A stretch of 34,545 bases of DNA from the NCBI GenBank assembly GCA_024399615.1, contig JAKSNQ010000017.1:1-34545 (forward strand). The letters are read 5' to 3'. The notes beneath the pieces were generated by a model. The model saw only the letters and a program-made list of their open reading frames with translations. It was not told where the DNA came from and searched no databases. The position numbers were made by a program, and so were the translations under genes. Shown in pieces: positions 1 through 34,545 of the stretch (position 1 is its first letter; every line of letters starts with the position of its first letter). Origin of the DNA: Paludibacteraceae bacterium. GTDB lineage: Bacteria > Bacteroidota > Bacteroidia > Bacteroidales > Paludibacteraceae.

Positions 1-1
1 T

Positions 2-88
2 ATCATGCTCAAACCGACAGGTACAATCAAATCGTACTTAAGTCGCGGACGCACTCACCTCAAAACCATTCTCAGCCATGACAACTGA
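2..88 (+). CDS. ECF-type RNA polymerase sigma factor, C-terminal end only (partial)
   Basis: The frame beginning at base 2 is open from the window edge and ends in TGA at 86-88. Its 28 residues include GTIKSYLSRGRTHLKTIL, which matches the end of sigma-70 region 4, where the recognition helix (usually G-T-V-K-S-x-L-x-R-A/G-R) contacts the -35 element. The gene's start lies outside the window, so subgroup and target genes cannot be judged. Its stop codon overlaps the next gene's start by 11 bases, an arrangement common for sigma factor/anti-sigma factor pairs. The identification rests on this short motif only. Confidence 0.72.
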   Translation: MMLKPTGTIKSYLSRGRTHLKTILSHDN

Positions 89-506
89 TAAAGATATAAA
101 GCAACTGTTTGATGACTTCCATCCTGCGGATGCGAAGGACGATTTTGTGCGACAACTGGACAAAAAAATGCAAGTGGTGGACATCGTGAGAGGCGAGCAT
201 AATGCCGCATCACGCTTTTATGCCATCTTTGCTGCTATGTGTTTCGTGATGGGCCTGATCATTGGGATGGGGCTTCTGTATTTTGCCCTGTTCTATCCGA
301 TAGATTGGACTATGCTGGAGGCCTGGCACATCAACGAAACAATCATCCTTTTCTTCATTCGTTACGGCCATATTTCGCTCTGTCTCGTGGCCAGTTTGAT
401 TATTGTTTTGGGTAGCCTGCCATGGATGAACAGCAACTCCGGCTTCACGTTCTCTAAGATACGACTGACCCGTACCAAATATATAATAAAAGAGGTGGTA
501 AATTGA
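78..506 (+). CDS. Small two-TM membrane protein, possible anti-sigma factor or sigma-operon partner
   Basis: 142 residues. The first 45 are hydrophilic and charged (KDIKQLFDDFHPADAKDDF), and would be cytoplasmic. Two hydrophobic stretches follow, at roughly residues 47-72 and 87-116, then a basic tail. I recognise no family motif. No zinc-binding HxxxCxxC anti-sigma signature is visible. The start codon lies inside the end of the upstream ECF sigma factor gene (11-base overlap), so the two are almost certainly co-translated. That is the main reason to suspect it restrains or modulates the sigma factor; the N-terminal soluble part plus membrane anchor would fit. It could equally be an unrelated small membrane protein. 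Confidence 0.7.
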   Translation: MTTDKDIKQLFDDFHPADAKDDFVRQLDKKMQVVDIVRGEHNAASRFYAIFAAMCFVMGLIIGMGLLYFALFYPIDWTMLEAWHINETIILFFIRYGHISLCLVASLIIVLGSLPWMNSNSGFTFSKIRLTRTKYIIKEVVN

Positions 507-593
507 TATAATGTTCAGGCGTTAGGAGGGTTTGTTCCTGACAATGAACAATCAACTGCTGGAAGTGTCAAATTGACAAAATGAAGGTGGCAT

Positions 594-637
594 GAAGACC
601 GCTTCAAGATCGCTTCAAGACCGCTTCAAGGTCTCTT
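594..637. repeat. 11-bp tandem repeat, about four copies (family A)
   Basis: Successive units read GAAGACCGCTT, CAAGATCGCTT, CAAGACCGCTT and a degenerate CAAGGTCTCTT. Each differs from its neighbours at one to a few bases. The reverse complement of the array at 15309-15341 belongs to the same family. Confidence 0.85.
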
Positions 638-758
638 GCAGACTCCTTGCATTATTTTTCTCTATTGTTACGGCTACTTTTCGCGTTGTTTCGTAGCTAT
701 TTTGACAATCATTTTGGAAAAGTCAAAACTTAGTTTTTTTAACTTGCAGACAGGCGCA

Positions 759-791
759 CGAACCACGGGAGACCCACGGCCGACCCACGGG
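759..791. repeat. 11-bp tandem repeat, three copies (family B)
   Basis: Units CGAACCACGGG, AGACCCACGGC and CGACCCACGGG run head to tail in the convergent intergenic gap. The unit length matches the array at 594-637 but the sequence is unrelated. Confidence 0.8.
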
Positions 792-832
792 AAAAATATG
801 TGCTCGCGTGGACAGACGTATAGCCCTGAATA

Positions 833-1837
833 TTATGCCGCATGGGTATAGGTTTTGATGAGTCGCTGGTAGAACTCATGCTGATCGGCAGAGGTGACGG
901 GAGCGATGTCGGTAAGGAACTTTTGGAGCTCGAGGATGGTGCGGTTTGGGTGCTGGCCGAGTGATTCGCGGAGTGCGAGTACTCGTTGCAGTTCGTATGC
1001 GGCATGCTGAGGGAAGGTGTCCTTGATGAGCGAGGCGAGGGTGAGGCGGTCGCGTTGTGCAAAAGCTTCAGTACGTTGACATTGGATGGCCTTCGCCAAA
1101 AGAGCTACCTGCTCGTTGGGGTCGTCCAGCATGGATGCAAGTTCGGAATAGAGGTACGCATCGCGGGTGTTATGAGTGAGTTGACGATAGAGAGCAACGG
1201 CACGCTTGCGGTCGCCACAACGGTAGATGAGGTTGGCTTGATAGCGGAGCAGGTGACGATTGCGAGGGGTGTGCTGAAGGCCCATTTCTACCAGATCGAG
1301 AGCGTTCTTGAGATGCTCGAACCCACATTCCTTCTCGGATGTTACTTCGTGGAAAATGCGACTGATGACCTTGGTGGCGAACGATGGAACGGGATGCCCA
1401 TTGAATTCAGACATCTGCCAATCCTCTTCGCTGAAGTAGTGCTGTCCGAAAACAGTCATATAGTCGAGCAAGGAGAAGGAGAGCCCTCCCGACCTCCCCT
1501 GCTCTGGGGAGGATGTGTATGCGTGATATTGTTGCAGCTTTGCGAGCTCCTGCTCCTTGGTGGCGAGCATAAGCGCGAGACGGTTGAGGGTGCGGGCCGC
1601 ACTATGGTCTTTATCTTGTAAGTTAGGGTATAGGTTCCTGAGCGATGCAAAGATTTGCGCGGCTTCATCGCACTTGCCGGCTTCGATGCGGAGACGCATC
1701 ACATCGGTTGCGGTCCAGAACATGCAGAGGGTGGTGTAGTGACCATGGTGCACGCGATACATTGGGAGGACGGCCTCGTAAGCCTGTTCAAATTGTCCGT
1801 TTTTACGCATTTCGAAGATGTCTTGGATGGTAGCCAT
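833..1837 (-). CDS. Helical-repeat (TPR-like) cytoplasmic protein of unknown function
   Basis: 334 residues with no signal peptide or membrane segment. The sequence reads as a chain of amphipathic helix pairs. It opens with MATIQDIFEMRKNGQFEQAY, continues with segments such as GKCDEAAQIFASLRNLYP (about 53-70) and, nearer the middle, RNRHLLRYQANLIYRCGDRK (about 194-213). The latter has the small/large residue spacing of a tetratricopeptide repeat, so a protein-protein interaction scaffold is likely. Residues about 109-119 (near SSPEQGRSGG) are encoded by a GC-rich palindromic element that looks inserted in frame. It is divergent from the WYL regulator at 1991, which may control it. The true partner is unknown. 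Confidence 0.75.
   Translation of the reverse strand: MATIQDIFEMRKNGQFEQAYEAVLPMYRVHHGHYTTLCMFWTATDVMRLRIEAGKCDEAAQIFASLRNLYPNLQDKDHSAARTLNRLALMLATKEQELAKLQQYHAYTSSPEQGRSGGLSFSLLDYMTVFGQHYFSEEDWQMSEFNGHPVPSFATKVISRIFHEVTSEKECGFEHLKNALDLVEMGLQHTPRNRHLLRYQANLIYRCGDRKRAVALYRQLTHNTRDAYLYSELASMLDDPNEQVALLAKAIQCQRTEAFAQRDRLTLASLIKDTFPQHAAYELQRVLALRESLGQHPNRTILELQKFLTDIAPVTSADQHEFYQRLIKTYTHAA
1482..1512. repeat. Palindromic GC-rich element inside the TPR-like gene
   Basis: CCTCCCC (1493-1499) and GGGGAGG (1506-1512) form a perfect 7-bp stem with a six-base loop, preceded by GAGCCCTCCC at 1482-1491. The composition is unlike the surrounding coding sequence. It resembles small palindromic repeats that Bacteroidetes genomes often carry between genes; that family assignment is from memory and not tested here. 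Confidence 0.5.
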
Positions 1838-1876
1838 AATTATAAATGTTTAAAGGGTTATTTTTGAAATTTGCTG

Positions 1877-1884
1877 CAAAATTA
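1877..1884 (-). promoter_or_regulatory. Possible -7 element for the TPR-like gene
   Basis: Read on the minus strand the site is TAATTTTG, fitting the Bacteroidetes -7 consensus TAnnTTTG, about 40 bases before the start at 1837. A matching TTTG at -33 is only found at a shortened spacing of about 14 bp, so this is weak. Confidence 0.35.
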
Positions 1885-1935
1885 CTGCATCAAAACGCCA
1901 AAAGTTGTCGTTTTAGTGAAAAAAATCATCTTTTT

Positions 1936-1967
1936 TTTGTTTTTTTCGTCTTTTTTTGCTATTTTTG
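1936..1967 (+). promoter_or_regulatory. Promoter of the WYL regulator gene
   Basis: TTTG at 1936-1939 (-33) and TATTTTTG at 1960-1967 (-7, TAnnTTTG) are separated by 20 bp, the usual Bacteroidetes spacing. Transcription would begin near 1974, which excludes upstream in-frame start codons and supports translation from 1991. Confidence 0.6.
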
Positions 1968-1990
1968 TGGCATATTTTATTGGAAGCCCT

Positions 1991-2929
1991 ATGCAAGTTC
2001 GATTTTTGCAACGATATGTTTGGTTGATTAACACCATCAGTCAGAGTGGTGGTATATCCAAAGATGACATCGATCATCGTTGGGCATGCTCGTCTGTAAA
2101 TGACAACCATGAATCAGTTTACCCCAATCGTAGTTTCCTTCGACATAAGGAAGATATCGCAGAGATATTCGGGATAGAGATAGTCTATAACCGTAGGACC
2201 AATCTCTACTCGATAGCGCATACGGGAGATGTCAGGACGGGTGAACTTCGTCGCTGGTTGCTCAATTCGTTCGTGGTGAGCAATGCGCTTATCGAGTCGC
2301 AGCAACTGCATGAACGGATTCTTGCAGAGCAAATCCCAGAGGGGCAGGAGTTTGTTCCCACGATTATTGAAGCGATGCGCACCAACCAAGTGCTCGAAGT
2401 GGTGCATACTCGTTTCGGGCAAGCTTCGCAGATGTTCACGCTTGAGCCTTATTGTCTCAAGGTTTTTAAGCAGAGGTGGTACGTGTATGGTCGTCCTTCC
2501 AATCACCCGGATGAAAGGCGGATATATGCGCTTGACCGGGTAGTGAGCGTCAGGCTGACGAGTGGGACATTTGTATTGCCGGAAGATTTTGATGCGGAAG
2601 CAGAATTTGCCAACTACTATGGTGTCTTCACGAATCGAGAAGCCGAACTCGTGCGCTTACGAGTAGAAAAGGTTGGCGCGCCCTACATGCGCACGTTGCC
2701 ACTTCATCACTCGCAAAAAGAGGTACTCGTGACAGACGACTATTCCGAATTTACTTTCTGGATAGCACCTACCTTTGATTTTATTCAGCAATTGCGTACT
2801 TACGGGTCGCAGTTGGAGGTGCTGGAGCCGGAGTGGCTCAGAGATGAGATGCGCGAGGAAGCAAGGAAGCTACTATCTTGTTATGAGGCAGGGAGAAACT
2901 CCGGTTGCGCGAATCCGATGAAAGCATAG
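1991..2929 (+). CDS. WYL-domain transcriptional regulator
   Basis: 312 residues when started at the ATG at 1991. Longer in-frame starts would add a T-rich, artificially hydrophobic leader lying upstream of the predicted transcription start. The N-terminal part (about 1-75; RFLQRYVWLINTISQSGGIS, later FLRHKEDIAEIFGIEIVYN) matches the winged helix-turn-helix of Bacteroidetes WYL regulators. The middle (about 135-225) carries the Sm-fold WYL core: EVVHTRFG, then LEPYCLKVFKQRWYVYGR, then IYALDRVVSVRL. The rest is the C-terminal WCX-like extension. Members of this family usually sense nucleic acids or nucleotides and repress neighbouring genes. The divergent TPR-like gene is the nearest candidate target; the ligand is unknown. 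Confidence 0.85.
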   Translation: MQVRFLQRYVWLINTISQSGGISKDDIDHRWACSSVNDNHESVYPNRSFLRHKEDIAEIFGIEIVYNRRTNLYSIAHTGDVRTGELRRWLLNSFVVSNALIESQQLHERILAEQIPEGQEFVPTIIEAMRTNQVLEVVHTRFGQASQMFTLEPYCLKVFKQRWYVYGRPSNHPDERRIYALDRVVSVRLTSGTFVLPEDFDAEAEFANYYGVFTNREAELVRLRVEKVGAPYMRTLPLHHSQKEVLVTDDYSEFTFWIAPTFDFIQQLRTYGSQLEVLEPEWLRDEMREEARKLLSCYEAGRNSGCANPMKA

Positions 2930-2974
2930 AACACTTGATAAACACAATTTTTGAAAAATATTTTTTTGAAAAAG

Positions 2975-3006
2975 TTTGGTGGAATCAAAAAAAAGCAGTA
3001 ACTTTG
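2975..3006 (+). promoter_or_regulatory. Promoter of mutA-mutB
   Basis: TTTG at 2975-2978 and TAACTTTG at 2999-3006 are 20 bp apart, an excellent match to the Bacteroidetes -33/-7 consensus. The leader would be about 90 nt before the mutA ATG at 3102. Confidence 0.75.
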
Positions 3007-3101
3007 CACGCTCTTACTATGTAAGGGTGTGCTTTTTTGTTATTTTTTTATCGCAAATCACAGCAAAACAAACCAACAAAAATATTTCAAATCTTAAGTT
3101 T

Positions 3102-4964
3102 ATGGCAGAAAACAAACTCAACATCGCAGCTGATTTTGCTCCTACCTCAGCACAAGAGTGGAAGGATAAAATCATTGCCGATTTGAAGGGTGCAGACTTC
3201 GACAAGAAGTTGGTATGGCGCACCCCAGAAGGGTTCAATGTGCAACCTTTCTATCGTTTAGAAGATCTGGACGGCTTGCAGACAACAGCATCAGCTCCAG
3301 GTCAATTCCCTTACGTACGTGGTACCAAGCATGACAACGACTGGTATGTTCGCCAGAACATCGTTGTAGAAGATGCAAAGGCCGCTAATGCAAAAGCATT
3401 GGACGTACTCAACAAGGGTGTCAATTCACTTGGTTTCGTTGTAACCAAGAGCCAACTCAATGCAGAGTTCGTTGCAACTCTCCTTGAGGGCATTTATGCA
3501 GAGGTGATAGAACTCAACTTCATCACCTGCCCAGGCGCAACTCCTATCCTGGCCGGTTTGCTCGCAGAGTACTTCACCAGCAAGAACCTCGACGTAACCA
3601 AGCTCCACGGTTCAATCTCATCTGACCCAATCGACAAGATGCTCATGGTAGGTAAGAACTTCGACCGCGAGGCAGTTACCACCCGCCTGATGAAGGCAAT
3701 GGAAGCAAAGAAGCTTCTCCCAGGCTACCGCACTATTGCCGTTCACTCAGAGAACCTTTGTAATGCCGGTGCTTATTGTGCACAAGAGTTAGCTTATGCT
3801 CTCGCATGGGGCGCAGAGTATATGACTATGCTTACCGAGGCTGGTGTTGATGCATGCGAGGCTGCTAAGGCCATCAAGTTCAACATGGGCGTTCAGGGCA
3901 ACTACTTCATGGAAATCGCCAAGTTCCGCGCTGCTCGTATGCTGTGGGCACAAATAGCAAAGGCATTTGGCGCATGTGACGAGGCTTGCAAGATGGTAGT
4001 AAACGCTACTACTTCTACCTTCAATATGACCATCTTTGACGCATATGTGAACCTGCTCCGTAGCCAGACAGAGGCTATGTCTGCAGCTATCTCCGGCGTT
4101 GACTCAATCGTGGTTACTCCATTTGACGTTACCTATAAGGATAGCGACGAGTTCTCAGAGCGTATCGCTCGTAACCAACAACTCCTTCTCGCAGAGGAGT
4201 CACACTTCTCAAAGGTAATTGACCCAGCTGCAGGTTCTTACTATCTGGAGAACCTCACCTCGATGATTGCTGACGAGGCATGGAAGCGTTTCCTCGCTAT
4301 CGTAGAGGATGGCGGTTTCCATGCACAGGTTTTGGCTGGCAAGGTACAAGAGGATATTGATGCCACATTGGCAAAGCGTTGGAAGGACGTTTCTCAGCGT
4401 AAGGAGACCCTGCTTGGAACCAACCAGTTCCCTAACTTTACTGAGAAGACTGACGGCAAGATTGTGAAAGCTGCTGCTCCAGTAGCTGCTGCTTGTGGTT
4501 GTCAGGAGGAACTTGGCTGCCGCACCATCACCGTTCATCGTGCTGCAGAGCAGTTCGAGGAACTTCGTCTGAATACAGAGGCCGCTGCTAAGGCTCCAAA
4601 GGCATTCATGCTCACCATCGGTAACCTGGCTATGCGTTTGGCTCGTTCACAGTTCTCATGCAACTTCTTCTCTTGCGCAGGTTATGAAGTGGTTGACAAC
4701 AACGGTTTCAAGACTGTGGAAGAAGGTGTTGATGCAGCCCTTGCTGCTGGTGCAGACATCGTAGTACTCTGCTCATCCGACGATGAGTATGCTGAGTACG
4801 CTCCTGCTGCCTACAAGTATCTCGCCGGCCGCGCAATCTTTGTAGTAGCTGGTGCTCCTGCTTGTATGGAGGACCTCAAGGCTGCAGGTATTGAGAACTA
4901 CATCCACGTACGTGTAAACGTTCTTGACGAACTCAAAAAATATAGTGCACAACTTATTAAATAA
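3102..4964 (+). CDS. mutA: Methylmalonyl-CoA mutase, small (beta) subunit
   Basis: 620 residues from the ATG at 3102, which follows the promoter and starts at [16 protein letters not shown]; in-frame sequence upstream is leader. With MutB it forms the cytosolic heterodimer that interconverts succinyl-CoA and methylmalonyl-CoA in propionate formation. The N-terminal two thirds is the TIM-barrel mutase fold ([19 protein letters not shown], then [17 protein letters not shown], then [20 protein letters not shown]). The C-terminal third is a degenerate cobalamin-binding fold without the DxHxxG signature, as expected for the non-catalytic subunit. The length fits the family. mutB begins 14 bases downstream. 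Codon usage is strongly biased, suggesting high expression. Confidence 0.95.
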
Positions 4965-4978
4965 TATTTAGAACAGTT

Positions 4979-7153
4979 ATGAAACCTAATTTCAAAGATA
5001 TCAATATCAAAGAAGTAGCTGCTTCTAAGTATGAAGGAGCTAACGAAGCTAACTGGCTCACCCCCGAGCAAATCCCAGTGAAGCCAGTATATACCAAAGA
5101 AGACTTGGCTGGCATGGAGCACTTGAACTACGTATCCGGTATTCCTCCATTCCTCCGTGGCCCGTACAGCGCAATGTATCCTTTGCGTCCTTGGACTATT
5201 CGTCAATACGCAGGTTTCTCTACCGCTGCTGAGTCAAACGCTTTCTATCGCCGTAACCTGGCCTCAGGTCAGAAAGGTTTGTCTGTAGCCTTCGACCTTC
5301 CTACTCATCGTGGTTACAATGCTGATAATCAGCGTGTTGTTGGTGATGTAGGTAAGGCAGGTGTGTCTATCTGCTCTGTAGAGGACATGAAGGTGCTCTT
5401 CGCAGGTATTCCATTGAACAAGATGTCTGTATCTATGACCATGAACGGTGCCGTTCTTCCTGTTCTTGCGTTCTATATCAACGCAGGTCTGGAGCAGGGT
5501 GCAAGCCTCGAAGAGATGGCCGGTACCATCCAGAACGATATTCTCAAGGAGTTCATGGTGCGTAACACCTATATCTATCCTCCTAAGTTCTCTATGAAGA
5601 TTATCGCTGATATCTTCGAGTTTACTTCACAGAAGATGCCTAAGTTCAACTCTATCTCTATCTCCGGCTACCACATGCAAGAAGCAGGTGCAACCGCTGA
5701 TATCGAGTTGGCTTACACGTTGGCCGACGGTCTTGAATACCTCCGCGCCGGTGTGAACGCAGGCATGAATGTGGACGATTTTGCTCCACGTTTGTCATTC
5801 TTCTGGGCTATCGGTACCAACCACTTCATGGAGATTGCCAAGATGCGTGCAGGTCGTATGATCTGGGCTAAGATTGTAAAGAGCTTTGGCGCTAAGAATC
5901 CTAAGTCTTACGCTCTCCGTACCCACTCACAGACCTCAGGTTGGTCACTCACCGAGCAGGATCCATTCAACAACGTAGGTCGTACCTGTATTGAGGCTAT
6001 GGGCGCTGCGCTCGGTCATACCCAGTCGCTCCACACCAACGCACTCGACGAGGCTATCGCATTGCCTACCGATTTCTCTGCTCGTATCGCTCGTAACACC
6101 CAGATTTATATTCAGGAAGAGACCAAGATCTGTAAGGAAATTGATCCATGGGCAGGTTCATACTACGTAGAGAGCCTCACCAACGAACTCGCTGAGAAGG
6201 CTTGGGAGCACATCCAGGAGGTTGAGAAGCTCGGTGGTATGGCTGCTGCTATCGAAACCGGTATTCCTAAGATGCGTATCGAGGAGGCTGCTGCTCGTAC
6301 TCAGGCTCGTATCGACTCTGGCGTACAGAAGATTATCGGCACCAACGTTTATCGTTTGGAGCATGAGGATCCTATCGATATCCTCGAGATTGATAACACC
6401 GCAGTACGCGAAGAGCAGGTGGCTCGCTTGAAAGAGCTCCGCGCTAATCGTGACGAAGCAGCTGTTCAGGCAGCATTGAAGGACATTACCGCTGCATGCC
6501 AGGCTTGGGCTGACGGCAAGGTAGAGAAGGATGCAGAAGATCCTTTGAAGTACAACTTGCTTGCTCTTGCTGTGAAGGCTGCCGGTTTGCGTGCTTCACT
6601 TGGTGAAATTTCAGATGCTTGCGAGGCTGTCGCAGGTCGTTATAAAGCAGTAATTCGTACTATTTCAGGCGTGTATAAAGCAGGTACAAAAGATGACGAA
6701 GACTTCAAGGAAGCCAAGCGTCTCACCGATCTCTTTGAGAAGCGCGAGGGTCGTCGTCCTCGTATCATGATTGCTAAGATGGGTCAGGATGGTCACGACC
6801 GTGGTGCTAAGGTATGTGCTACCGGTTATGCCGACTGTGGCTACGACGTAGATATGGGCCCATTGTTCCAAACTCCAGAAGAAGCTGCTAAGCAGGCAGT
6901 TGAGAACGACGTAAATATCTTGGGCGTCAGCTCTTTGGCAGCAGGTCATAAGACTTTGATTCCTGCTGTTATCGAGGAACTCAAGAAATTGGGTCGTGAG
7001 GATATCATGATCATCGCAGGTGGCGTTATCCCTGCACAAGATTACGACTTCCTCTATAAGGCTGGTGTTGCAGCAATCTTTGGTCCTGGTTCGCCAGTCA
7101 CCAAGTCTGCTCGTATCATGATGGAACTTATGATTCCTGAAGAGGAACGCTAA
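4979..7153 (+). CDS. mutB: Methylmalonyl-CoA mutase, large (alpha, catalytic) subunit
   Basis: 724 residues, the usual length. It contains the adenosylcobalamin-dependent catalytic barrel (about 50-560; [52 protein letters not shown]). The C-terminal B12-binding domain has [12 protein letters not shown], which supplies the lower-ligand motif DxHxxG (Asp604, His606, Gly609). Later GVSSLAAGH and IAGGVIP complete that fold. It catalyses the radical carbon-skeleton rearrangement of succinyl-CoA to (R)-methylmalonyl-CoA, so B12 is needed. It sits directly behind mutA in one operon and is followed by a stem-loop terminator. No epimerase or decarboxylase gene is in the window. Confidence 0.97.
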
Positions 7154-7174
7154 TAAGTACATTCACACACAATG

Positions 7175-7212
7175 GCAAAGGGGGTGACGATTTTCACCTC
7201 CTTTGCTTTCTA
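7175..7212 (+). terminator. Stem-loop terminator after mutB
   Basis: Arms 7175-7187 (GCAAAGGGGGTGA) and 7194-7206 (TCACCTCCTTTGC) pair over 13 bp with one G-U pair and a six-base loop, followed by a T-rich run. It begins 21 bases after the mutB stop, so it should insulate mutAB from the regulator gene. Confidence 0.75.
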
Positions 7213-7285
7213 TCTTTTATCGATGAGGGGACTTTTTGATAGTCTTCCTCTCTCGTACCTTGTATTTGACCTCTTTTCGACAACC

Positions 7286-10126
7286 ATGAAACGATTACTC
7301 TCTGCTGTTATTCTCTTGCTTTTTGTTTTTGCTCCTGTTTCCATGGCAGGTGTGCAGCCTATTGTGCGCAATTTCTCGCCACAGGAATATCAGGCTGGCA
7401 CGCAAAATTGGCAATTGGTAGCCGCCCAGAATGGATGGATGTATGTGGCAAACAACTATGGGCTTTTGGAGTATGATGGTTGCAGATGGAAGTTATATGG
7501 GGTATGGAATTCCTCCTCGTTGCACAGTATCGCTCAATTACATGATGGCCGTTTCTTGGCAGGTGGTAGCAACGAATTAGGTTTTTTCAAATATGGAACG
7601 GATGGCCGATTGACATATCGGTCGCTCGTTGACAGCATTCCACCAATGTATCGCAATTTTGGCGATGTTTGGGAGATATCCAGTCTTGAGCATCAGGAGA
7701 ATCAGCCCCAAACAGCCTATGCTCAATGTCGTAATTTGGTCTTTGTCTGCTCGGAAGATGGTCATGTGGAGGTTCTTGATCCTGCTTCCAATATCTATGA
7801 ATCGACAGTTCTTCGTAACACACTATATTTGGCCACATCCAGTGGCTTATTTGCCTATAAATCTCATCGTCTGCATCTTCTTGCAGGAAGTGAGCTGCTG
7901 AGTGGATACGTCATATCTGCTATTGTACCATTTGATGAAAAGTCCATCTTAATTGCTACTGATTTTGGTGGACTATTTATTTATGACGGTACAAGCATCG
8001 CTCCATTTCATACATCTGTAGATCCGTTTCTTTCCAAGAATCAACTATACTCATTATCTGTGAATCAGCAATACATCGCTTTTGGCACGGTGTTGAATGG
8101 TTTGGTTGTTACAGACCGACAAGGCGGTTCTCCACGTTTTTTTAATCGCAATAATGGTTTGCAGAATAACACGGTGTTGTCTTTGCAGTTTGATCATGAT
8201 GGCAATCTGTGGGCAGGATTGGATCAGGGTATAGATCTTTTGCTATTGGAAGCTCCCATACAACTCTTTCGTAACAGTTCAGTGGACTATGGTTCCGGTT
8301 ATAGCTATGCTCAATATGCCGGCAACCATTATTATGCAACGAATCAGGGATTGTATATACAGCCCGAGAATACGGATCAGCTTCATCTGATAGAAGGCAG
8401 CTTGGGGCAAGTATGGAGATTATGTGTTGTCGATAAAACGCTTTTCTGTTGTCATAATCGTGGCTTGTTTGAGGTAAATGGTAGCACTATGCGGCAATTG
8501 CCAATAAATGATGGCGTTTGGCGTGTCTTACCGATTGATACCAATAAGGCTTTAGCATGTAGCTATACTGGTTTTTATTTAATTGTTAACAATCAGGATC
8601 AATGGCGAGTTGCTCATCATGTCAATGGATATGATGAAACGGCTCTGTTTGCCGAATTGGATCAATGGGGTAGGCTATGGACTATTTCGCAACAGGGAAT
8701 CACTTGTTTGACCTCGGATGACCAATGGGAAAATGCCTTTCCTCAGGTTGTTCTCTCGTCTCCTCAACGAAATAAATACCTTCTTTCTAAATTAGGTAAT
8801 CGGGTGGTGGTCTCTTCTAAGGGCTATTTGGCAGTGGTCGATTCGATGGCAGGTTTAACGGAAGATGTGAAATTAGAAGAACTTCTGGCTGGTAAGCACA
8901 TGTATCCTATTCTGGATATGGATCGTGATTCCAATCTCGTGTTTATGTATGATGGTCGTTTGTGCGTGCGCGTATATAATAAGGAGAGACATGCATATCA
9001 GCCATTTGTTCATGAATATTTCCATAATCAGTCCTTCTTTGTGGGAGGTTTTGCCAATTATAACCATCGAGATGATGGTTTGGGTGTAATGGGTGGCGTT
9101 GAAGGGTTCTATATGGTCGATGGCGCTACTCCTTACGGAGATATTCAAAAACAGGAAATCATCATTCGTAATGCCTCTACATCTGAATTGGGAGTTTTGT
9201 ATGGGGAGGCATATTCGGATGAAAATAGGAGCCGAATAGAGATGCCTGCGGGGAATTATGTTGTTCATGTGGAGTATGCTACCAATATAATTAATCGTCC
9301 CAATGCGCGTTTTCAGACTCGCTTATTGCCTGATGAAGAAGAATTTGGAGACTGGACTTCTACGCCATTCGTAGATTTGACAATGCTTCACCATGGCGAA
9401 TACACACTTCAAATCCGTTCTCGCATTGCCAATGCGGAAGATGGATATACAGAATTGCACTTCTATGTACAGCGTCCATGGTATGTGCGATGGTGGGCTT
9501 GGCTCATTTATGTGCTGATACTTGCTGTCTTGGTGTATTCTCTATATGCATATATGCAATATCGAACCAAACTTGTTCAGGAACGAACCAGACAATTGCA
9601 AGAGGCTGAATTACAGCGTCAACAGATGCGAATTCTTCAGTTAGAGAGTGAACAGACTCAGTTTGATTTGAAAGTGAAGAGTCGTGAACTGAATAGCGTG
9701 TTACTGAATCAGGTTAATAGAAATGAAATAACCTCCTCTATGCAGCAGGAGATTCAAAATATTACTGCGCTGATTGAAAATAATGAGAAAGAATCTGCTC
9801 TGAAGTATCTTCGAAAACTGGATGCACGATTGTCTGCAGGAGTTCATCATGATAAGGACTGGAAACGATTTGAAGATAATTTTGATTTTGTGAATAGTCA
9901 TTTCCTCAGTAAACTGACGACACAATATCCTTGGATGAATAAGCAGGAAAAGAAATTGTGTGTATATATCTATATGGGTTTGCAGACCAAGGAAATCGCT
10001 CCATTACTGGGATTAAGTACACGAGGCGTAGAGATGATGCGTTATAGAATAAGGCAAAAAATGGGCTTGGATACGCAGTCAAATCTTCGTAAATATTTCG
10101 AAAATATGATTAGTGAAGACCATTAA
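7286..10126 (+). CDS. Membrane-spanning beta-propeller / Y_Y_Y / LuxR-type transcriptional regulator
   Basis: 946 residues from the ATG at 7286. An in-frame ATG at 7172 would translate through the mutB terminator and put the signal sequence in the wrong place. Residues 1-22 are a signal peptide or anchor (MKRLLSAVILLLFVFAPVSMAG). About 30-650 hold two-component-regulator-propeller repeats (for example NNTVLSLQFDHDGNLWAGLD). A Y_Y_Y-like sandwich follows (about 650-730). A transmembrane helix (WAWLIYVLILAVLVYSLYAY, about 738-758) leads to a coiled coil rich in Gln/Glu. The C-terminus (about 886-935; KEIAPLLGLSTRGVEMMRYR) is a LuxR/GerE helix-turn-helix. There is no histidine kinase or receiver domain, so it is not a classical hybrid two-component system. 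Its place directly before the SusC gene makes it the likely glucan sensor and activator of the locus. Confidence 0.88.
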   Translation: MKRLLSAVILLLFVFAPVSMAGVQPIVRNFSPQEYQAGTQNWQLVAAQNGWMYVANNYGLLEYDGCRWKLYGVWNSSSLHSIAQLHDGRFLAGGSNELGFFKYGTDGRLTYRSLVDSIPPMYRNFGDVWEISSLEHQENQPQTAYAQCRNLVFVCSEDGHVEVLDPASNIYESTVLRNTLYLATSSGLFAYKSHRLHLLAGSELLSGYVISAIVPFDEKSILIATDFGGLFIYDGTSIAPFHTSVDPFLSKNQLYSLSVNQQYIAFGTVLNGLVVTDRQGGSPRFFNRNNGLQNNTVLSLQFDHDGNLWAGLDQGIDLLLLEAPIQLFRNSSVDYGSGYSYAQYAGNHYYATNQGLYIQPENTDQLHLIEGSLGQVWRLCVVDKTLFCCHNRGLFEVNGSTMRQLPINDGVWRVLPIDTNKALACSYTGFYLIVNNQDQWRVAHHVNGYDETALFAELDQWGRLWTISQQGITCLTSDDQWENAFPQVVLSSPQRNKYLLSKLGNRVVVSSKGYLAVVDSMAGLTEDVKLEELLAGKHMYPILDMDRDSNLVFMYDGRLCVRVYNKERHAYQPFVHEYFHNQSFFVGGFANYNHRDDGLGVMGGVEGFYMVDGATPYGDIQKQEIIIRNASTSELGVLYGEAYSDENRSRIEMPAGNYVVHVEYATNIINRPNARFQTRLLPDEEEFGDWTSTPFVDLTMLHHGEYTLQIRSRIANAEDGYTELHFYVQRPWYVRWWAWLIYVLILAVLVYSLYAYMQYRTKLVQERTRQLQEAELQRQQMRILQLESEQTQFDLKVKSRELNSVLLNQVNRNEITSSMQQEIQNITALIENNEKESALKYLRKLDARLSAGVHHDKDWKRFEDNFDFVNSHFLSKLTTQYPWMNKQEKKLCVYIYMGLQTKEIAPLLGLSTRGVEMMRYRIRQKMGLDTQSNLRKYFENMISEDH

Positions 10127-10319
10127 GACGTGCTCTAAACACGTATTCGCACTCTTTTTCACTACTTCATCACTTCACAACTACACTTTTTTTAATGAAA
10201 TAGTATGTGAAAGTTTTCTATTCTGTAATTTTCTGAAAATTAGTATTATAATAAGAATGTGAAGTAATATTTTATGGTTATGTGCTTGCGCTGATATGTT
10301 TTATAACATACGCAAATTA

Positions 10320-10351
10320 TTTGCACAAGTGCTTTTTTTTGACTACTTTTG
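10320..10351 (+). promoter_or_regulatory. Promoter of the SusC gene and the PUL
   Basis: TTTG at 10320-10323 and TACTTTTG at 10344-10351 are 20 bp apart, matching the Bacteroidetes consensus. Transcription would start near 10358, giving a leader of about 60 nt before the ATG at 10420. The preceding 10127-10319 stretch is AT-rich and holds no visible gene; it is the likely binding region of the upstream LuxR-type regulator. Confidence 0.75.
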
Positions 10352-10419
10352 CACCTTGTTTTGAGATATGTATGCGCGTTGTGCGTTGCATAATGAAAAT
10401 AAAATTAAAACTCAACAAT

Positions 10420-13400
10420 ATGAAAACAATCTTTCGTTCAATGACAATGGTAGCTTTGCTTCTTCTGTCGGCAACTATCGCCTTTGCACAGTCTCTGACG
10501 GTGTCGGGTGTGGTTACTGATAAGGAAAACGGCGAGTCTATCATTGGTGCCAATGTGATGGTGAAAGGTACCAGCAATGGTACTATCACCGATTTTGATG
10601 GTAATTTTACTATTGAGGCAAAAAAAGGCGCGGTTCTCGTATTCTCTTATATGGGATATGAGGCTATGGAAGTTACTGTATCCAATGCCGGTCCTCTTAA
10701 CATTGCTCTAAAGTCTGACAGCAAAATGTTGGATGAGGTGGTAGCTATTGGTTATGGTACCATGAAAAAATCCGACCTTACCGGTGCAGTTACTTCGGTT
10801 AAGGCTGATGAGTTGGTAAAGGCCCCTGTGGCAGGTTTGGATCAGGCATTGCAAGGTCGTGCTGCTGGTGTTACCGTTACTACTGGTTCTGGTCAGCCTG
10901 GTCAGGCCGCTACCATCCGTATTCGTGGTATCGGTTCTGCGATTGGTGGCAACGACCCTCTCTATGTAGTGGACGGTGTAATCACCGGCGATATTTCATG
11001 GGTTTCACCTAACGATATCGCATCTATGGAAATTCTGAAAGATGCATCTGCAACAGCCATCTATGGTTCTCGTGGTGCCAATGGTGTTATTTTGCTTACT
11101 ACCAAGTCTGGTGGTTCAGGCAAGGTGAATATTTCTGTTGACGCATATTGGGGATTCCAGAATCGTTGGAAGAAATTGGATGTGTTGGGGGGTGAAGACT
11201 TCGTTAAAACGCAACTTCGTATTCGTGCTATGCAGGACGGAGCAAGTGAAATTGGCTATTACCTGACGAATGGTTTTGATAAATGGTTGAAAATTTTCCG
11301 TACAGGAGGTAGTACAACCTCAGAGTTCTATCCAACCAATTTTGATTATGGTGCGCAAAATACCGATTGGCAGGATGAAGTGTTTAAGAAGAATGCCTTC
11401 ATGCACAATTATAACATCTCATTCGATGGTGGTAACGATAAGGGCCATTATGCATTCTCTGGCAGCTATTTCTCTCAGGAAGGTACGATTGTAGGTTCTG
11501 ATTATCATCGTTTTACCCTTCGTCTTAACTCTGATTATGAAATTCGTAAATGGTTGAAGATAGGTGAGCATCTCTCTATTGTTTCGAGCGGTGGCCGCAA
11601 CGCTATGCACAATAGTTCTTCTGCCGGTGCGTCCATGATTGCAGCAGCGCTTTCTATGGCGCCATGGGATCCTACTTATTATCCTGAGGATGCCATTAAT
11701 ACCGATCATAAGGATGCCAATGGTGATCCTATTTCGTTAGCTGGTCATCCTGCTGCCGGCTCTAACTTCAGAAACGTAACCAACCCATTCAATATGGCTT
11801 TTGGTTCTGAGCCACACGATAAGAACGAACGTGCCGTAGGTGATATCTATTTTGAAATCACTCCTATTAAGGGCCTCGTTTGGAAGACCTCTCTTTCTGC
11901 CGACTATACTTTGAATAGCTCTCGTACATTTACCTATCCACGCATCTATTCCAGCTACAACTATGATGCGCACAATTATGTCGGAGCAAGCATGGGACGC
12001 TACTGCACCTTGTTGGAAGAAACAACTCTTACCTATGCAAAGGAGATTGGCAAGCACAATTTCTCTGTGATGTTAGGTCAGACATGGTCTGAGTATAATG
12101 GTTATAGCCTCAGTGGCGGTGGTCGTGACATACTCAATCCTGTAGAAAGCAATTGGTATATCAATCGTGCTACTGACTATCCAAACCCTCCTTCTGATAA
12201 TGTGGGCCGTACCCGTCGTCTTTCGTTCCTCGGTCGTGTATTCTATAATTACGACAGCCGTTACATGATTACCGCTAACTTCCGTGCCGATGCGTCTTCT
12301 AAGTTTACCAAAGACCCTTGGGGCTATTTCCCTTCAGTCGCTTTGGCTTGGCGTTTGAGCGAAGAACATTTTATCAAGGATAAGGAACTCGCATGGCTTG
12401 ATAATATCAAGATTCGTGCTGGTTTTGGTCAGGTAGGTAACGATGGCGTTCCTTCTTCTGCATTCCAGATGACGATGTTCTCTGCTACCAATGTCTTCGT
12501 AGGCTATCCTCTTGGTGCTGAGCAAACTACCAACAAGGAGGCAACTCCTGGTGCTGCTGTTCTGACACTTATTGACGATAGTGGTAAGTGGGAAACCAAC
12601 CAGCAGTGGGATGCCGGTATCGACTTCGGTTTCTGGAATGGCAAACTCTCTGGTACTATCGACTATTTCCGTCGTGATACCAAGGATGCGCTCCTTTATG
12701 TAAACACGCCTGCGCACGTAGGTAACATGTACTCGCTCGTGAAGAATGTGGGTAATATCCGCAACGAAGGTGTGGAAATCACTCTCAACCATGATAACAA
12801 TATTGGTAAAGTTCATTACAACATCGGAGGTAATGTATCATTCCTCAAGAATACGCTCACAAAGGTGAACGGTGGTTCTCCTCTTTGGGGTGACCGCACC
12901 AAGTCTGACGAAGGTTATGCCCTCAATTCGTTCTGGGGCTACACCTACGAGGGTGTTTATCAAACAGATCAGGAGGCACTGGATCAGCTCTATACATATA
13001 CCTCAGAATCTATTGGCGTACACGCTGGTGATGCTCGTTATAAGGATGTGAATGGTGATGGTAAACTTGACGAGGATGATAAATCCGTCCTCGGCAACCC
13101 ATTCCCTAAGGTTTCTTATGGCTTCAATCTGGGTGCAGATTTTTATGGCGTTGATATCCAACTCTTCTTCCAAGGTGTGGCTGGCAATAGCATCTATAAT
13201 GCACAACGTCAATCTTTGGAGGGATCAGGTGCTTCATATGCCCTCGCTTCTTATATGAAGGATGATGTATGGGTGGGCTATAAGCCTGCTGTACAGGATG
13301 CACTTATCAATGCGGGTGTTAACTGCTTTGAGTTGGAGAATCGCAAAGGTATAATCCCTAATCCAATGGGTTCTCCTACCAATACCGAAAACTCTACTCG

Positions 13401-13635
13401 TTTTCTTGAGGATGGAAGCTATCTGCGTTTGAAGAATGCACAGATTGGCTATACTTTGCCAAAGCATATTACTGAGAAGTTCCATTGCAGTCGTTTGCGC
13501 TTCTATGCTACGGCAAGCAACCTCTTTACTGTAACTAAGTATACTGGATTCGACCCTGAAGTAGGTTCTGGCGTTGACTATGGTAACTATCCTCAATCGC
13601 GTACGTTCACTTTTGGTTTAAATGCTAATTTCTAA
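10420..13635 (+). CDS. SusC-like TonB-dependent outer-membrane oligosaccharide importer
   Basis: 1071 residues from the ATG at 10420 (MKTIFRSMTMVALLLLSATI..., signal peptide ending near AFAQ); earlier in-frame starts precede or sit next to the transcription start. Residues about 26-110 form the carboxypeptidase-regulatory-like N-terminal domain (SGVVTDKENGESIIGANVMV). The plug follows (about 115-235; VVAIGYGTMKKSDLTGAV, IRIRGIGS, NDPLYVVDGV, ATAIYGSRGANGVILLTTKS), then the long beta-barrel ending in an aromatic residue (GLNANF). It imports glycan oligosaccharides across the outer membrane with TonB energy, capped by the SusD encoded 29 bases downstream. The substrate is inferred from the linked beta-1,3-glucanases. 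It heads the PUL operon. Confidence 0.97.
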   Translation: MKTIFRSMTMVALLLLSATIAFAQSLTVSGVVTDKENGESIIGANVMVKGTSNGTITDFDGNFTIEAKKGAVLVFSYMGYEAMEVTVSNAGPLNIALKSDSKMLDEVVAIGYGTMKKSDLTGAVTSVKADELVKAPVAGLDQALQGRAAGVTVTTGSGQPGQAATIRIRGIGSAIGGNDPLYVVDGVITGDISWVSPNDIASMEILKDASATAIYGSRGANGVILLTTKSGGSGKVNISVDAYWGFQNRWKKLDVLGGEDFVKTQLRIRAMQDGASEIGYYLTNGFDKWLKIFRTGGSTTSEFYPTNFDYGAQNTDWQDEVFKKNAFMHNYNISFDGGNDKGHYAFSGSYFSQEGTIVGSDYHRFTLRLNSDYEIRKWLKIGEHLSIVSSGGRNAMHNSSSAGASMIAAALSMAPWDPTYYPEDAINTDHKDANGDPISLAGHPAAGSNFRNVTNPFNMAFGSEPHDKNERAVGDIYFEITPIKGLVWKTSLSADYTLNSSRTFTYPRIYSSYNYDAHNYVGASMGRYCTLLEETTLTYAKEIGKHNFSVMLGQTWSEYNGYSLSGGGRDILNPVESNWYINRATDYPNPPSDNVGRTRRLSFLGRVFYNYDSRYMITANFRADASSKFTKDPWGYFPSVALAWRLSEEHFIKDKELAWLDNIKIRAGFGQVGNDGVPSSAFQMTMFSATNVFVGYPLGAEQTTNKEATPGAAVLTLIDDSGKWETNQQWDAGIDFGFWNGKLSGTIDYFRRDTKDALLYVNTPAHVGNMYSLVKNVGNIRNEGVEITLNHDNNIGKVHYNIGGNVSFLKNTLTKVNGGSPLWGDRTKSDEGYALNSFWGYTYEGVYQTDQEALDQLYTYTSESIGVHAGDARYKDVNGDGKLDEDDKSVLGNPFPKVSYGFNLGADFYGVDIQLFFQGVAGNSIYNAQRQSLEGSGASYALASYMKDDVWVGYKPAVQDALINAGVNCFELENRKGIIPNPMGSPTNTENSTRFLEDGSYLRLKNAQIGYTLPKHITEKFHCSRLRFYATASNLFTVTKYTGFDPEVGSGVDYGNYPQSRTFTFGLNANF

Positions 13636-13664
13636 TCATTACTATAACTAGACTGACTATTGTT

Positions 13665-15272
13665 ATGAAAAGAACATATATATATTTAATGATTGCGCTT
13701 GCAGCATTCTCTTTCACCAGTTGTCGCGATTATCTTACAGAGATAGAACCGGGCAAGACGCTGCTCGCTGATTTTTATGTTTCAACTGATGCGGCTGTGC
13801 AAAACGTAACGGCTTGCTATACGCCTCTGATGTGGGAATTTCAGGGCACATACCTGCCTGAATGGTTTATCGGGGACGTTGTCAGCGATGATGCACTCAA
13901 GGGAGGTGGCTCTACTTCAGATATGGGTGATGCGTACGATATGGAAAACTGGCGTACTACTTCCAATAATGGTCTGCTCCTTCAGTTCTATCGTGCGCAA
14001 TTCCAAGGCATTGGCCGTTGCAATATGGCGCTTGAGCAGATTGAGCAATTGGAAGTTGGCCTGGATTCTCTCTTTTCGCAAAAAATGAAAGATCGTCTCT
14101 TGGCAGAAGTGCATTATCTTCGTGCATACTATTATTTCCGTCTTGTTCGTGTATATGGTGGGGTACCGCTGGTTACAAAAGTACTCTATTCTTCAGAAGA
14201 TTGGGGCCAACCTCGTGCTTCTGTGAATGACGTTTATAATCAGATTCTTGATGACCTGAAATTCGCTGAAGAGCATCTTTGGTTGAAGAAAGAATATCCG
14301 GCTGCCGACCTCGGTCGTGCCACCAAGGGAGCTGCTCAGGCTATGCTTATGAAGGTGAACCTTTATATGGCCTCACCATTCTGGCAGAAGCAGGGTGTTC
14401 AAAAATCTCCTGCTGAATGCTATGCGGATGTTGTGCATTATGGCGACTCGATTATCGGATCTCATCAGTATTCTTTATGCGATGACTATGAGGACAACTT
14501 TACCGTTGCCGGAGAGAATGGTCCGGAGTCCGTATTTGAAATTCAGTATGCTGAGGTCGGATGGGGTGACTATGGTCCAGGTTTTGGCTACACCGCAGGT
14601 TCCTTTACTCAGATTCTTTGCCGCTCACGCTCAGGAGCGATTGGTGGAGGATGGGGCTTTAACCATCCTACGCAAAACCTCTATGACGAATTTGAGGCTG
14701 GTGACCCACGTCGTGATGTGGCCATCCTCAATCCTACAGATGATCAAATCGAAACGCCTGCAGTAGAAATCTACCTTGGCAGCCGCTATTTGAACAACAA
14801 ATATGGTATGTACCGTGACCCGGCTGACATCGGTGGCGGCTATGGTAAATGGTCACTTCACGCTTCACGTGGTCCTCTGAACAACAAGCAGATTCGTTAT
14901 GCCGATGTACTTTTGATGTACGCTGAGGCTGCGTTGGGAAAGAACGACCCTGCTCCTGCTAAAGAGAAGATCAACGAAGTTCGTGCTCGCGTTGGTTTGC
15001 CTCAACTTTCATCTGTAGACACCAAGGCACTTCGCCATGAGCGTCGTTGCGAATTGGCAATGGAGGGACATCGCTGGTTTGACCTCGTTCGTTGGGAAGG
15101 TGTAGAAGGCAATGGACTGAAAGCGCACATGGATGCTTACAAGGCTCTTGAGTCTGATGAAGCACAGTTCCACATGACCGAGTTCATCGCTGGTAAGCAC
15201 GAACTCTTCCCAATCCCACAGGAGGAGATTCAGCTCAACTCAACAGCGATGGAGCAGAACCCTGGTTATTGA
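13665..15272 (+). CDS. SusD-like (RagB/SusD family) glycan-binding lipoprotein
   Basis: 535 residues. A lipoprotein signal peptide ends in FTSC (Cys20), followed by acidic-containing RDYLTEIEPG, consistent with surface display. Family landmarks are visible: early TPR-like helices (LLAEVHYLRAYYYFRLVRVY at about 145-164, the hallmark segment), a central substrate-binding part, and a C-terminal KINEVRARVGLP with RHERRCELAMEGHRWFDLVR. It forms the hinged lid of the SusC barrel and captures oligosaccharide at the surface. It lies 29 bp after susC and is followed by a 175-bp gap with repeats and an inverted repeat. Confidence 0.97.
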   Translation: MKRTYIYLMIALAAFSFTSCRDYLTEIEPGKTLLADFYVSTDAAVQNVTACYTPLMWEFQGTYLPEWFIGDVVSDDALKGGGSTSDMGDAYDMENWRTTSNNGLLLQFYRAQFQGIGRCNMALEQIEQLEVGLDSLFSQKMKDRLLAEVHYLRAYYYFRLVRVYGGVPLVTKVLYSSEDWGQPRASVNDVYNQILDDLKFAEEHLWLKKEYPAADLGRATKGAAQAMLMKVNLYMASPFWQKQGVQKSPAECYADVVHYGDSIIGSHQYSLCDDYEDNFTVAGENGPESVFEIQYAEVGWGDYGPGFGYTAGSFTQILCRSRSGAIGGGWGFNHPTQNLYDEFEAGDPRRDVAILNPTDDQIETPAVEIYLGSRYLNNKYGMYRDPADIGGGYGKWSLHASRGPLNNKQIRYADVLLMYAEAALGKNDPAPAKEKINEVRARVGLPQLSSVDTKALRHERRCELAMEGHRWFDLVRWEGVEGNGLKAHMDAYKALESDEAQFHMTEFIAGKHELFPIPQEEIQLNSTAMEQNPGY

Positions 15273-15308
15273 TTTCATTTCCACAAGAGAAAAGGACAGG
15301 AATTTGAT

Positions 15309-15341
15309 AAGCCGACTTGAAGCTATCTTGAAGCCGTCTTC
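15309..15341. repeat. 11-bp tandem repeat, three copies, inverted relative to 594-637 (family A)
   Basis: Units AAGCCGACTTG, AAGCTATCTTG and AAGCCGTCTTC. Their reverse complements (CAAGTCGGCTT, CAAGATAGCTT, GAAGACGGCTT) differ by only one or two bases from units of the array at 594-637. Confidence 0.8.
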
Positions 15342-15353
15342 CTAATGCCCTCA

Positions 15354-15409
15354 AATTGTAAAAAAATGCCCTTTTCTTGTGGCAATCTTTTGAATGATAT
15401 TTTACAATT
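15354..15409. promoter_or_regulatory. Inverted repeat between the SusD and binding-protein genes
   Basis: AATTGTAAAA (15354-15363) and TTTTACAATT (15400-15409) are perfect 10-base inverted copies with a 36-base spacer, ending 39 bases before the next start codon. They could form an mRNA stem or a protein-binding site. No promoter match is visible here, so transcription probably reads through from susCD. Confidence 0.4.
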
Positions 15410-15447
15410 CTTAATAACTGTTTTTATTAACTAAAATTCATTTTATT

Positions 15448-16419
15448 ATGAAACTCAACAAATTTTTTGCTGTAGCAATGGCAACTCTCGCATTGGTTGC
15501 TTGCGTTAAACCTGGTGACAAACCTAATGGCGGTGATGAACCTGATCAGCCAGGTAAGGAAGCCGATCTCGTTCTCTCTGAGACCTCTAAGTCTATTGAA
15601 GTTGATGAGACTTTCGATCTTACTGCTAATGTAGCTGCTGAGTTTACTGTAAACAAAGAGGACATTGTACAATTGGTTCCTGCCAACGATGGCAAGTCTG
15701 TTAAGGTAACTGGCGTTGGTGAGGGTAGTGTTATCCTTACCGCTACTACCAAGGGTGGTCAAACTAAGACCTGTGTTGTAAAGGTGGCTAAGAAAGAAGA
15801 TCCTACCCAGCCTGCTGGTTCTCTCAAGGGTTCACAGATTTGGCCTATCATTCTCGATGGTGACGCTTACGCTGCTAACGAGTCAAAGATTGTCGCTTCA
15901 TTCCAACCAAATGATGTTGACCAATTCCTCTATGTATGGCCTGATGGAACCTCTTATGTTGGAGGTGATGGCGAGGGTTTGAACTCTCTCGGCAATACCG
16001 GCTATACTGCTTTGGTTGTAGGTACACTCGGTTGGTCTGGTGCTGGCTTCTGCCTTACCGATGCTGGTAATGGTTGGGAAGCAGCTAAGGCTTTGAACGA
16101 TGCTATCGTTGCTAACCCTGATCAGTATGCTCTCCACTTGGCTATTAAGTCTACTGATGACCAGGCTCATACCTTCTACTGGATGGGTTCTGACGCTACC
16201 AAGGTTGTTATCGGTAAAGAAGCTTTTGATGGCGGTAAGGTGATTGGCGATTTCCCACGTGATGGTGGTTGGCACGAATTTGACATTGAGATGGCTGAAT
16301 TTGCATCTGCTCTTGCTAGCGCAGATGTTAAGGCTGGTGTGAATGTATTCTGCCTGTTGTCAGGTGGTAACGCTGGTCGTCAGCTCAACCTTGATGCTGT
16401 TTATTTCTACAAGAAGTAA
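15448..16419 (+). CDS. Surface glycan-binding-protein-like lipoprotein (SusE/SGBP position)
   Basis: 323 residues. A lipoprotein signal ends in LVAC (Cys19). A Pro/Gly/Asp-rich linker follows, then a bacterial Ig-like (Big_2-type) domain at about 40-112 (LSETSKSIEVDETFDLTANV ... VKVTGVGEGSVILTATTKGG). The C-terminal 200 residues form a beta-rich domain with many aromatic residues (GSQIWPIIL, FLYVWPDGTSYVGG, HTFYWMGSDATKVVIG, GGWHEFDIEMAEF). No catalytic motif is seen. By position after SusD and by architecture it is expected to hold the polysaccharide at the cell surface. Codon usage is as biased as in susC and mutAB, suggesting abundant protein. The specific sequence family is not one I can name. 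Confidence 0.8.
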   Translation: MKLNKFFAVAMATLALVACVKPGDKPNGGDEPDQPGKEADLVLSETSKSIEVDETFDLTANVAAEFTVNKEDIVQLVPANDGKSVKVTGVGEGSVILTATTKGGQTKTCVVKVAKKEDPTQPAGSLKGSQIWPIILDGDAYAANESKIVASFQPNDVDQFLYVWPDGTSYVGGDGEGLNSLGNTGYTALVVGTLGWSGAGFCLTDAGNGWEAAKALNDAIVANPDQYALHLAIKSTDDQAHTFYWMGSDATKVVIGKEAFDGGKVIGDFPRDGGWHEFDIEMAEFASALASADVKAGVNVFCLLSGGNAGRQLNLDAVYFYKK

Positions 16420-16427
16420 TTGCATAT

Positions 16428-16523
16428 AGGAAATAAGAAGTAATTTCCTGTAAGAAATAATTCTTCTGTTTTTTAGAAGTTTATACTTCTACTTGCCAGG
16501 AGGGAGTTGGTTCTCCCTCTTGG
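16428..16523 (+). promoter_or_regulatory. Three consecutive stem-loops after the binding-protein gene
   Basis: Stem 1 is AGGAAAT/ATTTCCT (16428-16434 with 16443-16449). Stem 2 is AGAAGT/ACTTCT (16475-16480 with 16485-16490). Stem 3 is an 11-bp stem, CCAGGAGGGAG/CTCCCTCTTGG (16496-16506 with 16513-16523), with one G-U pair and a six-base loop. No long U-tract follows stem 3, so this is more likely a partial terminator or a 3'-end mRNA stabiliser than a full stop. Confidence 0.5.
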
Positions 16524-16550
16524 TTCTAAGGTTCAACGCAACCATACAAT

Positions 16551-17837
16551 ATGAAAACAAAATTAACTATATGTCTTTGGATTCTCTCTGTATTGCTTTT
16601 TGCATGCAAGGAGAAACCTGTTATTGACGATCCTATACTGGATGAAAAAATCAGTTTGACCCCTATATCTTTGGAACTCAAGGTGGGGGAGATGGGAATG
16701 ATTGACGCAGGTAGTGCACGCAATGTGGTGTGGTCTTCTTCTGACGATTCGGTTGCATCGGTGTATGCGGGTGTTGTTGAGGCGCATGCTATCGGTCGTG
16801 CTATCATTACTGCTAAGTCTGGCGAGCAATCTGCGACTTGCGTTGTTTACGTCAAGAGTATCGTTGGTACAACTTTGCGCATTACCCCTTTGCGAGTATC
16901 GCTGGAGGTCGGCGAAACCTATCAGATGAAGTCCTACAATACTTACGCTATGCCGGAAACATGGATTTCGTCCAATACCGATGCTGTTACTGTCTCCGAT
17001 CAGGGATTGGTAACGGCTGTGGCACCTGGCGTTTCTGTGATTACTGTCAAAACGGAAGCAGAAGAGGTCACGGCTATTGTCTCTGTCAACCATCATTGGG
17101 GGGACTATCATCTTGTTTGGTCTGACGAGTTTGATGGTACAGAATTGGATCGCAACACCTGGAATATCGAGCAAGGTGGTGGTGGATGGGGAAACAACGA
17201 GCTTCAGTACTATACCGATCGTTCGGAGAACCTCCGTGTAGAGAATGGTTATTTGGTCATTGAGGCACGTAAGGAAACCTATCAAAATCGCGAATACACA
17301 TCTGCTCGACTTCAGTCGCGTGGTAAAAAAGAGTTCCTCTACGGAAAAGTAGAGGCGCGTATCAAGTTCCCCGGAGGTGGGGGCACATGGCCGGCATTTT
17401 GGATGATGGGTAACAAAGGTGGATGGCCATCTTGTGGAGAAATCGATATCCAGGAGCATGTCGGTAATATGACCAAACGTGCCTCTTTTGCGCTCCATTC
17501 TCCTAAAAGACATGGTGGTTCATGCTGGAGCAAGACTACATGGTTTGACTACGACCTCGCCGAGGATTTCCATATCTATGGAGTAGAGTGGTGCAAGGAG
17601 GAGGAGAATGGAAAGGATGTCATTCGTTTTATGGTAGATAACGTGATCTATGCCGAGTGCTGGGGACAAGCTATCGATGGTAATGATGCATGGCCTTGGA
17701 CCAAACCACACTATATCATCTTCAACTGCGCAATTGGTGGAAACATGGGTGGCCGTGTGGATGATTCTATCTTTGAGCAACAACGACTCATGCTCGTCGA
17801 TTGGGTGCGTGTTTACCAACGTGAGGAGGCCCTGTAA
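16551..17837 (+). CDS. GH16 endo-beta-1,3-glucanase (laminarinase-like) lipoprotein with two Ig-like domains
   Basis: 428 residues. A lipoprotein signal ends in LFAC (Cys19), followed by KEKPVIDDPILDE, whose acidic residues favour surface export. Two bacterial Ig-like domains follow (about 34-102 and 107-178; SVASVYAGVVEAHAIGRAII and VTVSDQGLVTAVAPGVSVIT). The GH16 domain runs from about 184 to the end (YHLVWSDEFDGTELD, NNELQYYTDR, FLYGKVEARIKFPGG, TWPAFWMMG). The active-site strand is GEIDIQEH with the ExDxxE bulge typical of laminarinases: nucleophile Glu297, Asp299, acid/base Glu302. It would cut internal beta-1,3 (or mixed-linkage) bonds. The stem-loops before it probably lower its expression relative to the binding protein. 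Confidence 0.93.
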   Translation: MKTKLTICLWILSVLLFACKEKPVIDDPILDEKISLTPISLELKVGEMGMIDAGSARNVVWSSSDDSVASVYAGVVEAHAIGRAIITAKSGEQSATCVVYVKSIVGTTLRITPLRVSLEVGETYQMKSYNTYAMPETWISSNTDAVTVSDQGLVTAVAPGVSVITVKTEAEEVTAIVSVNHHWGDYHLVWSDEFDGTELDRNTWNIEQGGGGWGNNELQYYTDRSENLRVENGYLVIEARKETYQNREYTSARLQSRGKKEFLYGKVEARIKFPGGGGTWPAFWMMGNKGGWPSCGEIDIQEHVGNMTKRASFALHSPKRHGGSCWSKTTWFDYDLAEDFHIYGVEWCKEEENGKDVIRFMVDNVIYAECWGQAIDGNDAWPWTKPHYIIFNCAIGGNMGGRVDDSIFEQQRLMLVDWVRVYQREEAL

Positions 17838-17918
17838 CAACAGAAGACCTGACGATTCAGACAAAATACGTGTTATCGCAAAATTTGCTATGGTTTAACT
17901 TCGATAAAATTTAAAACA

Positions 17919-19217
17919 ATGAAATATTTCTCTTCTTTGCTATTGGCAGTTATCGCATGTGCTGCTATTGCTTGCAAACCAATCAACGGCCCTACTGATG
18001 ATAATGGGGGTAATGCTCAACCACAAGAAGTGGCAAATCAGATGCATAAGTCACCTAAGCGTGGTGTCGCTTTCAGTTTTACCAACCTGATGGACTTGCC
18101 TTTGCTCACCGATGCCATCTCGTGGAATTACAACTGGGGAAATACCCCTACCAACGATGCTGCAGATTGGTTCGATGCCAATGGAGTGGAGTATTGCCCG
18201 ATGTGCTGGAACGGCAATTACAGCAAGGATAAGATTCGTGCCTATGTGGCTGCGCATCCTTCTACCAAATATCTGTTGGCATTCAATGAACCCAATCTTA
18301 CCGACCAGGCAAACATGGTTCCTTCTAAGGCGGCAGAATTGTGGCCGGATGTAGTTGCTTTGGCAAAAGAACTGAATCTGAAGCTCGTCTCTCCTGCCAT
18401 GAACTATGGCACGTTGAACGGCTACTTTGATCCTATCAAGTGGATGGATGAGTTCCTCGCACAGCCTGGAGTTTCTATTGATGACATCGATGCTATTTCG
18501 CTACATTGCTACATGGGCTCTGCTGCTGGTCTGATTGGTTTTGTGGACAGCTTCCGTAAGTACAATAAACCGATTTGGATGACTGAGTTCTGTGCATGGG
18601 AAAACCTGTCCAGTGTAGAAGGACAGATGACCTACATGTGTCAGGTGCTCAACTATTTTGAACAAGAACCTGTTGTGGAGCGCTATGCTTGGTTTATCCC
18701 TCGCTACAAGAAACCGGGAGACTATCCATATATGCAGCTCCTCACGAATGGTAGCAGTCCGGAGTTGACCGAGTTGGGACAGATGTTCACTCACTTTTCT
18801 ACTTTCGACAAGTCGGTTTATCTGAATGCGTCTAAATATGTGTATGGTGGTGAGTACGTGGCTCTTTCCAGCAATAGTATTCAGGTTCGCCCCTGTACTG
18901 ATACCGAGATGGTGAAGCAGGCAGGAAAGCAAGGTCTGCTGATTTCAAATCTATCGTCGGGACTTAGTGCTACCTATCAGGTGGCTGTTCCTGAAAATGC
19001 TTCGCAACTGGTCATTCGCTATTCGGGTTACTCAGAGTCCATCTTTGAAGTGCTTGTGGATGGCAAGTCTTACAACTTTGCAGATGCTCCTCGTACCGGA
19101 AGCGACAAAACGTTTGCTGAGGCAATAGTACCTGTTAGCAATTTGAAGGGCAATCATACCATCACCATTTCCCTGGTGGATGGTTCTTGTTACCTCTCGG
19201 GTTTCTATATGAAATAA
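17919..19217 (+). CDS. GH128-type beta-1,3-glucanase lipoprotein
   Basis: 432 residues. The lipoprotein signal ends in AIAC (Cys19), followed by KPINGPTDDNGG. The catalytic domain (about 45-280) begins KRGVAFSFTNL and matches the Asl1-like/GH128 fold. Two key acids stand in typical settings: AFNEPNL (Glu124, probable acid/base) and IWMTEFCAW (Glu223, probable nucleophile), with ISLHCYMG and ERYAWFIPR between and after. The last 130 residues look like a CBM6-like beta-sandwich (YGGEYVALSSNS, YSGYSESIFEVLVDGKSYNF, HTITISLVDGSCYLSGFYMK). GH128 enzymes act on beta-1,3-glucans such as laminarin, curdlan and fungal wall glucan. It lies 81 bp after the GH16 gene. The family call rests on motifs, not a search. 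Confidence 0.85.
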   Translation: MKYFSSLLLAVIACAAIACKPINGPTDDNGGNAQPQEVANQMHKSPKRGVAFSFTNLMDLPLLTDAISWNYNWGNTPTNDAADWFDANGVEYCPMCWNGNYSKDKIRAYVAAHPSTKYLLAFNEPNLTDQANMVPSKAAELWPDVVALAKELNLKLVSPAMNYGTLNGYFDPIKWMDEFLAQPGVSIDDIDAISLHCYMGSAAGLIGFVDSFRKYNKPIWMTEFCAWENLSSVEGQMTYMCQVLNYFEQEPVVERYAWFIPRYKKPGDYPYMQLLTNGSSPELTELGQMFTHFSTFDKSVYLNASKYVYGGEYVALSSNSIQVRPCTDTEMVKQAGKQGLLISNLSSGLSATYQVAVPENASQLVIRYSGYSESIFEVLVDGKSYNFADAPRTGSDKTFAEAIVPVSNLKGNHTITISLVDGSCYLSGFYMK

Positions 19218-19248
19218 GCGATATTAATCGACAAATAGCGACATAATC

Positions 19249-19279
19249 CATAATTAGTGAAATCAATCATAATTAGTGA
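19249..19279. repeat. Short direct repeat before the second GH16 gene
   Basis: CATAATTAGTGA occurs at 19249-19260 and again at 19268-19279, 15 bases before the start codon at 19295. Confidence 0.7.
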
Positions 19280-19294
19280 TATAAGTACCGGGAT

Positions 19295-20809
19295 ATGAAA
19301 CGACAACTTTTATTTTCCATATTGTTCGCGTGTTGCGCGAGTGTGTATGCGCAAGCTGATGGAGCGGCTGCCAATTTGTTCAACGCTGCTACCACTACCA
19401 TGTCCAGTTGGTTTACCGGGGTGGACAATTGGAATGGTGAGAACCAATCGCGAGCTACCTGGGATAGAAATACCGGTACTGTAACGGTGCACATCAATCA
19501 GGACAAGAATGCCCAATGGAAGGCACAGATCAAACTCAATACTACGGGTATTGTGTTGGATGCCAGCAGATTGTATCGCTTTACCTGCAACATGAATACC
19601 AACAATGCCATAGGTAATGTAACGGTTAAGGTGTTTGATGATTCGGCGCTCAGTATGCGTTCTGCTCATGTCATTCAGCCTGGTGACAATACCGTCTCCA
19701 ATGGCACTTTCATGGGAGGTAGTATCGGCAATGGCATCATCGTGTTTGACTTTGGTTATGCCAAGTCGGGTGATGTAATCACTATCTCCAATATCATGCT
19801 GACAGAAACCGAACCCGATCCTATTCCCGAGCCCGGGGCTGATGGATATTCGCTCGTTTGGAACGAGGAATTCACAGATGGCAGTTTCGACCTCAATAAC
19901 TGGAATATCGAAACGACTGCCAATCCTGCCAACAACGAACTGCAATACTACTCCGATCGTGGTGTCAGCGTGGAACGTGATCCTGTAGAAGGTAAGCATT
20001 GCCTTGTACTCACGGCTCGTAAAGAGAGTCTTGGCGGGCGCCAATGTACCTCCGGTCGTGTTACGACTGAAAACAAAACCACATTCCTTTACGGCAAGAT
20101 TGAAGCGCGTATCTGGTTTCCCAATACCGGCAATGGTCTTTGGCCGGCCTTTTGGATGATGGGTAATGATATTGGTCAGGTAGGATGGCCTGCTTGTGGC
20201 GAGACCGACATTGTCGAATTGGGCAACAACGGAGGATACAATGGACGACAAGATCGTTTTTTCAATGGAGCCAGCCACTGGGGACCGCGTTGGGATCAGC
20301 ATTATCAGGCTGCCAATAGTATCACCAACGATTTCTCTGTAGAAGATGGGTTCCATATCTGGACTTGTATTTGGGACTCTACTCATGTGGCCATGTATGT
20401 GGACAAGGACACGCGCAACACACAGCCTTACTACGAGATGGCTATTCTTCCGAGCAGCAATTCGCGTGATCCGGGATATTATTTCCATAAGCGCAACTTC
20501 ATTTTGCTCAACTTGGCCATCGGTGGCGATTTTACCGGTATCCATAATGTCAATCAGATCACGGCATTGGCTGATGGTCCTCGCGCTATGTATATCGATT
20601 GGGTGCGCGTATATCAGAAGGAGAATGCGGCCAATCTTATCTCGGGTTCCGGATCGGATGAGGTCGAAGAGATTGATCCGGAGTGGCATGCCAATGCTGT
20701 AGATGATATCACACTTGAGTCAGAGGTAACCAAGTGCATTATTGATGGTCAAATATTCATCAGACGCAATGGTAAACTCTTTACCATACAGGGGCAGGAG
20801 ATAAGATAA
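19295..20809 (+). CDS. Secreted GH16 beta-glucanase with N-terminal CBM4/9-like module and C-terminal tail
   Basis: 504 residues. The signal peptide ends near SVYAQ and has no convincing lipobox. Residues about 25-165 form a CBM4/9-like sandwich (WDRNTGTVTVHINQDKNAQW, GNGIIVFDFGYAKSGDVITI). A Pro/Glu linker leads to the GH16 domain (about 181-445; YSLVWNEEFTDGSFD, NNELQYYSDR, FLYGKIEARIWFP, WPAFWMMGN) with active-site GETDIVEL (Glu303, Asp305, Glu308). The C-terminus carries the tail also seen on three other proteins here (IDGQIFIRRNGKLFTIQGQE). An endo-beta-1,3(4)-glucanase role is expected. The GH64 gene starts 3 bases after its stop, so the two are translationally linked. Confidence 0.92.
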   Translation: MKRQLLFSILFACCASVYAQADGAAANLFNAATTTMSSWFTGVDNWNGENQSRATWDRNTGTVTVHINQDKNAQWKAQIKLNTTGIVLDASRLYRFTCNMNTNNAIGNVTVKVFDDSALSMRSAHVIQPGDNTVSNGTFMGGSIGNGIIVFDFGYAKSGDVITISNIMLTETEPDPIPEPGADGYSLVWNEEFTDGSFDLNNWNIETTANPANNELQYYSDRGVSVERDPVEGKHCLVLTARKESLGGRQCTSGRVTTENKTTFLYGKIEARIWFPNTGNGLWPAFWMMGNDIGQVGWPACGETDIVELGNNGGYNGRQDRFFNGASHWGPRWDQHYQAANSITNDFSVEDGFHIWTCIWDSTHVAMYVDKDTRNTQPYYEMAILPSSNSRDPGYYFHKRNFILLNLAIGGDFTGIHNVNQITALADGPRAMYIDWVRVYQKENAANLISGSGSDEVEEIDPEWHANAVDDITLESEVTKCIIDGQIFIRRNGKLFTIQGQEIR

Positions 20810-20812
20810 GGG

Positions 20813-22558
20813 ATGAGAAAAGCGGTATCCATATTATTTGTTGCATGGCTGTTTTCCATGTCTGCGTGGGCGATTTTCCCCATGCAGTTGGTGAACAATT
20901 CTCCTTTTGACGACTCGCAGATTTACGTGGGAATATTGGGTGAGCGTTTGGGAGTGGCCATGGTGGGCCAACCTTTGGGTAGCAGTCCGCATATCTACTA
21001 CGACTTGAGCCAGAATAGTGCTTCTCGCGTCGTATTGGCTCCGCTCAACGAGTCGGTCAATACCCTTCACAAGCAGCCGGGCGATTGGGGATATGCCAAC
21101 GTGTTTACCACCTTGGATCAGATTCCGAATAAGACGATTTATATTGACAGGTCACAGGCCTGCCGCTTGTTCGTCAGCTTTGGCGAGCCGATGTATCTGC
21201 ATGCCTTCAACGCGGGCTATGCCGGGGCGGACCTGAATAACCCATCCGACCCAAACGCTACCCACCGATGGGAGGTGGCTGAGTTTACCTATGATCAATA
21301 TGACGTCATGTTCATCAACACCACGCGTGTGGATGCGTTCCAGTTCCCGATGGCTGTGGATCTGTATGGCGATGTGGCTGCAGGTGCCAACAATGCGCAC
21401 ATGAGTCGCGGCGAGGTGTGTACCTATTCCGAAGTAATTGGCAAATGGAACGAGGCCTATGCTACCACCAAGTATAACTATTGCAAGATCAATCGTATCA
21501 CGGCGGACACGTTGGGCCCTATCATCATGCAGCCATCTAAGGTGCAGCAGGTCAAGAACACGGGTACGTTTGATGACTATATCGACGAGATTTGGTCTGC
21601 TTTCCAAACCAAGACGCTCCGTGCGCGAATGGGGGAGATTGGCGTCTGGTATGGTCGTGTGGAGAATGGCATCTTCGTGATGCATCACGAGGGTGGGGCC
21701 GAAGTGGCCTATATTTCCAGACCTACGACCAACGATGTGATTGAAGGAGCGGGAACCTTCGCAATCGGCAGCGTGGATGACAAGCGCGTTCAGGCTCAGT
21801 TCTGCGGAGCTATGAATAGAGGTATGATTGACTGTGGTGCGGCTGATAATGTGGAGCAGAACTGGGGCGATACCGAGCGATTCTTCACTACCAATACCTA
21901 TAATGAATACGTGAAGTTCTTTCATCGTGCGGATATTTCGTTGGGTAAATATACCTATGCATTCTGCTATGACGACACGTTTGACCAGTCTTCTACTTGT
22001 GCCACCAGCCATCCGGCAAGTGTGACCCTCACCATAGGTGGGTATTCCGATCAACAGCCATTTGACACCGGCACAGGCGAATCCTTGGGAGGCAATCCAA
22101 CTCCAGGTGGCAACGATAACCCAGGCGGCAACTCTGGCGCTACGGAGGATACCGATGTGACGGCTCAGGGGCTGAGGTACTCGATGACCTTCACGCAGGA
22201 CGGATTGGACGTTACCGTGCAATTCAGCGTACTCAATCCGCAGGATTTTGTGGGACTGGTTCCCGTGGTTTGGGATCGAACCAATGGTTTTACCGAGTAC
22301 ATTGGCGTGGATACCCATACGTTTGAAAATTGTACGCCGGGCGAGGTACTGACCGTGGCATGCAAATGGATGTTTGCCGGAGGCGACACCTTTACGCGCG
22401 ACTACCAATATACCGTGGCTCCTCTTGGAGGAGTACCTACCGAAGTGGAAGAACTGCCGCAAGTTTCTTCCCAAGGAAAAATAGAGATTCGACCGGATGG
22501 CCGTGTGCTGATTATTCACGACGGCAGGTCCTACAATCTGATGGGCATGGAGTGGTAA
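20813..22558 (+). CDS. Secreted GH64-type endo-beta-1,3-glucanase with C-terminal module and tail
   Basis: 581 residues. The signal peptide ends near SAWA, without a lipobox. The catalytic part (about 22-410) shows GH64 landmarks: FPMQLVNNSPFDDSQIYVGI at the start, CRLFVSFGEP, and NPSDPNATHRWEVAEFTYD followed by FINTTRVDAFQFPMAVDLYG. The candidate acid is Glu157 (AEFTYD) and the candidate base Asp174 (RVDAF), by analogy with studied GH64 laminaripentaose-producing enzymes. A Gly/Pro/Asn linker (about 425-445) joins a roughly 90-residue beta module (YSMTFTQDGLDVTVQFSV, CKWMFAGGDTFTRDYQYTV) that looks carbohydrate-binding. The shared tail follows (RPDGRVLIIHDGRSYNLMG). GH64 is better known from Actinobacteria, so its presence in a Bacteroidales PUL is notable. 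Confidence 0.85.
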   Translation: MRKAVSILFVAWLFSMSAWAIFPMQLVNNSPFDDSQIYVGILGERLGVAMVGQPLGSSPHIYYDLSQNSASRVVLAPLNESVNTLHKQPGDWGYANVFTTLDQIPNKTIYIDRSQACRLFVSFGEPMYLHAFNAGYAGADLNNPSDPNATHRWEVAEFTYDQYDVMFINTTRVDAFQFPMAVDLYGDVAAGANNAHMSRGEVCTYSEVIGKWNEAYATTKYNYCKINRITADTLGPIIMQPSKVQQVKNTGTFDDYIDEIWSAFQTKTLRARMGEIGVWYGRVENGIFVMHHEGGAEVAYISRPTTNDVIEGAGTFAIGSVDDKRVQAQFCGAMNRGMIDCGAADNVEQNWGDTERFFTTNTYNEYVKFFHRADISLGKYTYAFCYDDTFDQSSTCATSHPASVTLTIGGYSDQQPFDTGTGESLGGNPTPGGNDNPGGNSGATEDTDVTAQGLRYSMTFTQDGLDVTVQFSVLNPQDFVGLVPVVWDRTNGFTEYIGVDTHTFENCTPGEVLTVACKWMFAGGDTFTRDYQYTVAPLGGVPTEVEELPQVSSQGKIEIRPDGRVLIIHDGRSYNLMGMEW

Positions 22559-22617
22559 GCCCAACGGGTTATTCAGTCGCTAAGCCCTAATCGGCTCATG
22601 CGCCTGAGCGAAACAAA

Positions 22618-23619
22618 ATGATTATGAAAAAGACAACATATTTGATGGTTGGCCTGCTGTTTGGCCTGATTATGAGTTCCTGCCAAAAGCAGGAAGAGTA
22701 TCAATTGGTATGGGCAGACGAGTTCGATGGAACAGAAGTCGATACTACCTATTGGAATTTTGAGGACAACGCCCGTGGTGGTGGAAATGCCGAGTTGCAG
22801 TATTTCACTCCCCGCAACGCTTCGATTGAGAAGCATCCTGTTTCGGGCGAATCATGCCTAGTGCTGAATGCACAACGTGAGGATTACTACTATACGGCTG
22901 CGGATGGCGAGCAGGGGTATCGTCCTGCTACGTCGGTGCGAATGAACACGCAGGACAAGATGGCCTTTACCTATGGTAAGATTGAGGCGCGTATTGCTTT
23001 CCCTTTCACCAAAGATGGTCTGTGGCCTGCCTTCTGGATGCTCGGAAATAATTTGGCTACCGACTTGGGAGACGATGATTCCATCGACGATATGGCGGAG
23101 GAACTGGCCAAGCAGGGCAGGGTACTCTGGCCTAAGTGTGGCGAGATAGATATCTGCGAGATGGGGCACGTCAGCGGTATCGAGATGGGCTTGCAGGACC
23201 GCCGTTTCAATGGAGCGGCACATTGGGGAGAAAGTTACAACAACGGACAGTACCCCAATACGGCCAATTTCGTGAATATTGATTATCCGGTACAGGGTGA
23301 TTTCCACACCTGGACGGTAATCTGGGAACCTGACACATTGGCGATGTATCTCGATCTGGATGCGAATCCAGAGGCGGAACCATATTTCGCACTCTCGTTG
23401 CGCAACAAGGAGCTGAACGAGCCGGGCCATTATTTCAACCACGATTTCTACCTGCTCTTCAATCTCTCTGTTGGAGGCTTCTTCCCAAATATGCCTAATC
23501 CCGACAAGTACTCCAAGGTGGTGCCGGCTGAATTGCTCGAGCCTGTTACGGGTCTGCCTGCCGATGGTACGCCTGTGAAGATGTACGTGGATTACGTCCG
23601 CTTGTATCAAAAGAAATAA
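22618..23619 (+). CDS. GH16 beta-glucanase lipoprotein (third in the locus)
   Basis: 333 residues; the ATG at 22624 is an equally good start. The lipoprotein signal ends in SSC (Cys22), followed by QKQEEYQ. Almost all of the rest is one GH16 domain (YQLVWADEFDGTEVD, NAELQYFTPRNASIEK, FTYGKIEARIAFPF, LWPAFWMLGN). The active-site strand is GEIDICEM: Glu176, Asp178, Glu181, counted from 22618. Between the WPAFWM strand and the active site lies an acidic insertion (DLGDDDSIDDMAEELAKQG) absent from the other two GH16 proteins here, which may change the substrate cleft. It has no added binding module, so it may act on imported oligosaccharides in the periplasm or as a second surface enzyme. Confidence 0.92.
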   Translation: MIMKKTTYLMVGLLFGLIMSSCQKQEEYQLVWADEFDGTEVDTTYWNFEDNARGGGNAELQYFTPRNASIEKHPVSGESCLVLNAQREDYYYTAADGEQGYRPATSVRMNTQDKMAFTYGKIEARIAFPFTKDGLWPAFWMLGNNLATDLGDDDSIDDMAEELAKQGRVLWPKCGEIDICEMGHVSGIEMGLQDRRFNGAAHWGESYNNGQYPNTANFVNIDYPVQGDFHTWTVIWEPDTLAMYLDLDANPEAEPYFALSLRNKELNEPGHYFNHDFYLLFNLSVGGFFPNMPNPDKYSKVVPAELLEPVTGLPADGTPVKMYVDYVRLYQKK

Positions 23620-23666
23620 TGCAAGGCTTTTTGGAGTTGAAAAAGAAATAATGCATGGCCCTTTGG
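23609..23666. repeat. 26-bp imperfect direct repeat between the GH16 and symporter genes
   Basis: The segments 23609-23634 and 23641-23666 both begin AAAAGAAATAATGCA and continue GGCTTTTTGG or GGCCCTTTGG. The first copy includes the GH16 stop codon, so the gap has apparently grown by local duplication. Confidence 0.75.
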
Positions 23667-23688
23667 GCAAAAAAAATAATAGAATATC

Positions 23689-25131
23689 ATGAAACTGTCA
23701 GTAAAAGAAAAACTCGGTTATTCGCTTGGCGACACCGCATCCCACTTTGTCTGGGACATGGTCAATTTTTGGCTCATTTTCTACTACACCGATGTGTTGG
23801 GCGTAAGTATCACATGGGCAACAACGATTGCTATTATTGGTACCGTAATGGACGCGGTGATGGACCCTATCGTGGGTATCTTTGCCGATCGAACCAACAC
23901 CAAGTTTGGTAAGTTCCGTCCGTTCCTTTTGTGGGGTGCAATCCCATTTGCGTTGTGTGCCTTCCTGGCTTTCTTCGGACCTGATTTGATGGGTAATGCG
24001 CAGATTGCATATGTCTTGACTACGTTCATTCTCTTGCGTATCATCTATGCCGTAGTGAACATCCCATATTCGTCGCTGGGTGCTGTGATGACCAACGACT
24101 CCATTGAGCGTGCCGGCTTGAACTCCTATCGCTTCGTGGCGGCCAATCTCGGTCAGTTGATCGTATCCGGTTTGGCTTTGTATGGCGTCTATTACCTGGG
24201 TGCCATGTGCGTGGAGGGAATCGACTATTCGTTGATGAGCGATGACTCGGCCCGCAAACTGTTTGCTGAGGCTTCTGATGCCAATGGTGAACTGATACGT
24301 GGCGCATACAAGTATGGTTTCCGTTATTTGGTGGCTATATTTGGCGTAATCAGTATCGTGCTGTTCTACATCACGTTCCGCACTACCAAAGAGCGTGTAG
24401 CGCCAGCCAAGAAGCAGGACAGCAACCTCTTCCGCGATTTCAAGTTCCTCTTCAAAAATCGCCCTTGGGTAGTGTTGACGTTGGTGGGTATTCTTTCCTT
24501 CATCATGTTTGCCATCCAGAACATCTCGGCTACTTATTATTTCAAGTATTATTGCGATGCCGAGTCGAAGGCACAACTGTTCAACCTGCTGGGCACCATC
24601 GCACTCATCATCGCTATTCCTACTACCAAACCGCTCGTTAAGCGCTTTGGTGGAAAGAATCTGTACATCGTGTGCTCGCTCTTGTCCGGTACCTTCTTCG
24701 CATTGCTCTATGTGGCAGGCGACAACATGGTGCTGATCAATATCTTCAACTGCCTGGGTAAGATCTCGTATGCGCCGGCTATCTCGTTGCTGTGGACTAT
24801 GTTGGCCGATGCTGCCGATTATGGTGATTGGAAATTCCAGCGTCGTACCACCGGTCTTTGCCTCTCTGCTGCTGTGTTTGCACAGAAGATCGGCTGGTCG
24901 ATCGGTGCTGCTATCTTGGGACAGATCATGGCCGGCGTGGGCTTTGACCCAGAAGCGATGACCACTTCTCAGATTCAGGCCGATGCCTCTATCATGAGCA
25001 CGATTCACGTTTTGTTCGGACTGATTCCGGGCATCCTCTATGCTTCTTGCGCTATCTTCCTCTTCTTCTATAATCTGGACAACAAGACCCTTCAGGAAAT
25101 GAAGGCAGATCTTGAGAAGCGCGAAGACTAA
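23689..25131 (+). CDS. GPH-family (MelB-like) sugar:cation symporter, inner membrane
   Basis: 480 residues with about 12 hydrophobic segments. The N-terminus (KLGYSLGDTASHFVWDMVNF) and the first cytoplasmic loop (DPIVGIFADRTNTKFGKFRP) are the signatures of the glycoside-pentoside-hexuronide:cation symporters within the major facilitator superfamily. A later segment, AADYGDWKFQRRTTGL, is also typical. It should move short beta-glucosides (laminaribiose or longer) from periplasm to cytosol with sodium or proton. The next gene encodes a cytosolic-type phosphorylase without a signal peptide, so the pair makes sense as uptake followed by phosphorolysis. Substrate is inferred from context. Confidence 0.92.
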   Translation: MKLSVKEKLGYSLGDTASHFVWDMVNFWLIFYYTDVLGVSITWATTIAIIGTVMDAVMDPIVGIFADRTNTKFGKFRPFLLWGAIPFALCAFLAFFGPDLMGNAQIAYVLTTFILLRIIYAVVNIPYSSLGAVMTNDSIERAGLNSYRFVAANLGQLIVSGLALYGVYYLGAMCVEGIDYSLMSDDSARKLFAEASDANGELIRGAYKYGFRYLVAIFGVISIVLFYITFRTTKERVAPAKKQDSNLFRDFKFLFKNRPWVVLTLVGILSFIMFAIQNISATYYFKYYCDAESKAQLFNLLGTIALIIAIPTTKPLVKRFGGKNLYIVCSLLSGTFFALLYVAGDNMVLINIFNCLGKISYAPAISLLWTMLADAADYGDWKFQRRTTGLCLSAAVFAQKIGWSIGAAILGQIMAGVGFDPEAMTTSQIQADASIMSTIHVLFGLIPGILYASCAIFLFFYNLDNKTLQEMKADLEKRED

Positions 25132-25147
25132 AAATTATTTTTAATTT

Positions 25148-25233
25148 GCAGTCCGGTTGTAAATAAACTTTTGCAGTTCGGCTGTAAATAAATTAGCAAA
25201 TAAAACTTAGCAGCTTTGCTGCAGATAAACTTA
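25148..25233. repeat. Three imperfect ~23-bp repeats before the phosphorylase gene
   Basis: Copies at about 25148-25170, 25173-25195 and 25210-25233 share the pattern GCAGTYCGGYTGTAAATAAA; the third is more diverged (GCAGCTTTGCTGCAGATAAA). The last ends about 10 bases before the start codon at 25243. Confidence 0.65.
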
Positions 25234-25242
25234 GTAAGAACT

Positions 25243-28200
25243 ATGTTTTTGAATCCAAAACAGGCGTCCGGTCGTTTCGTCACTCGCCAAGGCGAGAAAT
25301 TCTATCTTATCGAGAACTACGATGCGATGCAACCGTTTTTCATCTCTTTGGCCAGTGATACTGACTTGTGGATGTATATCTCCTCAACTGGAGGTTTAAC
25401 TTGCGGTCGTAAATCGCCCGATCAGGCGCTTTTCCCATACTATACCGATGATAAGATAACGGAATGTTTCCGTCACACCGGTCCCGCTACGGTCCTCAAG
25501 GTTACGCGCGGCAGTCTCAAGCAGGCAGAAGCCGATGAGGCTGTGCTCTGGGAACCATTTTCCGATCGCTATGAGGGGGTGTATGATATTCAGCGTAATA
25601 TCCTCAAATCGGTTACGGGAAATAAACTCATTTTTGAGGAAACGAACCGTACGTTGGGCATGACCTTCTCGTATCTGTGGACCAGTTGTGATGCCTATGG
25701 ATGGGTGCGTAAAGCTACTATCCATAATGATGTGGCTGAGGCCGTGGAGGTGGAGTTTGTGGATGGTCTGCAGAATGTGTTGCCAGCGGGTACCGATCGT
25801 GTTACACAGAACACCTATTCCACTCTTGTGGATGGCTACAAAAAGACCGAGATAGTAGATTCGTTGGCGCTTTTCCAGATGGAGGCAATCATGGTCGATC
25901 GTGCCGAACCATCCGAGTCGTTGCGTTGCAACACCATCCAATGTGTGGGACTCGACAATGCCGAAGATTGGGCCAGCAATCGTCAGTTGCAGGCCTTCTG
26001 TCATCATCAGCCCGTTCATGACGAGCTGGTGTCAAAGGGTGTGCGTGGTGCAATCTTTATCCATAGTCGTGTAGCGCTCATGGCTGATGCCGAGAAATCA
26101 TGGTATTTCCTGGCGGACGTGGAGAAGGACGCTTCGGCTGTGCTCGAGATGCTCCATAATGCTCCGACTACTACGCAAATCAACGAAGCCGTACGTCGCT
26201 CGACCGAGACGCTCTACAGCATCGTGGCCCAGAACGATGGTGTGCAGATCACGGCTGACGAGCATGCCAATGCGCGTCATTTTGCCAACGTGCTGTTCAA
26301 TACCATGCGTGGTGGATTCTATGTGGACAACTATATGATTTCCGGACCGGCATTTGCTCAGCACGTGCGGTTGTTCAATCATGCGGTGGCCGATCGTCAT
26401 GCTGCTTTCCTTGACTCTCTGCCACAACAGATCGAGCGCTTCAACCTGCTGGAGGAATGCCTCCTGCAGAACGATCCGCAGCTGAATAGACTCTTTGAGG
26501 AGTATCTGCCGCTCACGTTCTCGCGTCGTCATGGCGACCCTTCGCGCCCATGGAACTTGTTCTCCATCCGTGTGAATGATGCCGAGGGCAAGCGACTCAT
26601 CTCTTATCAGGGTAACTGGCGCGATATCTTCCAGAACTGGGAGGCGCTCTCTCATTCCTATCCGCTCTATATCCACAGCATCATCGCCAAGTTCCTCAAC
26701 GCTACTACGGTGGATGGCTACAATCCATATAAGATAACCTCTGAAGGTATCGATTGGGAGGTCATCAATCCGGATGACCCATGGTCAAACATTGGTTATT
26801 GGGGCGATCATCAGATTATCTATCTGCTCAAGCTCCTTGAGTTTGAGTATGCGCATGGCAAGGATCTCCTGATGGAGCGTCTCAACGATTCTGAGTATGC
26901 CTTTGCCAACGTGCCTTATCGCCTGAAATCGTATGCCGAAATTGTGAAGGATCCGAAAAACTCTATCACCTTTGACGAGCAGACGCATCGACACATACTC
27001 AATCTCATCCCATCGTATGGACAGGATGCGCGACTCCTGCTGGACGAGAAGGGTGAGGTTGTGATGGCCTCTTTTGGCGAGAAACTCCTGACTACTTTCC
27101 TCAGTAAGGTATCCAATACCATCCCATATGCAGGCGTGTGGATGAACACTTTGCGTCCCGAATGGAACGACGCCAACAACGCGCTTGTCGGCAATGGCGC
27201 AAGTATGGTGACACTCTGCTACATGCGTCGTTTTGCTGCCTTCTGTATGCGCGCACTCTCTGACGTGAGTCAGCTCAACGACGAGTGCACGATTGCTGTC
27301 GAGTTGCATCAACTGCTGCTTGCTTACCATCGTGCTTCAACTGCATTGGGGGATCAGCGTACACCACAGGCTATTCGTCAGTTCGTCGATACGATGGGGT
27401 TGGCCGGCGAACAGTATCGTCAGGCCGCATATGCCGGTTTGTCGGGCAAGAAGATAACGCTTGACTGTTCCGAAATCTATGATTTCTATGCCGATTTCCT
27501 TGCGTTGGCAGACAAGTCTATTCGTGCCAACATCCGCAAGGATGGCCTTTACAACGCATATAATACCATTCAGTTCACGACCGATGGCATCACCATCCAG
27601 GAACTGTATCCAATGCTTGAGGGACAAGTGGCTGTACTCTCCAGCTTTGCGCTCAGCCCTGAAGAAGTGACCGAACTGCTGCACACGTTGCGCCATTCTG
27701 ACCTGTATCGCGAGGATCAGCGCTCGTACATGCTCTATCCTAATCGCTTGCGTCCATCGTTCTTTGAGAAGAACAATGTGCCGGAGTCTGTGATGCAATG
27801 GCCGGAGTATGCCGATTTGCTACAAGCCGATATCCTGCGCGAGGATTGCGAGGGAGGAGTGCATTTCAATCCGGGCTTTAACAATGCTGACTTCATGCGC
27901 AAGCATTTGTCTCGCTATCCGGAACTGTCGAAGTTGTCCGATAAACTGTCAGCAATCTATGAGCAGGTGTTCAACCACCATGCCTTCACCGGCCGCTCCG
28001 GCACCTTCTATAAATACGAAGGACTGGGCAGTATCTACTGGCATATGGTCAGCAAGTTGCTTTTGGCCGTGGGCGAGAACATCCAACGTGCTTTTGACGC
28101 AGCTGTTGCAGGCGAGACATTGGGCCAACTCATTCGCCAATATCGCGAGATACAAGAGGGCATCGGCGCGCATAAGCAGCCTGCTGAGTATGGTAGTTTC

Positions 28201-28557
28201 CCATTCGATCCGTATTCACACACGCCATCTATGGCAGGTGTGCAGCAACCCGGCATGACCGGACAGGTGAAGGAGGATATCCTCAGCCGTTGGATGGAAT
28301 TGGGTTTGCGCATTCAAAATGGCACGTTGAGCATCTCTCCTCTCGTGAAGAAAATGCTCAGCCATAATGATTTTATCCAGGGAAGGCTGCGTTTCAGTTA
28401 CTGTGGTACACAGTTTGAATACGTGCTTTCTGACCATGATGCCATCACTTGTTGCGGCAAGACAACTCAGGGACTCAGTCTCGATCTGGCTACCAGCCGA
28501 CAGATCTTCTTCCGTAGTGGCGAAGTCGAGCATGTACAGGTGGAGTTGGCTATGTGA
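25243..28557 (+). CDS. Large beta-1,3-glucan/oligosaccharide phosphorylase, GH149-like (clan GH-Q)
   Basis: 1104 residues from the ATG at 25243 (MFLNPKQASGRFVTRQGEKF); an in-frame TTG nine codons earlier falls in the repeat and is unlikely. No signal peptide is present, so it is cytosolic. The N-terminal beta-sandwich (about 1-300; YISSTGGLTCGRKSPDQALF, FSDRYEGVYDIQRN) and the helical barrel resemble GH94-type phosphorylases. DPWSNIGYWGDHQIIYLLKL places the probable catalytic acid at Asp522. The length of about 1100 residues and the glucan context favour GH149 (beta-1,3-oligoglucan phosphorylase) over GH94 cellobiose- or laminaribiose-type enzymes of about 800-900 residues; GH161 is the other alternative. 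It would convert imported laminarioligosaccharide plus phosphate to glucose-1-phosphate, saving ATP. Confidence 0.8.
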   Translation: MFLNPKQASGRFVTRQGEKFYLIENYDAMQPFFISLASDTDLWMYISSTGGLTCGRKSPDQALFPYYTDDKITECFRHTGPATVLKVTRGSLKQAEADEAVLWEPFSDRYEGVYDIQRNILKSVTGNKLIFEETNRTLGMTFSYLWTSCDAYGWVRKATIHNDVAEAVEVEFVDGLQNVLPAGTDRVTQNTYSTLVDGYKKTEIVDSLALFQMEAIMVDRAEPSESLRCNTIQCVGLDNAEDWASNRQLQAFCHHQPVHDELVSKGVRGAIFIHSRVALMADAEKSWYFLADVEKDASAVLEMLHNAPTTTQINEAVRRSTETLYSIVAQNDGVQITADEHANARHFANVLFNTMRGGFYVDNYMISGPAFAQHVRLFNHAVADRHAAFLDSLPQQIERFNLLEECLLQNDPQLNRLFEEYLPLTFSRRHGDPSRPWNLFSIRVNDAEGKRLISYQGNWRDIFQNWEALSHSYPLYIHSIIAKFLNATTVDGYNPYKITSEGIDWEVINPDDPWSNIGYWGDHQIIYLLKLLEFEYAHGKDLLMERLNDSEYAFANVPYRLKSYAEIVKDPKNSITFDEQTHRHILNLIPSYGQDARLLLDEKGEVVMASFGEKLLTTFLSKVSNTIPYAGVWMNTLRPEWNDANNALVGNGASMVTLCYMRRFAAFCMRALSDVSQLNDECTIAVELHQLLLAYHRASTALGDQRTPQAIRQFVDTMGLAGEQYRQAAYAGLSGKKITLDCSEIYDFYADFLALADKSIRANIRKDGLYNAYNTIQFTTDGITIQELYPMLEGQVAVLSSFALSPEEVTELLHTLRHSDLYREDQRSYMLYPNRLRPSFFEKNNVPESVMQWPEYADLLQADILREDCEGGVHFNPGFNNADFMRKHLSRYPELSKLSDKLSAIYEQVFNHHAFTGRSGTFYKYEGLGSIYWHMVSKLLLAVGENIQRAFDAAVAGETLGQLIRQYREIQEGIGAHKQPAEYGSFPFDPYSHTPSMAGVQQPGMTGQVKEDILSRWMELGLRIQNGTLSISPLVKKMLSHNDFIQGRLRFSYCGTQFEYVLSDHDAITCCGKTTQGLSLDLATSRQIFFRSGEVEHVQVELAM

Positions 28558-28562
28558 TGCAT

Positions 28563-28631
28563 AATTGTCCAATAGTAAATTGTCCAATAGTAAATTGTAA
28601 AATTGTCAAATAGTAAAATTGTCAAATAAAT
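28563..28631. repeat. 15-bp AT-rich tandem repeat before the duplicated-domain protein gene
   Basis: AATTGTCCAATAGTA occurs twice (28563-28577, 28578-28592). A truncated AATTGTAA (28593-28600), AATTGTCAAATAGTA (28601-28615) and AATTGTCAAATAAAT (28617-28631) follow. The array ends one base before the start codon, so it makes up nearly all of the gap. Related GTCAAATAGTCAAATT-like sequence recurs at 29545-29560 and 31850-31865. Confidence 0.8.
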
Positions 28632-28632
28632 T

Positions 28633-29553
28633 ATGCAGAAAATTTTTACTCTTTTGTTTTCGTTGTGCCTGACAATCAGCACTTTCGCTATCAATTGGGG
28701 CGAGTTACCCTGGTTGGGCAACGGTTCAGGATTGCCGGAATACAACGATGCCGTGAAGGTATATATCCCGGCTGAATACACCAACGTTGGTGTGGTCAAT
28801 TTGCAGGCTCCCGGCTTTGCTACTGAACCGGGTATTTATGTCACTTTCCCTGCGGGAATCCTTGATTGCTCGTTGGGCGAGGGTCATTGTGATATTCAGG
28901 GTGCCGGTATCATCTTGCACCTGTCTGCTTTCACAGCGAAAGAAACGGCTGTGACGGTAAACTATGCCGGTGGTTCGGCTACTATCTATGTCTATTGGAA
29001 AGATGGTACTGGCGAAGCATCGGGCAATGAAGACCCTGTCACTCCTCCGGGTGGCGATCCTACTGACCCTATCACCCCTCCGGGTGGCGATCCTGTTGAC
29101 CCAACGCCCGGAACTATCGACTGGAGCAGCATCCCATTTTTGGGGGATGGCGCACAAGGTGGCGCGCTTTCCAATATGTATAAGGTGGCTACTGCCGATG
29201 GTCAGACCGTCGTGAATATTCAGAACAGCGCCGAGGGCGTGCCTGCTATTTATACGTATTTCCCTGCCGCTCCCCTTTCTGACTACACCTTGGGTGATGA
29301 TGCATGGGAAGTAGCTGGTGCAGGATGCTGGATCTATCTGAATGCGTTTTCTGAACGTGAGACAGTCGTGTCTGTTACTGCCGGTTCGGTTGCTTATCAG
29401 TTCGTTGTCTATTTCGCAGGAGGTACTACTACCGGCCTCGAGTCGGTGGCTGCACAGACTGCAACCAAGCGCTTCGGCGGCATCGATGGTCGTCAGTTGC
29501 TCATCGTCCGCGATGGCGTGACCTACACGGTATCGGGTCAGATAGTCAAATAA
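28633..29553 (+). CDS. Secreted protein with two copies of an unrecognised ~100-residue domain and C-terminal tail
   Basis: 306 residues. The signal peptide ends near STFA with no lipobox. Domain 1 (about 20-125) opens INWGELPWLGNG and domain 2 (about 162-262) opens IDWSSIPFLGDG. Both continue with a K-V segment, then VVN(L/I)Q, then GIYVTFPAG or AIYTYFPAA, a central GAG (GAGIILHLSAFTAKET versus GAGCWIYLNAFSERET), and end in YVYWKDGTG or FVVYFAGGT. They are therefore true internal repeats. A Pro/Gly/Asp linker with two copies of TPPGGDP separates them. The end is the shared tail (GRQLLIVRDGVTYTVSGQIV). No catalytic residues are apparent. By context a beta-glucan-binding role is plausible but unproven. 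Confidence 0.75.
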   Translation: MQKIFTLLFSLCLTISTFAINWGELPWLGNGSGLPEYNDAVKVYIPAEYTNVGVVNLQAPGFATEPGIYVTFPAGILDCSLGEGHCDIQGAGIILHLSAFTAKETAVTVNYAGGSATIYVYWKDGTGEASGNEDPVTPPGGDPTDPITPPGGDPVDPTPGTIDWSSIPFLGDGAQGGALSNMYKVATADGQTVVNIQNSAEGVPAIYTYFPAAPLSDYTLGDDAWEVAGAGCWIYLNAFSERETVVSVTAGSVAYQFVVYFAGGTTTGLESVAAQTATKRFGGIDGRQLLIVRDGVTYTVSGQIVK

Positions 29554-29592
29554 TCAAATTGATAGTTATTAATTAAATAAAATATATTACCT

Positions 29593-31668
29593 ATGAAGAA
29601 AATTTTCACATTTGTGTGCTGCGTTTGCATGGCAGTTGCTTCGTTTGCACAAGGTATCGTTTATGATACCAATTTCGCCTTGGCATCCAATGGCGCTACT
29701 GCCACGGCTTCATCCGGCAATGCGGGTGCGGCTATCGACGGCAACAATGGTTCTCGTTGGGAGTCAGATCACCAGGAGACTGCGTGGTGGCAACTGGACA
29801 TGGGTCAGGTTCGTATTTTCAACACCATCCAGATTCGCTGGGAGGGTGCTTACTCCAAGACATTCGAACTGTTGGGCTCGAATGATGCAGCCAACTGGAC
29901 GGTTATCCAAAGTGTCAGCCGTACGTTGGACAATGCGAACAACTACGAAGAGGAGTTCGTTTTTGCTACAGACCAGAGCTATCGCTACATCTTGCTGAAT
30001 GCGACCGAACGTGGTCTGCCTTATGGTCACTCGTTTTTCGAGTTCCGCGTCCTCTATCCAGGCGTATCTGTGTTGACTACTCTCGAGTTGACCGCAGCTT
30101 CACCATTGGCAAAGATGAGCGAGGGTGTAGACCTGAACGTCGTTGCAAAGGATCAAAACAACGCTATTATGGCGGATTACGGCACCTTGACCTACAACAT
30201 CGACCCTGCAGCTGCAGGTAACATGGTAGGTAACAAGTACATGCCTGCTACCAAGGGTACGGCTGTTATTACCGCTCAAGTTGGTGAAGTCGTTTCCAAC
30301 GTCGTGTCTGTGTTTGCATATGCTGGCGAGAACGTGGCGCTCAACAAACCAGTTGAGAACATCGGTACACCAGAGACTCCGGGCCTGATTGTCAACAACG
30401 GCAACGAGGGTGACATCTGGCAGGGTATTACCAGCCCAAGCAACGCAACCATGGATCAGGAGTGCGGTTTTATCATCGACCTTGAGGCTTACTATTCGCT
30501 GGAGCTCGTTACCATCAAGTTTGAGGGTGCTTGCTCACAGAACTACACCGTGGACTTCTCAGAGGACGGTTCAGCATGGACTACAGGTTATGAGCATATT
30601 GGTAATCCTGGTATCAACGGCCGCACCGACATGATCTATCCCGGTGGTGACAAGGAACTTCAGAACTACGACAAGGTGCGCTATGTTCGCTTCCTCTCAA
30701 CCAAGCAGGCTACCGAATGGGGTTGCAAGATCTACGAGTTCAAGGTGTTTGGCGAGGATTGGGTACCTTCCGACGACGCTGAGGCTCCTGTGATGGGTAC
30801 GGCTTCACTCGTTTCTGTTAACGACAACCATGCCGTTATCGCTGTTACTGCTACCGACAACGGCGAAGTACGCGATTTCCACGTAGTGGATGCTGCTAAT
30901 GGCATCAACGTGTTCTGCGCTGCTGTGGCTGGCAATATCACCGTTAGAAACCTCCAGCCTGGTACTACCTACCACTTCACTATCACCGCTCGTGACTTGG
31001 CTTTGAACGAGTCAGCCAACAGCCAGACCGTAAACGTTACCACCGCTGCTCACCTCACTCAGCCTGAGACGCTTCCTGAAGCACAATCACATCCTGCAGA
31101 GAAGGTGAAAGCTATCTATTCTGACGTCTATACCGTTAATCCTGTTTGGAACGACTACAATGCGCCTTGGGGTCAGAGCACTACGATGGAGGCTATCGAA
31201 GTTAGTGGCGACAATATGCTCAAATATGCTAACCTCAACTGGTTGGGTTGGACCTGCGCAACTGCAGTCAACGCCAGCGAGATGACTCATCTGCATATCG
31301 ATATCTGGGCTGAGGACAACGGCCATCTGGGCATTGTGCCTATCTTCGGTGGAACAGGTCTCACTACCGACGACAACAAGCGTAAGATCGTGGACCTCGA
31401 AGGTCAGGCTTGGAACAGCTTCGACCTCAATCTGGCTACCGATTTCGCCGGTTTGAACCTCACCTCTATTTTCCAGTTCAAGTACGACAATGCTGATGGT
31501 CGCACCTTCGTTATCGATAATGTGTACTTCTGGACCGATGGCATCGTTACAGCATTGGAAGAAGTGACAACCGAGCAAAACGTTACCAAAGTGATCCGCA
31601 ATGGTCAGCTTCTCATCATCAAGGATGGTGTAGCATACAACGTTGCCGGTCAGATAATTGGTAAATAA
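29593..31668 (+). CDS. Secreted multi-domain binding protein: two F5/8-type C domains, Ig-like, FN3, C-terminal sandwich and tail
   Basis: 691 residues. The signal peptide ends near ASFAQ with no lipobox. The order is F5/8 type C (discoidin, CBM32-like; about 28-152, GNNGSRWESD, WWQLDMGQ), an Ig-like domain (about 158-236), and a second F5/8 type C domain (about 240-388, NVALNKPVENIG). An FN3 domain follows (about 395-482, VRNLQPGTTYHFTITARDLA), then a beta-rich domain (about 500-648; VKAIYSDVYTVNPVWNDYN, HLHIDIWAEDNGHLGIVPIF) similar to C-terminal modules of other Bacteroidetes glucan-degradation proteins. It ends in the shared tail (IRNGQLLIIKDGVAYNVAGQ). No glycosidase domain is visible, so it likely binds or recruits polysaccharide outside the cell. 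Confidence 0.85.
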   Translation: MKKIFTFVCCVCMAVASFAQGIVYDTNFALASNGATATASSGNAGAAIDGNNGSRWESDHQETAWWQLDMGQVRIFNTIQIRWEGAYSKTFELLGSNDAANWTVIQSVSRTLDNANNYEEEFVFATDQSYRYILLNATERGLPYGHSFFEFRVLYPGVSVLTTLELTAASPLAKMSEGVDLNVVAKDQNNAIMADYGTLTYNIDPAAAGNMVGNKYMPATKGTAVITAQVGEVVSNVVSVFAYAGENVALNKPVENIGTPETPGLIVNNGNEGDIWQGITSPSNATMDQECGFIIDLEAYYSLELVTIKFEGACSQNYTVDFSEDGSAWTTGYEHIGNPGINGRTDMIYPGGDKELQNYDKVRYVRFLSTKQATEWGCKIYEFKVFGEDWVPSDDAEAPVMGTASLVSVNDNHAVIAVTATDNGEVRDFHVVDAANGINVFCAAVAGNITVRNLQPGTTYHFTITARDLALNESANSQTVNVTTAAHLTQPETLPEAQSHPAEKVKAIYSDVYTVNPVWNDYNAPWGQSTTMEAIEVSGDNMLKYANLNWLGWTCATAVNASEMTHLHIDIWAEDNGHLGIVPIFGGTGLTTDDNKRKIVDLEGQAWNSFDLNLATDFAGLNLTSIFQFKYDNADGRTFVIDNVYFWTDGIVTALEEVTTEQNVTKVIRNGQLLIIKDGVAYNVAGQIIGK

Positions 31669-31865
31669 CGTCCAAAGGGCTAATCAACATAGGCTAACCG
31701 CCTATCATCCTTCAGCTGCTTCCGCGGGAGCGAGAGCAGTTGGGGGTTATTAAGTTTCAGAATGTTTCAGATATTCTAGATGTTCTGGATATTCTGGATG
31801 TTCTAGATGTTTTGGCATTAATTGTAAAAAGTAAATTAGAGCTATGCTCGTCAAATAGTCAAATT
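31669..31865. other. Intergenic gap before the GH3 gene, with stem-loops and a 9-bp tandem repeat
   Basis: The gap contains a small stem ATAGGC/GCCTAT (31689-31694 with 31700-31705). A second stem pairs CAGCTGCT (31713-31720) with AGCAGTTG (31735-31742). Five 9-bp repeats follow at 31770-31814, then a GTCAAATAGTCAAATT segment right before the start codon. No U-tract and no consensus promoter is evident. Confidence 0.5.
31770..31814. repeat. 9-bp tandem repeat, five copies
   Basis: GATATTCTA, GATGTTCTG, GATATTCTG, GATGTTCTA and GATGTTTTG run head to tail, with a degenerate AATGTTTCA just before. The array is open in the frame of the downstream GH3 gene and would read as Asp-(Ile/Val)-Leu repeats if translated, but it lies upstream of the lipoprotein signal and is almost certainly untranslated. 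Confidence 0.85.
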
Positions 31866-34187
31866 ATGAGACATCGCTACTCGTTTTGTATCTTGCTGCT
31901 GGCGGCCACGTTGGTGGGATGCAGCAAGCATACCGTTCATAAGTCGCCCTATGCTGTTCCTGATGAAGACCAGCGCATAGAGGCGCTTCTCAAGCAAATG
32001 ACGCTGGAGGAGAAAGTAGGACAACTAAACCAACTGGATGGCCCATGGCAGTCATCTGACCTGGAAGGTGATATCCGTGCCGGACGTATATCGTCGCTCT
32101 TTGGGGTGACCACGGCCGAGCAGGCTGAGCACCTTCAGCGTATCGCAGTTGAGGAGAGCCGTTTGGGCATTCCTTTGGTGTTTGCGCGCGATGTCATTCA
32201 TGGTTTCCATACCGTTTTCCCAATACCGCTGGGCCAATCTACGACGTGGAACCCGACTCTTATCGAGTTGGGTGCGCACGAAGTAGCCAAAGAGGCGACA
32301 CAGGTCGGCATACGCTGGACTTTCTCGCCTATGGTGGATATTGCTCGTGACCCGCGTTGGGGTCGTATTGCCGAAGGATATGGCGAGGATACGTATCTGA
32401 CCAGCCTTTTTGGTGCTGCCACCGTTCGCGGCTATCAGGGCCAGGACCTGGCTGCGCCTAACTCGCTGGCGGCCTGCGTCAAACATTTCGCCGGCTATAG
32501 CGCTTCTGAGGGTGGCCGCGACTACAACACCACTTGGATTCCAGAGGTGCAATTGCGCGACGTCTATCTGCCTCCGTTCAAGGCCTGTATCGATGCCGGT
32601 TGTGCTACGATCATGTGCTCGTTCAACGATATCAACGGTATCCCTTCGGTGGCCAATCAGCACCTGAACCTGGATATCCTGCGAGAGGAGTGGGGCTTTG
32701 ATGGTATGATGGTGACCGACTGGGGCGCTATTCAGGACCTGCTGGCCCATGGCTATGCCAACGACTCTGTAGCGGCTACTCTCAAGAGTTTGGATGCGCA
32801 GATGGAGATGGATATGGCTGCACGCTACTACAGCGAGCTGCTGCCTCGATTGGTCAAAGAGGGCCGTGTCAGCGAGAAGCGCGTAGATGAGCTCGTTCGC
32901 TCTGTACTTCGCCTGAAGATACGTCTGGGCCTTTTCGAGCACCCATATCCCTATATGCCTACGGGCAAGCCTGAGTTTTTCGCGCCCGAGGCCCTGGCTG
33001 CTGCACAACGCACCTGCGAGGAGTCTGCTGTGTTGCTCAAGAACAACGGCGTCCTGCCGCTGTTCACGCAGGGGGCAACTGAGAAAACGAAGCGTATCTT
33101 TATCTGTGGTCCGTTGGCGGATAACCAGCATGACCAGAACGGCACATGGTGCCTTGATGCAGTCGATTCGGTGGTGATCACGCCGGCTATGGCTTTCCGT
33201 CAGCCGGAGAAATATGAACTTGTTCAGTATGCCGGCATGGAGGTCTGCTGTCAAGAGGGTTTCCACTGGTCGCGTGAGCGCTCGGATGAGAATATCGCCA
33301 ACCTCAAAAAACAGGCAGCAAAGGCGGATGTCGTTCTCTTCTTTGCGGGCGAAGAGGCCATGATCTCGGGTGAGGCTAAGACTCGCGCACATATCACGCT
33401 GCCGGGTGACCAGACGCAGCAGTTGGAGGCTATCCGGGAAACGGGTGTACCGGTGGTGATGATTGTCATGGCGGGACGTCCGTTGACGATAGGTAAGGAA
33501 GTGGAGATGGCAGATGCGGTTATCTATGCTTATCATGGTGGTACGATGCAGGGCCCTGCACTCTATAATATCCTCACCGGCGTAGTCAATCCTTCGGGTA
33601 AACTGACCACCACTTTTGTGCAGGCTGAGGGACAGATACCGTTCTACTATAATCATAAGAACACCGGTCGTCCTACCGGTCCTGTCACCAACTACGAGGA
33701 CATACCGGTCAATGCCGGCCAGTTCTCTATCGGTTCGTGCACCTATTGGCTCGAGTACGCCAAGGATCCGCTTTTCCCATTCGGTTTTGGATTGTCATAT
33801 ACCACGTTCCAATACGCCGATTTCCAGCTTTCGGCTTCGTCGATGAGTGCCAATGGCTCCCTCACGGCTTCGTGCACAGTTACCAATACGGGCAGTTGTG
33901 CCGGTCAGGAAGTGGTGCAACTGTATATCCGCGACAAGGTGGGCAGCATATGCCGTCCGTTGCTGGAGTTGAAGGGCTTTGAGAAGATAGCTCTGGAACC
34001 TGGCGAATCGCGTACGGTGGAGTTTGAGATTACGCCTCAGATGCTGGAGTACTGGCATTTCGCTGAGCAGATTCAACCGGGTGCTGATGGTGCCTACACG
34101 CTTAGTGCCGAGCCCGGCGAGTTCCTCGTTTGGATTGCTCCAAACAGCCGCGACCTTCCCGCTCCCGCCTCTTTCATGCTGAATTGA
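31866..34187 (+). CDS. GH3 beta-glucosidase lipoprotein (BglX-like)
   Basis: 773 residues from the ATG at 31866, chosen because it opens a lipoprotein signal (MRHRYSFCILLLAATLVGC, Cys19); longer frames would translate the 9-bp repeat. The GH3 N-terminal barrel (about 35-350) includes GIPLVFARDVIHGFHTVFP, DPRWGRIAEGYGEDTYL and MMVTDWGA with nucleophile Asp285. The second domain (about 375-610) carries the GEEAMISGEAKTR segment, where BglX-type enzymes place the acid/base. A fibronectin-III-like C-terminal domain follows (VVQLYIRDKVGS, LLELKGFEKIALEPGESRTV). The residues after Cys19 (SKHTVHKS) are basic rather than acidic, suggesting a periplasmic location. It would release glucose from imported beta-1,3-glucan oligosaccharides. 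It is the last gene before a strong terminator. Confidence 0.95.
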   Translation: MRHRYSFCILLLAATLVGCSKHTVHKSPYAVPDEDQRIEALLKQMTLEEKVGQLNQLDGPWQSSDLEGDIRAGRISSLFGVTTAEQAEHLQRIAVEESRLGIPLVFARDVIHGFHTVFPIPLGQSTTWNPTLIELGAHEVAKEATQVGIRWTFSPMVDIARDPRWGRIAEGYGEDTYLTSLFGAATVRGYQGQDLAAPNSLAACVKHFAGYSASEGGRDYNTTWIPEVQLRDVYLPPFKACIDAGCATIMCSFNDINGIPSVANQHLNLDILREEWGFDGMMVTDWGAIQDLLAHGYANDSVAATLKSLDAQMEMDMAARYYSELLPRLVKEGRVSEKRVDELVRSVLRLKIRLGLFEHPYPYMPTGKPEFFAPEALAAAQRTCEESAVLLKNNGVLPLFTQGATEKTKRIFICGPLADNQHDQNGTWCLDAVDSVVITPAMAFRQPEKYELVQYAGMEVCCQEGFHWSRERSDENIANLKKQAAKADVVLFFAGEEAMISGEAKTRAHITLPGDQTQQLEAIRETGVPVVMIVMAGRPLTIGKEVEMADAVIYAYHGGTMQGPALYNILTGVVNPSGKLTTTFVQAEGQIPFYYNHKNTGRPTGPVTNYEDIPVNAGQFSIGSCTYWLEYAKDPLFPFGFGLSYTTFQYADFQLSASSMSANGSLTASCTVTNTGSCAGQEVVQLYIRDKVGSICRPLLELKGFEKIALEPGESRTVEFEITPQMLEYWHFAEQIQPGADGAYTLSAEPGEFLVWIAPNSRDLPAPASFMLN

Positions 34188-34210
34188 TTAACAAATAAAA
34201 TAGCAAAATT

Positions 34211-34247
34211 TCTCCCCCTTTGCTCCGGCTAAGGGGGAGATTTTTTT
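34211..34247 (+). terminator. Rho-independent terminator closing the PUL
   Basis: TCTCCCCCTT (34211-34220) pairs perfectly with AAGGGGGAGA (34231-34240) around a ten-base loop, followed by seven T residues (34241-34247). It begins 24 bases after the GH3 stop codon. Confidence 0.92.
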
Positions 34248-34537
34248 GCTCACTGGTAAAAGCTGGGGGGTATTAGATCAAAATACGCATCCAGCCTGTC
34301 GGCTGCTATGTCCTGAGCATGTTCTGTCGCGCTTTAGGCTGCTAACGCTGCTTAGGCGTCCTGTCCATGGCTCATGCCATACCGCAAAAGCGGTGGCTGC
34401 GTTCAAAATAATCTCAAAATGCCTCCCTTTGGTTGGTAAAAAATGTACAACAAAAGTATCTTAATAAAACACAGGATTATGCAAATAATCCGTAAGCACC
34501 TTTACAAATACATATTTTAGGTTTCGAAAATTAGCAG
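34248..34537. other. Downstream non-coding stretch without a supported gene
   Basis: Nothing here reads as a convincing gene. A 72-codon frame at 34246-34464 begins in the terminator tail and its product lacks recognisable features. Positions 34270-34400 are GC-rich compared with the flanks and contain a small stem ACCGC/GCGGT around AAAA (34381-34394). The last 100 bases are AT-rich and look like a promoter region. Confidence 0.4.
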
Positions 34538-34545
34538 TACCTTTG
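34538..34545 (+). promoter_or_regulatory. Probable -7 element of the next gene, at the window edge
   Basis: TACCTTTG matches the Bacteroidetes -7 consensus TAnnTTTG. A T-rich stretch about 20 bp upstream (34515-34518) could be the -33 element but is not TTTG. The gene it would serve lies outside the window. Confidence 0.45.

Follow-up and report, generated by a model that had tools for sequence, protein, structure and literature searches.

Proteins of the window and layout of their common tail

The window analysed here is the whole stretch from position 1 to 34,545 of contig JAKSNQ010000017.1 (GCA_024399615.1, Paludibacteraceae bacterium), read on the forward strand. Four of its frames, which stop at 20809, 22558, 29553 and 31668, encode proteins with differing bodies and alike C-terminal ends, and the residues quoted for these ends by a first-pass annotation of the DNA were present in the translations. 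The proteins and their tails, the latter delimited by alignment and profile, are as follows.

19295..20809, + strand, GH16 protein with tail, 504 aa (frame; PF00722, Pfam)
20696..20806, + strand, tail of the GH16 protein, 37 aa from the putative site N/AVDD
20813..22558, + strand, GH64 protein with tail, 581 aa (frame; PF16483, Pfam; signal-peptide start)
22442..22555, + strand, tail of the GH64 protein, 38 aa from the putative site PT/EVEE
28633..29553, + strand, secreted protein with tail, 306 aa (frame; signal-peptide start; body without Pfam match)
29434..29550, + strand, tail of the 306-aa protein, 39 aa from the putative site TT/GLES
29593..31668, + strand, discoidin (F5/8 type C) protein with tail, 691 aa (frame; PF00754, Pfam; signal-peptide start)
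31552..31665, + strand, tail of the discoidin protein, 38 aa from the putative site VT/ALEE

The body of the 306-aa protein gave zero Pfam matches at E ≤ 5. The GH16 protein begins with MKRQLLFSILFACCASVYAQ, which was judged a signal peptide I by eye and hydrophobicity and a lipoprotein signal by a crude rule, and is ambiguous between types I and II. The tail had first been taken to be about 30 residues long; the conserved unit is longer, measuring 37, 38, 39 and 38 residues in window order when the putative cleavage motif is taken as its start. The invariant columns in the alignment of these four tails are I, G and G.

For a wider comparison, 96 tails (26 from the own genome and 70 foreign) were aligned as A4, and motifs were counted in 99 tails (26 and 73). 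L074 (a 33-aa frame), L081 (match away from any stop) and L139 (frame ending at a contig edge) were dropped from the motif count, and L070, L073 and L158, which run more than 5 residues past the match, were additionally dropped from A4. The layout begins with a putative cleavage motif, a linker of 8–15 residues and a conserved Lys; then come a first strand (NGQ-hydrophobic-hydrophobic-I), a [KR][ND]G turn, a second strand that closes with [YF][NT]xxG, and 3–8 final residues. I, an aromatic residue and G are present in all 96 aligned tails, and since the sequences of A4 were selected by profile, this conservation is partly a selection effect. From the putative site to the end the tails measure 35–45 residues, with 36–39 in 72 of the 96 and 43 or more in only 4, and a Lys or Arg lies within the last two residues in 54 of 96. 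The two strands would form a hairpin fold; zero PDB chains matched the tail profile at E ≤ 1.

Upstream of the tail lies a T/[AG][IV][ED]-like site, which resembles the published PorU cleavage site. The strict pattern [TSPVA][AGS][IVL][EDN] occurred in 50 of 99 tails, compared with 10.1 in shuffles (never more than 21 in 500 rounds), and 39 of these 50 matches were 36–39 residues from the end, while a looser pattern occurred in 89 of 99 as an uncontrolled count. In the aligned column of the putative site T was found in 64 of 96 tails, followed by A/G in 71, I/V/L in 91 and E/D in 60.

Occurrence of the tail in signal-peptide proteins and in genomes

A profile built from the four tails, as the first-pass annotation had proposed, retrieved 26 places in the own genome at E ≤ 10, namely the 4 inputs and 22 further tails (19 of these at E ≤ 0.01), as well as tails in related genomes. 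All 26 places were 0–7 residues from a stop codon; the chance that 22 uniformly placed matches would all fall within 7 residues of a stop, a limit chosen post hoc, is about 2e-41. A regular expression, also written post hoc from the tails, matched 17 times at a terminus and never internally across sampled frames totalling 105,585 residues. At the foreign loci, 74 of 76 matches were 0–10 residues from the stop.

All 23 tailed proteins of the own genome with a complete start carry a Sec-type signal peptide by eye and hydrophobicity, the GH16 protein of the window being ambiguous in type and the signal peptide of L026 being short and uncharged. Complete frames were available for 30 of the 76 foreign loci in the stretches examined, and after two (33 and 78 aa) were set aside, 28 of 28 had a Sec-type signal peptide by the same judgement. 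Among 238 crudely called genes, the 14 tails were found on 13 signal-peptide proteins and on the GH16 protein, called a lipoprotein by the crude rule, but on none of 102 cytosolic and none of 53 membrane proteins, in agreement with the initial view that the tail is exclusive to secreted proteins. Six lipoproteins of the window lack it. The tailed bodies are of extracellular kinds, including alpha-amylase, pectate lyase, C10 and S8 peptidases, CotH, GHL10 and LRR proteins. With an N-terminal Sec signal peptide and a C-terminal candidate signal, they have the general make-up of cargo of the type IX secretion system (T9SS).

The own genome encodes the machinery for such cargo, with SprA (2659 bits), PorU (1067 bits) and PorV (378 bits), and a second protein of the PorV family (C12, 138 bits). 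In other genomes SprA alone was searched. The tail was found in 64 of 200 sampled genomes of the own family, in which 116 genomes were without a match, and in 41 of 201 sampled genomes of a second family. All 41 were among the 154 SprA-positive genomes of the second family and none among its 47 SprA-negative ones (Fisher p 6e-6, kinship ignored). The proposed check of tailed genomes for SprA, PorU and PorV found all three proteins in the own genome and SprA in 41 of 41 genomes of the second family. One SprA-negative genome (G583) had a tail match, in a 33-aa frame. In the phylum sample, with up to 26 candidates scored per genome, 0 of 227 other SprA-positive genomes contained the tail. Absence from T9SS genomes together with a scattered occurrence unrelated to signal peptides had been named beforehand as evidence against a sorting signal; the tail tracks SprA in the second family, the one family with enough genomes for this comparison, but it is absent from most sampled T9SS genomes, and it would therefore be a lineage-restricted signal rather than a general one. 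In the own genus at least 1,238 matches at E ≤ 0.001, with individual positions unchecked, were summed over the 35 members listed, and 24 of these 35 reached the limit of 39 scored candidates per genome.

The terminus of one protein body varies between species, being the tail, a short C-terminal domain (CTD) or a type A CTD. The tailed protein P0001 is pectate-lyase-like by eye and has no Pfam match at E ≤ 0.001. Its relatives L167 (59% identity, weak E of 0.004), L211 and L235 end in the tail, L168 (62% identity) ends in a short CTD as judged by eye, and the ends of L170, L187 and L199 are type A CTDs that score above the cut-off of TIGR04183.

Proposed function and alternatives

The terminal position, the signal peptides, the co-occurrence with SprA and the exchange of termini make a sorting or anchoring signal, as suggested at first reading, the best interpretation, and on these sequence grounds the tail is very probably a minimal T9SS sorting signal. 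Sec and the N-terminal signal peptide would carry the protein across the inner membrane, and a shuttle, most likely PorV, would recognise the C-terminal tail at the SprA/Sov translocon of the outer membrane. PorU may then cleave some 37 residues before the end, at the T/[AG][IV][ED]-like site, and link the protein to surface polysaccharide, or the protein may be released.

A T9SS signal off the PorV/PorU route, uncleaved and read by another shuttle such as a PorP/SprF-like protein or a second PorV-family protein, is conceivable but improbable. C12 would be available as such a shuttle in the own genome, and according to an excerpt of PMC10202324, PorP/SprF proteins are required by type B CTDs, which probably stay uncleaved; against this, the cleavage-like site belongs to the conserved unit of the tail, and a Pfam scan of 17 window proteins found none that was PorP/SprF-like. 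We consider it very unlikely that the tail, instead of directing secretion, is a small element through which extracellular proteins dimerise or bind, for instance, surface glycan or partner proteins. Its presence on carbohydrate-active enzymes and adhesin-like proteins would suit such a role, whereas it is also found on C10 and S8 peptidases, CotH and an LRR protein, lies at the extreme end, is absent from six lipoproteins of the window, tracks SprA in the second family and gives way to CTDs in relatives of one body. That the four tails are chance resemblances or remnants of truncated classical CTDs can practically be dismissed: the end YNxxGQ does resemble CTD motif B, but the I, the aromatic residue and the G are kept in every aligned tail, the regular expression matched at termini and never internally, and the genus-wide matches at E ≤ 0.001 exceed a thousand.

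Two further candidates were tried and rejected. Exosortase, dockerin or membrane-anchor signals do not fit, with ends lacking a hydrophobic helix or Arg cluster by eye and no such model among the families listed. To see whether the tail could be a type A CTD cut short colinearly behind motif B, 11 truncated sequences were scored against the tail profile, 2 of 13 having been dropped because the pattern was absent; they reached −4.3 to 4.2 bits, much like the whole domains (−4.3 to 2.7 bits, 10 listed).

As to how a sorting signal of this size might be built, one possibility, which we hold to be somewhat less likely than not, is a minimal CTD in circularly permuted form, with the D-E hairpin leading and motif B as the free C-terminus. 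The shuttle would then read a surface irrespective of chain connectivity, and the tail would have become the principal cargo signal in one genus of Bacteroidales. When D-E was placed before B in 13 natural short CTDs, the mean tail-profile score rose from 4.6 to 8.2 bits (Wilcoxon p 0.006), and shuffled D-E scored 3.6 bits; since a second spacing gave 4.9 bits and single shuffles often scored equally high, the permutation test is suggestive only.

If the tail is a T9SS signal, present models undercount T9SS cargo in the own genus: the own genome has 28 tail places at E ≤ 0.001, compared with 7 proteins that pass the TIGR04183 cut-off, PorU itself being one of them. Short T9SS signals would then be known beyond P. 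intermedia, throughout one genus and in scattered relatives, the features that PorV and SprA recognise would be narrowed down, and an export tag of about 40 residues would be on offer.

Comparison with known T9SS sorting signals

The tail resembles type A CTDs in being C-terminal and on Sec-exported cargo; both signals occur in the own genome, and type A CTDs are found on relatives of one tailed body. The difference from the classical T9SS CTD noted at first reading is confirmed, with 0 of 96 tails matching TIGR04183 or TIGR04131 at E ≤ 1 and a length of 35–45 instead of 70–100 residues. Since TIGR04183 has no match and the tail is too short for the roughly 70–100 residues of type A, it does not belong to this type. 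Type A CTDs form a seven-stranded sandwich longer than the tail; those of Flavobacterium are about 100 residues long in the excerpted source, and the long CTDs of P. intermedia have 69–82 residues (PMC11969387). A Lys near the C-terminus is almost invariant in type A CTDs according to an excerpt of PMC10994853, whereas its Lys/Arg counterpart is seen in the last two residues of just 54 of 96 tails. The other classes of sorting signal are type B (TIGR04131) and type C (NF033708), and their models miss all 96 tails at E ≤ 1. At this threshold 12 families were matched by any of the 96 tails, TIGR04131 not among them, and no Pfam CTD model, including PF18962, was among the 25 families listed, out of 29, for the tails.

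The short CTDs of P. intermedia are closer in size. They have 43–55 residues in the order cleavage site, motif B, motif D (GxY) and motif E (K/R) (Ye et al. 2025, PMC11969387), and short T9SS signals are stated there as reported from P. intermedia only. Their fold is a three-stranded sheet predicted to bind PorV, and confident docking is reported for short and long CTDs alike. Like them, the tail is short and terminal, is carried by signal-peptide proteins, has a Tyr..Gly motif B and coexists with longer CTDs in the same genome, which also has a short CTD in L254; its putative site also resembles, by sequence only, the P. intermedia cleavage consensus PT/GI (PMC11969387). However, most tails (36–39 residues in 72 of 96) are shorter than 43–55 residues, and the NGQ-hhI strand and [KR][ND]G turn come first and YNxxG last. 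Since the aromatic-N-x-x-G is followed by only 3–8 residues, there is no room for a D strand and an E motif, and the order B, D, E is not kept. Profile comparison with CTDs gave an 11-residue match to motif B (12% probability, E 0.002) and, in a second comparison, a match of 10 residues (3% probability, E 0.014), which are so short and weak that they do not establish homology to known CTDs. A literature search of open-access text found the short CTDs of P. intermedia and no recognisable description of the motif order of the tail, nor did excerpts of PMC11285876, PMC12618676, PMC5831590, PMC10202324, PMC9477747, PMC4804311 and PMC10994853 contain one.

A precedent for a signal as small as the tail is given in an excerpt of PMC4804311, in which the last 22 residues of the P. 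gingivalis HBP35 CTD, comprising two strands, reportedly suffice for GFP export. That piece consists of motifs D and E of a longer CTD, whereas the tail ends in a motif-B-like element. Overall, the tail is smaller than the known T9SS tags and seems to differ from them in its motif order.

The C-terminal unit and its anatomy

The window, the complete contig C9 of a 1.78-Mb assembly (84 contigs, 76% complete), encodes four proteins whose similar endings, as given by the first-pass annotation, were confirmed in the translated frames. Their bodies were unrelated as described there, and were assigned by Pfam scan as follows:

protein ending at 20809, GH16
protein ending at 22558, GH64
protein of 306 aa at 28633-29553, no Pfam family
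protein ending at 31668, F5/8 type C

In the alignment of the four tails, I, G and G are invariant columns, and scans of these proteins gave no NCBIfam or Pfam match covering the tail regions. The 306-aa protein has, by eye, two alike halves separated by a Pro/Gly/Asp-rich linker that contains a 33-base repeat in two copies.

The profile proposed in the first-pass annotation was built from these four tails and found 26 places at E ≤ 10 in the own genome, all of them 0–7 residues from a stop codon, while a second profile made from the 26 found 28 places at E ≤ 0.001. A regular expression for the tail matched 17 termini vs 0 internal positions in 105,585 residues of sampled own-genome frames. 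Five tailed proteins lie on the 31.5-kb contig C15 (9904-27448), with four of the tails within 8 kb; two of the bearers are phosphodiester glycosidase (NAGPA) proteins.

Ninety-six tails (26 own and 70 foreign) were aligned. The unit starts with T (64/96), followed by A or G (71), I/V/L (91) and E or D (60). After 8–15 variable residues come K (92/96), two residues, E (51), N or D (85), G (89) and Q (62); then two hydrophobic residues, I (96/96), one residue, K or R (85), N or D (81) and G (84); and finally two residues, Y or F (96/96), N (72), two residues, G (96/96) and 3–8 last residues. A strict cleavage-like pattern was present in 50 of 99 tails vs 10.1 in shuffles, and stood 36–39 residues from the end in 39 of these 50; in the alignment, the putative cleavage site had this position in 72 of 96 tails.

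Export class of the tailed proteins

The window and 16 stretches of 20 kb from the own genome yielded 238 crudely called genes with 14 tails, 13 on proteins of the signal-peptide I class and one on the lipoprotein class. This single lipoprotein-class bearer was the window GH16, the N-terminus of which also has a signal-peptidase-I-like site. The claim that only secreted proteins bear the tail was upheld in this sample, since none of the 102 cytosolic-class and 53 membrane-class proteins was tailed (p about 3e-8) under a crude rule that leaves the class of the window GH16 ambiguous. Judged by eye and hydrophobicity rather than SignalP, a crude procedure, an N-terminal signal peptide was present in 23/23 own tailed proteins with a complete start (contig ends truncate the other three of the 26) and in 28/28 complete foreign ones (30 of 76 frames were complete, and those of 33 and 78 aa were set aside). 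A further 42 signal-peptide-class proteins of the sample had no tail, including, by eye, TonB receptors and OmpA-, OmpH- and periplasmic-type proteins.

Positions 10372-34187 of the window form a glucan-type PUL with a TonB receptor, SusD, three GH16, a glycosyl hydrolase catalytic-core protein, GH64, an MFS transporter and GH3, for which we infer beta-1,3-glucan as the substrate. The TonB receptor and the window lipoproteins (SusD, four others and the GH3 lipoprotein) were all without tail. Because tail-free lipoprotein enzymes and tailed enzymes are both present, two surface routes may serve this one PUL. Its 1104-aa protein (25243-28557) had no Pfam match at E ≤ 1e-5 and by eye appears to resemble sugar phosphorylases of the GH94 kind.

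Distribution and secretion machinery

In the own genome, contig C48 encodes SprA (2659 bits) and contig C41 encodes PorU (1067 bits) next to PorV (378 bits); another member of the PorV family is on contig C12 (138 bits). Seven type A CTDs, PorU's included, were above the TIGR04183 cut-off, and a pattern match in locus L254 adds at least one short CTD like those published; therefore several kinds of signal coexist.

SprA was searched in the phylum, order and second-family samples. At E ≤ 0.001 the tail occurred in 1/296 genomes of the phylum sample, the own genome (SprA in 228/296), and in 8/295 of the order sample (SprA in 277/295); seven of these eight were SprA-positive, and the eighth, G583, has its match in a 33-aa frame. 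In the second family, that of genome G551, 41/201 genomes were tailed and every one was SprA-positive, with 0/47 SprA-negative genomes tailed (Fisher p 6e-6, ignoring shared ancestry), so that the supposed association with SprA held here as in the own genome.

In the own family 64/200 genomes were tailed. The 35 listed members of the own genus had 9 to at least 39 matches each (24/35 with at least 39), and 29 genomes from 13 other genera had 1–10 each; the listing order suggests that none of the 116 tail-free family genomes outside the listing belongs to the genus. Among the named relatives of one tailed protein, those also ending in the tail were two records from Paludibacteraceae and one from Bacteroidales, which makes Paludibacteraceae the probable own family. 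One match (E 1e-10; L081 of genome G538, 1501-1587) lies away from a stop in a frame open through the fetched stretch, and could be a chance match or stem from a fusion or a frameshift.

Relation to known sorting domains

P0001, the tailed protein at locus L092, looks by eye like a pectate lyase and had no Pfam match at E ≤ 0.001; 80 relatives were fetched with it as query. Three were tailed by the own-genome profile (L211, L235 and L167, the last weakly at E 0.004 and 59% identical to P0001), and about eight ended by eye in a short B-D-E CTD, including L168 at 62% identity; many others had no C-terminal extension or were lipoprotein-like. Among ten C-termini scanned, the long CTDs of L170, L187 and L199 were above the TIGR04183 cut-off; no NCBIfam model matched the three tails or any of four short CTDs. 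One body with exchanged termini is the pattern that equivalent sorting signals would show. The C-termini of L168, L203, L219 and L240, from other Bacteroidales, are by eye short CTDs of the Prevotella intermedia kind; they matched no NCBIfam model at E ≤ 1 and are therefore also overlooked in annotation by such models.

The first-pass annotation had set the tail apart from the classical CTD by its length, and none of the 96 tails matched any NCBIfam T9SS model at E ≤ 1; a Pfam scan gave no CTD among the best 25 of 29 weakly matched families. The short CTDs of P. intermedia have 43–55 residues with the motif order B, D, E, and are predicted to form a three-stranded sheet and to bind PorV (PMC11969387). 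Motif B comes first there, whereas the motif-B-like YNxxG comes last in the tail. In profile comparisons with the two kinds of CTD, YNxxG was paired with motif B at probabilities of only 12% and 3%, so kinship judged from these profiles is a lead rather than a result. When the D-E piece was put before motif B in 13 short CTDs, the mean score to the tail profile was 8.2 bits with one spacing, against 4.6 in the original order, and with a second spacing only 4.9 bits. In the boldest reading, the tail may be a permuted short CTD in which motif B follows D-E.

Most likely, a tailed protein passes the inner membrane by Sec export; beyond this step, we infer that its tail would most likely be recognised at SprA by PorV, that the protein would be released to the cell surface, and that PorU would cut at T/[AG] and attach it to surface polysaccharide. 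In P. intermedia, PorU is reported to prefer the site PT/GI (Ye et al. 2025, PMC11969387), and cryo-EM shows CTDs contacting PorV loops and the SprA wall (PMC10994853). For a signal as short as the tail, a precedent is HBP35, the final 22 residues of which are reported to be sufficient for GFP export (PMC4804311).
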